Assembly: GCA_029262115.1 (NCBI GenBank)
Contig: JAJCZZ010000024.1
Span: forward strand, 1 to 64,000
Length of the DNA: 64,000 nt
Direction of reading: 5' to 3'
Source: Gemmatimonadota bacterium
GTDB lineage: Bacteria; Gemmatimonadota; Gemmatimonadetes; Longimicrobiales; Gaopeijiaceae
Each line of letters starts with the position of its first letter. Within the stretch, counting starts at the first letter, position 1. Positions 1 to 64,000 of the stretch are shown here, piece by piece. The position numbers were made by a program, and so were the translations under genes. Below the pieces are notes generated by a model. That model was given only the letters and a program-made list of their open reading frames with translations. It made no database searches and was not told the origin of the DNA.

Positions 1-153
1 TCCGGCGCGGGTTCCCCAGAGCGGTGCTATTCCTCGGGGGTACCCGAGTCCGCAGGACTTGGGTCGCGCCTACCAGGGGGGTACCCGGGTCCGCAGGACC
101 TGGGTCGCGCCTCGGCCCTCTCGGTGGCTCGCGAACTTTCGTAACACCACACT
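1..153. repeat. Dispersed hairpin element, copy A (5' end cut by window)
   Basis: This is the right-hand part of a non-coding element that recurs at 9777-10024 and 33912-34119. It has two tandem 39-bp units (36-74 and 75-113), each containing a hairpin of the form ACCCGAGTCC-GCA-GGACTTGGGT. It ends with the right terminal inverted repeat, ACTTTCGTAACACCACA. The left half lies outside the window. It sits directly upstream of the TPR gene, with only about 30 bp left for the promoter and ribosome binding site. Confidence 0.85.
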
Positions 154-182
154 AGGCGCAGTCCGCCAAGGAGTCTTCCTAC

Positions 183-1310
183 ATGCCCGACCCGTTCCTC
201 AGTTCAGAGGAATACGACGAAAAAGCTCACCAGCTCTACAACGATGGTGATTATGAAGGGGCCCTCGAGATGCTCAAGGAGGGCCTCTCGCTGTATCCGA
301 ACGCCGTCGAGCTGTACGTCGGCTTGGGGTACGCGCGGCTCGCGCGCGAGGAGTTCGCGTGGGCACGGAGAGCGTTCGAGCGGGCGGCTCTCCTGGATCC
401 ATCCCATGAGGATGTCCTCGTCGGCCTCGGCGAGACGCTGCTGCGCTTCGGCGAGCGCGAGAAGGCATTGGCTCTGTTCGGGCAGGTGTCCGAGCTCGGT
501 TTGGAAGACGACACCGACCTCATGCTTACGATGGGACGCGCCCTATACCGAGAGGGGATGTACGGAGAGAGCCGGGACGTCTTCGCGAAGGCCTCCGCCG
601 TCCGGCCTGACAACGCGGATGCGGCGGCATCCCTCGGCTATGCGTTGCATCGCCTTGGAGACGATGTGGGAGCGGGCCGACAGATCCGGCGGGCCCTCCG
701 GCTCGACGCCGACCTCCACGAGGCTCGCGTCTATCTCGGTCACCTCCTCTACGACAGGGGGGACTGGGAGGGCGCGTTGCGAGAGTTCGAGCGGGTTCCC
801 CCGCCGGAGCATTGGGATCCGCTCGCCGTCTGGCGTCTGATGGAGTTGAAACGGGCGCTCTGGCATCTGGATGCAGGCGACGCCCGGCTGTCGCCGTGGG
901 AGCGACGGCTCATCGAACTCGAGGCCATGGACGATCCCATCGACCGACTCCTGGCCGAGTTGGAGAGCCGAATGGGTCCGGTCGGCGCGGATCCCTACGA
1001 TCCGAGTCAGCTCGAGCTCTTCAAGGGCGAGAACACGGATGAAGATCCTCCGCGGAACGCGGTCCGCCTGACCGACGGACATCTGATCCGCGGGACGTGG
1101 CACGAGATCGTTCGTCAGATGAGGGATCAAGCGGGATTCTCTCACGAGACACTCACCCACTACATGCGCCGCCTTGCCGAGCGTTGGCACGAGCAGAGCG
1201 GAGTGGAGATCCCCTTCACCGATCCCGAATCGTTTCTGCGCACCGCCGTGGAGGCAGGCCTCCTCCATTTGGTGGCGGACGCGACCGATCCCGGCGATCC
1301 TTCGGAGTAA
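183..1310 (+). CDS. Tetratricopeptide-repeat protein
   Basis: This is a 375-residue soluble protein with no signal peptide. TPR-like helical pairs run through roughly residues 10-215, with the usual small-residue spacing (for example GDYEGALEMLKEGLSLYPNA, then DWEGALREFERVP near 200). The C-terminal third is helical and charged, with no repeat that I recognise. The start is well supported: an AAGGAG sits 9 bp before the ATG. TPR proteins act as protein-binding scaffolds, and the partner here is unknown. The zinc-ribbon gene follows after 9 bp, so the two are probably co-transcribed and may work together. The gene follows directly on repeat element copy A. Confidence 0.8.
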   Translation: MPDPFLSSEEYDEKAHQLYNDGDYEGALEMLKEGLSLYPNAVELYVGLGYARLAREEFAWARRAFERAALLDPSHEDVLVGLGETLLRFGEREKALALFGQVSELGLEDDTDLMLTMGRALYREGMYGESRDVFAKASAVRPDNADAAASLGYALHRLGDDVGAGRQIRRALRLDADLHEARVYLGHLLYDRGDWEGALREFERVPPPEHWDPLAVWRLMELKRALWHLDAGDARLSPWERRLIELEAMDDPIDRLLAELESRMGPVGADPYDPSQLELFKGENTDEDPPRNAVRLTDGHLIRGTWHEIVRQMRDQAGFSHETLTHYMRRLAERWHEQSGVEIPFTDPESFLRTAVEAGLLHLVADATDPGDPSE

Positions 1311-1319
1311 GAACCCAAG

Positions 1320-2033
1320 ATGTCCGACGTTCTGTCTCGGTTCCACCAGACCCTCGTGGATGAAATCCGCGCCAACCGGCCTGAGTACCTGAGGGGCCCA
1401 TTTACCGTGGCGGAGATCTACCAGAACCTCGTCCCGTACGGTTCCCATCGCGACCGCATCGGGGTCGAGATGAACGGGGATTACGAGGATGCGCTACTTC
1501 GCCTCCTCGCGGGTGAAGGAGACTACCTCGAGGTGGAGTCGCCTCCGGCGCTGAGGGAGCTTCGCGAGGAACTCCAATCGGCCAACCCGAACACCGGCGT
1601 GTATCGGGAGTTCGCCGCCGTCGACGTCCGCTTGAATCAGTCCCGGCTGCACGATGTGGACGGTGGAGCGACCTACGCGGGTCCGACGAGCGGTGACGGC
1701 CATGGCCTGCGCGGCGACGAGACGCTCCTTTCGGTGGGCGACCTCGCTCCGAGCGGCGACGACCCTCATGCGGCGGGCCAGGTCGTCAGTGGGGACCCAG
1801 CCGATGCCGGGACCATGGTGACGGACGCGGATACGTCCCAGGCTCCTCGACTGGTCGTGGATGACGGCGCGGCGTGTCGTTGGTGTCGGGCCGAGTTCCC
1901 GGACCGGGCCAACCTCAACTATTGCCCGTTTTGTGGGACCGATGTGAAGGTCATCCCGTGCTCGAAGTGCGGTGAAGAACTCGATCCGGCTTGGCGTTTT
2001 TGCATCGCGTGCGGGACTGAGGCGGCGGGTTGA
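1320..2033 (+). CDS. Double zinc-ribbon protein with variable N-terminal region
   Basis: This 237-residue protein ends in two zinc ribbons. The first is CRWC...CPFC at about 180-203 and the second is CSKC...CIAC at about 209-232, a treble-clef-like double ribbon seen in many small regulatory or scaffold proteins. Residues 1-105 look globular and mostly helical; about 105-175 is low-complexity, rich in Gly, Asp and Ala, and probably a flexible linker. No catalytic motif is visible. It is coupled to the TPR gene (9-bp gap) and its stop overlaps the start of the downstream lipoprotein gene. A structural or nucleic-acid-binding role is possible but is not shown by the sequence. Confidence 0.75.
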   Translation: MSDVLSRFHQTLVDEIRANRPEYLRGPFTVAEIYQNLVPYGSHRDRIGVEMNGDYEDALLRLLAGEGDYLEVESPPALRELREELQSANPNTGVYREFAAVDVRLNQSRLHDVDGGATYAGPTSGDGHGLRGDETLLSVGDLAPSGDDPHAAGQVVSGDPADAGTMVTDADTSQAPRLVVDDGAACRWCRAEFPDRANLNYCPFCGTDVKVIPCSKCGEELDPAWRFCIACGTEAAG

Positions 2034-2491
2034 ACTCAGTGGTTTTTCGGGTCGGGGCCGTGTGCGCCGTCCTGGTTCCTTTGCTCTCGGCCGGGTGCCG
2101 GCCGGGTGTGCCCGAGGAGCTTCAACCCGACGAGATCCTTCGTGCCGAACTGGGACTGGATGACGGGGACGTCGTTCACACGGTGTCCATCACCGGGGGC
2201 GAGGCGGAACGTGTCGGTCCCACGGAGACGGTCGTCGCTCCTGGCGACTGGGTGCAGTTCATCACCACGGACTTCTACGTCCACGAGATGCAGTTCGAGT
2301 TGGACAGCCTCGCGGCCGGCGCCCGGGACTTCCTGATACGCACGGACCAGGTCGCGTCCCCGCCCCTGATCGACGCGGGCGCCCGCTTCGTTCTGTCGTT
2401 CGCGGAGGCGCCGGAGGGCCGCTATCCCTTCCGGGTCGAGGGCAACGGCTTGCCGGGTGGCGGGGTGGTGGTGGTCCGGGCCAACCCTTAA
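2030..2491 (+). CDS. Cupredoxin-like lipoprotein
   Basis: This is a 153-residue exported lipoprotein. The N-terminus has a hydrophobic stretch ending in LLSAGC, a lipobox with Cys at about residue 23. The rest is beta-rich (VVAPGDWVQFITTDFYVHEMQF, later RFVLSFAEAPEGRYPFRVEG), which resembles the plastocyanin/cupredoxin pattern of a 'hydrophobic-x-x-GD-x-V-x-F' strand followed by a final strand with GxGxxG. The usual Cys-His copper-ligand loop is not evident, so metal binding is uncertain. Translation probably starts at a TTG that overlaps the upstream stop (TTGA); a GTG nine bases later is the alternative. Confidence 0.65.
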   Translation: MNSVVFRVGAVCAVLVPLLSAGCRPGVPEELQPDEILRAELGLDDGDVVHTVSITGGEAERVGPTETVVAPGDWVQFITTDFYVHEMQFELDSLAAGARDFLIRTDQVASPPLIDAGARFVLSFAEAPEGRYPFRVEGNGLPGGGVVVVRANP

Positions 2492-2543
2492 TCTCCCGGC
2501 CTTCTGACGCTCGTACTCTCCAATTCTACCCGTCCCACACACG

Positions 2544-3614
2544 ATGCCACGTATTGCGCTCATTCCAGGAGACGGTATTGGCACCGAAGTGGTCTCTGCG
2601 GCTCGCCGTGTCCTCGAGCGGGTGGGGGAGTGCGAGGGAGGCATCGACCTCGAGCTGGTGGAGTGGGACCTCGGCGCCGACAGGTACCTCCGGGAGGGGA
2701 TTACGATCACGGACGAGGAGTTCCACCGCCTCTCCACCGAGCACGACGCCGCGCTCCTCGGTGCGCTGGGCGATCCCCGTGTACCGGGAAACGAGCATGC
2801 CCGTGACATTCTTCTGGGCATGCGGTTTCGGCTCGACCTCTACGTCAACTTCCGCCCGTGCGCCCTTCTCGATCCGCGTCTGAGCCCTCTGCGCAACGCA
2901 CCCGCCGGAATGAACATCGAGATTTTTCGGGAGAACACCGAAGGCTCCTACGTGGGGATGGGGGGACGCTTCAAGGCGGACACGGTGGACGAGGTCGCAG
3001 TGGAGGAAGACGTCAACACCTACAAGGGGGTGGAGCGCATCGTACGCTCTGCGTTCGAGTATGCGACCTCGCACGGACGTCCGCGGGTCACGCTCGTGGA
3101 CAAGGCCAATGCCATGCGCAACTCCGGTCGGCTGTGGCGGCGGGTGTTCGCCGAGGTCGGTGCGGGCTTCCCCGATGTGGAGCAGGATGCCATGTACGTC
3201 GACGCCATGGCGATGGATCTGGTGCGCCGGCCCGAGCGCTACTCGGTCGTTGTGACCTCCAACCTGTTCGGAGACATCGTGAGCGATCTCGCCGCTGAGC
3301 TTACCGGTGGCCTCGGTCTCGCCCCCTCCGCGAACATCCACCCCGGCCGTTACGCCCTGTTCGAGCCGGTGCACGGCTCGGCGCCCGACATTGCGGGTAC
3401 GGGCCAGGCCAACCCGCTCGGCACCATTCGATGTGTCTCCCTCCTCCTCGAGCACTTCGGCTTCGATGCGGCCGCTGGACGGGTGGATCGGGCGGTCAGG
3501 GACAGCGTGAACGAAGGCCAGACGACGCCCGACCTCGGGGGGTCGTTGTCCACCGCCGACGTCGGCGCGTGGGTTGCTGATCGTATGTCCGCCAACGCAG
3601 GGGCGGCGTCCTGA
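2544..3614 (+). CDS. Isopropylmalate/tartrate-type beta-decarboxylating dehydrogenase
   Basis: This 356-residue enzyme belongs to the isocitrate/isopropylmalate dehydrogenase family, which oxidatively decarboxylates 2-hydroxy acids with NAD(P) and Mg2+. Seen directly: IPGDGIGTEV at the N-terminus, the substrate loop FRENTEGSYVG near 130, the DKANAMR segment near 190, the metal-binding Asp cluster YVDAMAMDL near 215 and NLFGDIVSDLA near 240, and the cofactor loop EPVHGSAPDIAGTG near 275. The length fits LeuB. The loop sequence is also compatible with tartrate dehydrogenases, and no leu genes are adjacent, so substrate specificity is not settled. Its stop overlaps the next gene (TGATG), which indicates translational coupling. 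Confidence 0.85.
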   Translation: MPRIALIPGDGIGTEVVSAARRVLERVGECEGGIDLELVEWDLGADRYLREGITITDEEFHRLSTEHDAALLGALGDPRVPGNEHARDILLGMRFRLDLYVNFRPCALLDPRLSPLRNAPAGMNIEIFRENTEGSYVGMGGRFKADTVDEVAVEEDVNTYKGVERIVRSAFEYATSHGRPRVTLVDKANAMRNSGRLWRRVFAEVGAGFPDVEQDAMYVDAMAMDLVRRPERYSVVVTSNLFGDIVSDLAAELTGGLGLAPSANIHPGRYALFEPVHGSAPDIAGTGQANPLGTIRCVSLLLEHFGFDAAAGRVDRAVRDSVNEGQTTPDLGGSLSTADVGAWVADRMSANAGAAS

Positions 3615-4882
3615 TGCCGGAGCGGCGTAGCATTGGTCAGATCCTCACGCGCCTCGGCCGGATCTCCGAGGCCGATGTGGCACGTGCGCTGGAGTACCAG
3701 AGAGATCACGGGGGGTACTTCGGCGGCGCGCTACTCGCGTGTGACATCGTGACCCCGGAGGAGCTCGAGTTCGGGCTCGCGGCTCAGTTCGACCTTCCAT
3801 ACGTGTTCCCGGAGGCAGACGCCGTCGATCCTGAGGCTGCGGCGCTGGTGTCACCCGAGTGGGCGCTGGCGCACATGACGCTCCCGATCATGGAGACCGC
3901 TGAAGCCCTGACCGTGGTCGTCGATTCGCCCATGAACGCGGATGGTGTATCGGAACTCGAGGAGATGACCTCGAAGCGGATCGAGATGGCGCTTGCGTCG
4001 CCCGACGTGATCCGGGACGTGATCCGCCAGGTATACGCTCGGGGCACCGCCGTCGAGGAATTCGACGATCAGCTTCCGGCGCCCATTCACCTCTCGGAGG
4101 TGCTTGCGCGGGCCCTTTCGGTCGGGGCTTCCCGCTTCGGTATTTCCACACGCGGACTGCGTACCTGGGGATGGTGGGAGGACTCGGGCACCATTCGCCG
4201 CCGTGAACTCGAGGGCCTGTGGGAGGCGGAGCTGGCGGAGCTGCTCGATCCGGCGCCGGCAGCTCGGATACAGGGGCTGGCCCGAGCGGAATGGTCGGGC
4301 GTGATCGTTCGTGGGGGCCGCCCCGTGCCGGTTCACGTCGACTATCTCTCGGACGAGTCCGGGCATGAGTTCCTGTTCCGCCTGGAGCGCCCCCAGGTGC
4401 TGGCGAGTCGCCGCTACGATCTTCCTCCTGCGGGCATCGTGCAGGAGATCCGGATGATGGCTCGCTCGGGCTCCGCACGATTCGTGGTCACGGCCCATCC
4501 TCAGGACCTCGGCCACGAGATCCTTCCTCATCTTCCCGAGTTACTCCTCAACCCGTCGTGGCGGAGCATCTACATCAATGCGTCCGAGCAGGACGCCGCA
4601 GAGAGAGCGTTCAGCCTCAAGATTCCGACGGACCCGGAGCGTTGGGCGGAGGAGCTCGAAACACTCAAGGCGTTCCGATTCGACGTCGTGACGGTGGACT
4701 TGGCAGGGAACGTAGGGGATTGGGCGAACTCGGCCCTCGACGCAGCGTCGGTCGCCTTCCTCCTGTGGGACCAACAGGACGATCGGACGGCCGCGCATGA
4801 CGCGGGCATCCGATGGGAATTGCACATCGAGCGGGAAGAGGGCGGTGCTCTCGACTGGTCGCTCCGGCGACTGAACGCCTGA
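3614..4882 (+). CDS. GspE/PilB-like protein with degenerate ATPase domain
   Basis: This 422-residue protein has two parts. Residues 1-145 are a recognisable MshEN (GspE N-terminal) domain, with IGQILTRLGRISEADVARAL and a long helical second half. Residues 150-422 follow the layout of a type II/IV secretion ATPase (LSEVLARALSVGASRFGIS matches the usual start), but the nucleotide motifs are gone. Where PilT has GPTGSGKST, this protein has TAHPQDLGHE (about 290-300). Where PilT has VGEMRD, it has VDLAGNV (about 359-365). It overlaps the upstream dehydrogenase by one codon position, and pilT starts 27 bp downstream. I infer a regulatory or adaptor pseudo-ATPase of the type IV pilus system. Confidence 0.7.
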   Translation: MPERRSIGQILTRLGRISEADVARALEYQRDHGGYFGGALLACDIVTPEELEFGLAAQFDLPYVFPEADAVDPEAAALVSPEWALAHMTLPIMETAEALTVVVDSPMNADGVSELEEMTSKRIEMALASPDVIRDVIRQVYARGTAVEEFDDQLPAPIHLSEVLARALSVGASRFGISTRGLRTWGWWEDSGTIRRRELEGLWEAELAELLDPAPAARIQGLARAEWSGVIVRGGRPVPVHVDYLSDESGHEFLFRLERPQVLASRRYDLPPAGIVQEIRMMARSGSARFVVTAHPQDLGHEILPHLPELLLNPSWRSIYINASEQDAAERAFSLKIPTDPERWAEELETLKAFRFDVVTVDLAGNVGDWANSALDAASVAFLLWDQQDDRTAAHDAGIRWELHIEREEGGALDWSLRRLNA

Positions 4883-4909
4883 TTACACGGAACGGAGACG
4901 AGTCAGCCG

Positions 4910-5989
4910 ATGGCGCAGATCGATCAGTTTCTCAAGGTGCTCGTGGATCAGGGAGGGTCCGACCTCCACCTGACGACCGGGTCACCCCCTGTCATGAGGG
5001 TCCATGGCCACATGCAGCGGATCAAGTTCCGCGAGCTGAGCCACAAGGACATGGAGGCGCTTCTCTACGAGATCATGGAAGAGGAGTGGAGGATGCGCTT
5101 CCTCGACACCATGGACTTCGACTTCGCCTACGAGATCGAAGGTCTGGCGCGGTTCCGGGTGAACATCTTCTGGCAGCGGAAGGGGCTGGCCGCGGTCATG
5201 CGGACCATCCCTTCCAAGATTCTGACAGCCGATCAGTTGGGTTTGCCGGACGCCGTTCGCAAGATGTGCATGCTGACCAAAGGCCTCGTTCTCGTGACCG
5301 GGCCAACCGGCTCGGGGAAATCGACCACCCTGGCAGCCATGGTCGACCTGATCAACGATACCCGGGCCGACCACATCCTGACCATTGAAGACCCCATCGA
5401 GTTCGTGCACCCCAACAAGAAGTCACTGGTCAACCAACGCGAGATCGGGACGAATACCAAGAGCTTCGCGAACGCCCTGCGCGCCGCACTCCGGGAGGAC
5501 CCCGACGTGATCCTCGTCGGTGAGATGCGCGACCAGGAGACCATCGAGCTCGGCATCACCGCCGCCGAGACCGGCCACCTCGTGTTCGGGACGCTCCACA
5601 CGAACTCTGCACCGAAAACGGTCGACCGAATCATCGATGTGTTCCCTGCCGATCAGCAGGAGCAGATCCGCGCCATGCTCGCGGAGTCGCTCAAGGGCGT
5701 CGTCTCCCAGGTCCTGCTCAGAAAAAAGGGTGGCAAGGGGCGCGCGGCTGCCCATGAAATCATGGTAGGCACGTCGGCCATTGCCAATCTGGTTCGGGAG
5801 AACAAGATCCATCAGATCCCGTCGATCATCCAGACAGGGAAGAAGGACGGAATGCAGCTTCTGGATCAGCACATCCTGGAGTTCTTGATGAGCGACCAGA
5901 TCGATGCGGAGGAGGCCTACATGAAGGCGAACAACAAGCAGGCCTTCAAGCAGTACCTGAAAGAGAAGCCCGCGGCGGAATTCGTCTGA
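4910..5989 (+). CDS. pilT: Twitching motility/pilus retraction ATPase PilT
   Basis: PilT is a hexameric cytoplasmic ATPase that depolymerises type IV pilin. The 359-residue product is full length. Seen: an N-terminal PAS-like part with GGSDLHLTTG, Walker A GPTGSGKST at 131-139, an Asp box EDPIEFVH near 162, Walker B ILVGEMRD near 203, a His box TGHLVFGTLHT near 225, and the PilT-specific C-terminal AIANLVRENK motif near 287. GGAGACGAG upstream of the ATG serves as ribosome binding site. It follows the degenerate GspE-like gene by 27 bp, and a terminator follows at 6128. No pilin or PilB gene is in the window. Confidence 0.97.
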   Translation: MAQIDQFLKVLVDQGGSDLHLTTGSPPVMRVHGHMQRIKFRELSHKDMEALLYEIMEEEWRMRFLDTMDFDFAYEIEGLARFRVNIFWQRKGLAAVMRTIPSKILTADQLGLPDAVRKMCMLTKGLVLVTGPTGSGKSTTLAAMVDLINDTRADHILTIEDPIEFVHPNKKSLVNQREIGTNTKSFANALRAALREDPDVILVGEMRDQETIELGITAAETGHLVFGTLHTNSAPKTVDRIIDVFPADQQEQIRAMLAESLKGVVSQVLLRKKGGKGRAAAHEIMVGTSAIANLVRENKIHQIPSIIQTGKKDGMQLLDQHILEFLMSDQIDAEEAYMKANNKQAFKQYLKEKPAAEFV

Positions 5990-6127
5990 CGGCTCGGGGC
6001 GTCCTGGACGTCAACCCACCGGGCACCGGCTCCGGTCTTCGCGATTCACGTGCGAGTCGGGTCTGGTGCTGCCCAAACGGCACGGAGGGCGGCTCCTGAC
6101 CACCGCCCATGCCGGGCGTACCACAAA

Positions 6128-6162
6128 AAGGTCCTCCCTCGGCGGGAGGACCTTCTCGTTTT
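6128..6162 (+). terminator. Intrinsic terminator after pilT
   Basis: A perfect 11-bp stem (AAGGTCCTCCC / GGGAGGACCTT) with a 5-base loop is followed by CTCGTTTT. It lies 138 bp past the pilT stop and 38 bp before the end of the convergent zinc-ribbon gene, so it may serve both. The stretch between the pilT stop and the hairpin shows no gene. Confidence 0.8.
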
Positions 6163-6199
6163 CTCGGCCGCGAGAGCGGTAGCCAGCTACGGAAACGCG

Positions 6200-6493
6200 T
6201 CAGCGCACCGCCACGTTGACCTGCGGGCCTGCCGTCTCGGCCTCGGACTGATCCTCGGCCGTGAACTCGTACCCCTTCTCCCACGTCCAGGGCATGAGCG
6301 ACTTCCCGCGCACCACCCGGCGGAACGTCCGTGACACGGGGCGGGCGTAGATTCCGCAGTGGGGGCAAGGAGCGAGCTCAGCCCAGGGCTGGTAGCAGCT
6401 GTCGCAGAAGATCCCGACCAGCCACTTCGTGGAGCTGATGACGTTGGCGTCGCTCTTCGGCTCGTTCGTTTCCAGCTTGATCAGGTCGCCCAT
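6200..6493 (-). CDS. Small zinc-ribbon protein
   Basis: This 97-residue protein has a four-cysteine zinc ribbon, CDSCYQPWAELAPCPHCG (about 30-47), followed by a basic stretch (RTFRRVVRGKS) and an acidic tail. The start at 6493 is chosen because GAGAGAGGACG precedes it. A longer reading frame upstream has no comparable site and would run into the divergent thiolase promoter region. The function is unknown; nucleic-acid or protein binding is possible. It is convergent with pilT and divergent from the thiolase gene. Confidence 0.7.
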   Translation of the reverse strand: MGDLIKLETNEPKSDANVISSTKWLVGIFCDSCYQPWAELAPCPHCGIYARPVSRTFRRVVRGKSLMPWTWEKGYEFTAEDQSEAETAGPQVNVAVR

Positions 6494-6700
6494 GGATGTC
6501 GTCCTCTCTCTTGAAAATCCGCCGAAGCGGAGGTTATCGATTTTCGTCCTTCCTGCCGACCGTATTTGCACATCCCGTGCCAGACATGAGCCTGCCGCGG
6601 CCTGCGTTCGTGAGACCGACGTCGTCCCTTGAACCAGCGCCAGCCGGCGGGGTACGCGACGGTCCAGCCGGTTACCGACGACCCCTACAAGGTAGGCTCG

Positions 6701-7906
6701 ATGGGCACGCAGGGACAACAAACGGATGTCGTTTTCCTTTCGGGGAAGCGAACAGGCTTCGGAACCTTCGGGGGCTCGCTCAAGGATCTGAGCGCGACCG
6801 ATCTCGGAGTTGTGAGCAGCAAGGCGGCCATCGAGGTGGCGGGGATCGATCCGGAGCAAATCGAACACACGTTTTTCGGCAACGCTCTGCAGACGTCCGG
6901 TGATGCCATCTACATGGCGCGGCATGTGGCCCTGAAATCGGGGGTGTCGGAGGAGGCGCCCGCGCTGACGGTCAACCGCCTGTGTGGCTCGGGCTTCGAG
7001 GCCATCGTCCAGGGCGCCAAGGAAATTCTGCTCGGAGAATCATCCGTCTGTTTGACGGGCGGGGCCGAGTCGATGAGCCAGGCTCCCCACGTTGTCCGCG
7101 GCGCGCGATGGGGAAAGCTCCGCCTGGGTGAGGCGGGAGGTTTCTTCGAGGACCTTCTCTGGCAGGCGCTCCTGGACACGAACTGCGGCCTGACTATGGC
7201 TCAGACTGCCGAGGAGTTGGCGGACCGGTACGATATCACCCGTGAGGAGGTGGACGCCGTTGCCGTCGGATCGCAACAGCGGGCGGCGGAGGCGTGGGCG
7301 AACGGCTACTTCGAAGCAGAGATCGCTCCGGTCACGCTGACCAGTCGAAAGGGTGAAACCGTCTACGCGGCCGATGAACACATGCGGCCGGACACGACCC
7401 TCGAGACGCTGGGTAAACTGCGCCCTTACTTCCGTAAGGACGGCTTCGTGACGGCGGGCAACGCCAGTGGTATCGGAGACGGGTCGGCCAGCGCCGTTCT
7501 GGCGTCGGCCGAGTGGGCCGAGAAGAACGGAGTGGAGCCGATCGGTCGGTTGGTTTCGTGGGCCTCCGTCGGGGTCGACCCACGGATCATGGGCATCGGC
7601 CCGGCGCCGGCGGCGCGAAAGGCGCTGGAGAAGGCCGGAATGGGCCTGGATCAGATGGACCTGGTCGAGGTGAACGAAGCGTTTGCGCCCCAGTACAAGG
7701 CGGTCGAAAAGGAACTCGGCCTGGATCCCGAGAAGACGAACGTGAACGGTGGAGCCATCGCGATCACCCATCCGCTCGCGGCATCGGGCGCGCGCATCAC
7801 CATTCATCTGCTCCATGAGTTGAGACGCCGCGGGAAGAGGTTCGGTCTCGGTTCGGCGTGCATCGGCGGGGGGCAGGGCGGTGCCGTGGTGGTGGAGGCC
7901 TTCTGA
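6701..7906 (+). CDS. Acetyl-CoA C-acyltransferase (thiolase)
   Basis: This 401-residue thiolase catalyses thiolytic cleavage of 3-ketoacyl-CoA or the reverse condensation of two acyl-CoAs. Seen: nucleophile Cys95 in NRLCGSGFEAI, the glycine-rich TGGAESMSQAPH near 115, the catalytic His in ITHPLAASGAR near 355, and the second Cys in ACIGGGQGGA near 385. The usual GHPLGASGAR reads THPLAASGAR, an uncommon variant of the motif. The ATG at 6701 is chosen because it gives the family's normal length and has AAGGTAGG upstream; a TTG 72 bp earlier would add an atypical extension. With the dehydrogenase at 8846 it forms part of a beta-oxidation or butyryl-CoA pathway. Confidence 0.93.
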   Translation: MGTQGQQTDVVFLSGKRTGFGTFGGSLKDLSATDLGVVSSKAAIEVAGIDPEQIEHTFFGNALQTSGDAIYMARHVALKSGVSEEAPALTVNRLCGSGFEAIVQGAKEILLGESSVCLTGGAESMSQAPHVVRGARWGKLRLGEAGGFFEDLLWQALLDTNCGLTMAQTAEELADRYDITREEVDAVAVGSQQRAAEAWANGYFEAEIAPVTLTSRKGETVYAADEHMRPDTTLETLGKLRPYFRKDGFVTAGNASGIGDGSASAVLASAEWAEKNGVEPIGRLVSWASVGVDPRIMGIGPAPAARKALEKAGMGLDQMDLVEVNEAFAPQYKAVEKELGLDPEKTNVNGGAIAITHPLAASGARITIHLLHELRRRGKRFGLGSACIGGGQGGAVVVEAF

Positions 7907-7929
7907 CCGACGGGGAGGGATGACTCCAG

Positions 7930-8769
7930 GTGGTGGAGCCCGGCCGTAGTCTCACCCGACAGGAGTTCGACGCTGTCATCCGGCGTGCCGCTGAATTGGC
8001 GCAATCGGATCCGGAGGCGGCCGACGGCGATCTGTCCGAGGCGGACCTCTATCGCATCGCTGGCGACGTAGGACTCGGGGAGGGGCACGTACGGCGGGCC
8101 CTCGCCGAGGTGCGCTCGGGGGCATCACCCGGTGGGTCGGGCTTGCTGGATCGGCTGTTCGGGGCGGCGACCGTTCATGCGTCCCGCGTCGTGCCAGGGC
8201 GGCCTGACGAGCTTCGGGAATCGATCGATGAGTTCTTCGTCGCGTCTCAGTTGCTGGAGCCGGTGCGTCGTGCTCCGGGAATGCTGCAGTATCGACCCGC
8301 GGTCGACTGGGCGTCGAAGTTGGCGCAGGCCGCGAGCCTGCGGTCGAAGAAGCACTACGTGGCATCGGCCCGGCGGGTCGATGTCCGGTTGGACCGCGTG
8401 GACGACGAGCGGACGTTGGTCGCTTTGACGGTCGACCCGGGCACGAGGGGCGAACAGCTCGCGGGTGCCGGAATCGGAGGGGGCTCGGCGGGTGTGGGAC
8501 TCGGCGTAGGGGCGACGATCCTTCTGACGCCTGCGTGGCCCCTGGCCGCCGCGGTGGCGGGCGGGGTGATTCTTGGGAGCATCGTGAGTTCAGGAATTGC
8601 GGTGGCCGTGGGTCGAGGACATCGACGTCGATTGACCGAGGTGGAGGCCGAAGTCGAGGGAATTCTCGACCTGCTCGAGGCGGGAGAGCCGCTCGAGCCG
8701 CCGCCGCCGTCGTGGCGCCGATGGGTACGGAGACAATTTCATGGTGTCGCGCGAGACCTCGAACGGTAG
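7930..8769 (+). CDS. Membrane protein with two central transmembrane helices
   Basis: This 279-residue protein starts at GTG. The N-terminal 65 residues are a helical acidic domain (LTRQEFDAVIRRAAELAQ), followed by a mixed domain (about 80-165), then two adjacent hydrophobic segments rich in Gly and Ala (about 185-235), and a basic, proline-rich C-terminus. No enzymatic motif is visible. It sits 23 bp after thiolase and 76 bp before the 3-hydroxyacyl-CoA dehydrogenase, so the three may be co-transcribed. It could be a regulator or membrane adaptor for that pathway, but nothing in the sequence says so. Confidence 0.7.
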   Translation: MVEPGRSLTRQEFDAVIRRAAELAQSDPEAADGDLSEADLYRIAGDVGLGEGHVRRALAEVRSGASPGGSGLLDRLFGAATVHASRVVPGRPDELRESIDEFFVASQLLEPVRRAPGMLQYRPAVDWASKLAQAASLRSKKHYVASARRVDVRLDRVDDERTLVALTVDPGTRGEQLAGAGIGGGSAGVGLGVGATILLTPAWPLAAAVAGGVILGSIVSSGIAVAVGRGHRRRLTEVEAEVEGILDLLEAGEPLEPPPPSWRRWVRRQFHGVARDLER

Positions 8770-8799
8770 CTCAGGGCTTCGCTCGAACGATTCGAATCG

Positions 8800-8831
8800 A
8801 ACGAACGAAACACACAACGAACGAAACACAC
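8800..8831. repeat. Two tandem 16-bp repeats upstream of hbd
   Basis: The unit AACGAACGAAACACAC occurs twice in direct tandem (8800-8815 and 8816-8831), immediately before the ribosome binding site of the dehydrogenase gene. It could be a regulatory or leader sequence, or simple slippage; no function can be assigned. Confidence 0.6.
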
Positions 8832-8845
8832 GAGGGGGAGTGACG

Positions 8846-9724
8846 TTGGATATCAAGCGTGTAGGTGTCGTCGGGTGCGGGCTCATGGGGAGCGGGATCG
8901 CCGAGGTCGCCGCGAAGAGCGGGTTCGACGTGGTCGTCCGGGAGGTCACGGACGACTTTCTCGAGAGGGGGCGGGCCCGGATCCGGAAGTCGCTCGATCG
9001 GGCCGTGGACAAGGAGAAGTTGACGACCGAAGATCGTGACGACGCCCTCGGTCGGCTTACGTACACGACGTCCGTGGATGACCTGGCGGAGTGCGATATC
9101 GTCATCGAGGCCATCGTCGAGGACCTTTCCGCGAAGAACGAGCTTTTCCAGCGACTGGACGAGCTCTGTGGTGAGAACACGATTTTCGCGTCCAATACCA
9201 GTTCGCTGACGATCACGGACATGGCGGCTGCTACCGACCGGCCGGATCGCTTCGTGGGACTGCACTTCTTCAATCCGGTTCCGGTGATGAAGCTGGTGGA
9301 GGTGGTGAAGACGATTGCCACCAGCCAGGAGACCTTCGATCGAGCGTTCGAGTTCTCCGAGGCGCTCGGTAAGGTACCGATCGCGGCCAAGGACAACTCC
9401 GGCTTCGTGGTGAACCTCCTGCTCGTCCCGTACATGCTCGACGCGATTCGTCAGCTCGAACGGGGGGTGGCTAGCATCAAGGACATCGATACCGGCATGC
9501 AGCTGGGGTGCGGGTACCCGATGGGCCCGTTCGTGCTTTGCGACTTCGTCGGCATCGACACCCTGTATCGGATCAGCGAGATCATGTTCGAGGAGTACCG
9601 CGAGGAGCGATACGCCCCGCCACCACTCCTGAAGCGGATCGTCTCGATGGGCCGTTATGGTCGGAAGACCGGAAAGGGATTCTACGACTGGTCGGGTGAC
9701 GAGCCGGTTCCACTTCCCGTCTGA
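8846..9724 (+). CDS. hbd: 3-hydroxybutyryl/3-hydroxyacyl-CoA dehydrogenase
   Basis: This NAD-dependent enzyme oxidises 3-hydroxyacyl-CoA to 3-ketoacyl-CoA. The 292-residue form has the family length. Seen: Rossmann motif VGVVGCGLMGSGIAEVAA at the N-terminus, the active-site region ASNTSSLTIT near 115, HFFNPVPVMKLVEVV near 138 with the catalytic His, and the C-terminal KDNSGFVVN domain start near 180. I chose TTG at 8846, because GAGGGGGAG lies 5 bp upstream; a GTG two codons earlier overlaps that site. The hydroxyacyl-CoA dehydrogenase, thiolase and enoyl-CoA hydratase of the window together make a short-chain beta-oxidation set. Confidence 0.93.
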   Translation: MDIKRVGVVGCGLMGSGIAEVAAKSGFDVVVREVTDDFLERGRARIRKSLDRAVDKEKLTTEDRDDALGRLTYTTSVDDLAECDIVIEAIVEDLSAKNELFQRLDELCGENTIFASNTSSLTITDMAAATDRPDRFVGLHFFNPVPVMKLVEVVKTIATSQETFDRAFEFSEALGKVPIAAKDNSGFVVNLLLVPYMLDAIRQLERGVASIKDIDTGMQLGCGYPMGPFVLCDFVGIDTLYRISEIMFEEYREERYAPPPLLKRIVSMGRYGRKTGKGFYDWSGDEPVPLPV

Positions 9725-9727
9725 CAA

Positions 9728-9764
9728 GACGGCGGGGTAGGTCCAGGACACCTACCCCGCCGTC
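9728..9764 (+). terminator. Hairpin after hbd
   Basis: A near-perfect stem, GACGGCGGGGTAGGT / ACCTACCCCGCCGTC, with a 7-base loop begins 4 bp after the hbd stop. There is no T tract, so it may be a Rho-assisted terminator or a transcript-end stabiliser. It is followed directly by repeat element copy B. Confidence 0.65.
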
Positions 9765-9776
9765 GGTCGGATAGTT

Positions 9777-10024
9777 GGTGTGGTGTTACGAAAGTGTCTC
9801 GGCCATTCGAGACGACCACGCTTCGCGCGGTGCCCGCATCCGGCCCTGGGTCGTTGCTTCTCGACCCACGCCTTTGGCGCGGGTACCCCATAGCGGTGCT
9901 ATTCCTCGGGGGTACCCGAGTCCGCAGGACTTGGGTCGCGCCTACCGGGGGGCACCCGGGTCCGCAAGACCTGGGTCGCGCCTCAGCCCTCTCGGTGGCT
10001 CGCGAACTTTCGAAACACCACACC
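9777..10024. repeat. Dispersed hairpin element, copy B (complete)
   Basis: This is the complete reference copy. The termini are a 19-bp inverted repeat with one mismatch: GGTGTGGTGTTACGAAAGT at the left and the complement of GGTGTGGTGTTTCGAAAGT at the right. Internal hairpins are TGGGTCG...CGACCCA (9847-9868), GGGTACCCC...GGGGTACCC with an inner ATAGC/GCTAT, and two tandem 39-bp units (9908-9946, 9947-9985), each carrying an ACCCGxGTCC/GGACxTGGGT hairpin. Copy C matches it with few substitutions over the left half. No conserved reading frame with its own ribosome binding site is apparent. It fills most of the 368-bp gap between hbd and the AraC-type gene. Confidence 0.9.
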
Positions 10025-10092
10025 GGGCCTGGCGCGGTGCGGCCCTCTCGTTACACATTTTTGGACGGGCCTCACCCCCTCCTGGCAGTCAC

Positions 10093-10851
10093 ATGATTCT
10101 CGCGAATATCTCCGATGGCCCCCTGAGGGAGGCGCTGTTGCAGGCAGCGCACCCGGAAGAGGAGGTCATGTGGGAGCCCGAGTTGATTCTCGAGGCCCTC
10201 GCCATGGGATACCCGCGGCTACTCGTGGAGACCGGGGACGACCGACCCTCTCTGTCGCATTTAACCGACATTCCCGTGGTCACAATTCGTGTTGGGCGGC
10301 ATGCGGCTCGTCAATCGGTGGCCCCTGCGCGCCTCAGCGTTCGGCAGGTACGCGTGATGATCGAGCAGCGCGCCGAGTCGGTATCGTGGGTCGACAAGGT
10401 CCTGGCAGACCTTGGACGTGCCGCCGGAGCGCGGCTCCCTCCGGCGCTCCGTACGTTCTCACGGAGGATTCTCGAGTTCCCGTCGCACTACGACGACCTC
10501 TACCCGGTAGCGGTGCGATGCGGGACGACGCGCGGTGCATTGAAGGCTCGGTTTCGGCGTCGCGGTGTGCCGTCCCCTTACGCCTATGTGAGATGGCTAC
10601 GGATGTTGGCTTGCGCGCATGTGCTGGCCGACGACTGGGTGACCGTTGCTCAGGCGGCTTATCGCCTCGGGTTTACGTCCGACGGGAATCTGTGCCGGAC
10701 GATGCAGGGCCTGACGGGCCTCTCACCGACCGAGGTTCGCACTCCTCAGGGGAGGAACCGTCTGCTCCTGGGTTTTGCCTGGCAGCACTTGACGCCCGAA
10801 GCCCTGGCTGGCTGGCGTGAACTCGACGACCTCTTCGTCCAGACGGCCTGA
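10093..10851 (+). CDS. AraC-family transcriptional regulator
   Basis: The C-terminal part of this 252-residue protein (about 125-225) is an AraC-type double helix-turn-helix. The first helix pair covers LYPVAVRCGTTRGALKARFR, and the second has VAQAAYRLGFTSDGNLCR followed by GLSPTEVR, the family signature. The N-terminal 110 residues (ISDGPLREALLQAAH...) are not a recognisable arabinose-binding cupin and may be a degenerate receiver-like domain. The ATG at 10093 is chosen because longer starts run through the repeat element. Targets are unknown. It is convergent with rpsU. Confidence 0.85.
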   Translation: MILANISDGPLREALLQAAHPEEEVMWEPELILEALAMGYPRLLVETGDDRPSLSHLTDIPVVTIRVGRHAARQSVAPARLSVRQVRVMIEQRAESVSWVDKVLADLGRAAGARLPPALRTFSRRILEFPSHYDDLYPVAVRCGTTRGALKARFRRRGVPSPYAYVRWLRMLACAHVLADDWVTVAQAAYRLGFTSDGNLCRTMQGLTGLSPTEVRTPQGRNRLLLGFAWQHLTPEALAGWRELDDLFVQTA

Positions 10852-10860
10852 GCCACCTCC

Positions 10861-10900
10861 AAAAAAAAGAAGGCCCCCCGGGCTGTGGCGCCGGAGGACC
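10861..10900 (-). terminator. Intrinsic terminator of rpsU
   Basis: On the minus strand a 10-bp stem (GGTCCTCCGG / CCGGGGGGCC, with two G-T pairs) is followed by TTCTTTTTTTT, a classical intrinsic terminator. It begins 27 bp past the rpsU stop. On the plus strand it lies 10 bp after the AraC-type gene but lacks a T tract in that direction. Confidence 0.9.
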
Positions 10901-10927
10901 GTCCTGTACTGGGCTCGGTAGTCGAAC

Positions 10928-11131
10928 TTACCGCCGATTCCGCCGCTGGCGCCGCCGCTCGCGACGGATAGCCGCCTCACGCTTGCGCTTACGCTGGGCG
11001 CTCGGCTTCTCATAGAAGCGGCGCTTCCGCAACTCCGAATACAGACCGGACCGCTGCACTTTCCGCTTGAAGCGGCGCAGGGCGCGTTCTAGGCTCTCGT
11101 TATCCTGGACGAGCACTTCCAAGACGATCAC
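10928..11131 (-). CDS. rpsU: 30S ribosomal protein S21
   Basis: S21 is a small basic protein of the 30S subunit that helps in mRNA initiation. The 67-residue sequence has the signature [19 protein letters not shown] followed by [17 protein letters not shown] and an Arg-rich tail. It starts at GTG with GAGGAG just upstream; the spacing is very short, so a start a few codons in is possible. It is monocistronic with a strong terminator. The upstream region carries AGCTAAAAAAGCT, a small palindrome. Confidence 0.97.
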
Positions 11132-11205
11132 ACTCCTCAGGTATGTTATTTCAGTGTCAAGCTAAAAAAGCTAAACGCGCCCGGTGGGGGAAGCAAGTTC
11201 CGACC

Positions 11206-11886
11206 TCATGGGAGCCTACCCTCCCGATGGAGTGTGTGGGTGTAGAGTCGGTACCTCTCCGGTTGAGCCAGGTAGTCCTCCGCCCAGATCTCGAAAGGAG
11301 GGAGGGGGAGGAGCGTCTCGATGTGCTCGACCACCATCATCGCGAACTGGATCCGGTCCTTCGCGCGGAAGTCGATCCGCTTCCCGTCGAGGATCCGGTC
11401 GACAACGTCCTCGAACACGAGGGGGTCGACCAGTGCGATGAAGTGGGCCACCTGATCGAGACGGTATGAGGCGTAGAGCGAGCGTAGGTCGTCGGATAGT
11501 GATCGGGTTGGATGATCTTGCGCCGCGGCGGGCTCAGGGTTGGTCGCGAGGCGACCGGACTTTTCCGCGATCAGCTCGCGGAAGCGCTCGGTCAGTCGGT
11601 CGTCGACGGAGGTGGTCGTGTGGAGTGCCGACGCGAGGAGGCCACCGAGAAGGGGCCGTCCCAGCCCTCGCGCCTTGTTGTGGATCTCGGCCTCGGACGC
11701 CTCGATGAAGATATCAGCCGTTCGCACGTCGTCCTGGGAAAAGCCACCGTGTCCCGGCCGAAACGAGAAGAAGCCGTGCCATCGACCTGAAGCGGCGTGA
11801 GGGCGCGTGACGAGAAAGCAGGCCCAACTTTCGCCATCGCGCTCAATAAAGGCTACGGAGCGTCGGTGCTCGTCCACGGCGGTCAT
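11206..11886 (-). CDS. Uncharacterised two-domain protein (order B-A)
   Basis: This 226-residue soluble protein is not in any family I recognise. Residues 1-80 form a beta-rich domain (here 'B') with WHGFFSFRP, then RTADIFIEAS and a helical LLGGLLASAL. Residues 125-220 form a helical domain ('A'): LRSLYASYRLDQVAHF, a middle helix, then LLPLPPFEIWAEDYLAQPERY. The same two domains occur in reverse order in the gene at 13109 (A-B), and A alone occurs at 14388. The ATG overlaps a preceding stop (TAATG) of a short open stretch with no start codon. An upstream promoter-like site and terminator hairpin lie at 12078-12195. Function unknown. Confidence 0.75.
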   Translation of the reverse strand: MTAVDEHRRSVAFIERDGESWACFLVTRPHAASGRWHGFFSFRPGHGGFSQDDVRTADIFIEASEAEIHNKARGLGRPLLGGLLASALHTTTSVDDRLTERFRELIAEKSGRLATNPEPAAAQDHPTRSLSDDLRSLYASYRLDQVAHFIALVDPLVFEDVVDRILDGKRIDFRAKDRIQFAMMVVEHIETLLPLPPFEIWAEDYLAQPERYRLYTHTLHREGRLP

Positions 11887-12031
11887 TACAGGAGGGCGCT
11901 CTCGTCGTCGGTCACTTGGAACAGAGCGAAGATGTGGGGAGGGGCCAGCCTGAGCAACCGATCGAGGTGGGGGACGAGGTTCTCCTTGCAGAACCGGTAA
12001 ACAGATGATTACTTAGGCGGACTTCGTTCGT

Positions 12032-12065
12032 CGCCACGCCTGATCCTGGCAGATCGGGCGTGGCG
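12032..12065. other. Strong hairpin, CGCCACGCC type
   Basis: A 14-bp stem, CGCCACGCCTGATC / GATCGGGCGTGGCG, with one G-T pair and a 6-base loop. It has no T tract on either strand. It lies just downstream (minus sense) of the predicted short transcript at 12078-12157. Confidence 0.6.
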
Positions 12066-12077
12066 GAATCGACAGGC

Positions 12078-12195
12078 AAACAAGAAAGCGCCCCCGGCTG
12101 GCACCGAGGACGCTTTCAGAGATACGGGTTTGGCGGCCCGCTTGCTCTCAATTGGCTGAGACCAAGCTAGGTAGACCGTCGGACCGGTGTCAAGG
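12078..12195 (-). ncRNA. Predicted short transcript or attenuator
   Basis: On the minus strand TTGACA (12188-12193) is followed after 18 bp by TAGCTT (12164-12169), a plausible sigma-70 promoter. About 45-80 bp downstream lies a stem GAAAGCG...CGCTTTC (12084-12117), extended by CCTCGG/CCGGGG and followed by TTGTTTGCC, which resembles an intrinsic terminator. The implied RNA is about 80 nt. It could be a free small RNA or a transcription attenuator in the leader of the gene at 11206-11886. It occupies the 335-bp gap in which no gene is convincing. Confidence 0.35.
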
Positions 12196-12224
12196 TGGGC
12201 GTATGCCCCCAATGGAGACCGATG

Positions 12225-13112
12225 ATGACTGGTACGATGGTGCACGACGCTCGTCCCGAGGCGATGGGCGATGTCCCGGGGGTCTGCGAACTCCCCCTCA
12301 CGCGCGCGATCGTCCAATACCGGGACGTGCACGAGGTGGACTCGCCTGGCGGGCGCATCGAGGATGTGGGGTTGGCCGCAGTCGTCGACGGACGCTTCGC
12401 TGCGGCGTCCGAGGTCATCGACCTCGGGAGCGGTCAGTTGAAGCAACTCGATCTCAGCACCGAGCTCGTCGTGCTGGATTGGATCTACGAGCCCACGGCG
12501 GCGCACCTCGCCTCACTCGTCACTGCGGCAGCCATCGGCGGCGGGCGAGACGAACTGCGGCGGTACGCGTTCCGCCTCGGCCTCCGGGTCCTCGAGCGCG
12601 TCGGCTACGGTCCGTTGAGTCGACCCACGTTCCTGCGCATCGGGTTTCGCGATATCTGCCGCGACCTCGACCTTCACGAGGGAACTTCGATTCGGGTGAG
12701 CCTCGGGGAGGGCCAAATTACGCGGGCGCATCTCGACTACGATGCGTGCGCTCTCGTCTTCCGGACGGCGCTGAGCGACCCCGATGCCCGACTCGAGCAC
12801 GCCCTCCTCGAGGCGTTTCCCGATGCCGACCTGATGCGCCTCGTTCCCGAGCACAGCGGGGCCTCGCTCAAGTACCAGGCCCGCCACCCCCTTCCGGAGA
12901 CCCTCCGAGAGGCGCGGTCCGTTCTGGAGTCGATGCGACATGGCATCACATCTCTTGTTGCTCGGTACGAACCCGCGCGCTATCGGGCGCTCGACCAGTT
13001 GGTCGACACGTTCGGTGCTCGGGAAACGCTCGGCACGCTCAGCTTGCACGAGCCGGCGGTTCGGGCGGTTCGTGTGAATCGAGCTTCCCCGACGTCGGGG
13101 ACAGTCCATTGA
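12225..13112 (+). CDS. Uncharacterised protein in domain A/B cluster
   Basis: This 295-residue protein belongs to no family I recognise. There is no signal peptide or transmembrane segment. It has an N-terminal beta-rich part (residues 20-80), a helical middle (ELRRYAFRLGLRVLERVGYG), and an alpha/beta part with an acidic bias (DLDLHEGTSIRVSLGEGQITRAHLDYDACALVFRTALSD). GGAG precedes two adjacent ATG codons at 12222 and 12225, and the spacing favours the second. The stop overlaps the TTG of the next gene, so the two are likely co-translated. Confidence 0.7.
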   Translation: MTGTMVHDARPEAMGDVPGVCELPLTRAIVQYRDVHEVDSPGGRIEDVGLAAVVDGRFAAASEVIDLGSGQLKQLDLSTELVVLDWIYEPTAAHLASLVTAAAIGGGRDELRRYAFRLGLRVLERVGYGPLSRPTFLRIGFRDICRDLDLHEGTSIRVSLGEGQITRAHLDYDACALVFRTALSDPDARLEHALLEAFPDADLMRLVPEHSGASLKYQARHPLPETLREARSVLESMRHGITSLVARYEPARYRALDQLVDTFGARETLGTLSLHEPAVRAVRVNRASPTSGTVH

Positions 13113-13720
13113 CGCAGGCGCCGATGGTCCGAGTCGACCGGCGGGGCGGTCCAGCCGAGTTCCATCTTGCCGACCTACGCGCTCGCTACGATGGGTACCG
13201 GAAGCGGCAGGCGTCGAGGCTCATACGCATGATGCCCAGGGACGCCGTCCGCCCCTTGTACCGTCAGGCCGTCGAGGCCATGACGGGCTCGATCACGGAG
13301 ACGGGATCCGACCCTCTCGCGCTCCTCGCCGCCTATTGCGAACGGCTCATCCCCTTCCCGCCATTCGAACGGTGGTGCCGGGACTTTCAGGAGCACCCTC
13401 GCGCCTACGACGAGGACCTGGCCGAGGACGTCGCCGTTGGACCGTCCGCCGGGGCGCCGGCGACGGTCGGGTCGCGGCCGGTAGTCTATTCGGGAACTCG
13501 GTGGACCGCCCGAGTGCGGGTGTTTCGCGACGGGGCCATCTGGCGCGGCTTCATTTCATTTCAGGCCGAGGATTACGGGACTGAGTGCCGCACGTCTGAG
13601 ATCTTCTGCGAGGAGGATCTGGCGGTGCTTCAAGCGCGTTTTCGGTCGTTCGATCGGCACGCGCTGCACGCCTTCCTCCGGTCGTGCTTGCCAGAGCGGT
13701 TTTTTGTAAAAAAGTCGTGA
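13109..13720 (+). CDS. Uncharacterised two-domain protein (order A-B)
   Basis: This protein of about 203 residues has the same two domains as the product of 11206-11886, in the opposite order. Domain A (about 15-105) is LADLRARYDGYRKRQ, a middle helix, then LIPFPPFERWCRDFQEHPRAY. Domain B (about 115-195) has IWRGFISFQAEDYG, then RTSEIFCEEDLAVLQARF and HALHAFLRSCL. It has several cysteines in B that the other copy lacks. The start is either the TTG at 13109, overlapping the upstream stop, or the ATG at 13124. Function unknown. Confidence 0.7.
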   Translation: MTQAPMVRVDRRGGPAEFHLADLRARYDGYRKRQASRLIRMMPRDAVRPLYRQAVEAMTGSITETGSDPLALLAAYCERLIPFPPFERWCRDFQEHPRAYDEDLAEDVAVGPSAGAPATVGSRPVVYSGTRWTARVRVFRDGAIWRGFISFQAEDYGTECRTSEIFCEEDLAVLQARFRSFDRHALHAFLRSCLPERFFVKKS

Positions 13721-14072
13721 CGGTCCGCACCTCGGGTCGTCGTCCGTCGATCTTCGGAAGCCCGCGCCGTCCAAGCGGTTGCGTCCCCGCGCCGATGCCG
13801 CGAATATAATGCAATCAAAATTGGGAACACTTGGATTTGGTTGTCGCAGCGTAAACAGTAAGTCGTTATTTCACAACAACTTAGGGTTCTGCGGCACTTG
13901 AGGCGACGGTCTACGCCAAGGGGTTGCGTGCTAGTTGGAGCGGTCTTAGACTCGGTCTCCGAGTGGTGCAGTCCCTCGCACTCATGGCCGTCGTTCAGGG
14001 GCCGGAGGCGGAGCGTCTGGGCCGATTCGAATTGTAACGTTTCCTTCGGTCTTAGCCGGCGAGGCATTGTTC
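13721..14072. other. Intergenic, AT-rich stretch, no gene seen
   Basis: This 350-bp gap has a locally AT-rich segment (about 13800-13890), unlike the surrounding DNA. It includes TATAAT at 13805-13810 but no well-spaced -35. It may hold the promoter for the small genes downstream or be a scar of transfer. I see no convincing open frame. Confidence 0.4.
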
Positions 14073-14282
14073 ATGTGGGATACGTGTTCCGTGGAGTTGA
14101 CAGTAAGCCTTCCGCGTGACATGGCAGCACTCGCTGAAGAGGTTCAGGAGGCCGACCCTGAGTTCCTGAGTCGTGTCGTGCTCTACGGCCTGACACGACG
14201 GTCGATCTACATGCACCTGCGCGAGCAGAGGCATGGGCAGGCGGCGGGCGCACCGAACGAGGCTGTCGCCCCGCTGTCCTGA
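14073..14282 (+). CDS. Small uncharacterised protein
   Basis: This 69-residue product has a helical core, LPRDMAALAEEVQEADPEFL then SRVVLYGLTRRSIYMHLREQR, and a short Ala/Pro-rich tail. Size and pattern recall small DNA-binding or antitoxin-like proteins, but no diagnostic motif is present. A GTG at about 14091 is an alternative start. It precedes the lone domain-A gene by 105 bp on the same strand. Confidence 0.45.
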   Translation: MWDTCSVELTVSLPRDMAALAEEVQEADPEFLSRVVLYGLTRRSIYMHLREQRHGQAAGAPNEAVAPLS

Positions 14283-14387
14283 AGCCTTGCGCCGTCGGAG
14301 CCCACCGACGCAATTGTTCGGCGCGATCCGCTACGTGTCGTTCGACGCGTTCGGCGGGCTCTTTTCTATTCGGGGTGTGAGGTTCAG

Positions 14388-14717
14388 GTGGGCGCAGGTC
14401 CTGGTCGTCCGTCGGACGAGTCGATCGACGTACTGCGATCGAAGTATCTGGACTATTGCTCCTCCCAACTCGCTGAACTTCTTCTCTACCTCAGTCCGGA
14501 CGATATCTATGTCCTGGCTCAACGGGCCCAAGCGGAAAAGGGTGGTACGGGAGAGTTGACGTACGGGGCAATGGTGCGGATCGCCACGGAGTGGCTGGCA
14601 TCCCGGATTCCCCTGCCCCCGTTCGACGTGTGGCTCGACGATTACAGAGCGCACCCAGGTCTCTACGAAGAGTACTTCCTCGGGCTCTGGGAAGAGCCGA
14701 AAGAGACGCAGGCGTAG
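14388..14717 (+). CDS. Lone domain-A protein
   Basis: This 109-residue protein starting at GTG consists only of domain A of the local family: LRSKYLDYCSSQLAELLLYL, a middle helix, then RIPLPPFDVWLDDYRAHPGLYEEY, and a short acidic tail. It aligns along its length with the C-terminal half of the 11206-11886 product and the N-terminal half of the 13109-13720 product. It is convergent with ssb. No function can be assigned; the repetition of this domain suggests a shared partner. Confidence 0.65.
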   Translation: MGAGPGRPSDESIDVLRSKYLDYCSSQLAELLLYLSPDDIYVLAQRAQAEKGGTGELTYGAMVRIATEWLASRIPLPPFDVWLDDYRAHPGLYEEYFLGLWEEPKETQA

Positions 14718-14763
14718 CGGGCCTCCGCACAGATGAGGCCCGCCTCACCTGTGCAGGGTCTCC

Positions 14764-15228
14764 TTAGAACGGCAGGTCGTCGTCGGGCTCGCTGACGGTG
14801 GACCTGTCCGCGCCGCCGCCCTCGCCCGAGTAGCCCCCACTCCCGCGATTCGTGCCGCCGCCACTCCCGAAGTCACCTCCGCCCCCACCAGAACCGGCGT
14901 TGGAACCGAGCATCACCATCTCATTCACGACGATATCGGTCCAATACTTCGGACCACCCTCGCCCTCCGTCTGGCTGTACTCGATCCGCCCTTCGACGTA
15001 GAGCCGGTCTCCCTTCTTGACCCACTGCTCCACGATGTCAACGAGCCGGCCAAAGAAGGTCAGTCGGTGCCACTCCGTCTTTTCCTGCTGCTGTCCGTCC
15101 CGCCCGGACCAGCTTCGGTTCGTGGCGAGTGAGATCTTTCCGACCCGGGCACCCGAGGAGGTGGCCCGGATCTCCGGGTCGTTTCCGACATTGCCGATGA
15201 GCATGACCTTGTTGAGCGACCGACTCAT
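14764..15228 (-). CDS. ssb: Single-stranded DNA-binding protein
   Basis: SSB coats ssDNA during replication, repair and recombination. The 154-residue product starts MSRSLNKVMLIGNVGNDPEI, and the OB fold covers about 1-110. A flexible Gly/Ser-rich linker (GSGGGGGDFGSGGG) leads to the acidic tip DDDLPF that binds partner proteins. The ATG at 15228 is chosen because homologues start there; a longer frame upstream is not supported. It is divergent from crt, with a 200-bp intergenic region carrying a 21-bp tandem repeat. Confidence 0.96.
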   Translation of the reverse strand: MSRSLNKVMLIGNVGNDPEIRATSSGARVGKISLATNRSWSGRDGQQQEKTEWHRLTFFGRLVDIVEQWVKKGDRLYVEGRIEYSQTEGEGGPKYWTDIVVNEMVMLGSNAGSGGGGGDFGSGGGTNRGSGGYSGEGGGADRSTVSEPDDDLPF

Positions 15229-15353
15229 GTCTTGAGTCTCCTGCGGTGGTGGGCTGCGAGCGCCCCGGCAACGGGGGATGGCCGGCGGGTGACGGCCTCG
15301 ATTGGGCGGGAAACTAAGCGCGACATGACGGTTTTTCCATTCAGGGCCCGCCG

Positions 15354-15394
15354 CTATCTTGGGCACTCCCAGCCCTATCTTGGGCACTCCCAGC
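15354..15394. repeat. Two 20-bp repeats between ssb and crt
   Basis: CTATCTTGGGCACTCCCAGC occurs at 15354-15373 and exactly again at 15375-15394, a period of 21 bp, i.e. two helical turns. Each unit contains an imperfect palindrome, CTTGGGCACTCCCAG. The copies end 35 bp before the crt start codon. Same-face spacing suggests a paired regulator site. Confidence 0.65.
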
Positions 15395-15428
15395 ACTTTT
15401 CTCCCCGGCATAAGGATGCTTCAGACCC

Positions 15429-16214
15429 ATGCCCGAGTTGAACTACATCCGCGTTGAGCGCGAGGGCGATCTCGCCATCATCACGGTTGATCGCCAGGAC
15501 AAGTTGAACGCCCTGAACGCGGAGGTGGTCCGAGAGCTGGGCGTGGCGTTTGGCTCTGTCCGCGACGACGGAGAAGTTCGCGGGGTGATTCTCACCGGAG
15601 CCGGGGAGAAGGCCTTCGTGGCCGGGGCCGACATCGGGGAGTTGGCGACCATGGACTCCCTGTCGGGCGTGGAGGTCAGTCGTGCCGGCCAGGAGGTGTT
15701 CCTGGCCATCGAGCGCTTTCCCAAGCCCGTGCTCGCCGCGGTCGGCGGTTACGCCCTGGGCGGAGGGTGCGAACTGGCCCTCGCGTGCCACATGCGTATC
15801 GCCAGCGAGAATGCGCGTTTTGGTCTGCCGGAGGTCGGTTTGGGTATCATTCCGGGGTACGGTGGAACCATCCGTCTGGCGCGGCTGATCGGCCTGGGTC
15901 GGGCCATCGAGATCACGTTGACGGGCGATATGGTCGACGCCGGGCGTGCCGAAGCCCTAGGCATGGTGACGGCGGTGGTTCCGCGGGACGAACTCTCCGA
16001 CAAGGCGCGCGCGCTCATGGCCAAGGTCACCAAGAATGGTCCGGTCGCGATGCGGCTGGCCCTCGAGTCGATGTATCGCGCGGTCGACACATCCATGGCG
16101 GACGCGCTCGACTACGAGTCCAACCTGTTCGGCCTCCTCGCCTCGACGGCAGACATGAAGGAGGGCATGACCGCCTTCCTGGAGAAACGAAAGGCGGACT
16201 TCCACGGTCGCTGA
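15429..16214 (+). CDS. crt: Enoyl-CoA hydratase/crotonase
   Basis: This 261-residue crotonase hydrates 2-enoyl-CoA to 3-hydroxyacyl-CoA. Seen: the oxyanion-hole segment AGADIGELA near 67, GGYALGGGCELALACHMRIA near 105 with the first catalytic Glu region, FGLPEVGLGIIPGYGGTIRL near 133 with the second catalytic Glu, and the C-terminal trimerisation helices. It complements the thiolase and dehydrogenase genes at 6.7-9.7 kb and the acyl-CoA dehydrogenase at 35.8 kb. A terminator follows at 16304. Confidence 0.94.
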   Translation: MPELNYIRVEREGDLAIITVDRQDKLNALNAEVVRELGVAFGSVRDDGEVRGVILTGAGEKAFVAGADIGELATMDSLSGVEVSRAGQEVFLAIERFPKPVLAAVGGYALGGGCELALACHMRIASENARFGLPEVGLGIIPGYGGTIRLARLIGLGRAIEITLTGDMVDAGRAEALGMVTAVVPRDELSDKARALMAKVTKNGPVAMRLALESMYRAVDTSMADALDYESNLFGLLASTADMKEGMTAFLEKRKADFHGR

Positions 16215-16303
16215 AGGGATCGCTGACCGGGATCGCTGGCCCTGTCTGTCTTGTTGGGAACCGGGGTGTGCACCGCTCGTAGAGGGAGCGTGGAAAACGT
16301 CAG

Positions 16304-16330
16304 AAAGCCTTTAGGGCACAAGGCTTTTCT
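16304..16330 (+). terminator. Intrinsic terminator after crt
   Basis: An 8-bp stem, AAAGCCTT / AAGGCTTT, with an 8-base loop is followed by TCT. It sits 90 bp after the crt stop and separates crt from the recF block. Confidence 0.7.
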
Positions 16331-16408
16331 CCACGTCGCCGGGGTGGCCTCGGGACCTGGTATCCGTTAGCTTTGGCGATGAAATCTGGCGTCTCCCCAC
16401 GGTAGGCC

Positions 16409-17524
16409 GTGCACCTTCAGCGGCTCTCTCTGCGCCGCTTTCGAAACCTCGGTGTTCAGGACCTCGAGTTTCCACCGGAGGGCGTCGCCATCGTCGGCGA
16501 CAATGCGCAGGGCAAGTCCAACCTTCTGGAAGCCATCTATTACCTCGAGACATTGCGTTCATTCCGGGGCGCGCCCGATATGCAACTCGTCGAGTTCGGC
16601 TCGGACGTCTTTCGCTTGGTGGGGCATCTGGGAGGGACGGGCGTGTCGGTCGAGGTGTCGGCTGCGTTTCAGAAGAAAGGGAAGCGGAAGAAGGTGACGA
16701 TGGGTGGGGTAGAGCCCGACCGGTTGAGCGACGCGCTCGGAAGCCTCAGCGCCGTCGTGTTCTCGCCCTCGGACGTGGAGCTCGTCAGCGGAGGGCCGGG
16801 AGATCGGCGCCGGTTCCTCGACATTCTCCTCTCATTGAACGAGCACGGGTACCTGCTGGCGCTTCAGGATTATCGCAAGGTGGTGGCCCGCCGGAACGCG
16901 CTCCTCAAGGACGACCAGGCGGCGGAGTTGATCGCGGCTTTCGACCATGGGCTGATCCGGACCGGAGCGCGGATCATGCTCTCCCGCTTGCGCTGGATCG
17001 AAAACCGCAGAGAGGCTTTTTGTCACTATTACTCGACGGTGTCGGGAGGGTCTCGAGCCTCCATGAGCTATCGTCCGAGCTTCGCGCTCGGTCCGGCGGG
17101 AAGCCTGGACGACGTGGCCGACGCGTTTCGAGAAGCAATCGCGTCGACCCGGGACCGCGAGAGGCGCGTCGGCTCGACTGTGGTGGGCCCCCATCGAGAC
17201 GATGTCCGACTGCGTCTGGGGGACGAGGGCGAGGATCTCGATCTCCGCGACTTCGGATCGGGCGGCCAGCGTCGCACCGCGGCGCTTGCCCTGCGAATGG
17301 TGGAGGCCCGTACCGTCCGTGAGTCGCGCGGAGAGGAACCCATCGTTCTCCTTGATGACGTGTTCGCGGAACTCGACGAAGGGCGTAGTGAGCGGGTCCT
17401 GGATCTGATGGAGCGGGAGGAGACGGGGCAGGTGGTACTGACGGCCCCGAAGGACGCGGACGTACGGGTACGGAGCGATTCGCTTCCCAGATGGAGGATT
17501 CGAGATGGGATGATCGCCTCGTGA
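16409..17524 (+). CDS. recF: DNA replication and repair protein RecF
   Basis: RecF is an SMC-like ATPase that loads RecA at ssDNA gaps with RecO and RecR. The 371-residue product (GTG start) has the N-terminal LQRLSLRRFRNLG, Walker A GDNAQGKSNLLEAIYYL near 30, the signature DFGSGGQRRTAALALRMVEA near 285, and Walker B EEPIVLLDDVFAELDEGR near 310. It overlaps the dciA gene by four bases (GTGA), and gyrB follows. This is part of the classical dnaA-dnaN-recF-gyrB neighbourhood, but dnaA and dnaN are not in the window. Confidence 0.97.
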   Translation: MHLQRLSLRRFRNLGVQDLEFPPEGVAIVGDNAQGKSNLLEAIYYLETLRSFRGAPDMQLVEFGSDVFRLVGHLGGTGVSVEVSAAFQKKGKRKKVTMGGVEPDRLSDALGSLSAVVFSPSDVELVSGGPGDRRRFLDILLSLNEHGYLLALQDYRKVVARRNALLKDDQAAELIAAFDHGLIRTGARIMLSRLRWIENRREAFCHYYSTVSGGSRASMSYRPSFALGPAGSLDDVADAFREAIASTRDRERRVGSTVVGPHRDDVRLRLGDEGEDLDLRDFGSGGQRRTAALALRMVEARTVRESRGEEPIVLLDDVFAELDEGRSERVLDLMEREETGQVVLTAPKDADVRVRSDSLPRWRIRDGMIAS

Positions 17525-17832
17525 GGGGGCGTGCAGGGGGGCCGGCTCGACTCGGCTCCTTGGTGGATGGGTTCCTGGAGGCACGAGGGATCAAAGATCA
17601 GGTCACGCGCCAAAGCGTGATTGAACGCTGGGACGAGTTGGTGGGACCCCACGTGGCGAGCGTTACGAGCGCGCGAGGAATTTCCGAGGCGACGCTCTTT
17701 GTGGAGGTGCGAACGAGCGCGTGGCTGATGGAGTTGAACATGATGAAGCGGGACGTGCTTCGGCGGGTCAACGACGGACTCGAGGAAGCGCCGCTCGAAC
17801 GGATCGTCTTCGTGTTGGCGGAGACGGAATAG
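17521..17832 (+). CDS. dciA: DciA-type helicase-loading protein (DUF721)
   Basis: DciA proteins interact with the replicative helicase DnaB in bacteria lacking DnaC/DnaI loaders. This 103-residue product has the DUF721 core: LGSLVDGFLEARGIKDQV, then VIERWDELVGPHVASVT, SEATLFVEVRTSAWLMEL and the C-terminal RIVFVLAE. The GTG at 17521 overlaps the recF stop; an ATG 30 bp upstream is possible but lacks a ribosome binding site. Its position between recF and gyrB supports the assignment. Confidence 0.9.
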   Translation: MRGRAGGPARLGSLVDGFLEARGIKDQVTRQSVIERWDELVGPHVASVTSARGISEATLFVEVRTSAWLMELNMMKRDVLRRVNDGLEEAPLERIVFVLAETE

Positions 17833-19800
<1,968 letters not shown>

Positions 19801-19853
19801 TATGTTGCGTCGTCCAGCGCACGCGGCCTACGCGCTGGATCGGTTCTTGCACG

Positions 19854-19869
19854 TTCGTACGAGTACGAA
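19854..19869. promoter_or_regulatory. 16-bp palindrome upstream of glycine-zipper gene
   Basis: TTCGTAC-GA-GTACGAA is a perfect inverted repeat with 7-bp arms, 38 bp before the start codon at 19908. It sits where a repressor or activator site would be expected. No clear -10/-35 pair is identifiable around it. Confidence 0.4.
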
Positions 19870-19907
19870 ATCATCAGGATCGTTTCGACTCTACAGACGG
19901 AGATACC

Positions 19908-20354
19908 ATGGACAGGGACATCGGTGACGCCCGCGACAAGAACCCGGGCGCAGGTGAGCAGGCTGGCGAGGCTGTTGGCGGCATTGGAGGCACGCTGGCT
20001 GGCGCAGCTTTGGGTTCGGCCGCCGGGCCGCTGGGCACGATCATCGGCGGGATCGCGGGTGCCGTGGGCGGATGGTGGGCCGGTGAGAAGGCCGGTCGCT
20101 CCATCGAGGACTGGGGTGACCACGAGCCCTACTACGAGGAGCACTACTCCTCCCTGGGCGAGCCAGGCGTCGCGTACGATGCCGCCAGGGTCGGCTACGG
20201 GGTCGGCCATGTGGCCGGTCGGAACCCGGACTACTCCGGAAAAAGCTTCAACGAGATCGAGGCAGACCTCCGGTCGAACTGGAAGCATGATCAGGAGTAC
20301 GACGTGCTGAGGCCGTACGTCGAGACCGCCTACGGCCGCACCTCCAGGGTGTGA
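19908..20354 (+). CDS. Glycine-zipper protein
   Basis: This 148-residue protein has a Gly/Ala-rich membrane-active segment (about 20-65: GIGGTLAGAALGSAAGPLG, then TIIGGIAGAVGGWWAGEKAG), typical of glycine-zipper proteins that insert into or associate with membranes. The C-terminal half is acidic and aromatic (HEPYYEEHY...YDVLRPYVETAYG) and resembles stress-induced proteins of this type. GGAG precedes the ATG. A terminator follows at 20399. It neighbours dodecin and a BON-LysM protein, which suggests an envelope or stress grouping. Confidence 0.75.
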   Translation: MDRDIGDARDKNPGAGEQAGEAVGGIGGTLAGAALGSAAGPLGTIIGGIAGAVGGWWAGEKAGRSIEDWGDHEPYYEEHYSSLGEPGVAYDAARVGYGVGHVAGRNPDYSGKSFNEIEADLRSNWKHDQEYDVLRPYVETAYGRTSRV

Positions 20355-20398
20355 GCGTGATCGGGTGCCCCGCTGAGGCTGGACCACCCCACTGAAAA

Positions 20399-20440
20399 AG
20401 CGGCCGTCGGGAGTGATCCCGGCGGCCGCTTCTGCCTTTT
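20399..20440 (+). terminator. Intrinsic terminator, possibly bidirectional
   Basis: The stem AAGCGGCCG / CGGCCGCTT is extended by CGGGA/TCCCG, forming an almost continuous hairpin. CTGCCTTTT follows on the plus strand, and a run of five A (TTTTT on the minus strand) precedes it. It lies between the convergent glycine-zipper and dodecin genes. Confidence 0.85.
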
Positions 20441-20467
20441 GCTCTCGTGTAACTGCCGAGGCCCCGC

Positions 20468-20677
20468 TCAGTCGCGCGAACCGTCGACCTGGAACGTGAT
20501 CTTACAGTTGACACGGTACTTCGAGACCTTGCCGTCACGCACGTGCGCCTGGATCTCGTTCACGTAGACGTGGCGGATGTTGCGCACGGTTTCGCCAGCC
20601 TCATTCACGGCGGACTGAACCGCGTTCTCGATCGAATCGCCCTCCGCCAGTAGCTCGACCACTTTCGCCAACGACAT
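20468..20677 (-). CDS. Dodecin-family protein
   Basis: Dodecins are small dodecameric proteins that store flavins or bind other ligands. This 69-residue product has the full family pattern: KVVELLAEGDSIENAV, then NEAGETVRNIRHVYVNEIQA, and KYRVNCKITFQVD. At the position of the flavin-sandwiching Trp of characterised dodecins (the 'xLDWFEV' segment) it has His (IRHVYV), so flavin binding may be weak or changed. It is divergent from the BON-LysM gene. The 144-bp gap between them shows no other feature. Confidence 0.92.
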   Translation of the reverse strand: MSLAKVVELLAEGDSIENAVQSAVNEAGETVRNIRHVYVNEIQAHVRDGKVSKYRVNCKITFQVDGSRD

Positions 20678-20821
20678 GCAGCCTCCTCAGGATTCTGGTG
20701 TGGATTTGGGAGCGACGTCCCAGAGTGGCGCAGTAGTTGCAAGTATCGAGCCGTAGGTCGCCGCCGGTCCGAGGCCGGATGGTGGCAGACGTTTCTACGT
20801 TTTCAACTTGCAGGGAGACCC

Positions 20822-21286
20822 ATGGGCATCTTCGATTTCTTGAAGGACTCCGGTGACGACGACGACGCACGCACCGGTCTTTCGGACGAACAGTTCAACG
20901 AGCTGAAGACCGGCAACACGGTGGCGCGCAAGATCATGGGCGCTGGTATCGAGATTCACGACATGGATGTGGACTTCGACGACGGCAGGGTTCGGATCAA
21001 GGGCCGGGTCGCGGACCAGGCCACTCGCGAGAAGGCCGTGCTCATTGCGGGTAACACCCCCGGCGTGGCATACGTGGATGATCGCCTGGAAGTCGGTGGA
21101 GGGGGCGGTACCGCAGATTTCGGTGCGACACTGTACACCGTGCAGTCGGGCGATACGCTCAGCAAGATCGCCGCGAGGCGCATGGGCGACGCAGGGGAAT
21201 GGCGCCGGATCTTCGAGGCCAACCAGCCCATGTTGAAGGATCCGGACAAGATCTACCCTGGTCAGGTGCTGCGCATCCCTGGCTGA
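20822..21286 (+). CDS. BON-LysM domain protein (Kbp/YgaU-like)
   Basis: This 154-residue protein has a BON domain at about 35-90 (MDVDFDDGRVRIKGRVAD...GVAYVDDRLEV), a Gly linker, and a C-terminal LysM at about 105-153 (LYTVQSGDTLSKIAARRMGD...IYPGQVLRIPG). This is the architecture of E. coli Kbp/YgaU, a potassium-responsive protein induced by stress. No signal peptide is seen, as in Kbp. The ATG has GGGAGA upstream. A long-armed hairpin at 21324-21369 follows the gene. Confidence 0.9.
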   Translation: MGIFDFLKDSGDDDDARTGLSDEQFNELKTGNTVARKIMGAGIEIHDMDVDFDDGRVRIKGRVADQATREKAVLIAGNTPGVAYVDDRLEVGGGGGTADFGATLYTVQSGDTLSKIAARRMGDAGEWRRIFEANQPMLKDPDKIYPGQVLRIPG

Positions 21287-21323
21287 GGGAGCCAGGCACA
21301 CAGGGGCTCTTTCGACCCATGTG

Positions 21324-21369
21324 GACGGGGTCGGCTCGCTCGGGAAGTGATCCGGCGGTCGACCCCGTC
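21324..21369. other. Inverted repeat downstream of LysM gene
   Basis: GACGGGGTCG (21324-21333) and CGACCCCGTC (21360-21369) form a perfect 10-bp inverted repeat with a 26-base spacer. There is no T tract. It may be a transcript-end structure. The rest of the 212-bp gap to the cytochrome gene shows nothing further. Confidence 0.45.
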
Positions 21370-21498
21370 GCGTACGTATGCGCGACTTGTGCGTGTTCGC
21401 CGATGACATCCACGTCATCTTGCGGGTTGGCTCTCTGGGCCCCACCGTAGTCCGCGTAGACCTCCTGACCCAGGTCCCGCTGACTACGGGGTGGACGC

Positions 21499-22470
21499 GT
21501 GAAGAGAGTCCTGAAGCTGTTCTTGGCGCTAGTCGTTCTCGTGGGCGTCACCGCCGGAGGTGGACTGACGTGGGCATCGGGTAAGTCCGCCGATCTGCGG
21601 AGCCGCTCGATCGCGGTCCACAAGACGGATTTCCCTATTCCGTTCGCGTTGGATGAGACGGAAGTGGCGGCACTGGGCTTTACGCCGGAGCAGTCCGATT
21701 CGGCCGCCACGGCTCGGGCGATCGAGCGGGGTCGTCATCTCGCGGAGTCGCGCTTTGCGTGTACGGTCTGCCACGGTTCGGACTTCAGCGGCGGCGTGAT
21801 GGTCGACGTACCCATCATGGGCCGGATTCTGGGCCCGAACCTCACGACGGGTCAGGGGAGTCGTACGCTGAACTACACGCCGGGCGATTGGGATCGGATC
21901 GTTCGCCACGGTGTCCTGCCGGACAACAGGCCCGCGGCGATGCCGTCGGAGGATTTCCAACGGATGTCGGATCAGGAACTCTCGGATCTGATCGTCTACA
22001 TCCGCTCGCTTCCCCCGGTCGACAACGAGGTGCCTCCGGTCACTCTGGGGCCGCTGGGGACCTTCCTGGTGGCTACAGGAAAGCTTCCCCTGTCAGCGGA
22101 TATCATCGGGGATCATCTGACGGATCACAGGGCCGAGCCGCCCCCTTCGGAGGTCAGCGTCGGATTCGGGCGCCATGTGGCGGGCGTGTGCGTGGGGTGT
22201 CACCGTGCCGATCTCTCGGGTGGGCCGATCGTATCCGGCGATCCGTCCTGGCCACCGGCGGCGAACCTGACGCCTCACGCCGACGGCCTTGGCGACTGGA
22301 CGTATTACGACTTCGTGAAGGCGCTTCGAGAGGGTGTTCGTCCCGATGGCACGCCCATGGCCGTGCCTATGTCGGACCTGACCGCGTACACGCGAAACAT
22401 GACCGACCTCGAGATGGAAGCGGTCTGGGCCTTCCTTCGGTCGGTGCCCCCGCTGCCCAGTGGTGCGTAG
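21499..22470 (+). CDS. Dihaem cytochrome c
   Basis: This 323-residue membrane-anchored or exported cytochrome has an N-terminal hydrophobic segment (LKLFLALVVLVGVTAGGGLTW). The first haem site is CTVCHGSDFSGG near 92 and the second is CVGCHRADLSGG near 233; candidate axial Met residues occur in each half. The two halves are alike in layout (CxxCH, then a PNLTxxxxG-type loop, then a DFxxxxRxGVxPDxxP-type end), consistent with a tandem c-type pair like those of alcohol dehydrogenase or gluconate dehydrogenase cytochrome subunits. It starts at GTG. No partner dehydrogenase is adjacent. Confidence 0.9.
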   Translation: MKRVLKLFLALVVLVGVTAGGGLTWASGKSADLRSRSIAVHKTDFPIPFALDETEVAALGFTPEQSDSAATARAIERGRHLAESRFACTVCHGSDFSGGVMVDVPIMGRILGPNLTTGQGSRTLNYTPGDWDRIVRHGVLPDNRPAAMPSEDFQRMSDQELSDLIVYIRSLPPVDNEVPPVTLGPLGTFLVATGKLPLSADIIGDHLTDHRAEPPPSEVSVGFGRHVAGVCVGCHRADLSGGPIVSGDPSWPPAANLTPHADGLGDWTYYDFVKALREGVRPDGTPMAVPMSDLTAYTRNMTDLEMEAVWAFLRSVPPLPSGA

Positions 22471-22540
22471 AGGGGTGGCGGTCGGGACACCGGCTCTCTC
22501 GCGGACCCCAGCCGGGACGTGGTTCGGGACTCGGCAGGCC

Positions 22541-23941
22541 TCAGTCGCTCGACACCATCTCGGCCGCATCGATGAGGAGGGTGTTGTCCCTCCTCGCGGC
22601 GGCTCGGCGAAGCGATGGGGTGAATCCCGCGCCCCCGAAGAGGATGCGCAGGCGGACCTCCCTTCCGAACCCGTACCGGGTGTTGCGGATCTCGCGATCG
22701 AGATGGTCCAGGGCGGACGTGTCGAGACGCTCGACCCAACCGGTGCGACCGTAGAATGGTTGGCCAGACCGAAGGACGCCGGCCACCGGAATGTCGAACG
22801 ACGTCCCCCAAAGGCTGCCCGTCTCTCGCGCGTTGGCCCCGAGGGACGCGATCGCGTCGGATCGCATGAAATCGCGGCACACGCCGCGAAAGATCTCGTG
22901 AGAGTGAACGGACACCCCGTCGCGTACGACTTCGAATAATCGCCTCGCCTGGTTCGGGTGGTCCGCGTCCGGACCGCTCGGGAAGAGGAACCGGAACCAG
23001 AACGCGTGGAACGCATCACGGATGCGGTATCGACGGGCACGCGACGTCGGCGGATGATCGAGAGACCTCCGGGTCTCGATGACACCCATTTCGCTCAATC
23101 TCTTGATGTACGGCGCGAGTTGGCCGCTCGCCGAGAGGTCGGACACCGACTGATGCACGGTGGACCAATCGGCCTCACCGAGCGAGAGCCGGGCCAGCAC
23201 CGCTGCGTACCGGGAGGGAGTCTGGAACGAACGCTCGAGCATGGCGAGCCCTGCATCGGCAAGCGGGGCACCGCGCTCCAGCAGGAGACGCCTGAGGTTC
23301 GTGGTCCAGGTGGCGGAGGGGTCGAGCATTCGGAGGCGGGTTGGGTACCCCCCGAACACGGTGTACGCCTGGACGATCTCGGTTGGACTGCCGCGCGGAA
23401 GGAAATGCGTCGCGGCCGTCAGGCCCAGGGGGCCCAGGCGTAGATGCAAGGCGGGAGCGCGCCCCGACTCCGGGAGCAGAGGCGCTGGTCCCACGATCAC
23501 CACGTGAAGTGCGCCACCCGCTCGGTCCACGCGCTCGAGGGCCTGGCGAAGAGGCTGCTCCAGACGGGCTCGTGACTGACGCAAACGGTGCGCATCGTCC
23601 ACGACGAGCACGCGTCGATCGCCTGGGCGGGTTATGATCGCTCTGAACACTTTCTCCCAGGTGCGCGGACGGTCGGGTTCCGACTCTCCGGATCTTGCGG
23701 CCCACGTCGCGACGTCCCGACCGAGGTGGTCAATCTGATCGGGTTCCGGTAGAGGTGGCGCGACCGTGACGATCGAGTCGTACCCCTCAGCGGCCCTCCG
23801 AACGAGCGCGCTCTTCCCGATCCCCGCAGGTCCACTCACCGCGACGACGGATGACGCCGGACGATCGAGAGCCCGACGAAGGTCGCCGAGTTCGCTGGAC
23901 CGGCCAATGAAGGTTTCCCACCGTCGCGGTGATGGTGCCAA
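22541..23941 (-). CDS. AAA-family ATPase with DUF234-type C-terminus
   Basis: This 466-residue protein resembles the archaeal-ATPase/DUF234 group of standalone STAND-like ATPases. Seen: the N-terminal FIGRSSELGDLRRAL, Walker A GPAGIGKSALVRR near 37, Walker B VLVVDDAHRL near 112, and a winged-helix region near 245-310 (ISxLSxxGxL-type, then YIKRLSEMGVIE). Next comes RYRIRDAFHAFWFRFLFP near 315, the diagnostic junction of this family, and a C-terminal domain often described as nuclease-like. It starts at TTG after a G-rich site. It is divergent from glutamine synthetase III. The cellular role of the family is unresolved. Confidence 0.8.
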   Translation of the reverse strand: MAPSPRRWETFIGRSSELGDLRRALDRPASSVVAVSGPAGIGKSALVRRAAEGYDSIVTVAPPLPEPDQIDHLGRDVATWAARSGESEPDRPRTWEKVFRAIITRPGDRRVLVVDDAHRLRQSRARLEQPLRQALERVDRAGGALHVVIVGPAPLLPESGRAPALHLRLGPLGLTAATHFLPRGSPTEIVQAYTVFGGYPTRLRMLDPSATWTTNLRRLLLERGAPLADAGLAMLERSFQTPSRYAAVLARLSLGEADWSTVHQSVSDLSASGQLAPYIKRLSEMGVIETRRSLDHPPTSRARRYRIRDAFHAFWFRFLFPSGPDADHPNQARRLFEVVRDGVSVHSHEIFRGVCRDFMRSDAIASLGANARETGSLWGTSFDIPVAGVLRSGQPFYGRTGWVERLDTSALDHLDREIRNTRYGFGREVRLRILFGGAGFTPSLRRAAARRDNTLLIDAAEMVSSD

Positions 23942-23984
23942 TCGCCCCCCCTTTGTCGACCGTACCGTGCCGCATGAGTCTTAA

Positions 23985-23999
23985 CTAATAAATGATTAG
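23985..23999. promoter_or_regulatory. Palindrome in AT-rich divergent promoter
   Basis: CTAAT-AAATG-ATTAG lies in an AT-rich island (23980-24020) between the ATPase gene (minus) and glutamine synthetase III (plus). It is the natural place for divergent promoters, and the inverted repeat could be an operator. No consensus -35 and -10 pair can be fixed with certainty. Confidence 0.4.
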
Positions 24000-24103
24000 C
24001 GTAATGAAATTTAGGCAATAATGGGAGGTGGAGGCCTTGAGCGGGACAGCACGACCGTCGAGCTTCCAGCAACGAAACGCCCACCTCGTCCGGAGTACAG
24101 CAG

Positions 24104-26293
24104 ATGTCCGTCCTGGCCCCTCGATTCGATTCCCTGGCCGCAGCGCGCTATGGGTCCCCCGACGCGACGGACGCGTCGTCCGCCTCGACCCGAATCGATC
24201 TCCAGAAGGTCTTCGGGGAGAACGTATTCGGCCTGACGCAGATGAAGGCCCGGCTACCGAAGGGTGTCTACCGGACCCTGCTGAGCACGCTCCAGGATGG
24301 GAGTCCGCTCAACCCCGGCGTGGCGGAGGCCGTCGCGGTGTCCATGCGCGAATGGGCCATGGAGAGAGGTGCGACCCACTTCACGCACTGGTTCCAGCCA
24401 CTGACTGGCGCCACGGCGGAAAAGCATGACTCCTTCCTGAAGCCGACCGGCGACGGGCGCGCCATTACCGAATTCAGCGGGAGCGCCCTCGTGCAGGGGG
24501 AGCCCGACGCATCTTCGTTTCCGTCCGGCGGGTTGCGCGCGACCTTCGAGGCCCGCGGCTACACCGCGTGGGATCCGACCTCGCCGGCGTTCTTGATTGA
24601 AGGACCGGGAGGCGCCTACCTGTGCATTCCCACGGCGTTCGCTTCGTGGGCCGGCGACGCGCTGGACAAGAAGACCCCTCTCCTCCGGTCGATCCACGCC
24701 CTGGACACGCAAGCCCGGAGGGCCCTCGGTCTCTTAGGCGGTGAGGTGAAGCCGGTCCGTGCCACGCTCGGCGCCGAGCAGGAGTTCTTCCTCGTCGACC
24801 AGGAGTTCTTCTACCGCCGACCGGACCTCATGACGGCTGGCCGGACGGTTTTCGGGACCAAGCCACCGAAGGGCCAGGAGATGGACGACCACTATTTCGG
24901 GTCGATCCCTCCGCGGGTCCTCGAGTACATGAACGAGGTCGAACTGGAGCTGTACAAGCTCGGCGTGCCCGTGACCACTCGACACAACGAGGTCGCGCCG
25001 GGACAGTTCGAGATGGCTCCAATCTATGAAGACGCCAACACGGCGGCCGACCACCAGCAGCTCACGATGTCCACTCTGCGTCGGGTCGCGCGGAAATATG
25101 GCCTGGTCTGTCTCCTCCACGAGAAGCCGTTCCAGGGGGTCAACGGAAGCGGGAAGCACCTGAACTGGTCGTTCGGCACGGACGACCACAACATGCTTGA
25201 GCCCGGGGACACGCCGCACGACAATATGAAGTTCCTGTTCTTCAGCTCGGCGGTTCTTCGGGCCGTCGCGCGTCACCAGGACCTCTTGCGGGTCGCCGTC
25301 GCCCACGCCGGGAACGACCACCGTCTCGGGGCCAACGAGGCGCCGCCGGCCATCATGTCGGCGTTCTTGGGGGACCAGCTCCAGGACATCTTCGAGCAGT
25401 TGGCGGAGGCGGGCGAGGCCAAGCGGTCGAAGGAGTCCGGTCTGATGGGTCTGGGCGTCGACATCCTGCCGACGCTTCCGAAGCACGCTGGCGATCGAAA
25501 CCGGACCTCGCCCTTCGCTTTCACGGGCAACAAGTGGGAGTTCCGTGCCCTCGGGTCGTCGCAGAGCATCTCGTTCCCAGCCACCGTCCTGAATACGATC
25601 GTGGCGGAGGCTATCGACGAGCTCTGCGATACGCTGGAGAAGGAGTTGGAGGGAGGGGACGACCTGGATACGGCGCTGCAGCGTCTGTTGGGCCGGGAGA
25701 TCCACAAGTTCAAGCACGTCATCTTCAACGGTGACAACTACAGCGATGAGTGGGTGGAGGAGGCGGAGCGGCGCGGGCTGCTGAACCTCCGCAACACCAT
25801 GGACGCGCTCCCGTACCTCGTCAGTGACAAGAACAAAGCGCTCTTCGAGAAGTACGGCGTGCTGAGCCACCGGGAACTTGAGTCCCGCTACGAGATCTAC
25901 GTCGAGCAGTACTTCATGACGATCAACATCGAGGGAGAAGGAGGTCAGCATATGGCGCAGACGATGATCCTTCCTGCGGCAGCTCGATACCTCTCGGAAC
26001 TCCTGAACACTGCCGAGCGCGCGGACGATCTCGGGATGAAGACCGACGGGATCATGCAGACGGCTCGGAGGGTCAACGACCTCGTGGACCAACTCGTCGA
26101 GAGGCTCGATGTCCTTGCCGAGCAGAACCAGGAGCTCGGCGGAGACGATGTGGTCTCGAAGGCGACGCATATGAGGGAGAACATCATCCCGGCTCTCACG
26201 GCGGTCCGAGACGTCGTCGACCGTTTGGAGCGCTCGGTCCCGGATGACCTGTGGCCGGTTCCCAACTACCGGGACATGCTCTTCGTGAAGTAG
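24104..26293 (+). CDS. glnN: Glutamine synthetase type III
   Basis: GSIII condenses glutamate and ammonia with ATP, and forms large dodecamers. The 729-residue length is diagnostic of type III rather than the 450-residue GSI. Seen: [21 protein letters not shown] near 33, [18 protein letters not shown] near 93 (the GSIII signature), the metal-site [10 protein letters not shown] near 223, [15 protein letters not shown] near 297, the nucleotide-site [16 protein letters not shown] near 342, and [19 protein letters not shown] near 467. GGAG lies upstream of the ATG. It is monocistronic with a terminator after it, and probably responds to nitrogen status. Confidence 0.96.
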
Positions 26294-26330
26294 ACGTGCC
26301 TGGGGAGGTTCCCCTACCCAGAGGCTTGGG

Positions 26331-26370
26331 GGGGGCGGTCGGCGTCGTACCGGCCGCCCCCTTCCTGTCA
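26331..26370 (+). terminator. Intrinsic terminator after glnN
   Basis: The stem GGGGGCGGTCGG / CCGGCCGCCCCC has one G-T pair and a 7-base loop, and is followed by TTCCTGTC. It lies between glnN and a convergent secreted-protein gene. Confidence 0.75.
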
Positions 26371-26381
26371 GTACCGGTTCG

Positions 26382-27017
26382 TCAGGGCTTCTCCGCGAGT
26401 TCGCCATCGGACCAACGGGCGACCGGGAACACCAGATAGGTGAAGACGGGACCGAGGACGCTGACGCTGCCGAGCCCGCCTTCCGGGAGCGCGAGCGCCT
26501 CCTCCGAAAACGACGGGTGGTAGATCATGACGTGCGGCTTCCAATGGCCCACCGCCGGACCTTCCGGTGTCGCGTGCAGGCGCTGGCCGCGCGAAAGCAT
26601 GTAGCTCACCACCGGTCGTGACGGCGGCGTGAGGATGCCGGTCCGATACTCGTCTTCCACCTGCGCCACGGCGTCGCGGTAGGACCGCCCTTTGGCGCGC
26701 AACTCCTCTTGCCGATGGACGCCCGGCACAATCGTACGCGTACCTTCCGGGTCGTAGCACTGGGGCGCCAGGCTCTCGGGGTGGTCACGCTCGACCATAC
26801 ACGTCCACCCGTTTGTGCCCTCCGCATGGAGCGTGTACCCGGAAGGCGTGAGCACCCAAACCGTGGCATGGTCCCCGATGTCGGGAGTCGCGGCCGACCG
26901 CGCGAGGGCGGCTTCTTCCACGGCCGGACGAATCGGCAGCCGTGAGTGTTGCGCGCGCGCCGCTGCCGGCGTTACGACGAAGTACGATAAAGCCAGTACT
27001 ACCGTGGGGCGGATCAT
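26382..27017 (-). CDS. Secreted protein of unknown function
   Basis: This 211-residue protein has a cleavable signal peptide (IRPTVVLALSYFVVTPAAARAQ). The mature part has two Cys (WTCMVERDHP...PQCYDPEGT) that could form a disulphide, and repeated PEG/GPxxG turns. I know of no characterised family member. It is followed on the same strand by nothing within 90 bp and is convergent with glnN. Confidence 0.65.
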   Translation of the reverse strand: MIRPTVVLALSYFVVTPAAARAQHSRLPIRPAVEEAALARSAATPDIGDHATVWVLTPSGYTLHAEGTNGWTCMVERDHPESLAPQCYDPEGTRTIVPGVHRQEELRAKGRSYRDAVAQVEDEYRTGILTPPSRPVVSYMLSRGQRLHATPEGPAVGHWKPHVMIYHPSFSEEALALPEGGLGSVSVLGPVFTYLVFPVARWSDGELAEKP

Positions 27018-27104
27018 GATCGTGCTCCTACCGAGAGGCGACGACTCGAGTGCAGTCGTCCACTGACGATCGGCCCGACCGGAAATCGACGAGCCGATCA
27101 GCCG

Positions 27105-27494
27105 TCAGCCCAGCTTCCGCTCCCGTGGCTCGCTCAACCAGCCCTGCGCTTCGTCCACCGACCAGAAGATCTTGAAGGTGGGGAGGTCCGTCCCGGTCAG
27201 CCCCTGGGCCATCCGCGCCATCCCGTACCCCGCCGGATTTCCCACCACCGCCGCGACCCGGCACGAACGAAAGTGCTCAGCGTGCGCCCGGAAGAAGGTC
27301 ACCGCCCTCCGTAGGTCCGGAGCCTCGATGGGCTCCGCCGTGCTCGCGTCGATCAGGATATCGAACCCGTCCGAAAAGTCCCGATGGTCGATGAGTTCCG
27401 CGAGCATGAGCTCCCACTCCCCACTCCTCCGCGCGCCCTCTATGCGGATCTCCACCTGTTGGCGGTGGACGTCGATGTGGAGGCTGAAGCTCAT
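27105..27494 (-). CDS. STAS/SpoIIAA-like protein
   Basis: This 129-residue protein has an alpha/beta layout like SpoIIAA-type (STAS) domains: a strand HRQQVEIRIEGARRSGEWELML, then FDILIDASTAEPIEAPDLRRAV, RVAAVVGNPAGYGMARMAQ, and FKIFWSVDEAQGWL at the end. Proteins of this kind bind partners in stress or membrane signalling. No conserved phosphorylatable Ser motif is clear. It starts at ATG without a strong upstream site. Confidence 0.7.
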   Translation of the reverse strand: MSFSLHIDVHRQQVEIRIEGARRSGEWELMLAELIDHRDFSDGFDILIDASTAEPIEAPDLRRAVTFFRAHAEHFRSCRVAAVVGNPAGYGMARMAQGLTGTDLPTFKIFWSVDEAQGWLSEPRERKLG

Positions 27495-27569
27495 GGTTCT
27501 CGGGGAGGCGAGCGCGATCTCTTCGGGAAGGGAAGCTAACTCGCCCGAATCATCCCTTCCACCCGACCG

Positions 27570-28025
27570 TCACCCCCCGCCTTCTCGTGCGGGGTCGCCA
27601 GGGGTCGCGAAGAAGACCAGAACCGAGAGATCCTCCGCGATGTCCACGAAGCGATGATCCTTCTCTTTGGCCACGAAAATCACGGATCCGGGGCCGGCGT
27701 CCGTCCGATCACCGTCGACCAACAGCGTCGCCCGACCCGAGAGCACGTAGTAGACCTCATCGGCGTCGTGCGGGCGCTGGAGGTCCTCTCCTCCGGCTTC
27801 GATCTCGTAGAGGCCGGCGAACAGGTCGGGCGATCGGATGAATTCTTGCCAGGGTCGTCCGTGCTCTGAGCGCATCTCCCGGATCTGATCGACTTCGAAG
27901 GCCTGCCAGGACGGGGCCTCCTGGCCCGTTTCGGGGGTTGCCGAGGGCATTGCAGGCTCCTTCCCGCTTGGAGCGAGCAGAAGAAGAGGAAGAGCGAGGC
28001 CAGCGAGGCGGGCTGGGAGCTTCAT
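27570..28025 (-). CDS. Secreted cupin-domain protein
   Basis: This 151-residue protein has an N-terminal signal sequence (LPARLAGLALPLLLLAPSG). Its cupin fold has the first motif in AGLYEIEAGGEDLQRPHDADEVYYVLSG (the HDADE metal site) and the second in GPGSVIFVAKEKDHRF. A single cupin of this kind is often a binding protein or a simple dioxygenase. The ATG at 28025 is chosen since the upstream frame is not coding-like. The 160 bp before it contain no further gene. Confidence 0.8.
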   Translation of the reverse strand: MKLPARLAGLALPLLLLAPSGKEPAMPSATPETGQEAPSWQAFEVDQIREMRSEHGRPWQEFIRSPDLFAGLYEIEAGGEDLQRPHDADEVYYVLSGRATLLVDGDRTDAGPGSVIFVAKEKDHRFVDIAEDLSVLVFFATPGDPAREGGG

Positions 28026-28188
28026 GACGATTCCGTTGTTGGGTGTACCGGCGGTGGTCGGCGACCGAAGCGCGTCGGACGCGCAGTCGACGAGACCATC
28101 ATCGAGACCATCATGAAGTACGTCCCCGAGGCTCCCTGGTTTCGTCGACCACGCTCCCGCCCCGGCGCCCATCATTCTATGTTGCCGC

Positions 28189-31100
28189 ATGCCGCCCAAC
28201 CCGTCCGACGCGCGCCTCCAGCAATCTCTGGCACGGCTGGCCCGCGAGCACCCTCTCGAGAGGAAGCTGCTCGTGGCGCCGAGTTTCGGGGCGGGGAGGG
28301 AGGTGCTCCGGCGTGTGGCCCTCGCCGGCAAGGGCTGGATCGGCATCGACGTCGCGACCCCACGGCCCCTTGCGGCTCGGGTGGCGCGCACCCGGCTGCT
28401 CGACCTCGGACTGACGGCCCTTGACTCCTTTGACCGGCAGGCCCTGATCGATGAGGCGTTGGACGCGGCCCTCTCGGCCGGCTTCGATGACGCGGGACTT
28501 GGCGACCTGGCAGAAGGGGTCGGCTTCAGGGAGGCGGTCCACAACGCCGTGGACGCCCTGCGGCTCGCCGACATCTCTCCCCGTCGAATTCGCCAATCCC
28601 GCATACGCGATGCGCGGAAGCGTCGCTTCGTGGCCCGGGTTCTCGAGCGCTACGAGGGCCTCCTGAGGGACCGCCGAAGAGCGGACGCGGCCACCGTGCT
28701 GGCACTCGCGATCGAGACCCTCGATGGCGGAGAGCCAGCGATGCTCGGCCAGGGCGTCGAGGTGGTCGCCTTGCTTCCGGGCCTCGAGACGCGGGGCCTC
28801 ACCGGTCGGTTGATCGAACGACTGGTCAGTCTGGGAGCCGTGAGCCTTCCGACCGATCCGGTTTACGGAATCGAGCCGGTAGCCGGTCGACTGTGGACCG
28901 CCGCGGAAGCGACGATCGACCTGTCATACCTCCACGCCCCTGGCTCGGTCGAGGGCCAGGCCGTCGCCGTGCCGATCGACCTGTTCGCGGCGGCCTCTCC
29001 GACGGAGGAACTCCGCGAGGTTCTCCGGAGGGCGGCTGAGCGGGGGCTGCGGTGGGATCAGGTCGAGATCGTCGCACCGGACGCACGCACGTATGGGTCG
29101 GCGCTACACGCGCTCGCCAGCCAGTTGGGGGTTCCCGTCACCTACGCGGCGGGCCTTCCTCTCGAGCGAACGAGGGCGGGCCGGGTGGTGCACGCCTATC
29201 TCGACTGGGTGGCGGAAGGCTTCCAGGCGCATGTGATTCGGCGCCTTCTGGAGGCCGGAGATCTCCGGCCGGGGACGCGGTCGAAGACCTCGTTCTCATC
29301 GGCTGATCTGGCCCGGCGGTTCCGCTCTCTACGGGTCGGGTGGGGTCGTCTCCGTTACCGCACACAGGTCCGGAAGGCCTTGGCCGCCGCCCAGGTGCAG
29401 GAGCCCCGGCCGTGGGACACGCCCGAGACGCTCGATCGCAGAAGGGGTGAAGAGCGGGACGAGTTGAAGGCGCTCCGTTCGATTCTGTTTCCGGCGCTGA
29501 AGGCGACGCCCTCCGTGCCGGACCACATGGGCGAAGGGGGTGAACCGGTGTCACCCGGAGAGCTCGCACGGGGCCTCTCGGCCTTTCTTCGGCGGGTGCC
29601 CCGTGGGACCGGTCCGGACGCGTCCGCCCTCGATGCCGTCAACGCGCGTCTGGAACGCATTGAGACGACCCTCCGGCGAAAGACGACATTCGACGCGGCC
29701 ATCACCATCCTCCGTCGCCATCTGGACATCACGGTGCGTGCACCCGCCACCGCCCCGAAGAGCGCGGATGATCTCGGTGCGCCGTTCCGATCGGAGGGCG
29801 GGCACCTTCACCTCGCCGATCTGGCGCACGGCGGCCTGTCGGGAAGGGCCGCGATCTTCGTGGTCGGCGTCGATGCGGAGCGGGTGCCGGGTGCCGGTCG
29901 ACAGGATCCGGTGCTCCTGGATGCGGACAGGATGGCGCTTGGCGGGGACCTGCCGACGTCGACGGACCGACTCCGCGAGAGAGTGTTCGAGTTCGCCGCG
30001 TTCATGGCGCGGATCCGTGGATCTGTCACGCTGAGCTACAGCGCCTGGAGCGGTGTGGACGCGCGGACCGTGGCGCCCAGCCCCGCCCTACTCCAGGCCC
30101 TCCGTCTCGCCGAGCGCAATCCGCTCCTCGACTACGAGGCCTTACACCGGCGGCTGGGGCGTGTGGCGTCGCCCCTGCCAGCGCATGATCGAGCGGCTCT
30201 GGACCAGCAGGACGTATGGATGCTGGCCCTCGGACGCGGTGGATCCCTCGCGAACGGACTCGAGTCCGTGTTGGAGGCATACTCCTCTCTGGCAAAGGGG
30301 ACGGTGGCCCGCCGCGAAAGAAGGCAAGGCGTGCCCGGCCCCCACCACGGGATCTTGGAGCCACGACCGGATGCCTTCGACCCCCGCCGCAATGAGGGCG
30401 TCGTGCTTTCGGCGAGTCGCCTCGAGGACCTCGGCGCGTGTCCGCTCCGGTACTTCTATAAGAAGATCCTACGTCTCTATCCCCCGGATGACGTCCGATT
30501 GGATCCGGATCGGTGGCTCGATCCTCTCGCACGGGGCCGGCTCCTGCACGAGGTGTATGAGAGCACGCTCCGGACGGCCAAGGAAAGGGGCGTAAAGGTG
30601 GGCGACTCACGCTTCGAGGCCTTGGCTCTGGAGGTGCTGGAGACGTATGCCTCGGCGGCCAGGCTGGAGATCCCGTCGCCGGGAGAGGGTGTCCTCCGCC
30701 GCGAGTTGGCCTGGCTCGGGGAAGATGTGCGTTCCTTCGTCCGGTTGTCGCGCGAGCACGGCGGCGCGTGGGCCGCGCTCGAGTTGTCGTTCGGGCGCCA
30801 GAACGATCCACCCATGCCTCTGGAGATCGAGGGAGGCACGGTGCGCCTGAGTGGGGCCATCGATCGAGTGGACGAGAATCTGGCGGGGCTTCACGTGATC
30901 GACTACAAGACGGGCGTGCCCAGGAACTTCAGTCCGAAGGAAGGCACGTTCTTCGGCGGCCGTCGGCTCCAGCACGGGCTGTACGCGCACGTGGCGGAGT
31001 CGAGGCTCGGCCGGGAAGTGGTCAGCGGCGAATACCACTTCCCCACGCGCCGCGGAGAGAACTCGGTCTTTCGGTTTTCGCGTCTCGAACTGGCGTCCGT

Positions 31101-31329
31101 GGGCGCGCTCATTGCACACCTTCTCGACGGGGTCGCGGCCGCCTACTTCGTCCCGACGAACGACGAGAACGACTGCCGTTTCTGCGATTTCGGCGAGATC
31201 TGCCGGGTTCGTACCGGCGCCTGGGGTACCATCGACTCACCATTCGCGCGTTGGTCGCAGGAGCATCTGAACGCCGGCCTGCACCCACAGTTCACGTACC
31301 TCCGCGCCGCTCGGACGTTCGAGAGCTGA
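28189..31329 (+). CDS. AddB-like PD-(D/E)XK nuclease
   Basis: This 1046-residue protein resembles the AddB/RexB subunit of AddAB-type recombination nucleases, which process DNA ends. The C-terminal third has the iron-sulphur and nuclease signature: first cysteine in LGACPLRYFYKK near 746, LHVIDYKTG near 902 (the D...YK core of PD-(D/E)XK nucleases), and the remaining cysteines CRFCDFGEIC near 998. The N-terminal segment that carries Walker A in AddB reads VAPSFGAGREVLRRVA, without GKT, as in inactivated AddB helicase modules. No AddA gene lies in the window, so the partner must be elsewhere or absent. Confidence 0.85.
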   Translation: MPPNPSDARLQQSLARLAREHPLERKLLVAPSFGAGREVLRRVALAGKGWIGIDVATPRPLAARVARTRLLDLGLTALDSFDRQALIDEALDAALSAGFDDAGLGDLAEGVGFREAVHNAVDALRLADISPRRIRQSRIRDARKRRFVARVLERYEGLLRDRRRADAATVLALAIETLDGGEPAMLGQGVEVVALLPGLETRGLTGRLIERLVSLGAVSLPTDPVYGIEPVAGRLWTAAEATIDLSYLHAPGSVEGQAVAVPIDLFAAASPTEELREVLRRAAERGLRWDQVEIVAPDARTYGSALHALASQLGVPVTYAAGLPLERTRAGRVVHAYLDWVAEGFQAHVIRRLLEAGDLRPGTRSKTSFSSADLARRFRSLRVGWGRLRYRTQVRKALAAAQVQEPRPWDTPETLDRRRGEERDELKALRSILFPALKATPSVPDHMGEGGEPVSPGELARGLSAFLRRVPRGTGPDASALDAVNARLERIETTLRRKTTFDAAITILRRHLDITVRAPATAPKSADDLGAPFRSEGGHLHLADLAHGGLSGRAAIFVVGVDAERVPGAGRQDPVLLDADRMALGGDLPTSTDRLRERVFEFAAFMARIRGSVTLSYSAWSGVDARTVAPSPALLQALRLAERNPLLDYEALHRRLGRVASPLPAHDRAALDQQDVWMLALGRGGSLANGLESVLEAYSSLAKGTVARRERRQGVPGPHHGILEPRPDAFDPRRNEGVVLSASRLEDLGACPLRYFYKKILRLYPPDDVRLDPDRWLDPLARGRLLHEVYESTLRTAKERGVKVGDSRFEALALEVLETYASAARLEIPSPGEGVLRRELAWLGEDVRSFVRLSREHGGAWAALELSFGRQNDPPMPLEIEGGTVRLSGAIDRVDENLAGLHVIDYKTGVPRNFSPKEGTFFGGRRLQHGLYAHVAESRLGREVVSGEYHFPTRRGENSVFRFSRLELASVGALIAHLLDGVAAAYFVPTNDENDCRFCDFGEICRVRTGAWGTIDSPFARWSQEHLNAGLHPQFTYLRAARTFES

Positions 31330-31380
31330 ATCCGCCGGACTCGGTGTCCTTTCCCGGCGTTCTGGGGTACACTTTCGGCC

Positions 31381-32187
31381 ATGACCCCCTTCGCGATCCG
31401 GCTCTTCGGTGAGTTGGAAATGAGCCGCAGTGGCACGGCGCTCCTCCCTCCGTCGTCACGGTCCGCGCGGCACCTGTTCGCGTTCCTTCTCGTCAACCGC
31501 GGTCACCCTGTGGCCCGGGACAAACTATCCGGGACTCTGTGGGGCGATGGCAGCCAGGATCAGGCGCGCAAGGCGCTCCGTAACAGCCTCTGGCGGATCC
31601 GCACGCTGTTGGCGGAGCTGGGCGAGGAGGGTCGGATCCGGGCAGATCGGGACCACGTTCATCTCGCTCCCGGCGACGACTGGTGGGTGGACGTCTGGGC
31701 GTTCGAGAATGAGTTGGCCGGAATGTTGGAGTCGGGTGTGGAGATCCGTGACGCCGCGCACGCGGCACGGGTCGGGGAAGCCGTGGACCTGCACCGCCGC
31801 CCCTTTCTCGAAGGCGAGGAGCCGTTCTGGTGCGAGACCCAACGAGCTCGACTTCGGATGACATGGCTGGCGGGCCTCGAGCGGCTGGTCGCGTGGGAGC
31901 GGGCGCGGGAAGAGTGGTCCGCCGCACTACTCCGGGCTCACACGGCGTTGCGCGCCGACCCGTTGCGGGAGCCGATGCACCGGGAAGTGATGTTCTGCCA
32001 CAACGCGCGTGGAGACCGGCCGTCCGCGCTCGCTCAGTTCGAGCGCCTCAGCGAGGTCCTTCGCGACGAGCTGGGGATCGCGCCCATGGCCGAGACCCGC
32101 GAACTCCGGCATCGGATTCTGACGGGGATGCTGGTGCCCGATCCACACGCGCTCACGGACGGAGACGTCCGGCCCGAGAGTGGGTAG
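31381..32187 (+). CDS. BTAD-type (SARP-like) transcriptional regulator
   Basis: This 268-residue protein has an OmpR-type winged helix followed by a bacterial transcriptional activation domain, as in SARP regulators. Residues 1-95 hold IRLFGELEMSRSGTALL, the recognition region ARDKLSGTLWGDGSQDQARKAL and RNSLWRIRTLL. Residues 105-260 are the helical BTAD, ending with SALAQFERLSEVLRDELGIAP. There is no ATPase or sensor domain. It lies 12 bp before the aconitase X genes, so it likely regulates or is co-expressed with them. Confidence 0.9.
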   Translation: MTPFAIRLFGELEMSRSGTALLPPSSRSARHLFAFLLVNRGHPVARDKLSGTLWGDGSQDQARKALRNSLWRIRTLLAELGEEGRIRADRDHVHLAPGDDWWVDVWAFENELAGMLESGVEIRDAAHAARVGEAVDLHRRPFLEGEEPFWCETQRARLRMTWLAGLERLVAWERAREEWSAALLRAHTALRADPLREPMHREVMFCHNARGDRPSALAQFERLSEVLRDELGIAPMAETRELRHRILTGMLVPDPHALTDGDVRPESG

Positions 32188-32199
32188 AGGCTCGCCCCG

Positions 32200-33477
32200 A
32201 TGCCGCTCACACTAACGGCCTTCGAGCGGCATCTGCTCGCCGGGGGCGACTGCGAAGCCCGCGCTCTGGCCATGCGCATATTGGTTGCGGCGGCCGAGAT
32301 GCTGGGGGCGAACGAGCTCGTCGAGATCGCGTCCGCCCACGTGGACGGATGTCTCTACCACGGAGACGGCGGTGTCGAGTTTGCGGAGCGCCTCGTCGCC
32401 GGTGGGGGGAAGGTGGCGGTCTCGACCACCCTGAACGTTGGGGCGCTGGATCTGCTTCACCCGGAACGGGTGCGCAGCGGCTCCCATGCGCGTTTCATGG
32501 CCCGGCGGCAGATGGAGGCGTACCGTTCGCTCGGGTGCACTCCGACCTGGACCTGCGCGCCATACCAGGCGGGACACCGACCGGCGTTCGGGGAGCAGGT
32601 GGCGTGGGGAGAGAGCAATGCCATCGCCTTCTGCAACTCCGTCCTCGGTGCCCGCACGGAACGGTACGGCGACTTCCTGGACGCGTGCTGTGCCGTGACG
32701 GCGCGCGCGCCCCTGTATGGACTGCACACCTCCGAGGCCCGCAGAGCGACCGTGGTGATCGATGCATCGCGGGTTCCTCCAGACCTCGCGGCCCGTGACG
32801 TCTTCTATGCGGTCCTGGGCACGTGGCTGGGACGGGCTCTGGGCGAGGGCGAGATCGGAGTGATCGGCGGGCTCGACGCCCATCCGACGGAGGATCAATT
32901 GAAGGCGCTGGGCGCCGCGGCCGCCTCGTCGGGCGCAGTGGCGCTCTTCCACGTGGCCGGTGTGACTCCTGAGGCGCCCACGGTCGAAGACGCTTTGGGC
33001 CACCAGCCCGCCGGGAGACGCCTCGTGCTGACGGGACTGGACCTGAGCGCGGCGGCCGACCGACTCACCACGGCCGTGCCCGGGTCAGGCGCCTCCCTCG
33101 TGCTCGATGCCGTTGCCGTCGGCTCACCGCACTTCTCCGTGCAGGAGTTCGACCGGCTGGTCTCGCTCCTCGACGGTATCCGTTTCCGTGTGCCGTTCTA
33201 CGCCTGCACGGGGCGGGGTGTCCTCGAACAGCTCGAGCGGACGGGCCAGCGCGAGGCGCTCGAGCGCGCCGGGGTCGTCCTGATCGTGGACACCTGTGTC
33301 GTCGTAACGCCGATCCTACCGGTGGGGGGAGGGGTGCTCATGACGTGTTCCGGGAAGTTCGCCCACTACGGGCCGGCCACGACCGGGTTCGAGACGGTGT
33401 TCGGGAGTCTGGAGGACTGTGTCCGATCGGCCGCCGAGGGCAGGGTGGTGCGCGCCGAGGGCGTGTGGTCGTGGTGA
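32200..33477 (+). CDS. acnX: Aconitase X, catalytic (large) subunit
   Basis: AcnX enzymes are Fe-S hydro-lyases. Characterised members are cis-3-hydroxy-L-proline dehydratases in bacteria and mevalonate-5-phosphate dehydratases in archaea. The 425-residue product has the AcnX core: AHVDGCLYHGDGGVEFAERL near 47, NVGALDLLHPE near 78, YRSLGCTPTWTCAPYQ near 108, and WGESNAIAFCNSVLGART near 135, a strongly conserved segment. Cysteines at about 112, 117, 146 and 165 are candidate cluster ligands. The separate small subunit follows with a GTGA overlap. Two-subunit (type II) organisation fits either activity, and no proline or mevalonate genes are adjacent to decide. Confidence 0.88.
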   Translation: MPLTLTAFERHLLAGGDCEARALAMRILVAAAEMLGANELVEIASAHVDGCLYHGDGGVEFAERLVAGGGKVAVSTTLNVGALDLLHPERVRSGSHARFMARRQMEAYRSLGCTPTWTCAPYQAGHRPAFGEQVAWGESNAIAFCNSVLGARTERYGDFLDACCAVTARAPLYGLHTSEARRATVVIDASRVPPDLAARDVFYAVLGTWLGRALGEGEIGVIGGLDAHPTEDQLKALGAAAASSGAVALFHVAGVTPEAPTVEDALGHQPAGRRLVLTGLDLSAAADRLTTAVPGSGASLVLDAVAVGSPHFSVQEFDRLVSLLDGIRFRVPFYACTGRGVLEQLERTGQREALERAGVVLIVDTCVVVTPILPVGGGVLMTCSGKFAHYGPATTGFETVFGSLEDCVRSAAEGRVVRAEGVWSW

Positions 33478-33884
33478 CGGGCCGCGCGTTGGTCCTGGCG
33501 CCCCCCGCGGTCGGACCTCTCTTGATGCTCCAGGCCCCGCTCAGTTTCTGGGGCGGCGTGGACGCGGCGACCGGGCGGATCTCCGACCCCCGGCACCCCG
33601 ACTTCGGTCGCTCGATTACGGGTGTGGTGCTCGCGCTCCCGTCGGCGATCGGTTCGTCGTCGTCGAGCGCGATCATGCTCGAGTTGCTGCGCGAGGGGAC
33701 GGCGCCGGTCGCCCTTCTCATGGGAACGGCGGACGCCATCCTCGCGCTGGGCGTGGTGGTGGGTCGGGAACTCGACCAGGATGCGATCCCCGTCCTGGAG
33801 GTCCCGTGGCCGTTGCTCGCGGCCGTACCATCGGGGACACAGGTTCGTGTGTCGGGGGCTACGGTTTCCGAGGTTACGCCGTAG
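33474..33884 (+). CDS. Aconitase X, swivel (small) subunit
   Basis: This 136-residue DUF126-type swivel domain completes the aconitase X active site. Seen: the opening VTGRALVLAPP, LSFWGGVDAATGRISDPRHP near 22, the catalytic Ser loop LALPSAIGSSSSSAIMLELL near 53, and GTADAILALGVVVG near 83. It starts at GTG overlapping the acnX stop; an adjacent GTG is one codon earlier. Together with the large subunit and the BTAD regulator it forms a three-gene operon ending 28 bp before repeat element copy C. Confidence 0.9.
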   Translation: MTGRALVLAPPAVGPLLMLQAPLSFWGGVDAATGRISDPRHPDFGRSITGVVLALPSAIGSSSSSAIMLELLREGTAPVALLMGTADAILALGVVVGRELDQDAIPVLEVPWPLLAAVPSGTQVRVSGATVSEVTP

Positions 33885-33911
33885 GGAAGCCGTGCATGGT
33901 CGAGGCTTGCT

Positions 33912-34119
33912 AAGTGTGGGGTTACGAAAGTGTCTCGGCCATTCGAGAGGACCACGCTTCGCGCGGTGCCCGCATCCGGCCCTGGGTCGTTGCTCCTCGA
34001 CCCACGCCTTCGGCGCGGGTACCCCAGAGCGCTGCTATTCCTCGGGGGTACCCGGGTCCGCAGGACCTGGGTCGCGCCTCGACCCTCTCGGTGGCTCGCG
34101 AACTTTCGCAACACCACTT
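33912..34119. repeat. Dispersed hairpin element, copy C
   Basis: This copy lies between convergent genes and ends at the stop codon of rng. Its termini are AAGTGTGGGGTTACGAAAGT and the complement of AAGTGGTGTTGCGAAAGT. The left half matches copy B with a handful of substitutions and no indel, mostly in loops. It has only one 39-bp-type unit (about 34044-34080), in the G-C form of the stem, where copies A and B have two. Confidence 0.9.
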
Positions 34120-35676
34120 CTAGATCGAGACGTACTTGTCGGTCACGTCCGTTTCGGCCGGTCCGGACAGAAGGCGGAACTCGTCCTGCCGCATCAACGG
34201 GTCGTCGCGCATCTCCAGCCCCAGATTCGTCCGCTTGCGGAGGCGCTTGAGGAAATCCGGCTCCTCTTCGATGACCTGGAGCGCCACCTCGGGGTGGACC
34301 CGGATGATCAGGCTCTTCTCGGCCTTTCCTCCGGCGACCCGGCGGAGCGACCGCTCGATGCGCCGCACGACAGTCGCGGGAGTGTAGACCCGGCCCGCTC
34401 CGCCGCACGATCCGCACTCCTCCGTGAGGGACTGGAACAGGGACGGACGGACACGCTGCCGAGTCATCTCCAGGAGACCCAGGCTCGACACTTCAGAAGC
34501 CTTCGTGCGCGCCCGGTCCCGCCCCAGGTGGCTACGAAGCTCGTGCAGAACCTTGTCTCGGTTGGCCTGTGACTCCATGTCGATGAAGTCGACGACGATG
34601 ATACCGCCGATGTCACGCAGCCTGAGCTGCTTCGCGATTTCGCGCGCAGCGTCCAGATTCGTCCGGAGGATCGTCTCTTCGGGGTCCTTTTTCCCCTTCC
34701 CCGTGAACCGGCCGGTGTTCACGTCGATGGACACGAGGGCCTCCGTCGGCTCAATCACCACGTGACCGCCCGACTTGAGTACGACCTTGGGCTTGAACGC
34801 CTGCTGGATCTCCTCGTCGACATCGTGTTTGTCGAAGAGAGGAACGTCCCCGGCATGAAAGTGGACCCGGTCCATCAGAGACGGATCGACGCTCTCGACG
34901 TACGCCTTCACCTCGTCGTACACCGCCCGATTGTCGATCCGGAGCGCATCGAACTTGTCGCTGAACAGGTCGCGAATGACGCCGCTGATCAGCTTGGCCT
35001 CGCGTTGGATCAACGCGGGCGCCCGCGCTCCTTTCCGCTTATCGTCGATCTTCTTCCACGCCTCGTGGAGACGGTCGAACTCGCCCTTCAGGCGCTCTTT
35101 GGTGACCTCTTCGCTGACAGTGCGCACGATGATGCCGCCGGAATTTTTGGGCAGCATCTCCTTGGCCATCCTCCGGAGCCGACTCCGCTGCTCGCGGCCC
35201 TCGATCTTCCGGCTGATGCCTACGTGCGACGAATCGGGCATGTACACGAGGAAACGGCCGGCCAACGAGATCTGCGCCGTGAGCCGGGGGCCCTTGGTGC
35301 TGATCGGCTCCTTCGTAACCTGGACCAGGACCTCCTGACCCTTGCGGATGTGCTCCTGGATCGGCGGGTACTTCTTCGAACGCCGCCCCCGCCCCCCACC
35401 GTTGCCATTGTCGTCGTCGTCGAGGTCCTCCTCGTCGAAGTTCACATCCGACACATGAAGGAAGCCCGCCTTGTCGGTACCGATGTCGACAAAGGCCGCC
35501 TGGATGCCGGGGAGGACCGCCTCCACCCGACCGAGATAGATGTCTCCGACCAGACGATTCTGGTCCGGACGGTCGAGCATCAGCTCCACCAACTGATCGT
35601 CTTCCATGAGCGCGACCCACGACTCCTGGGGCGTGGCGCTCACGAGGATTTCCCTCTTCAACTTGTTGTTCTCCAA
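34120..35676 (-). CDS. rng: Ribonuclease G/E family endoribonuclease
   Basis: RNase G/E cleaves single-stranded RNA in 16S maturation and mRNA decay. The 518-residue product has an S1 domain interrupted by an acidic/basic insert (LVGDIYLGRVEAVLPGIQAAFVDIG, then DEEDLDDDD and RGRRSKK). It also has the RNase-H-like region, the catalytic SIDVNTGRFTGKGKKDPEETI and GGIIVVDFIDMES with metal-binding Asp residues, and the Zn-link CGSCGGAGRV. It starts at TTG (35676), or at a TTG five codons in; no strong ribosome binding site is visible. A long hairpin lies in the leader at 35708-35771. Confidence 0.93.
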   Translation of the reverse strand: MENNKLKREILVSATPQESWVALMEDDQLVELMLDRPDQNRLVGDIYLGRVEAVLPGIQAAFVDIGTDKAGFLHVSDVNFDEEDLDDDDNGNGGGRGRRSKKYPPIQEHIRKGQEVLVQVTKEPISTKGPRLTAQISLAGRFLVYMPDSSHVGISRKIEGREQRSRLRRMAKEMLPKNSGGIIVRTVSEEVTKERLKGEFDRLHEAWKKIDDKRKGARAPALIQREAKLISGVIRDLFSDKFDALRIDNRAVYDEVKAYVESVDPSLMDRVHFHAGDVPLFDKHDVDEEIQQAFKPKVVLKSGGHVVIEPTEALVSIDVNTGRFTGKGKKDPEETILRTNLDAAREIAKQLRLRDIGGIIVVDFIDMESQANRDKVLHELRSHLGRDRARTKASEVSSLGLLEMTRQRVRPSLFQSLTEECGSCGGAGRVYTPATVVRRIERSLRRVAGGKAEKSLIIRVHPEVALQVIEEEPDFLKRLRKRTNLGLEMRDDPLMRQDEFRLLSGPAETDVTDKYVSI

Positions 35677-35707
35677 TCCGGATCGAGACAGGGCACTCCT
35701 GACGCTA

Positions 35708-35771
35708 CGGTTCGCCGGCCCCGGTCACGAGAAACCCCCAGCAGGGGTCACCCTCGTGCACCGGCGAACCG
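35708..35771 (-). promoter_or_regulatory. Structured leader hairpin of rng
   Basis: On the minus strand CGGTTCGCCGG pairs perfectly with CCGGCGAACCG. Inside it CACGAG pairs with CTCGTG, and inside that ACCCC pairs with GGGGT around a short loop. The 64-nt nested structure ends 31 bases before the rng start. In enterobacteria the rne leader folds and mediates autoregulation by RNase E; a similar role here is an inference. Confidence 0.6.
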
Positions 35772-35841
35772 CGAACGGCCGCGGGTCTGAGGAGCGTGAA
35801 GTAACGGCCACACTGCCGTGGCCCTCCTCCCGTCTCGAACG

Positions 35842-37113
35842 TCAGCTACTAGATGCGCCGACCGCCTCTCGAGCAGTCGGCGCCGGGGTGTTCATGGCAG
35901 GATCGGCCAACACCTCCGTCAACACGTGACGGGCGATGACCAATCGCTGGATCTCACTGGTTCCTTCTCCAATCTCACAGATCTTGGCGTCACGCATCAT
36001 GCGCTCCACCGGGTACTCGCTGGTATATCCCGCGCCGCCCATCGCCTGGATCGCGCCGAGCGTGGCCTTCATCGCCAACTCGGAGCAGAAGAGTTTGGCC
36101 ATCGCGGCCTCCTTCGCGTACGGGCGCCCGGAGTCCTTGAGCCAGGCGGCATGGTAGGTCAGGTGCCGGCCCGCTTCGATTTCCGTGGCCAGGTCGGCCA
36201 GGCTGAACTGGACCTGCTGGAAGTCCCAGATCCGCTGACCGAACTGCTCTCGTTCGTTCGCGTAGCGGACCGCCGCTTCCCAGGCCCCGTGGGCCAGCCC
36301 GAGCGACAGCGCGGCCACTCCGATGCGGCCCGCGTCCAACGTCTTCATGAAGTTGACGAAGCCGGCTCCCTCTTCACCGACGCGCTGGGAGGCCGGTACC
36401 ATCGCGTCCTCCATCAGCAACTCACGGGTGTCGGACGCCCGCCACCCCATCTTGTCTTCCTTCTTTCCCGCCCGGAATCCATCCGTGTACGGAAGGTCGC
36501 CGGCGTGTCCAAATCCGATGCGCTCGGCCACGTCGATGTCGACGGTGGGTTTGCACATGATGAAGCTGGAGATGCCGCGCGAGCCCGCCTCGGGGTCTGT
36601 GACCGCCGTCACCACGAAGATCTCGCCGACCCCGGCATGGGTGATGAAGATCTTCGAGCCATTGATTCGGTAGTGGTCGCCGTCGCGCACCGCCCGCGTG
36701 CGCGTTCCGGACGCATCCGAACCGGCGCCCGGCTCGGTCAGCCCGAAGCCGCCCAGGACTTCACCCCCCGCCAGCTTCGGGAGAAACTCCCGCTTCTGAT
36801 CGTCCGTCCCGAACGCCAGGATCGGGGACGTGCCGAGCGTGGTGTGAGCCGAAACGGTGATCGAATGGCTGGCGTCGAACTTCGCGAGCTCCTCGACCAC
36901 GAGGATGTAGCTCATGTAGTCGAGCCCCAGGCCGCCGTACTCACGCGGTACCGGAACGCCGAGGAGGCCCATGTCCGCCATGGCCTTCACGTTCTCCCAG
37001 GGAAATTCAGAGCGTTCGTCGAGGTCGCGAGCCACTGGCTCGATGTGCTCCTGGGCGAAGCGACGAACCCGTTCCTGCAGGCGGATCTGGTCCTCGTTGA
37101 GGTAGCGTTCCAT
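35842..37113 (-). CDS. Acyl-CoA dehydrogenase
   Basis: This FAD enzyme makes the first step of beta-oxidation, forming 2-enoyl-CoA and passing electrons to ETF. The 423-residue product has the N-terminal helical domain (MERYLNEDQIRLQERVRRF), the FAD/substrate motif GFGLTEPGAGSDASG near 130, and FQFQ-type FAD contacts (FQQVQFSLADL near 315). The C-terminal IQAMGGAGYTSEYPVERMMRDAK leads to IGEGTSEIQRLVIARHVL, whose Glu is the catalytic base. The short-chain type fits the hbd, crt and thiolase genes elsewhere in the window. Confidence 0.95.
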   Translation of the reverse strand: MERYLNEDQIRLQERVRRFAQEHIEPVARDLDERSEFPWENVKAMADMGLLGVPVPREYGGLGLDYMSYILVVEELAKFDASHSITVSAHTTLGTSPILAFGTDDQKREFLPKLAGGEVLGGFGLTEPGAGSDASGTRTRAVRDGDHYRINGSKIFITHAGVGEIFVVTAVTDPEAGSRGISSFIMCKPTVDIDVAERIGFGHAGDLPYTDGFRAGKKEDKMGWRASDTRELLMEDAMVPASQRVGEEGAGFVNFMKTLDAGRIGVAALSLGLAHGAWEAAVRYANEREQFGQRIWDFQQVQFSLADLATEIEAGRHLTYHAAWLKDSGRPYAKEAAMAKLFCSELAMKATLGAIQAMGGAGYTSEYPVERMMRDAKICEIGEGTSEIQRLVIARHVLTEVLADPAMNTPAPTAREAVGASSS

Positions 37114-37173
37114 GTAAGGTCGAACTCGTCAGCGTGGGATGGAGGCCGGCGCACAACGGTCGCACGACCCGCA

Positions 37174-37653
37174 CTAGGCCGGGGCGACCTCACCAAAATA
37201 GCCAAGAAGGGCGCGTCGGCGGCACCCGCGCCCCGACGCGTAGCGGCGGACCGCCTCGAGCTTCTTCCGCGCGGACCGTCGAAGAGCCCGGGCGACGCTC
37301 AGGTCCCCCCGCGCCCGAACTCGGACTCGGTGATGAGACCCTTGTGCAGGTTCGCCTGTTCCCGCGCCGGTTTCCGTCCCCTCCAGGTACAGCCGCACGA
37401 CATCGCACCGAGCCAGCGCCTCCAGAGCGGGAAACACTTGCTCCGGCAACGCCCGCCGCCCGAGCCAGCGGACGTGTCGATCGGGCTCGACGTCGACGAA
37501 TCCGTCGGGTCGGCGCTGCTGCGGAGGGCTCGGAAGAGGCGGGTGAGGCCCCCGCGCTCGGTAGTACGCCTCGAGCGTGCCGGGAAGCTGAACGTGCGCC
37601 GCCACCCGAACGTCCGGCTTATCGATTCCCATGCCGAACGGATGTGTTACCAA
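37174..37653 (-). pseudogene. RecQ helicase remnant
   Basis: This 159-codon stretch carries two recognisable RecQ pieces. At the start is FGMGIDKPDVRVAAHVQLPGTLEAYY (helicase motif V/VI region); at the end is KKLEAVRRYASGRGCRRRALLGYFGE (start of the zinc-binding RecQ-Ct domain). Between them the reading is Pro/Arg-rich and unlike RecQ, which suggests frameshifts or a deletion. The helicase ATPase half upstream and the rest of the RQC/HRDC part are missing. It sits at the edge of a decayed region, between acyl-CoA dehydrogenase and other remnants. Confidence 0.75.
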
Positions 37654-37689
37654 CTTGCCACGTCACTCTGAGAGGACAGAAACCGCAAA

Positions 37690-37960
37690 CTCCGCCACCG
37701 TACAAGAGTCATCCCTCCACTCTGGGCGAATGGATCCGCAAGCAGCGGATCCTCACAGCACGAACTTCTCTTGGTCCGAACTCCGTCCGGGTATCGCTGC
37801 CCGCACGGCAACTTCGCCGTTGGAAGCCCCAGCACCGACAGTCACCACACCCGCGGTCGCGCGGCAGATATGTATTCCGCGGATCACGGGGACGAAATTG
37901 GACGGAGGTGGAGTTCGACCGCCTCAGGACGGCTGCAGACGCCACAAGTCCCGCCGCGCT
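37690..37960 (+). pseudogene. Possible frameshifted helix-turn-helix remnant
   Basis: One frame reads HPSTLGEWIRKQRI, the usual opening of a small Xre-type DNA-binding domain. In another frame EAPAPTVTTPAVARQI resembles the end of the same domain. No intact frame joins them. The rest of the 375-bp gap (37654-38028) shows no gene, and the ribosome binding site of the next gene (AAGGAG) is at its end. Confidence 0.3.
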
Positions 37961-38028
37961 AGAATCCTTCTTGTGGACTGATTACGCGGATCGCCATTAC
38001 CACGCCGCCTGGTAGTAAGGAGCTTCAC

Positions 38029-38823
38029 ATGCGTATCCATTCGGCAGTGCGACTGATCATCTTATCAGCGCTACTGGTAGCCACATCGTTCGGGCGAGTG
38101 GAGGGGCAGGTCGCACGAATCGACCAAGAACAGCAAGCCCGATGGGCGGAGCGACTCCGCAGCCCTGACGCCGCCGAACGAAAGCAGGCGTTCTATGAAA
38201 GCCTGGGCATTCCTCACGACGAGGTACTGCCAATACTCTCGCGAGCCCTCACGCGACTGCTCGAGGACTTGAACGTGGTTGTGGCCGAGGCCATTTCCAT
38301 GGGTGAAACGCTTTACCCCCGTGAGGACCCGGACTTCGTAGCTGCCGTCTCACGGCGGGTGGCTGAGATCCGCGACCCCAACGCTGTCGGAGCTTTGGCG
38401 CGAGCCATGCACGGTGGATGGCTCGCGTCGGAGGCCTTGGCTTCTTTCGGCCCGGCGGCTATACCACCGGTGGTGGCGGTTGTAGAGGATCGCGATAACC
38501 ATCACAACCTTGTCATTCACGGTCTGAGGAGTCTTGGTCAGATCGTTGCCGCGCAGGAGGGAGCGCTACCCGCCGCTGCCCGCGCAAGTGTCCTGCGCGC
38601 GGTGACGATGCGGCTCAACGGCCAGCAATACTTCACGACACTGTGGGCGGCAATGGATCTGGCCGTACTCTTGGGCGACCCTGAGTTGCTGGACACCGTT
38701 CGGGAACTCGCCAATGACTCGAATGCAGTACGAGCTCGAGGAATTCACGATCCTGAGATCATCGCGCTGACGAGGGAGAGGGCGGCCCAACGCCTTCGTG
38801 GGGGGAGCACTCCGCCCAGGTGA
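38029..38823 (+). CDS. Secreted HEAT-repeat-like protein
   Basis: This 264-residue protein has a clear signal peptide (SAVRLIILSALLVATSFGRVEG) and a mature part of helical repeats resembling HEAT/PBS-lyase repeats (DEVLPILSRALTRLLED, DPNAVGALARAMHGGWLASEAL, HHNLVIHGLRSLGQIVAAQ, GDPELLDTVRELANDSNAV). Such proteins bind partners in the envelope. AAGGAGCTTCAC precedes the ATG. The stop overlaps the GTG of the truncated PQQ dehydrogenase (GTGA). Confidence 0.8.
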   Translation: MRIHSAVRLIILSALLVATSFGRVEGQVARIDQEQQARWAERLRSPDAAERKQAFYESLGIPHDEVLPILSRALTRLLEDLNVVVAEAISMGETLYPREDPDFVAAVSRRVAEIRDPNAVGALARAMHGGWLASEALASFGPAAIPPVVAVVEDRDNHHNLVIHGLRSLGQIVAAQEGALPAAARASVLRAVTMRLNGQQYFTTLWAAMDLAVLLGDPELLDTVRELANDSNAVRARGIHDPEIIALTRERAAQRLRGGSTPPR

Positions 38824-39230
38824 CGCCTGCACGCCCTCGGAGCACGACAAGGCCGATTCGCAGACTCCTGTCCCGACCGAGAGTCGCGGTGTTCGTACTT
38901 TGCGCAGGGGCGTGTGGCGACAGCTCGGATTGGGCGGTCCCGGGGCCACCAACGGAGGCCCCGGCGGATTGGTCAGCGTGGGGTGGCGATTCAGGCGGTA
39001 GCCGATATTCGTCCGCCGGTCAGATCCACAGAGGGAACGTTAGGCGGCTTCACACAGCCTGGCAAACCCGTGTCGGAAACGGCTCCTGGCCTATCCGCGG
39101 AACGGCGGCCACGCAGTTCAGGTTCGAAGTGACTCCACTGTATTGGAAAGCGAGCCTATTGCTGAGCACGCCCTACGGCGAAGTGCTCTCCCTGGACCCC
39201 GCCAACGGCGAAGTTCGGATTGGGCCTCCG
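38820..39230 (+). pseudogene. Truncated PQQ-dependent dehydrogenase (N-terminal part)
   Basis: The N-terminus is a lipoprotein-like leader (VFVLCAGACGDSS). It is followed by the opening of a quinoprotein glucose/alcohol dehydrogenase: DWSAWGGDSGGSRYSSAGQI, NVRRLHTAWQTRVGNG, EVTPLYWKASLLLSTPYGEV, LSLDPANGEV. This is only the first propeller blade. After about 39225 the reading loses all resemblance and ends within 45 codons, against the 3' end of a convergent gene. The full enzyme would need about 550-700 residues, so a deletion is likely. Confidence 0.75.
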
Positions 39231-39246
39231 ACAATCCCGGCGCGGT

Positions 39247-40401
39247 TCACAACGCCGGCAGGCCTAGGTCCAGGACAACGACGTATTGCACGTCCACTTC
39301 ATCCCGTGTTACGCCGAAGAGGTAGCCATCCCTTCCGTAGGGAGAAGCGCCCCTCAGGATGACCTTGGCGCCGAGATCCACCCTCGCCCGAAGCTCTCCC
39401 TCAGGCGAGAAGACATCCATGTAGCGACCGGTCACCGCACCAAGTTCCGGGAAGGCGCCTACCCAACCGGGTGCCAGTCGAACCAAACGGACCACCGCTG
39501 GTTTTGCCCTGGGAATGAGCCCCGGGTCCATCGGAGAAACGCCACGCAATGCAGGGTACGCAGCCAGCGCAGAGTCCCTCTCCGCAGCCGTCACCGGAAC
39601 CTCCGGGACATCCACAGAGAACACCAAGGCAGTGTCGCCTTGGGCGTCCATACGCATGATCCGGTACTCGGGTCCATGTGACGACCAGCTCGACCCATCC
39701 GGTTCAAACGCCCAGACAACGGCGCTTTCGAATGGCACGACATGGTTTCCCGCAAAGGCGGTGCGCTGCGTCACCAGAGCGGGGAGCGAGTCCCTCAACT
39801 GGAGTTGGCTGTCAAACCAATATGCGCGCACCTCGCTGTCGAACCGCCGCGTGACTCGCTGACCCGGATTGAGTCCCCGATAGTCGACTTTGACATCCAA
39901 GAGGGATCCGTCGTGCGCCCAGAGCCCTGGCCAAGGCGAGAGGGTGGAGCTCCAGGGCCGTTGTACGCTTCGAACAAAGACCCCTGAAGTATCGAAGACT
40001 GTCAGGCGCTGCTGCCTCCAATCCCAAACCCACGCCATGCCGACCGCATCAAAGGTCAGTCCCTTCATATCAAGGAACTCCCCAGGCCCTTCGCCCTTCT
40101 GCCCAAAGCTTCTGAGGAACCGGCCGGCCTCATCGAAGACCCTCACCTCCTGAGCCATGCCATCTGCAACGAAGAGACGGTTGCGACTGTCGGCGACAAC
40201 GAAGCTCACGTTACCGAACAATTCGGGACCGGAACCACCGCGGGACCCGAGGCGCAGTACCTCCATAGCCTGGACAACAGCCTCAGGTCCCGGCGCATCG
40301 TTCTCCACCGGCCTTGCGTCGCGGGCAGGTTCTGAGCGGCTGCAGCCTACGAACACCAACAGGGCGAACGAGGAGCGCCTGAGTCCCGCTCTATCTTTCA
40401 T
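39247..40401 (-). CDS. Six-bladed beta-propeller lipoprotein
   Basis: This 384-residue protein has a lipobox (LLVFVGCS, Cys at about 20) and a six-bladed (NHL-like) propeller: VSFVVADSRNRLFVADG, EVRVFDEAGRFLRSFGQKGE, MAWVWDWRQQRLTVFDTSG and later blades. The FGQKGEGPGEF segment is the family hallmark. Function is unknown; large paralogous sets of such lipoproteins are common in this kind of genome. A second intact-looking relative lies at 41128 and a fragment at 40420. Confidence 0.8.
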   Translation of the reverse strand: MKDRAGLRRSSFALLVFVGCSRSEPARDARPVENDAPGPEAVVQAMEVLRLGSRGGSGPELFGNVSFVVADSRNRLFVADGMAQEVRVFDEAGRFLRSFGQKGEGPGEFLDMKGLTFDAVGMAWVWDWRQQRLTVFDTSGVFVRSVQRPWSSTLSPWPGLWAHDGSLLDVKVDYRGLNPGQRVTRRFDSEVRAYWFDSQLQLRDSLPALVTQRTAFAGNHVVPFESAVVWAFEPDGSSWSSHGPEYRIMRMDAQGDTALVFSVDVPEVPVTAAERDSALAAYPALRGVSPMDPGLIPRAKPAVVRLVRLAPGWVGAFPELGAVTGRYMDVFSPEGELRARVDLGAKVILRGASPYGRDGYLFGVTRDEVDVQYVVVLDLGLPAL

Positions 40402-40419
40402 GGCGTGGTACCGCTCTCA

Positions 40420-40630
40420 TCAGGGCTTTGTCGATGTGATGCCGAGGGAGTGGACTGTATTCGAAGATCCGTTCGGTCGGTGGACCGTGATCCGCCCCAG
40501 TGCATCGGTATCTCGCAGCTCGATTCGGCCGTCTTGGAGAAGCGCCAACTCCTGAGAGTTCCGGTACTGCCCGGGATCCGACCCCTCTCGGCCCACCCAG
40601 GGAAGCTCTGCACAGGGAGCACGACGTGTG
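40420..40630 (-). pseudogene. Beta-propeller remnant
   Basis: One minus-strand frame reads ELPWVGREGSDPGQYRN, then SQELALLQDGRIELRDTD and ITVHRPNG, ending at a stop at 40420-40422. This matches one blade of the six-bladed family (GREGxGPGEFRN...LALLPDGR). There is no start, no signal peptide and no further blades. It lies between the intact propeller gene and the transposase fragment. Confidence 0.6.
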
Positions 40631-40735
40631 CGGGACCGGGCCGGGACGGATGAAGGTGCGGAACTACCGGTGCGGAAGAGCGATTTTTCGCTCCCGATTT
40701 TCGCCGGGGAGCGGCTCGCTGATCCCGAATCGAGG

Positions 40736-40947
40736 TCACAGGGCGCATGTCGCCCCCGGCGGGGTGAGCAGGCGACGGACCATGTAGAGGTTGGCGAGTG
40801 CGAATAGGGTGTAGACCCGCGCTCGATTCTTGACGAGGCCTCGATAGCGAACCTTGGTGAAGCCCCACTGTCGCTTCACGACCCGATAGCCGTGTTCGCC
40901 CCGAGCACGTACCCGAGATCGGATCCGATTCCATCACAGCGGAAATT
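40736..40947 (-). mobile_element. IS5-family transposase C-terminal fragment
   Basis: The minus-strand frame ending at 40736 reads RSRVRARGEHGYRVVKRQWG, FTKVRYRGLVKNRARVYTLF and ALANLYMVRRLLTPPGA. This is the C-terminal end of an IS5-type DDE transposase, containing the Y-R-V-x-K region around the catalytic Glu. Only about 70 codons survive and a stop lies upstream. No inverted repeats or target duplication are evident. The 180 bp beyond (40948-41127) hold a short unassigned frame and nothing else I can identify. Confidence 0.7.
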
Positions 40948-41127
40948 CGGCGTAAAAACTGCGCTCATGATTCCCGCTGAGTTCGGAATGTGCCGCTTGT
41001 TCATCCAGTGTTCCAGCTCGTGGACGAGGCCCTGCGTGAGCGAGATTTTGAGCGGCTGTTTGATTTAGTTCCCCGAGCTCGCCCACGAAGGGACCTCCAT
41101 GGTTTCGTCAAGCGTACCCACTCGTAG

Positions 41128-42495
41128 TCAGGTAATTAGGCGCCAGAGTTCGACAACCTCTTCCATCAGTCCTTCGGGAGAGAAGTACACATCGGCAGCG
41201 TATAAGACTCCCCCGCCACGGCCTAGTACTCGCACCCTCAGTCGATCCGAGCCGGGGGGTGAGGTCGGCGGAGAGGCTGCCAAGGTAAATATCTTCGCGG
41301 TCTTTCCACACGAGCGCATCAGTTCGAGATCTTCCTCGCGCATCGGCGGCTCGGGCTCGCCCTCCCGGAAGATCCGGAGACCGAAGCCCAGGAACCCCAG
41401 CGGGTTGCAGCGGTTCGCCTCAATGATGTCGCCTCGTCCCCACCCAGACCGATTCGCCAGCTCCCGCCATTTCGGATGCCATACCGGATAGCGGAACTGA
41501 TGCACCATGGGAATTTCCGAGGTGTTGGGTGGGAGGAGGCGGTCATCCACCAACATCGGGTCGGGCGACAGACCGTCGGCCAACATGATCTCGTCGATCG
41601 CCCTCGCCACCAACGACTCCGGTCCAGGGAGGGACTCTGGGACACTCACGCACGCGCCGGCGAGCACCCCGGCTGTGACCATTGAACATACTTGGAGACC
41701 TCCAACCGGGCGTTCTCTGCCATGAACTCGTTGGTCACGCTCGCGGTTTGCCTCAGGGAAGTCGAGGAAGACTGAATCGCTACGCTGGAGGCTCACCGCG
41801 TCGTATCGCTCCACCACTCTGCGAGCCGGCTCGACCAACCAGAGGCCGCCGGCATCATCAAAGAATGGCACGACGGTATTCAGGAAGATGGTGGGGATCT
41901 CCCCAGCGATCAGATCGGACTTCATCTGCCGAATCTGGAGTAGCCGGCTGGGCGTGCCGGCAACTGTTCCCAGCCGGCGGCCTTCCCCGTCCGGGCCGAA
42001 GATCTTCAGGAGCGCCGAGTCAAGCCCAAGCGTGGGCGCCACCACCCGTCCGTCGGGGGACAACGCCCAATAGCCGCCGCGGGGAGCCGGAGGCGTCGGA
42101 GTGGATCCGACGTACTCACCGGCTTCGGTGAACTCCTGGATCCGCCCGTTCCCTTCGTCGAGCACAAGGATTCGGCCAGAAACCACGGCGAGCGCCCGGG
42201 GCCTGCGGAATTCGCCGGGGCCCGACCCTTCCCTTCCGATCCGTGCGACGGCCGCGCCGGTCGAGTCGAACAGATGCACCGCGTCGTTCAGTGGATCGGC
42301 GACCACGACGACGCCTCCGGACGTCACCGCGAGGGCAGCGACCTCCCCGATGACGCCGGACGCCACGTCGACGATTGGGGGCCCGACGTCGCTGCTGACG
42401 GAGCTCTCACCAAGCTCAGGATCATCTCCGCAGGAAGGCGCGAACAGCACCAGGGCAAGCAGCAGCCGTCGCCGGCGGCGATTCACCGGCCTCAT
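41128..42495 (-). CDS. Beta-propeller lipoprotein fused to an unrelated C-terminus
   Basis: This 455-residue product has a lipobox (LVLFAPSCGDD) and N-terminal propeller blades (VIGEVAALAVTSGGVVVVAD, VARIGREGSGPGEFRRP, GRILVLDEGNGRIQEF) up to about residue 265. The propeller pattern then stops abruptly. Residues from about 285 to the end (MVTAGVLAGACVSVPES, then YPVWHPKWRELANRSGWGRG) read as a different protein, beginning like a signal peptide. I infer an in-frame deletion fusing two genes. GGCGGAG precedes the ATG at 42495. Confidence 0.6.
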   Translation of the reverse strand: MRPVNRRRRRLLLALVLFAPSCGDDPELGESSVSSDVGPPIVDVASGVIGEVAALAVTSGGVVVVADPLNDAVHLFDSTGAAVARIGREGSGPGEFRRPRALAVVSGRILVLDEGNGRIQEFTEAGEYVGSTPTPPAPRGGYWALSPDGRVVAPTLGLDSALLKIFGPDGEGRRLGTVAGTPSRLLQIRQMKSDLIAGEIPTIFLNTVVPFFDDAGGLWLVEPARRVVERYDAVSLQRSDSVFLDFPEANRERDQRVHGRERPVGGLQVCSMVTAGVLAGACVSVPESLPGPESLVARAIDEIMLADGLSPDPMLVDDRLLPPNTSEIPMVHQFRYPVWHPKWRELANRSGWGRGDIIEANRCNPLGFLGFGLRIFREGEPEPPMREEDLELMRSCGKTAKIFTLAASPPTSPPGSDRLRVRVLGRGGGVLYAADVYFSPEGLMEEVVELWRLIT

Positions 42496-42534
42496 GACTC
42501 CGCCAGTCTCCGGCATGTCCACCCCCCCCGCCCC

Positions 42535-44226
42535 CTACACCGCGAACAGCGGCGGCGTCCGCCGATTGAAGTCCGTCGCGTCCTGGAACGCCTTGGCAAC
42601 CCGCAGCGCCTCCGCATCGCCCCATAGCTTTCCGATGAACGACGTGCTGACCGGCGTGCCACCCTCCGTGAAGCCGTTGGGAACGACCACCGCCGGGTGC
42701 CCGGTCAGGTTGGTCATCAACAGCACGCCGTTGTTCGGTCCACCGCCGTACGACGGGGTGAGGAACACGTCGATGCCCTCCATGGCGGCGTCCATCGCTC
42801 CCATGACCATGGTGCGGACGCGGTTGGCTTGGAGATACTCAACGGCCGGGATCATCCGCGCCGTGCGGAAGGAGTTCGGCCAACTGCCCGCCGTCTGCCT
42901 CGTGAGCAACTCGTCGCGGCCCGATCGGGTCAGCTCGTCGAATGCGGCCGACGCTTCTGCCGAGAGGATCACCCTAAGCGCGCCCAGCGGATACGAATCG
43001 GGCAACTCCACAGGAATGAGATCGACGCCCAGCCGCCGGAAGACGTCCACCGTGGCGTCATCGAACGCCTTGTTGTCGCGCTCTTCTTCGAACGCGCTCT
43101 TGAAGTACCCGATGCGCAGGTCCGACAGATCCTGCTCGGCGTCCCAGTTGAAGGGGACCGTCCGGGCGGTGGGGTCCACCCCGTCGCGCCCGTGGATCGC
43201 GTCGAGAACCAGTGCGCAGTCCTCCGCAGAGCGGCAGAGTGGGCCCAGCTTGTCCATCGTCCACGACAGCGCCATCGCTCCGGCGCGGCTTACACGACCG
43301 AACGTCGGGCGCAAGCCGCTGGCCCCGGTCCGCGTGGACGGCGAGACGATCGAGCCCAGCGTCTCCGAGCCGATCGCGAAACCGACCAGGCCGGCCGTGG
43401 TGGCGGCCGCGGAGCCCGCCGACGACCCGCTCGATCCCTGCTCGAGGTCCCAGGGATTCCGTGTCCGCCCCCCGAACCAGTAGTCGCCCATGGCCAGTGC
43501 TCCGAGGGTGAGCTTGGCCACCAGGACGGCGCCAGCGTCTTCGAGCCTACGGACCACGGTCGCGTCCTCCTCCAGGACCTGGTCCACGTAGGGCTCCGCG
43601 CCCCAGGTCGTCTTGTAGCTCCTCGCCGCCAGGAGATCCTTCGCCCCCCAAGGAATCCCGTGGAGCGGACCCCGGTACCGTCCGGCCCGGAAGTCGGCGT
43701 CGGCGCGGCGCGCCTGCCGCATGGCCAGGTCGTCGGTCAACGTGATCACGGCTTCGAGCCGAGGACCGTGCTCCCGAAGCCGGCCCAGATACATCTCCGT
43801 GAGTTCCACCGAGGTGACCTGCCCGGTGCGGATGAGCGCGGACAGCTTCGTGACCGGCCAGAACGCCACCTGCTCCAGATCGCGCGGGCGCTCGACCTGC
43901 TCCCGGGTCATCCGCAGCGGCGTCTCGAGCGTCGGCACCTCGTGCCATGGAAGCGACGGCTCGAAGATGACCGCGGGAACGACGCTGTTGGGAATCGGCA
44001 CCTCGCGGATGGCGGCGTACGCCTCGAGGTTCGAGTTCAACCCGCGGAGCATCATCTCGCGCTCCTCGTCACTGAACTCCAGCCCAGCCACCTTCTCGGC
44101 ATCGGCCAGGATTTCCTTGGTGACCTCGCGGGCCTCCTGCATCCTCGCCCACAGCACGCCGGGGAACAGAGTACCTGCCATCCCCATGGCGCTGAAATAT
44201 CCCATGAAGGCTTTGCGATCCAGCAT
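42535..44226 (-). CDS. Amidase-signature hydrolase
   Basis: This 563-residue enzyme belongs to the Ser-Ser-Lys amidase family, which hydrolyses amides. Seen: the catalytic Lys in GIPWGAKDLLAARSY near 195, the signature QGSSGSSAGSAAATTAGLVG near 270, and FAIGSETLGSIVSP near 290. The C-terminal half is normal for the family. The N-terminal 100 residues are an extension with a hydrophobic stretch (GYFSAMGMAGTLFPGVLWA), possibly a Tat-like or membrane-targeting signal without an obvious twin Arg. The substrate is unknown. It ends 39 bp from the start of the chimeric propeller gene on the same strand. Confidence 0.88.
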   Translation of the reverse strand: MLDRKAFMGYFSAMGMAGTLFPGVLWARMQEAREVTKEILADAEKVAGLEFSDEEREMMLRGLNSNLEAYAAIREVPIPNSVVPAVIFEPSLPWHEVPTLETPLRMTREQVERPRDLEQVAFWPVTKLSALIRTGQVTSVELTEMYLGRLREHGPRLEAVITLTDDLAMRQARRADADFRAGRYRGPLHGIPWGAKDLLAARSYKTTWGAEPYVDQVLEEDATVVRRLEDAGAVLVAKLTLGALAMGDYWFGGRTRNPWDLEQGSSGSSAGSAAATTAGLVGFAIGSETLGSIVSPSTRTGASGLRPTFGRVSRAGAMALSWTMDKLGPLCRSAEDCALVLDAIHGRDGVDPTARTVPFNWDAEQDLSDLRIGYFKSAFEEERDNKAFDDATVDVFRRLGVDLIPVELPDSYPLGALRVILSAEASAAFDELTRSGRDELLTRQTAGSWPNSFRTARMIPAVEYLQANRVRTMVMGAMDAAMEGIDVFLTPSYGGGPNNGVLLMTNLTGHPAVVVPNGFTEGGTPVSTSFIGKLWGDAEALRVAKAFQDATDFNRRTPPLFAV

Positions 44227-44441
44227 GTCGATGCTCCTTACCGTCTGCTCGTGATGAGACGCGGGCGCGCCGCACAGGAAGGGTGGGCGTGGGGAAAAGC
44301 CCCCGCAAGCCGAGGGGAAATCCTGCTTGTGCGGCCTGAGGGCGCCCCCTACCCTACGCTCGTGCTTTTTCCAATACCCACGGAATCCACCGCGAGGCGC
44401 GTGGGCCGAAGTCGGCCCCTCGTCCGTGACGAGGAGCGTGC

Positions 44442-45593
44442 ATGAAGGTCGCCGTCGTGAAAGAGAGTCGCCCGGGAGAGCGCCGGGTCGCCCTGGTCCC
44501 CGCCGGAGTGAAGGCTCTGGTCGCCAAGGGCCTCACCGTGTCGGTCGAGAGCGGTGCAGGCTCCGCCTCCGGCGTCTCGGACGAGGCGTACGCGGAGGCG
44601 GGTGCGGAGGTAGCGGGCAGCGCCGCCCAGGCTCTCGAGGGCGCCGGGCTTTTCGTCCACGTGAACCCGCTGACGGGCGACGAAATCGCGGCAATCGGCC
44701 GCGATACGATCGTCGTCTCCTTTCTGGATCCGCTCGGAGATGCGGATGGGATCGCCGCACTCGCTCGGGCAGGCCTGACCGCGATCTCCATGGAGATGGT
44801 GCCGCGGATCACACGGGCCCAGTCGATGGACGCGCTCTCGTCGCAGGCGACGGCGGCCGGCTACAAGGCGGTGCTTCTGGCCGCCTCCGAGCTTCCCCGC
44901 TTCCTGCCCATGTTCACGACGGCCGCCGGCACGATTCGCCCCGCCAAGGCACTCGTCCTGGGCGCCGGCGTGGCGGGACTGCAAGCGATCGCGACCGCGC
45001 GCCGGTTGGGCGCGGTGGTGGAGGCGTTCGACGTCCGGCCGGCCGTGAAGGAACAGGTGCAGAGCCTAGGCGCGACCTTTCTCGAGACCGAATACGATGT
45101 CTCTGCCGAGGGTGAGGGCGGGTACGCGAAAGAACTGTCAGAGGAGCAGCACCAGAAGGAGTTGGAGCTGATCGCCTCGCACATCGTGAGCACCGACATC
45201 GTGATCACGACCGCGCAGATCCCGGGCAGGAAAGCGCCGCTTCTGGTCACCGAGGACATGCTGAAGACCATGAAGGCGGGCGCGGTGGTCGTGGACCTGG
45301 CTTCCGAGAGCGGCGGCAACTGCGCGCTCGTGCGCTCGGGCGAGACCATCACCGCGCACGGGGTCACGATCATGGGGCCGGTCAATCTTCCCGCGAGCAT
45401 CCCGCACCACACCAGCCAGATGTATTCGAAGAACGTGGTCACGCTCGTGAGCGAGTTCGTGACCGAAGACGGCGTGGCGTTGGACTTCGACAACGATGTG
45501 GTGGGCCCCGCCACCGTGACCCACGGGGGAGAGATCGTGAACGACCGGGTGAAACAGGCGGTGACTCACGCGTCCGGAGGGGACCATGGGTGA
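44442..45593 (+). CDS. pntAA: NAD(P) transhydrogenase alpha subunit, part 1
   Basis: This is the NAD(H)-binding domain I of the proton-translocating transhydrogenase, which transfers hydride from NADH to NADP+. The 383-residue product has the N-terminal VKESRPGERRVALVPAGVKAL, the nucleotide site ALVLGAGVAGLQAIATARRLGA near 170, AFDVRP near 200, and the C-terminal part DIVITTAQIPGRKAPLL. GAGGAG precedes the ATG. It overlaps the next gene by 8 bp, forming a three-gene pnt operon of the split-alpha type. Confidence 0.95.
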   Translation: MKVAVVKESRPGERRVALVPAGVKALVAKGLTVSVESGAGSASGVSDEAYAEAGAEVAGSAAQALEGAGLFVHVNPLTGDEIAAIGRDTIVVSFLDPLGDADGIAALARAGLTAISMEMVPRITRAQSMDALSSQATAAGYKAVLLAASELPRFLPMFTTAAGTIRPAKALVLGAGVAGLQAIATARRLGAVVEAFDVRPAVKEQVQSLGATFLETEYDVSAEGEGGYAKELSEEQHQKELELIASHIVSTDIVITTAQIPGRKAPLLVTEDMLKTMKAGAVVVDLASESGGNCALVRSGETITAHGVTIMGPVNLPASIPHHTSQMYSKNVVTLVSEFVTEDGVALDFDNDVVGPATVTHGGEIVNDRVKQAVTHASGGDHG

Positions 45594-45864
45594 ACTGATG
45601 ATGGGGCTCTACGTATTCGTCCTGGCCACCCTCGCCGGACGGGAGGTGATTACCAAGGTGCCGCCTACGCTGCACACGCCGCTGATGTCGGGGGCGAACG
45701 CCATCTCCGGAATCGCCATCGTGGGCGCGCTGGTCGTGACCGGCCGCGCCGAAGGGACGGCCCAGACCGTCATCGGGGTGGTCGCGATCGCCATGGCCAT
45801 GGTCAACGTGGTCGGCGGCTTCATGGTGACCGACCGGATGCTCGCCATGTTCAGGAAGCGCTAG
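45586..45864 (+). CDS. pntAB: NAD(P) transhydrogenase alpha subunit, part 2
   Basis: This 92-residue membrane subunit supplies domain II helices of the alpha chain. Three hydrophobic segments are seen: LMMGLYVFVLATLAGREVI, LMSGANAISGIAIVGALVV and VIGVVAIAMAMVNVVGGFMV, ending with MVTDRMLAMFRKR. GGAGGGG lies upstream. It is separated from pntB by 3 bp. Confidence 0.95.
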   Translation: MGELMMGLYVFVLATLAGREVITKVPPTLHTPLMSGANAISGIAIVGALVVTGRAEGTAQTVIGVVAIAMAMVNVVGGFMVTDRMLAMFRKR

Positions 45865-45867
45865 ACG

Positions 45868-47256
<1,389 letters not shown>

Positions 47257-47390
47257 CGGCGCGCGCGAGGGCCTGCGGCGTGTCCGCCGCTGCGTCGGGG
47301 GCGGCGTATCCGCAGTCGTGGCGGCGGCGGGGTGTCCTCAGTTGCGGCGGCGAGTGTCCTCCGTCGCCTCGGCGGCGGGGCGGATCACCC

Positions 47391-48866
47391 CTACAGCGAA
47401 GCCGCGGCGTCCCGGATGGCGTCCCAGACCGACTCCACGTCGCTCGGCGTCGTCTTCAGGTTGCCGATGGCGACCCGGATGACCGTCCGTCCGTCGATCC
47501 GGGTAGGTCCGATGAACGCGCGGCCGGTTTCGTTGACTCGGTCGATGATCGCCCGGTTGGCGGCATCGGCGGCCTCGTCGTCCATCTCGCGCGGGGCGTA
47601 CCGGAACACGACCAGCGCGAGCGGGACAGACGCCATACGCTCCCAGTTCGGTTCGGCATCCACCGCGTCGGCCAGCGTCCGAGCCATCTGCAGATGTGCC
47701 CGGATGCGTGCCTCGAGTCCGCTCCGCCCAAACGCGCGCATGACGAACCACAGCTTGAGCGCACGGAAGCGGCGACCGAGCGCGACCCCGTAGTCCATCA
47801 GGTTGCGAGCAGCGCCGGACTCGGGGGTCTCGAGATACGCCGGGACGAGAGAAAAAGCCCGGATCAGGGCATCGGGATCCCGACAGTAGAGAACGGAGCA
47901 GTCGATGGGCGTGAACAGCCACTTGTGCGGGTTGATGACGATCGAGTCGGCGCCCTCCCATCCGTGGTAGAGCTCTCGGACCTCGGGGACGATGGCCGCC
48001 GGCCCGCCGTATGCCGCGTCGACGTGGACCCACGCGCCGAACTCCCTCGCGACGTCCACGACCTCGGCAACCGGGTCGATGGCCGTGGTGGACGTGGTCC
48101 CAAGCGTGGGAACGACCGCGATCGGCACAAGCCCCGCCTTCCCGTCCTCCAGCATGGCCGAGCGCAACGCGTCGGGGCGCATCCGGTGCTCATCGTCGGT
48201 GTCCACCGCGCGGAACGCCTGGCGCCCCAGTCCGAGCGCGAGGGTGCCCTTTTCCACCGACGAATGCGTATGACCCGACGCGTACACACGACCCGGCCGC
48301 TGCCCGAACAGTCCGGCCTCATGCGCCTCGGGGTATGCGCGTTCGCGGGCCGCCGCCAGAGCGTACATCGTGGACGTGGACGCCGTGTCGTTGATGTGTC
48401 CGTCGAAGACGTCGGGGAGGCCGACCAGACCCCTGAGCCAGGCCAGCGCGACCTCTTCGAGTTCCGTCGCGGCCGGGGACGAGCGCCACACCATGTGGTT
48501 CACGTTCAGCGCGGCCGCCAGCATCTCGCCCAGTATGCCGGGGGCGGAGCCCGTAATGGAGAAGTAGGCGTGGAACGAGGGATGATTCCAGTGCGTGATC
48601 CCCGGTACGATGATGTCGCGGAAGTCCCTCAGCGCATCACTGAGATCCTCAGGGTGATCCGGGGCGTGGGTCGGGAGCTGTGAACGGATGTCTCCCGGGG
48701 CCACGTTGGGGAACACGGGAAGGTCTCTTACTCCGTCCAGGTAGCCGGCCATCCAATCGACCACGTCGTGGGCGAGCCGACTGAACTCCTCCGGCGGCAT
48801 GTCACCCAGGCTCCCGCTGTCCCACTCCTGGTCACGGACGCGGGCGGAGCCCCCGTCGATGCTCAA
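47391..48866 (-). CDS. PLP-dependent aromatic-L-amino-acid-type decarboxylase
   Basis: This 491-residue group II decarboxylase removes CO2 from an aromatic or related amino acid using pyridoxal phosphate. Seen: HPSFHAYFSITGSAPGILGE near 92, ASGHTHSSVEKG near 195, the PLP-binding Asp in AWVHVDAAYGG near 277, the Schiff-base Lys in INPHKWLFTPIDCSVLYC near 310, and the tail VIRVAIGNLKTT. Its ATG overlaps the upstream RsbRD-like gene by four bases, so it belongs to the kinase operon. The substrate cannot be read from the sequence. Confidence 0.92.
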   Translation of the reverse strand: MSIDGGSARVRDQEWDSGSLGDMPPEEFSRLAHDVVDWMAGYLDGVRDLPVFPNVAPGDIRSQLPTHAPDHPEDLSDALRDFRDIIVPGITHWNHPSFHAYFSITGSAPGILGEMLAAALNVNHMVWRSSPAATELEEVALAWLRGLVGLPDVFDGHINDTASTSTMYALAAARERAYPEAHEAGLFGQRPGRVYASGHTHSSVEKGTLALGLGRQAFRAVDTDDEHRMRPDALRSAMLEDGKAGLVPIAVVPTLGTTSTTAIDPVAEVVDVAREFGAWVHVDAAYGGPAAIVPEVRELYHGWEGADSIVINPHKWLFTPIDCSVLYCRDPDALIRAFSLVPAYLETPESGAARNLMDYGVALGRRFRALKLWFVMRAFGRSGLEARIRAHLQMARTLADAVDAEPNWERMASVPLALVVFRYAPREMDDEAADAANRAIIDRVNETGRAFIGPTRIDGRTVIRVAIGNLKTTPSDVESVWDAIRDAAASL

Positions 48867-49534
48867 CGAATCGACCCGTCTCCGTTACACCCCGGGAGAT
48901 GCCCGATGACGTCGATGACGTCGTGGCGCAGCTCGTCCAACTGGCTCCTGACTTCGTCGACCAACCGCCCATTGGGGGGCGTGTCGGGGATCCCCGAGCC
49001 TTCGAACAGTGCGAAAAAGAGCGCGTCGGTGTGGCCGACGCTGGCGTGCGTGACACCACGGTCGATGGCGCGATTGAGTCGCAGTACGTCCCGGAGCGAG
49101 AGACGGGCTCCGCCCGACACCGGCGGCTCCTGATAGAGGAACCGGATGACGGCCTCCCGTAGGATCTGGAACTCTTCGATGACCTCACCGGCCGCGAGGC
49201 CCCGTCGCGCGGCCGTCGCTCCGAAGAGCTCCGCTGCTCGGATCCAAAGCGGCTCGGCCTGGTCTCGGTGCGGGCCGAGCACCGTGGGGAGCATACCAAC
49301 GAGCAGTCCCAGGAACTCCTCGAGGAGGCCGTCCGCGGCCCCGCCTCCCATGTCCCTTCCTCGTACATCTCTTACCCATCGGTCCGCGATGGGGCCAACC
49401 CGTCCCTCCAGCCACTCCGACAAATCCAACGAGCGTGGGGGTTCCGGGTACGAGCGAGCGACTACTGGGGCAGGAGAACGAGGAAACGAGGAGGGCGTAG
49501 CGGGGAAGTCTGGCGCGAGATTCCTCATGTCCAC
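48863..49534 (-). CDS. RsbRD N-terminal-like helical regulator
   Basis: The main domain of this 223-residue protein (about 40-200) resembles the helical RsbT-antagonist/RsbRD N-terminal sensor fold: IADRWVRDVRG, GLLEEFLGLLVGML, GLAAGEVIEEFQILREAVIRFL and LRLNRAIDRGVTHASVGH. It lacks the STAS domain that follows in RsbR proteins. The first 35 residues are Pro/Ser-rich. It overlaps the decarboxylase start by four bases and lies 101 bp downstream of the large histidine kinase, so it may connect signal input to it. Confidence 0.7.
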   Translation of the reverse strand: MDMRNLAPDFPATPSSFPRSPAPVVARSYPEPPRSLDLSEWLEGRVGPIADRWVRDVRGRDMGGGAADGLLEEFLGLLVGMLPTVLGPHRDQAEPLWIRAAELFGATAARRGLAAGEVIEEFQILREAVIRFLYQEPPVSGGARLSLRDVLRLNRAIDRGVTHASVGHTDALFFALFEGSGIPDTPPNGRLVDEVRSQLDELRHDVIDVIGHLPGCNGDGSIR

Positions 49535-49635
49535 CGTTGCTGGGAGCCTGTTTCTACGGTCGTCAGCCCATGCCGACGCCCTCGGGAGCCGCGTCTCGAG
49601 GCGCCCTCCAATGTGCCGGAAGTGCTCCGGCGTCG

Positions 49636-52600
49636 CTACCCCTTTTCGGTCTCCGCCACCCGCAACGTCAGGACGACCTCCGTGCCCGCGCCCGATTCGC
49701 TTTTCAAGTCGACTTCACCGCCCCACGACTCGACCAACCGGCGCACGATGGCCAGCCCCAACCCGGTCCCGCGGGACCGCGTGGAAAAGTGTGGTTCGAA
49801 CACTCGCGGCATGAGTTCCTCGGGAATCCCGGCGCCGTCGTCGATGACGTGGACGGATATGCGTCTCCCTCCAGCATCTCGGGCACGAATCGTGACCGTG
49901 CCCTCCCCCGGCTGGGCGTCGCGGGCGTTTTCCAGGAGGTTGACCAGAACCTCCTTCAGCTCCGCTTCACGGCACCGCGCTCGCGGGAGCCCCGCCGGAA
50001 CGTCGCCCGACACGGAAACGCCCCCGTCACCGGCTCCGTAGAGCGCCACGATCTCGCCCACGACCGACCCCACGTCGACGGCAGTGACGTCCGCAGCAGC
50101 GCCCCCGCCCGGCGCACCGAAACGGGAAAAACTGGTCGCGATCGCGGCCAGCCGATCGATTTCGGACTCCATTGCGTCCGCGTTCTTCACGAGGATGCTT
50201 CCGAAGTCCTCACGACCGTCGTCCCAGGCACGTCGGATATGCTGGACGCTCAGCTTCATGGGCGTGAGAGGATTCTTGACCTCGTGCGCCACCTGCCTCG
50301 CCATTTCACCCCAGGCCAGCACACGCTCCGTCCGCAGCTCGTCGGTCACGTCTTCCAGCGCCAGCACGGCGCCGCCGGGCCTGCCGGAAGCGTCCAGCCG
50401 CCGACCCCGTACGCGAATTCTCCGGTCGCCGACACTCAGTTCCGACCCCGCCTCGGTCTCGTCCGACGCCAGATACGCCTTGACCCACACCGCCAGGGCG
50501 GCGCCCAGCTCCCCGGCGGCAGGAAGTGGCTGTCCGAGCGCCATCGCCGCGCCCACGAGCTCCTCGGCGCGCGGATTGACCATCGTCACGGCGCCATCAG
50601 GGTCGAGGGCGACCATTCCAACGGCCGCTTCCTCCATGATGGCTTGCGTACGCCGAGTCTCCCGTACCAACTGCCGACGAGCCCTTCGAAGCCGGTTCAC
50701 CATGCGGTTGAACGCCCGGAAGACCGCCCCGAACTCGTCGGACCGCTCGTCCGGGAGCCGAAGGGCCAGATTTCCCGCGCCGACCCGCTCACTTGCGACC
50801 TGTAAGGCTTGGATAGGCCGTGTGAGGGTCCGTCCGACGAGGAGGGCCAGGACGAGCGAGAGGAGCGCTCCCATGATGACCGCGAACGCGAGGAGCTGCA
50901 AAACATCCGCACTGCGCACGGCCGTGGCGCCGGCCTGAAGAGGGATCTGGGCGGCCAGGAGGTCTCCGTCGGGAAGGCGGCGATACGACGTGACGTAGTC
51001 CCAGCGGCCGAGTGCGGTCTCTTCCGATGCTCGAATGCCCTCCCGTCCGTCGAGAAGTTGATAGATCTGAAAGGGCACCCACCCCTCATACAATCCGAGT
51101 TCGACCAACTCCTCCACCGAGCCCTCGCGAAGCTCCCCATCCCGGTACTCCAGGAGTTCCGCACCAACCCGTCGTGCGAGGAGTTCCATGGCTCCGCTCT
51201 CTTCGAAATACCAACCGGCGGCATCTTCCGCCACGCGCTCCGCGAGGACGACCGCCGCGCGATGGGAGGCACGGTCGATGGTGCGGTAGGCCACGGTCCC
51301 GAAGATGGCGTTGGCCAACACGAAGAAGCCGAACAGCGCGAGCGTGACACGTGCCTGGAATGAGATGACGAGCGTGCGCAACGTCGCCTCGCGCGGGAGG
51401 GCCGGGCGGAGCAGCGCGCGACCGAGCAGCCAGAAAGCGAGCACCATGAGGAGGTTGAGGACGATCAGGAGCGTTCCTCGCGCGACCGCGAGGAGGGCCC
51501 CCGGCAGGTCGACGGCGTAGTGGGCGTGGTACGCGGCGTCCGGATACACGAGCGGGAGCTCGCCCTGCCACCCCGAGTCGGTCGACTTCCACGAGACCTG
51601 GTCGGTTCGAACGGCGTCCCCATCCCCTAGAGGAATGAGGGTGAGGGGGTCCGTCGCCGTGGGCGCCCCGCCACCCAGAAGCGGGGCAAGCGGCGAGCGT
51701 CCTCCAAACTCCGAAAAGGGAGGGGCAGTGACGGTCATCAACCGTCGTTCCCGGAGCGGCACCTTCATGACGTACTGGGCCTCGCTCCGATCGTATTCGA
51801 GCAGCTCCGGCCCCGGGCCCGACTCCGCCAGGGCCACGGCATCGGTCGCCGCGGGCCGATCGAGCCCCACGCCGACACGCAATTCCTCCTGCGGAATGCC
51901 CGCCCCGGACCAGAGGGTCATCCACACGGGGTGACCGGAGTCGGAAAGGCCGCTACGCCTGAGCGCGCCATACAGCAACTCGACGCCGTCGTCGCCGCGC
52001 GCGTCCAGGCTGTCCGCAACAGCGGCCACCCGATAGAGGTCGGACTCCAGATCGGCGTCCGGCACGCTCGCCAGCCCCCGAAGCGTGCGCTCCCCAACCG
52101 CGAGCCTCGCCTCGACCCTGTGCCCCCAAGCGACCGGGACCGTCATGGAGCACGCAAGAAGCACGGCCAGCACCCACGGAGCGAACGAGCGCCGCCACCC
52201 TTTCCAGGCGCCCATCGATGTGGCGGCGATTCCGGCGGGCAGGCCGACGAGCCCGGCGAACCACCACGGCACCGACCCGACCGTCCAGACCAGATACGCG
52301 CCCACGCCCGCCAGCACCGCCCCGAGCCCCGAGGCGACCAACGAAGCCCGCCGACGCGGCCGATCCGACCGCGCGAACACGAGAGTGGACGCCAGGAGGG
52401 CTCCCACCAGCGTGGTGGCAGCACCCTGATACGTCAGCCACAGGGCTTGCCCCCCGGCGAGCGCATCCGGAGCCGCGCCCGCCTTGATCCACGCCAACAG
52501 GATGGGGGCCGCCAAGCCCACGGACAGACCGGCGAGCCACGGGGGCAGCCGCCGCCGATCCGGCCGGGGTAGCACTGCGACGAGCGTAACCAGCGCGAGG

Positions 52601-53670
52601 GCGAGGGCCGCGGTCCGTCCCAACGACACCGAGAACGGCCCCGGAAGGGCGTACAGCGACGTATTGAAGAGGGCTTCCACGGCGGCGACCGGGGGAGGGG
52701 GCGCCCACGCGGCCACCGCGAAGAGCGTGCCCGCAGCCAGAACACCGTCGGTCCTGACGGGAGGTCCCGCGAACGCGAGCAAAAGCCACGCGAGGAGACC
52801 GGCCGACGCCACGCCGAGGCGCCACCGGTGGAGTACGCGAGCGATCCGGTCCGCTGGTCGTGGCGGATCGACCACGACCGACAGCAACACGCGATCTCCG
52901 GTCTTGAGCTCCCAACCACCCTGCCCTTCCGCCAACGGCGCGGAGAACACGCTGACTCGCTCGCCGACCTCGGCGCGGAAGCGGGTTGCGAAGTCGTCGA
53001 TCCCTGCGCCGAGCCGCCCGGGCAGGTCGCTCCGGAGAAGAAAAGCGGCAACGGCCGTCCCCGCACCGCCCGCCGGCGCCGTGATGTACAGGTAGCCGAA
53101 AAGGGGCTGGTCGTGGTACACGTACCTCCGAAGGCCCCGTTGCACACCGTCCGGGACGCGACCCCGGTGGACGCCGTCCCAGGCACGAAGCCGCCCCGAC
53201 GAATCGTACAGCGCCACGGCGGTGAGTCCGTAGTCGGAGCGAAGTTGTGTGAGCCGCTGGGTGGCTGGAAGAGCGGTGGGCTCCGACCCGAGGTCCGCCA
53301 GGATCCCCGCTGCCTCTTCGCCGTTCTCCAGGCGCCGTTGGAGTTCCTCGTCCAGGAGGACGCCAACCTCGGCTTCTCGCTGCTCCCAGTAGGCGGGCCA
53401 GTCTGCTTGAAGCAGGGCCACCTGGCGGTGTGCGGCGAAAGCCCCCACGATCCCAGACATCAGGATGACCGTACCGATGGCCCAGGACGTGGCACGCTCC
53501 CTGCGCCAGAGGAGCCCCGCCACCACACCGGCCGACGCGAGGACCAGCGAAGCTCCTCCTGGACGAGCGGACCACAGCGCCAGCGCGGCAACAGCGAGCC
53601 ACGGGCCCATACGTCCGAACCAGAGGGCAGCCGGGTGCACTTTCACGGAGACACGCGCGGGTGAATTCAT
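49636..53670 (-). CDS. NtrY-like membrane sensor histidine kinase
   Basis: This 1344-residue multi-domain kinase has an N-terminal membrane part with two helices, then a long extracytoplasmic region, followed by multiple helices (about 300-530). A second extracytoplasmic part and two more helices lead to HAMP (GRTLTRPIQALQVASERVGAG), a PAS segment, HisKA (ARQVAHEVKNPLTPMKLSVQH, phospho-His) and HATPase (VHVIDDGAGIPEEL, FSTRSRGTGLGLAIVRRLVE). No receiver domain or adjacent response regulator is seen. The ATG at 53670 is preferred; a GTG at 53727 would overlap the creatininase gene more. It heads an operon with the RsbRD-like and decarboxylase genes. Confidence 0.88.
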   Translation of the reverse strand: MNSPARVSVKVHPAALWFGRMGPWLAVAALALWSARPGGASLVLASAGVVAGLLWRRERATSWAIGTVILMSGIVGAFAAHRQVALLQADWPAYWEQREAEVGVLLDEELQRRLENGEEAAGILADLGSEPTALPATQRLTQLRSDYGLTAVALYDSSGRLRAWDGVHRGRVPDGVQRGLRRYVYHDQPLFGYLYITAPAGGAGTAVAAFLLRSDLPGRLGAGIDDFATRFRAEVGERVSVFSAPLAEGQGGWELKTGDRVLLSVVVDPPRPADRIARVLHRWRLGVASAGLLAWLLLAFAGPPVRTDGVLAAGTLFAVAAWAPPPPVAAVEALFNTSLYALPGPFSVSLGRTAALALALVTLVAVLPRPDRRRLPPWLAGLSVGLAAPILLAWIKAGAAPDALAGGQALWLTYQGAATTLVGALLASTLVFARSDRPRRRASLVASGLGAVLAGVGAYLVWTVGSVPWWFAGLVGLPAGIAATSMGAWKGWRRSFAPWVLAVLLACSMTVPVAWGHRVEARLAVGERTLRGLASVPDADLESDLYRVAAVADSLDARGDDGVELLYGALRRSGLSDSGHPVWMTLWSGAGIPQEELRVGVGLDRPAATDAVALAESGPGPELLEYDRSEAQYVMKVPLRERRLMTVTAPPFSEFGGRSPLAPLLGGGAPTATDPLTLIPLGDGDAVRTDQVSWKSTDSGWQGELPLVYPDAAYHAHYAVDLPGALLAVARGTLLIVLNLLMVLAFWLLGRALLRPALPREATLRTLVISFQARVTLALFGFFVLANAIFGTVAYRTIDRASHRAAVVLAERVAEDAAGWYFEESGAMELLARRVGAELLEYRDGELREGSVEELVELGLYEGWVPFQIYQLLDGREGIRASEETALGRWDYVTSYRRLPDGDLLAAQIPLQAGATAVRSADVLQLLAFAVIMGALLSLVLALLVGRTLTRPIQALQVASERVGAGNLALRLPDERSDEFGAVFRAFNRMVNRLRRARRQLVRETRRTQAIMEEAAVGMVALDPDGAVTMVNPRAEELVGAAMALGQPLPAAGELGAALAVWVKAYLASDETEAGSELSVGDRRIRVRGRRLDASGRPGGAVLALEDVTDELRTERVLAWGEMARQVAHEVKNPLTPMKLSVQHIRRAWDDGREDFGSILVKNADAMESEIDRLAAIATSFSRFGAPGGGAAADVTAVDVGSVVGEIVALYGAGDGGVSVSGDVPAGLPRARCREAELKEVLVNLLENARDAQPGEGTVTIRARDAGGRRISVHVIDDGAGIPEELMPRVFEPHFSTRSRGTGLGLAIVRRLVESWGGEVDLKSESGAGTEVVLTLRVAETEKG

Positions 53671-54380
53671 ACGCCCTGGATGAGATGAGCTGGCCAGAGG
53701 TGGAACGGCACCTCGCGACCGACCCACGGCTCATGATTCCCGTGGGAGCCCTTGCCCAGCATGGACCCCACCTCCCTTTGGGCGCGAATGTCCTCGTCGC
53801 GGAGCGCGTAGTGACCGAGGTGTCGCAGCACATGAAGATACTGCGTGCCCCTACGTTCCCCTACGGCGTGATCCCGGCGGGAGATCCGTTTTCCGGCGCG
53901 TCGGGGCTCGGCCGTAAGACGCTTCATCGCGCGGTCAACGAGTTGTTGGCGGGCTGGGAGGACTGCGGCGTGGCCGAGATCATTCTCGTGACGGCGCACC
54001 GCTACGAGCCCCATCTGGAGGCCATGTTGATGGCGCTCTCCTCGGAGTCCGTGACGACCGTGTACGACCTGTTTCAGATCGATGTGACCGACCTTCTCGA
54101 GGGACATCCGGAAATGGAGCACGGGGGAGAACTCGAGACGTCGCTTCTCCTCTATCTGGCACCGGATCGCGTTCGGCTCTCAGAGGCCACCGACTACGTT
54201 CTGGAGCGCAGGACGCTGCAAAAGTACATGCGAGGCCGAATGCCCACACCCCCGGCCGCTTCGCGCGGTACGGTGGGTCGCCCCGGCCTCGCGTCGCCGG
54301 AGAAGGGCGCCGCAGTGTTCGCCCGCTACGTGGCGACCCTCAGCAACACCTTGTACGAGGTCCACGGCGTGGGGGCCTGA
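53661..54380 (+). CDS. Creatininase-family protein with altered metal ligands
   Basis: Creatininase-family amidohydrolases use two metals. This 239-residue protein has the family opening DEMSWPEVERHL and the block GALAQHGPHLPLGANVL. In creatininase the block reads TEQHG...LGTD, so the metal-binding Glu is Ala32 and the Asp is Asn43; His34 is kept. The second block reads TAHRYEPHLEAM. Loss of two ligands suggests altered or no catalysis. The GTG start lies 10 bp inside the divergent histidine kinase gene; an internal ATG at 53685 is an alternative. Confidence 0.75.
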   Translation: MNSYALDEMSWPEVERHLATDPRLMIPVGALAQHGPHLPLGANVLVAERVVTEVSQHMKILRAPTFPYGVIPAGDPFSGASGLGRKTLHRAVNELLAGWEDCGVAEIILVTAHRYEPHLEAMLMALSSESVTTVYDLFQIDVTDLLEGHPEMEHGGELETSLLLYLAPDRVRLSEATDYVLERRTLQKYMRGRMPTPPAASRGTVGRPGLASPEKGAAVFARYVATLSNTLYEVHGVGA

Positions 54381-54439
54381 GCACCGGTTCTCGGGCCCCG
54401 TACGGGGGACCACACCACCCATCCAGGGGTACCATCGGC

Positions 54440-55135
54440 ATGACCATTCTACAACGTGGCCGCCGGCTCGCAGCCGGCCTGATCCTGATCCCTACCCTGC
54501 TATCTGCACAGAGCGTGGTAGTGGACGAGGGTACGTTCCGGATTTCGGTCGACGGGAAGGCCGTCGGCACCGAAGAGTTCACGATCCGACGGACGGGCAT
54601 GGGCGACGCCGCCACGATCATCGCACACGCGGTGGTCTCCCTTTCGGTCGCGGACGGTGCCCGTGAACTGCGCCCGGTTCTCGAAGCGCTTCCAGCGGAC
54701 GGTTCGGCTTCCGGCTACCAGTTGAAGATCTCGGGCGCCGAGACCACCGAACTGAGCGTGAATCTCGCCGGTCGGCGATACGTGTCGATGCTTCGCTCCG
54801 ATGTCGGGGAGGAAGAGCGCGAGTTCCTTGCCCGCCCACAGACGCGGATCATCGAACCGTGGGTCGCGCATCACTACTACTTCCTTCGGGACGTCCCTGA
54901 CGGATCCCAGGTACCGGTCATCGAGCCGCGCAGCCGGCGCCAGCTTCAATTGACGAGCGGTACCGCCGTGGAGGAGACGCTCCGGCTCGGTGTCAACGAC
55001 GTGCCCGCGAGGAAGCTGACCTTCTCAGCGGGTGATGAAACGCGAACGGTCTGGTTCGACCGGCAGGGTCGGGTCCTGCGCGTGGATGTTCCGTCGATCT
55101 CCTATCGGGCGGTGCGGACAGACCTGGTGGGCTGA
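54440..55135 (+). CDS. Secreted protein of unknown function
   Basis: This 231-residue protein has a signal peptide (GRRLAAGLILIPTLLSAQ). The mature part is beta-rich with FRISVDGKAVGTEEFTIRR, then AHHYYFLRDVPDGSQVPVIEPR and a final TVWFDRQGRVLRVDVP, resembling the DUF6134-type fold found near lipid or envelope genes. No catalytic residue is identifiable. The end of the gene is partly duplicated downstream (55154-55177). Confidence 0.65.
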   Translation: MTILQRGRRLAAGLILIPTLLSAQSVVVDEGTFRISVDGKAVGTEEFTIRRTGMGDAATIIAHAVVSLSVADGARELRPVLEALPADGSASGYQLKISGAETTELSVNLAGRRYVSMLRSDVGEEEREFLARPQTRIIEPWVAHHYYFLRDVPDGSQVPVIEPRSRRQLQLTSGTAVEETLRLGVNDVPARKLTFSAGDETRTVWFDRQGRVLRVDVPSISYRAVRTDLVG

Positions 55136-55177
55136 TCCGCGCACAAGCGGTTGGTGCGAGTGGACCTGGTGGACTGA
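55112..55177. repeat. Duplicated gene end
   Basis: GTGCGGACAGACCTGGTGGG at 55112 continues to a TGA at 55135 (the true end of the preceding gene). The similar segment 55154-55177, GTGCGAGTGGACCTGGTGGA plus CTGA, repeats it with a 42-bp period, encoding VRTDLVG-stop and VRVDLVD-stop respectively. The 230 bp up to the TolC gene contain nothing else I can identify. Confidence 0.5.
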
Positions 55178-55368
55178 GCCCCGCCCAACCGGGCGGAGCG
55201 GCGCCGGGGTTGGAGGCCGGGGCACCCCGTGTACCTTTCTCCCGTATCCCGCCCGGGGTGGTTGAAGGGTGTATCGGTGGCTTCCGTAGTGGAGTCGAAA
55301 CCACCCGGCACCGCACGGCGTACGGGCGGACATCCCCACTCTGGCCATCTCCCCAGGACGTGTAGCGC

Positions 55369-56868
55369 ATGAGGATCCCTCTCCGCGCCCTCTCTCTCGC
55401 CGCCGGCATCGTCGCCCCTGCTGTACTCTCGGCGCAGGACGTGGTCCCGCCTTCGTTGTCTCTGGAGGATGCCCTCCGGATCGCCGAGGGTAGCAACCCG
55501 GCATACCTGCAGACCCGCAACGACGCTCAACTCGCCGAGTGGGACGTACGGCAGGCCTGGGGCCGTCTGCTGCCGAGTGCCAACGCGAGTTCGACCATCG
55601 GCTGGCGAGGGACCGGCGATCAGCAGTTCGGCAGCATCACGCTCGGCGATCTCGGATTCGGTTCCCAGCCGTCGATCTACTCCTCCAGCTACAGCCTCGG
55701 CCTGTCCTACAACCTCGATCTCGCCTCCTGGGTGGCCCCCTCACGAGCGAGAATCGAGCGAGATGTGACCACGGCACGGATCCTGTCCGCGAACGTGGGG
55801 CTGACGGCACGGGTGACGCGGGCGTACCTCGAGGTCCTACGTCAACGGGAAGCGGTCCGACTGGCTGAACAACAACTCGAGAACAGTCGCTTCAATCTTC
55901 GTCTGGCCCGCGGCCAACTCGAGGTCGGCGGGGCGACGCCCATCGACGTGGGTCAGGCGGAAGTCCAGGTGGGTCGCGGTGAAGTGACGCTCCTCCAGAC
56001 GCAGAATGCGCGAGAGACCGCCCGCATGCGCCTTCTTCAACAGCTCGGCGTGCCCGTGAACCAATCGCCCCAACTGACCACCGAGTTCGTTCTCAGCGAG
56101 CCGACCTGGGAGCTGGGCGCACTCTACGCTCGGGCGCTGACCACCAACCCCGGACTCGGTGCGGCTCGCCTTTCCGAGGACGCGGCCGAGATCGGCGTGA
56201 CTCAGGCCCGATCGGCGTACTTCCCGAGCGTCTCGGTGTCCACGGGCCTCAGTGGCTTTTCGCAGCAGGCCAGCTCCGTCGACTCGCGGATCGCGCAGGC
56301 GCAAGGCCAGGTCGCTTCGGCCGTGGCGAGTTGTGCCCAGACCAACGAGCTGTTCTCACGGCTCGCGGACCCTCTGCCCCTGCAGGACTGCGGGCGCTTC
56401 GCGTTCACGGATGCCGACCGTCAGCAGATCATCAGCGAGAACGACAAGTTTCCGTTCAACTTCACGCGGTCACCGCCGAGCGTCAGTATGACGGTCAGCG
56501 TTCCCGTGTTCCAGGGATTCAGCCGCCAACGCAACCTGGAGGCCGCGAGGCTCCAGCGGGAGGATCTCAGCCAGCAGTACCGCGAGCAGGAGATCGCGTT
56601 GAGAGCCGATCTTTCGGTGGCGTTGGCGAACGCCCGTACTGCGTACCAGAGCGCGCTCCTGGAAGCGCGTAACCGGGACCTCGCGGAGCAGCAGCTTCGA
56701 CTCGCGCGGGAGCGATATCAACTGGGTGTGATCAGCTTCGTGGAGCTGGTGGACGCCCAGACGGTCCTCGCCCAGGCCGACCGCGACCGGATCGCGGCCA
56801 TCTTCGCGTACCACGACCTCGTGACCGACCTCGAGGCACTGGTCGGCACTTCCCTCAGAAACCGATAA
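55369..56868 (+). CDS. TolC-family outer membrane efflux protein
   Basis: TolC-type proteins form the outer-membrane channel of export systems. The 499-residue product has a signal peptide (LRALSLAAGIVAPAVLSAQD). The two outer-membrane-efflux repeats have long coiled-coil helices: SLEDALRIAEGSNPAYLQTR...RVTRAYLEVLRQREAVRLAEQ, and the second half ending REQEIALRADLSVALANARTAYQ and LGVISFVELVDAQTVLAQADRD. It heads a four-gene operon with a membrane-fusion protein and two permeases. Confidence 0.93.
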   Translation: MRIPLRALSLAAGIVAPAVLSAQDVVPPSLSLEDALRIAEGSNPAYLQTRNDAQLAEWDVRQAWGRLLPSANASSTIGWRGTGDQQFGSITLGDLGFGSQPSIYSSSYSLGLSYNLDLASWVAPSRARIERDVTTARILSANVGLTARVTRAYLEVLRQREAVRLAEQQLENSRFNLRLARGQLEVGGATPIDVGQAEVQVGRGEVTLLQTQNARETARMRLLQQLGVPVNQSPQLTTEFVLSEPTWELGALYARALTTNPGLGAARLSEDAAEIGVTQARSAYFPSVSVSTGLSGFSQQASSVDSRIAQAQGQVASAVASCAQTNELFSRLADPLPLQDCGRFAFTDADRQQIISENDKFPFNFTRSPPSVSMTVSVPVFQGFSRQRNLEAARLQREDLSQQYREQEIALRADLSVALANARTAYQSALLEARNRDLAEQQLRLARERYQLGVISFVELVDAQTVLAQADRDRIAAIFAYHDLVTDLEALVGTSLRNR

Positions 56869-56882
56869 GCGGGACGCCATCG

Positions 56883-58127
56883 ATGCAGACCCGAAGCAAA
56901 GTGATCATCGGAGTCGCCGCCGTGGCCGTGTTGGGCTCGGCCGCCGCGCTCAGCGCGGTTCGCGGCAACGACCGGGGGGTGGAGGTCAGAATGGAAGAGG
57001 TCACACGCCGCGACCTGGTGCAGATCGTCACGGCCAGCGGCAACATCCGCGCGCGCCGGGCCGTGGACATCAGTTCGGACATCTCGGCCAAGGTCGCGGC
57101 CGTGCTGGTGGAAGAGGGCGAGGACGTCTCGGCGGGCGAGGTCCTCATCCGCCTCGATCCGGCGCAGTATCAGGCCGGTGTGTCGCGGGCGCAGGCCGCC
57201 CTGTCTCAGGCGCGAGCGGGCGAGGCGCAGCAGCGTGCCAACCTCCTCCAGGCGCGCCGGAATCTGGACCGGTTCCTGGCGCTGCGGGGGCGGGACTCGC
57301 TCCTGGTCAGCACGCAGCAAATCGACGACGCGAGGACGTCCGTCGAGGTCGCTGAAGCCGCTCTATCGTCGGCCGAGTTCGGGGTGAATCAGGCCCAAGC
57401 AGGCCTTGACGAGTCGGCCGACCGAATGTCGAAAACGGTCATTCGTGCGCCGATGGACGGGAAGATCACCCGCCTCAACATCGAGCAGGGCGAGACCGTG
57501 ATCATCGGGACCATGAACAACCCGGGCTCGCTCATCCTGACGATCTCCGATCTCTCGCTCGTCGAGGTCGTCGTGCAGGTCGACGAGACCGACGTCCCGG
57601 AGATCTCTCTGGGAGATAGCACGGACATCCGCATCGACGCCTTCCCGACCCGTACGTTCTCGGGGCGGGTTACGGAGATCGGCAACTCGGCCATCCGCCC
57701 GCCGTCGCAGCAGACGGCCGGTCAGCAGGCGGCCATCGACTTCGAAGTCGTCATCACACTGGATCCGACCGAGGCACCGCTCCGCCCCGACCTGTCTGCC
57801 ACCGCGGACGTCGTGGTCGAACGCCGAAGTTCGGTATTGGCGGTTCCGATCATCGCCCTGACGGTTCGCGAACCGGACGACTCGGTCACGGCCGTGGCCC
57901 CGACCGGAAGCGGTGAAGACGACGTCGAAGGCGTGTTCCGGGTCGAGGATCGGTCGGTCGTCTTCACCCCCGTCGACGTGGGCATCGCGGGCCAGGAGTA
58001 CTTCGAGATCACCCACGGGATCGCGGAGGGAGACACGATCGTGGTCGGACCGTACCAACGGATCCGTCAACTGACCGACGGTGACGCCGTGAAGCGTCTC
58101 GACGGTCCACAGAACCAGGCCAACTGA
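56883..58127 (+). CDS. MacA/RND-type periplasmic adaptor
   Basis: This 414-residue membrane-fusion protein has one N-terminal transmembrane helix (VIIGVAAVAVLGSAAAL). A lipoyl/hairpin domain follows (EEVTRRDLVQIVTASGNIRA, then SAKVAAVLVEEGEDVSAGEVLIRLDP), then an extended coiled coil (about 100-175), IRAPMDGKITRLNIEQGETV, and beta-barrel segments. It bridges the inner-membrane transporter and TolC. It starts 14 bp after the tolC stop. Confidence 0.93.
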   Translation: MQTRSKVIIGVAAVAVLGSAAALSAVRGNDRGVEVRMEEVTRRDLVQIVTASGNIRARRAVDISSDISAKVAAVLVEEGEDVSAGEVLIRLDPAQYQAGVSRAQAALSQARAGEAQQRANLLQARRNLDRFLALRGRDSLLVSTQQIDDARTSVEVAEAALSSAEFGVNQAQAGLDESADRMSKTVIRAPMDGKITRLNIEQGETVIIGTMNNPGSLILTISDLSLVEVVVQVDETDVPEISLGDSTDIRIDAFPTRTFSGRVTEIGNSAIRPPSQQTAGQQAAIDFEVVITLDPTEAPLRPDLSATADVVVERRSSVLAVPIIALTVREPDDSVTAVAPTGSGEDDVEGVFRVEDRSVVFTPVDVGIAGQEYFEITHGIAEGDTIVVGPYQRIRQLTDGDAVKRLDGPQNQAN

Positions 58128-58179
58128 TGGCCCGCGCCCCCGTTGCTGAACGTCCGCTCGTGATGGTGGGTTAGCCTCC

Positions 58180-59421
58180 ATGCACGTGTGGGAGGGCGTC
58201 GTCCTGGCCATGCAGCAGATCGTGAGCCAAAAGCTCAAGAGTCTGTTCAGCCTCCTGGGTGTGATCCTCGGCGTCACGTTCCTGATCGTGGTCGTGACCG
58301 TCGTGGAGGGCCTCGATCAGTATGTTCGCGAGGACTTCACCTCTCAGATCTTCGGTGTCAACACGATCACGCTCCGGCGGTGGCAGAGCGTGAACATCAA
58401 CACGGACGAGGAAGAGTGGCGGGCACGCCTTCGCCGGCAGCGGCTCACCTACGCGGACGCGGAGGCTCTACGCGCACGGCTCACGGTGCCGTCTCGGGTG
58501 GCGGTGGAGAGCCAGGCCGGCGCCGACGCCGTCGGCGATAATGGGCGGTCGGTTACCGGCGTGCAGGTCACGGGAGCCTCGGCGGAGCTGTTCGAGATCC
58601 GTGATCTCGCCGTCGCGAGGGGGCGCCTCTTCACGCCTCAGGAGGCCGGCGCGGGTGTGCCCGTGGTGGTGATCGGCTCGGAGACGGCCGAGGTGGTCTT
58701 CGAGGATCTCGATCCGGTGGGCCGGACGATCCGCATCCGAGGCTTTCCTTATCGGATCGTCGGCGTGCTCGAGGAGCGGGGGTCGCTCTTCGGACAGTCG
58801 CTCGACAACCTCGCTATCGCCCCCGCGCGGTCGCCGATCCAGTCGTTCACCGCTCCCCGTGGCAACGTCGACCAGATCGTGATTCAGACCCTCGACCCTG
58901 AACGCCTGCGGGAGGCCCAGGGGGAGGCCGAAGGGATCATGCGGGCCCGGCGCGGGCTTCGACCCGGCCAGGACAGCGACTTCTCGCTCGAGACGGCCGA
59001 CGAGGCCATCAGCTTCTGGGACAACATCTCCCGGATCCTGTTTTTGGCCCTTCCGGGCCTGGTGGCCATCTCTCTGGTCGTGGGTGGGATCGTAATCATG
59101 AACATCATGCTCGTCTCGGTCCTGGAGCGGACACGCGAGATCGGCGTGCGAAAAGCCCTCGGAGCTCGGCGCCGTGACATCCTCACGCAGGTGCTTATCG
59201 AGTCCGCCACGCTGTCCACGGTGGGAGCCGCGTTCGGCGTCGCGGTGGGTCTGGGCCTCGCAGGACTGGTCGCCGCGGTCTCGCCGCTTCCGGCCGCCGT
59301 GAGCGGCAAGTGGATCGCCCTCGGCGTGGCTCTGGGCATGACGGTCGGCATCGCCGCCGGCGTGTATCCGGCGTCGCAGGCGTCGAAGCTCGATCCCGTG
59401 GACGCGCTCCGGTATGAGTGA
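58180..59421 (+). CDS. MacB-type ABC permease (no ATPase domain)
   Basis: This 413-residue permease has an N-terminal transmembrane helix (LFSLLGVILGVTFLIVVVTVVEGL), a periplasmic MacB_PCD domain (about 60-270), and three C-terminal FtsX helices: LALPGLVAISLVVGGIVIMN, VERTREIGVRKALGARR-like ERTREIGVRKALGARRRDIL, and the LSPLPAAVSGKW end. It lacks the N-terminal ATPase that MacB has, and no ABC ATPase lies next to it. It overlaps the following permease gene by 8 bp. Confidence 0.9.
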   Translation: MHVWEGVVLAMQQIVSQKLKSLFSLLGVILGVTFLIVVVTVVEGLDQYVREDFTSQIFGVNTITLRRWQSVNINTDEEEWRARLRRQRLTYADAEALRARLTVPSRVAVESQAGADAVGDNGRSVTGVQVTGASAELFEIRDLAVARGRLFTPQEAGAGVPVVVIGSETAEVVFEDLDPVGRTIRIRGFPYRIVGVLEERGSLFGQSLDNLAIAPARSPIQSFTAPRGNVDQIVIQTLDPERLREAQGEAEGIMRARRGLRPGQDSDFSLETADEAISFWDNISRILFLALPGLVAISLVVGGIVIMNIMLVSVLERTREIGVRKALGARRRDILTQVLIESATLSTVGAAFGVAVGLGLAGLVAAVSPLPAAVSGKWIALGVALGMTVGIAAGVYPASQASKLDPVDALRYE

Positions 59422-60739
59422 TCGGGACGTAGGACGCCCGCCCCCCCCTCCGCCGCCAAGCCCGAGCCGACAGGGCGCATCCGGCCTCATGGCGCTCCGC
59501 GAGGGATTGACCGTCGCGACCGACGCCTTGTGGGCGAATCGCATCCGGTCGTCCCTCACGATTCTGGGGGTCGCGGTCGGTGTGTCGGTGGTCGTCGCCA
59601 TCGCCTCGCTGATCACCGGCATCCGTACGAGCGTGATGTCGGCGTTCGAGGCGGCCGGACCGGCGAATTTCAACGTGACGCGCTTCGATTTCACCGCGGT
59701 TCGGTTGAGCGACGACGGAAACAACCGGCCGCCCTGGTGGAACAAGCCGAAGATCGAGCCGATCGAGGCGGCGCGGCTCGCCCAACTGGAGACGGTCGAG
59801 GAGGCCCTGTACAACTTCGGATTCCAGGCCGACATCCAGTTCGAAAGCCAGGCCGTGCGGGGAATCAACGGACAAGGCTACTCGTCGGGTTGGGTGAAGT
59901 ACACCCAGGGCGAGTTCACCGCAGGTCGTGATTTCACGGAAGCCGAAGTGCGGCAGAACCGTGCCGTCGTTGTGGTCTCGTCGGCGCTCGCGACCGAACT
60001 GTTCGGTGGGCGGGATCCGGTGGGGCGCAGGGTGCGCATCGGAAGCACCTTCCGCGGGACTCTCGAGGAGTTCACCGTCGTGGGCGTCTTCGAGCCCGAG
60101 GCGAACATCTTCAGTTCGATCGTATCGGAGTGGATGGTCGTCCCGTGGACGGCGGCGAAGCGGAGACTCCGACAGTCCGACTGGCAGGCTCAGGTCCTTG
60201 TGGTACCCAACGACAGCGTGACGATGGAGCGGGCGCAGGACGACGTCATTGCTGCGCTTCGGGGCATGCGCGGCCTGGGTCCACGGGAGGAAAACAACTT
60301 CGCGGTACTCGCCTCGGCTCAGATCATGGAGCTGTTCAACCGGCTGACCGGGGTCTTCTTCCTGGTCATGCTGGCGCTCTCGTCCGCGGGACTCCTGGTC
60401 GGAGGCGTGGGCGTGATCGGCATCATGCTGATCTCGGTGACCGAACGCACCCGGGAGATCGGCATCCGGAAGGCGGTCGGGGCCACCCGCCGGGAGATCC
60501 TCTGGCAGTTCCTGGTCGAGGCGTCTCTGCTCACGGCGGTTGGCGCCGCGGTCGGCATGCTGATGGGGTGGGGCCTGGCCACGGCGGTCTCCTCGTTCAC
60601 CCCCCTGCCCGCTCGGATTCCGCTGTGGGCGGTCGGTGCCGCCCTCGGGATGGCAGCGGTGACGGGAATGGTCTTCGGGCTTCTCCCGGCGTACCGGGCA
60701 TCCCGCCTCGATCCCGTCGTGGCGCTGCGCTTCGAATGA
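59414..60739 (+). CDS. MacB-type ABC permease (second)
   Basis: The layout of this 441-residue permease matches the preceding gene. It has a proline-rich N-terminus, a transmembrane helix (SLTILGVAVGVSVVVAIASL), a periplasmic domain (about 75-330), and the C-terminal helices with GIMLISVTERTREIGIRKAVGATRREIL. A pair of different permeases suggests a heterodimer sharing an ATPase encoded elsewhere. Its stop overlaps the bshB1 start (ATGA), so expression is coupled. Confidence 0.9.
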   Translation: MSDRDVGRPPPPPPPSPSRQGASGLMALREGLTVATDALWANRIRSSLTILGVAVGVSVVVAIASLITGIRTSVMSAFEAAGPANFNVTRFDFTAVRLSDDGNNRPPWWNKPKIEPIEAARLAQLETVEEALYNFGFQADIQFESQAVRGINGQGYSSGWVKYTQGEFTAGRDFTEAEVRQNRAVVVVSSALATELFGGRDPVGRRVRIGSTFRGTLEEFTVVGVFEPEANIFSSIVSEWMVVPWTAAKRRLRQSDWQAQVLVVPNDSVTMERAQDDVIAALRGMRGLGPREENNFAVLASAQIMELFNRLTGVFFLVMLALSSAGLLVGGVGVIGIMLISVTERTREIGIRKAVGATRREILWQFLVEASLLTAVGAAVGMLMGWGLATAVSSFTPLPARIPLWAVGAALGMAAVTGMVFGLLPAYRASRLDPVVALRFE

Positions 60740-61455
60740 GTCTGGACGTCCTGGCCATCATGGCCCACCCGGACGACGCCGAGCTCCTTTGTGGAGGCAC
60801 CCTCCTGAAGAGCGCGGACGCGGGGGAGCGGACGGGTGTCGTGGACCTGACCGCCGGGGAGATGGGCTCGGCCGGCACGCCCGAGCTTCGCGCGCAGGAA
60901 GCCGCCCGGTCGGCCGAGATCCTCGGTCTTGGGGTGCGCAGGTGCGCTGGGCTTCCCGACTCCCGCCTGGAGAACGACGAGGCGACGCGCCGTACGGTGG
61001 TGAGCCTCATTCGTGAATTCCGGCCACGGGTGGTGATCACGCACTGGAAGGTCGGCCGCCACCGGGATCACCGTCTGTGTGCCGAAATCGTGCGCGATGC
61101 CTGCTTCCTGACCGGTCTGAAGAAGTTCGAAGCCGAGGGCGCGCCGTTCCGGCCCGAGAAGCTCGTCTACGCGACGGCATTCCGTGAGGACGCCGGCCCA
61201 CCTTCATTCGTGGTGGACGTCACCGCTCAGATGGAACGACGCCGGTCGGCGATGCAGGCGTTCCACTCCCAGTTCGACGGAGCCGTTCAAGCCGGGGAGG
61301 TCTTCCCGGGCGGGGACCGCCCCCTCCCCGAGCAAGTGGACGCCCATCTCGCCCACTACGGATCGCTCATCCGCGCCGCGTACGGAGAGCCCTTCCGGGT
61401 CGACGAGATGCTGGAAGTCGACACCCTCGGGCAGCTGGGAGTGTCGGCCTTCTAG
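60736..61455 (+). CDS. bshB1: Bacillithiol biosynthesis deacetylase BshB1-like
   Basis: BshB1 removes the acetyl group from N-acetylglucosaminyl malate in bacillithiol synthesis. The 239-residue product is a LmbE-like zinc deacetylase: MAHPDDAELLCGGTL (AHPDD zinc/catalytic motif), GEMGSAGTPELRAQEAARSAEIL, CAGLPDSRLEND, and VGRHRDHRLCAEIV with the second zinc His. It overlaps the second permease. The other bsh genes are not in the window, so the assignment rests on sequence pattern. Confidence 0.85.
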   Translation: MSLDVLAIMAHPDDAELLCGGTLLKSADAGERTGVVDLTAGEMGSAGTPELRAQEAARSAEILGLGVRRCAGLPDSRLENDEATRRTVVSLIREFRPRVVITHWKVGRHRDHRLCAEIVRDACFLTGLKKFEAEGAPFRPEKLVYATAFREDAGPPSFVVDVTAQMERRRSAMQAFHSQFDGAVQAGEVFPGGDRPLPEQVDAHLAHYGSLIRAAYGEPFRVDEMLEVDTLGQLGVSAF

Positions 61456-61809
61456 GGCGAAAGGCTCAACCTGGCCGCCTACATCCTCGCCGCCGGCGCC
61501 GATCTCTTGAGCTCCGACGACGACGTGCGCATGAGTCGCCAACGTTTTCGCTCCCTGCTCCTCAAGACCGCCACCCGTGTCCTGCTCGGTGGCCGCCGCG
61601 CAACCGTCGTCATCGAAGCCGCCCGAGCGCACCTGTGGCTGCGGTTCCGGGCCCGCCTACTTGATCTCCCTCTCGCCCGTGGCTCCCCCACTCCCGAGAC
61701 CCTGCCCACTCCAGCGTAGTACCCACCCTCACATCCTCATTGTACGCGCGCTTCCAACACCACGTCCCATCGTGAATAAGCCGGGCTTCATTTCCTCGAA
61801 CCAGAGTGT
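61456..61809 (+). other. Gap with one short unassigned reading frame
   Basis: After the bshB1 stop one frame (ATG at 61531, 62 codons to 61719) reads MSRQRFRSLLLKTATRVLLG, then ATVVIEAARAHLWLRFRARL and a Pro-rich end. It has no clear family; it weakly recalls small helical biosynthesis accessory proteins. A gene here is possible but not established. The rest of the gap shows nothing. Confidence 0.3.
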
Positions 61810-62192
61810 TAGCCGGTCTCATGATGGGGTTGGCCGCGGCGGCCGCTCTCTTCTGGGTGCCGTAGGTCTCTACGGCGTGCTGCCGTATTCGGTGCGACTG
61901 CGCCGTGGAGAGATTGGGCTCCGCATGGCGCTCGGCGCCTCCGGTCCGCAGGCTCGCGGCCTCATCCTGCGCGACGGTCTCTCGCTGGCCGCCGTCGGAA
62001 TCGTCGTCGGTCTCGTGGGCGCAACAGCCGCAGCGCGGGTCATGGCGGCAATGCTTTTCGGCGTCACGCCCTTCGACCCGCCGACCTACGGGGTGGCGGT
62101 CGTCATCTTCGCGGTCGTGGCGCTGGCCGCGCCTGGTCCCGGCGGCGAGGGCCGCGGGAGTGCCGCCTGCGGTGGCGCTGAGAGCGGAGTGA
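61810..62192 (+). pseudogene. ADOP/MacB-type permease C-terminal remnant
   Basis: The frame reads LLGAVGLYGVLPYSVRLRRG, EIGLRMALGASGPQARGLIL, LSLAAVGIVVGLVGATAAAR and PFDPPTYGVAVVIFAVVALA. Then it shifts to another frame, in which AAGVPPAVALRAE ends at the stop at 62190. This is the C-terminal end of an ADOP-family permease. The start, periplasmic domain and first helices are missing and at least one frameshift is present. Confidence 0.7.
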
Positions 62193-62292
62193 TGGCCTTC
62201 CGTATGGGTTTCCACCCAGGAACGTGGGCAAGGGGCAGCCGAGTTCACTCCGGGGGAGCGAAACGCTGCGGTGGTAGCGCTGGAAGCGGGGC

Positions 62293-63122
62293 TCAGTCGG
62301 GTTCGATGAAACGGATGAACGGTTCCGCCCATCTGCAGGTGGGGCGTGCCCCGGGCCAACTCCACTGCGGCATCAAGGGTGGGTGCGCGGACGAGGAAGA
62401 TGGCCGTGAGGAACCCCGGGGGCTCGACCGACCCCGCGGGCCGACGCAGGGTGGGCCCGTCGGTCACGACGAACTCGGTCACGACGAACTCGGTCGCGCC
62501 CAGCCCTTCGGCCGCATCGAGATCAGCGGACTCGCGACCCGCGTCGATCCACTGCATGTACAGCGAATCGATTGCCTGCGTCGAGAGGCCGTCGGGCTGA
62601 AAGCGCTCGTCCTCGTAGAGGAGGAATGCCCAGCGGGCACTTTCCTCTGCCTGAGGCGGGGACTCGGGCGACTCCGCCGGCCCCAGGGCAGCGGACGGCC
62701 CCGACGGCACGCCGGCGCTCGTCCGGCCGGCGAAGAAGGCCAGCACGACCGCTGCGGCGGCCAGCGCGGCTACCGGGCACCATCGATTCGGGGGCAGCCT
62801 CCAGCGCCAGTTCCCGCCCGCCCCGGCGCAGCCACTCCCGCCAGACATTGGAGCAGATGCCACACAGCCACGAGGACAGGCGAGAGTCGCCCCGAAAGCC
62901 ACCAAGCCGGGCGACCGCTCGCAGCCAGGTCTCCTGCACCAGGTCACACGCATCGGCCTCGGAGCCGGCGGCGAGTCGCAGGGCAAGGCCGAACATCCGG
63001 GGTGTATGGCGGTCATAGAGCGCGATGAAAGCGCTTTCGTCCCCGCGCTCCAGGAAACGCGAGACGAGAGTGCCGTCGGCATCGTCCTGGGTCACCACCG
63101 GGGCTGAAGGACTATGGGGCAT
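62293..63122 (-). pseudogene. Fused ECF sigma factor / anti-sigma-YCII remnant
   Basis: From the ATG at 63122, region 2 of an ECF sigma factor is readable: LVSRFLERGDESAFIALYDR, LVQETWLRAVARLGGFRGDS and LSSWLCGICSNVWREWLRR. Near 62800 the frame changes. The next frame holds an anti-sigma-like transmembrane segment (PVAALAAAAVVLAFFAG) and a YCII/DGPF-like domain (ARWAFLLYEDERF, YMQWIDAGRESADLDAAEG, VVTDGPTLRRPAG, AVELARGTPHLQMGG). A 1-base shift near the end gives IRFIEPD and a stop at 62293. Sigma region 4 and the anti-sigma cytoplasmic part are missing. A 15-bp tandem repeat lies at 62461-62490. Confidence 0.65.
62461..62490. repeat. 15-bp in-frame tandem duplication
   Basis: CGGTCACGACGAACT is present twice in a row, adding five residues (FVVTE-type) within the YCII-like domain of the remnant. 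It is a simple slippage duplication. Confidence 0.75.
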
Positions 63123-63206
63123 GGCGTCCTCGGCATGCGGATCTCCTCTGCAGGAAGTCATCGCAGCGTGCGCTCCCCTCCATATGTGCGTTCCGAACCG
63201 TCCGAG

Positions 63207-63240
63207 GTTGCATGACACCCCGTATCGGCGGCCATGCAAC
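63207..63240. promoter_or_regulatory. Inverted repeat in divergent intergenic region
   Basis: GTTGCATG (63207-63214) and CATGCAAC (63233-63240) form a perfect 8-bp inverted repeat with an 18-bp spacer. It lies between the sigma remnant (minus) and the secreted-protein gene (plus). It could be an operator; no promoter elements are certain. Confidence 0.4.
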
Positions 63241-63339
63241 TTCGTCGGGTCCTGGGCTCACACACTCGCGGGAGGCAGGGATCGTCCGGCCACGCCTCCT
63301 CACGTTGAAACGCACCCGGAGCTACAAGGAGAAACGACC

Positions 63340-64000
63340 ATGCGGATGCCGGTGACCCTGCTCCCACTCCTGGTGCTCATCCCGCCCCTGGCGGGGACGG
63401 AGCGCCCGACCACACCCCTCGCCATTCGCGCGGCCCTCACCGACACGATCGACCTCTCGCGCTATCGTGCGGACCTTTTGCGTCGCACCCGGGATGGGTC
63501 GTGGTGGTGGACGTCGAACGAGGCCTACCGGGAGCAGGACGGCGAGGGTAGCGCCGAGGCCTACGGCATGCGCTTCTGGCTGGCGCCGGGCGCCATCTCC
63601 GCTATCGGATGTCTGTGGAGCATTCACGACGGCGGGCTGGTTGAGATCGCCTGGCATTTCCAGCAGGGGTGGGATGGCACGCGCGGTCGGCCTTTCGTTT
63701 ATCAGGCCCACACCAGCGGAACCGGGTCCGGATTCGGCTACGTCGGTGAGCTTACCCGCAAGGGTGGCATTCTCGACCAGGACTTCTGGTGGACGGACGG
63801 GACCACCTCGCGGACCCGACACGATGAGCGGTGGATCGACGACGACACCAGAGTCGGCGCCAGTCTGACCTGGCGGGAGGGGGAGTGGGTACCGAACCGC
63901 AGCTATACATGGGAGCGTCGCAGGGGCGGGAACGTCCCGTGCGGGCCGTCGAACGAGACGCGGGGCGAGGGCGAGGGCGCGACCGCGTCTTCCTCCGAAG
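63340..64000 (+). CDS. Secreted protein, 3' end beyond window
   Basis: The frame stays open from the ATG (AAGGAG 8 bp upstream) to the end of the window, 220 codons. It begins with a signal peptide (MRMPVTLLPLLVLIPPLAG). The mature part is Trp/Gly/Asp-rich: DGSWWWTSNEAYREQDGEGS, MRFWLAPGAISAIGCLWSIHDG, HFQQGWDGTRGRP and TWREGEWVPNRSYTWERRR, and later becomes low-complexity Glu/Gly. Function unknown. Confidence 0.7.
   Translation, partial: MRMPVTLLPLLVLIPPLAGTERPTTPLAIRAALTDTIDLSRYRADLLRRTRDGSWWWTSNEAYREQDGEGSAEAYGMRFWLAPGAISAIGCLWSIHDGGLVEIAWHFQQGWDGTRGRPFVYQAHTSGTGSGFGYVGELTRKGGILDQDFWWTDGTTSRTRHDERWIDDDTRVGASLTWREGEWVPNRSYTWERRRGGNVPCGPSNETRGEGEGATASSSE

Follow-up and report, generated by a model that had tools for sequence, protein, structure and literature searches.

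What kind of element is it that stands three times in the 64-kb window (the whole stretch of DNA analysed here), dense with hairpins and closed by the same inverted ends? The preliminary description had likened it to a MITE and had also considered a structured element. The first likeness was upheld by a duplicated target with matching empty sites, ends like those of IS630, a high copy number and relatives throughout the class, and the second by strong covariation and a G.U signature on one strand. The explanation that we favour is therefore composite: the element is probably a non-autonomous IS630-type (Tc1/mariner) transposon, i.e., a MITE, with a hairpin selected on one strand and with further hairpins docked inside it.

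Copies, ends and target site

The three window copies and their common terminal inverted repeats (TIRs) proved to be real, and their boundaries were refined to 1-152 (copy A), 9778-10023 (copy B) and 33913-34120 (copy C), all on the plus strand, with exact ends GTGTGG...CCACAC and TA on either side. Copy A is 5'-truncated by the contig start, and its right end (...CCACAC) is followed by TA at 153-154 and by G155. It was recovered as 4-152 by the search of its own genome and as 1-154 on the minus strand by covariance model R2, the latter being a weak match (E 0.03). Copy B measures 246 bp, with the left TIR (GTGTGGTGTTACGAAAGT) at 9778-9795 on the plus strand and the right TIR (GTGTGGTGTTTCGAAAGT on the minus strand) at 10006-10023. 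Its flanking TA has decayed to TG (9776-9777) and CG (10024-10025), and is intact in copies A and C. Copy C measures 208 bp, its TA duplication lying at 33911-33912 and 34121-34122 within C...G. The single orientation described for all copies holds for these three, which were also matched by the covariance model on one strand (minus of the window), but both orientations occur genome-wide. Two further features were observed next to copy B. An open frame on the plus strand (9775-10851, TTG start at 9775) spans all of this copy and runs into the downstream gene; it is probably a product of chance in GC-rich DNA and could be an N-terminal extension of that gene. A GC-rich, terminator-like hairpin (CGGCGGGGTAGGT...ACCTACCCCGCCG) lies at 9732-9766, between the stop of the 3HCDH gene and copy B.

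The search of the own genome (G000) yielded 71 BLAST pieces, corresponding to about 40 loci by manual count. Complete copies span 165-251 bp between two TA dinucleotides, and remnants of 49 bp were also present; the differences in length come from the presence or absence of hairpin modules. In its ground form the element has 163-167 bp, ends TAGTG...CACTA and TIRs of about 20 bp, and its simplest complete representative in the own genome is 165 bp (TAGTGTGGTGTTACGAAAGT...ACTTTCGYAACACCACACTA). The element is thus short and multi-copy, has terminal inverted repeats and lacks a transposase gene, as a MITE does. Two truncated copies of the own genome, L025 (at about 1626) and L029 (at about 1578), were seen to break at CTAG-like points; the sequence beyond opens in both cases with letters resembling (A)AGGCTGATCSGAAACCC, which may be the end of a different repeat. 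A further MITE-like repeat, longer than this one, was also encountered, in G020 (L145-L148), G004 (L079 and L083) and the own genome (L141, C101:19700-20800); its core is related (CGTCGTTGGAGC...TAGC...GCTA...GTCGTCGC), it contains REP-like hairpins at several places, and some of its copies end differently (AGAAGGCTGTTGAAGAAGTA).

In complete copies the left flank is usually C and the right flank usually G (C/TA...TA/G), from which it was deduced that the target is CTAG and that TA is duplicated. The flanking C and G were kept in most of 20 more distant copies as well. This deduction is matched by empty sites at the one locus covered by the empty-site test, where a copy in G025 sits on the stop codon of groEL (C terminus ...GGGDMGGMY*; gene named by eye from the sequence). 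In the sister species G071, G086 and G089, the alignment runs straight across a single CTAG.

According to the title of Tenzen & Ohtsubo 1991 (cited in PMC2170065), the target of IS630 is the TA of 5'-CTAG-3', and an in vitro IS630/Tc1-mariner transposition reaction is the subject of PMC2170065. The element shares with IS630 the TA target in CTAG, the TA duplication and similar ends; it differs in having no transposase gene and an interior that is, as far as seen, unrelated to the IS. In the own genome, a single IS630-type transposase gene was found, with DDE_3 and helix-turn-helix domains. The ends of this IS630 are CTAGTGTTGTGCTGCCAAAGT / CTAGTGTTGTGCTGCAAAAGT, and its TIR (GTGTTGTGCTGCCAAAGT) is identical to that of the MITE (GTGTGGTGTTACGAAAGT) at 14 of 18 positions from the first G. 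The corresponding figure for G030 is 16/18 (IS630-type TIR GTGTCCCGTCCCAGAGAT, MITE of the same genome GTGTCCCGTCCCGGAAGT), and a weaker likeness between IS630 ends and MITE ends was observed in G020 and G025. Transposases of this type would mobilise the MITE in trans, by cut-and-paste. Against the MITE/IS630 reading as a whole, the ends of the own IS630 are only 14/18 like the MITE, and a search for DDE_3 in 20 genomes was without a match in 13. An autonomous element with ends identical to the MITE, the partner that the preliminary description had envisaged, was not found in the own genome; the nearest to it is the IS630 already described.

The CTAG target is about 11-fold under-represented in the window (18 observed, 202 expected from base composition). 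By gene calls from a home-made codon score, which make these counts approximate, the 41 reconstructed insertion sites comprise 21 TAG stops of predicted genes, 19 intergenic sites and 1 gene body, and the 128 background CTAGs comprise 21 TAG stops, 60 intergenic sites and 47 gene bodies. Stop codons are therefore over-represented relative to all other sites (21/41 versus 21/128, p 2e-5) and, with gene bodies excluded, relative to intergenic sites (p 0.005), while gene bodies are under-represented (1/41 versus 47/128, p 5e-6). The first base of the element is G, so that TA+G restores the stop codon TAG and leaves the protein unchanged. The stop is restored in either orientation because the ends of the element are symmetric; the orientation relative to flanking genes showed a weak, non-significant bias (22:13 at stop codons; 26:16). 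The window holds such a case in rng (RNase E/G family; PF10150, E 3e-100), an ORF on the minus strand at 34120-35676 whose 3' end is copy C. The position of this copy against the rng stop had been described correctly, but it is not mere abutment, as the stop codon TAG (34122-34120, minus strand) is composed of the TA target and the last base of copy C.

Pairing and the selected strand

Folded end to end, the element forms a single long hairpin. Compensatory changes were found in 38 of 52 pairs among 28 genomes (alignment A3) and, for the opposite strand of 40 elements, in 45 of 52 pairs, with 95.4% of the cells paired. The covariation score was 0.520, compared with 0.165 for shuffled data and 0.07-0.11 for slid partners, and was reached in 0 of 500 shuffles. 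The terminal repeats co-vary too, e.g., ACCTCGTTGC...GCAACGAGGT and ACTTGGTTGG...CCAACCAAGT, and conserved wobble and mismatch columns persist in the hairpin alignment. Copy B was far more stable than its shuffled versions (z -6.95 and -5.60 on the two strands), and the apical stem of its long hairpin (ATAGCGGTGCTAT, 9890-9902, plus strand) is among the best-conserved segments class-wide.

The two strands are not equivalent in this fold. The consensus gave -92 kcal/mol on the strand opposite to that of the first alignment, i.e., the minus strand of the window copies, versus -57 kcal/mol on the other, and 48 of 48 elements were more stable there. If only the pairing of double-stranded DNA mattered, G.T and A.C, as complements of one another, would be expected at the same frequency. 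Among changes from Watson-Crick pairs, as counted on a parsimony tree of this short element, 88 led to G.U and 18 to A.C. The same excess was obtained tree-free from 24 disjoint pairs (97:18), and it was present in the terminal repeats (41:8) as in the interior (47:10). It was also independent of the transcription of neighbouring genes, the G.U:A.C counts being 48:6 where neighbours transcribe this strand, 36:3 where they transcribe the other and 42:8 where they transcribe neither.

Several other causes of this signature were considered. A mutational C>U bias was rejected because the unpaired sites run the opposite way, G>A exceeding C>U there, without a bias that matches the signature. Unequal constraint on the two arms was rejected as the G.U excess is present on both arms of the hairpin. 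That the signature arose because the structure had been picked on the strand it favours was likewise rejected, since with pairs predicted on the plus strand, a choice biased against the result, the ratios were still 42:11 and 27:6. Selection on a 3'-UTR in situ as the sole cause is weakened by the equal G.U:A.C ratios whichever strand the neighbours transcribe, or neither; a pure 3'-UTR role is also disfavoured by the weak, non-significant orientation bias. It was concluded that purifying selection maintains the pairing, and that it does so on one strand only. From the independence of neighbours, and from the effect on both ends and interior, it was further deduced that the constraint is the element lineage's own, on a single strand and with the ends included.

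The simplest account of the selected strand, judged from sequence, would be that it is carried as RNA, with ssDNA as the alternative. The RNA (or ssDNA) hairpin would most simply be a folded, compact 3'-UTR, which would make insertions tolerable or would stabilise or insulate transcripts, and would act in the manner of the ERIC, RUP or Correia transcripts (PMC10969869, PMC3049150). At the rng stop, transcription of the gene would read the structured strand of copy C. The strand symmetry of cut-and-paste transposition in itself leaves the one-strand signature unexplained.

Room for an RNA that is needed by the element itself is left because the signature is independent of the orientation of neighbours. 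In this alternative, which we regard as possible but unlikely, a structured RNA of the element, made from its own promoter or by co-transcription, would be needed for spread, for instance by binding a transposase or an RNase or as the mobile intermediate, and the DNA-level MITE features would serve the landing step only. In its full form, put forward with equal reserve, the element would be a TA-inserting MITE with a strand-specific RNA whose pairing, ends included, is required for propagation by way of an RNA (or ssDNA) step, and would hold docking sites for a transposase-less hairpin repeat that swaps for 4-6 nt. The alternative of an RNA needed by the element is favoured by the tolerance of G.U on one strand in terminal repeats and interior alike, by its independence of neighbour transcription and by the length of 163-167 bp, which is maintained across the class. 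It is also favoured by the conservation of the core across families. Among 48 elements, the mean column identity was 86-89% in the centre (positions 61-107) and 72% in the terminal repeats (positions 5-20), which is the reverse of what would be expected if the ends alone mattered. However, an RNA or ssDNA step is not known in IS630/Tc1-mariner transposition, and host-level selection on transcripts could also give covariation.

A pure DNA palindrome, present as a cruciform or as folded-back strands and without a role for RNA, was also considered. Palindromes are homogenised by template switching, which could keep the pairing, and the palindromic ends do co-vary within each copy. The strand symmetry of such a process nevertheless predicts G.T = A.C, at odds with the 88:18 seen without a matching bias at unpaired sites, and the conserved wobble and mismatch columns do persist. 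This explanation is contradicted by these results and was judged improbable.

Hairpins docked inside the element

The preliminary description had noted a TGGGTCG/CGACCCA hairpin, GGGTACCCC and a "39-bp tandem hairpin". These sequences are present, and in copy B they were resolved as four REP-like hairpins at 9814-9835 (GACCACGCTTCGCGCGGTGCCC, plus strand), 9863-9888 (GACCCACGCCTTTGGCGCGGGTACCC, plus strand), 9910-9937 (GACCCAAGTCCTGCGGACTCGGGTACCC on the minus strand) and 9950-9977 (GACCCAGGTCTTGCGGACCCGGGTGCCC on the minus strand). Comparison of the own-genome copies revealed four fixed docking sites, each of which is either empty (4-6 nt) or replaced by a hairpin of 22-30 nt. With the empty form in brackets, the sites read GAGAG[CCGATG]CATCCG (site 1, thus 6 nt), TGCTCCTC[CTCGAA]ATAGC (site 2), TTCCTC[GTCG]TCGCGCC (site 3) and CCAG[GATCCG]GCGCC (site 4). 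All four are filled in copy B, and copy C has hairpins at sites 1-3 (33950-33971, 33999-34024 and 34046-34073). The occupancy states seen were 0000, 0001, 0101, 1101 and 1111, together with a copy in which site 1 is filled and sites 3 and 4 are empty. Elements of G020 have sites 2 and 4 filled, as compared with an empty 163-bp copy of the same genome. Near the apex, GACC-type hairpins were found in G104 and G118, and other hairpin types in G103 and G007.

The hairpin consensus is GACC(C)A-stem-loop-stem-C(G)GGTNCCC. A conserved A.C step (G.U on the other strand) was present in 26 of 37 own-genome hairpins and in 44 of 54 in relatives. The pattern was matched 56 times in the own genome, mostly inside the MITE, versus 1 match for the reversed control, and 19 times versus 0 in G020. 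As repeated, imperfect palindromes of 20-40 nt with a conserved imperfection, the hairpins agree with the definition of a REP. Hairpins of the GACC type also lay in further repeats, in Pirellulales repeats and in disrupted genes for IS91-like transposases (identified by eye); among the matches listed from a pattern scan, there were real arrays in Gemmatimonadetes and Pirellulales, and chance matches in GC-rich actinomycetes. In the IS91-like genes of different species (L151, L189 and L075), the hairpins stand at equivalent places and mostly break the frame, the one at L189:1744 seeming to be in-frame. In the Pirellulales MAG SJ322 (L156, L179 and L202), a GACCACGC-type hairpin is nested in an apparent hairpin of the same type (GACCAAC...GGTCGGTGCCC).

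The known REPs (GTAG and CGTC superfamilies) are likewise short hairpins of 20-40 nt, some of which lie within long palindromes (A. variabilis, H. neapolitanus and T. roseum; PMC3733652), so the arrangement of hairpins in a palindrome is known in kind. The hairpins described here differ in starting with GACC and ending with GGTNCCC. The GTAG and CGTC tags, as defined in PMC3733652, are absent from them, and a Y1_Tnp (RAYT) gene was found neither in the own genome nor in 8 of the 9 relatives searched. The hairpins would constitute a second, separately mobile repeat for which the MITE serves as a landing pad; the existence of empty MITEs allows filled and empty docking sites to be compared. That the whole is instead a REP/BIME-type repeat moved by RAYT (a Y1 tyrosine transposase) was considered very improbable. 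The internal hairpins are indeed REP-like in size and in their A.C/G.U step and do occur outside the MITE, but the missing Y1_Tnp gene and tags, together with the TA duplications and IS630-like ends of the whole element, speak against it, and a RAYT/IS200 origin of the whole element was rejected.

Distribution and relation to known repeats

Two covariance models were built, R1 from 11 copies (alignment A1) and later R2. Within the GTDB family of the own genome, R1 detected the element in 80 of 121 genomes, representing 30 of 40 genera. In a class-wide sample 63 of 198 genomes had it, with families f2-f6 among them, and R2 added families f7 and f10, which brings the total to at least eight GTDB families, all in one class. 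Among the matches listed from a phylum-wide sample, every one fell in the same class. No match was found among the 4227 families of Rfam, even at E<=1, or by blastn in plasmid and phage collections, and searches of the literature for a MITE or REP described from Gemmatimonad genomes were likewise without result.

With about 40 loci in the own genome and homologues class-wide, neither a lack of copies in relatives nor a segmental duplication without conserved ends, which would have spoken against the preliminary description, was encountered. About a third of the own-genome copies are found at contig ends, at breaks in the assembly, but pieces of a recent segmental duplication or assembly artefacts are refuted, and hardly conceivable, since the copies end sharply between flanks that are unrelated, empty sites exist, and other assemblies contain many homologues of full length.

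The closest known systems resemble the element in part. Like ERIC/IRU of Enterobacteriaceae and Vibrionaceae, whose insertion 3' of a gene can alter transcript levels (PMC10969869), it is a small intergenic MITE found in many genera of one lineage. It differs in its CTAG and stop-codon sites, in the measured one-strand constraint and in the REP-like cassettes docked inside, and the likeness is one of function only. RUP of Streptococcus pneumoniae is, similarly, a short MITE, IS630-Spn1 having been proposed as its mover; in RUP and BOX the terminal repeats pair with each other, as they do here, and BOX is built of modules, of which boxB may be missing or repeated (PMC3049150). RUP is, however, AT-rich, both families are confined to one genus and close relatives, and the modules of BOX are not REP-like hairpins that replace a few bases. 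The Correia (NEMIS) elements of Neisseria are also mobile inverted-repeat units, with transcripts that RNase III cuts at their TIRs (PMC10969869); they belong to another phylum and are likened here by description, not by sequence.

Judged by Rfam, by the collections of plasmids and phages and by the literature searched, this repeat family was previously unnamed. It occupies a class of Gemmatimonadota known mostly through metagenomes, and it also breaks the assemblies of these genomes. Filled and empty copies side by side offer a way to trace the insertion of REP-like hairpins for which no transposase is known. For the element itself, the TA+G junction makes landing on stop codons self-repairing, and the one-strand signature makes it a case in which selection on the RNA-like fold of a mobile element is measurable apart from its DNA ends.
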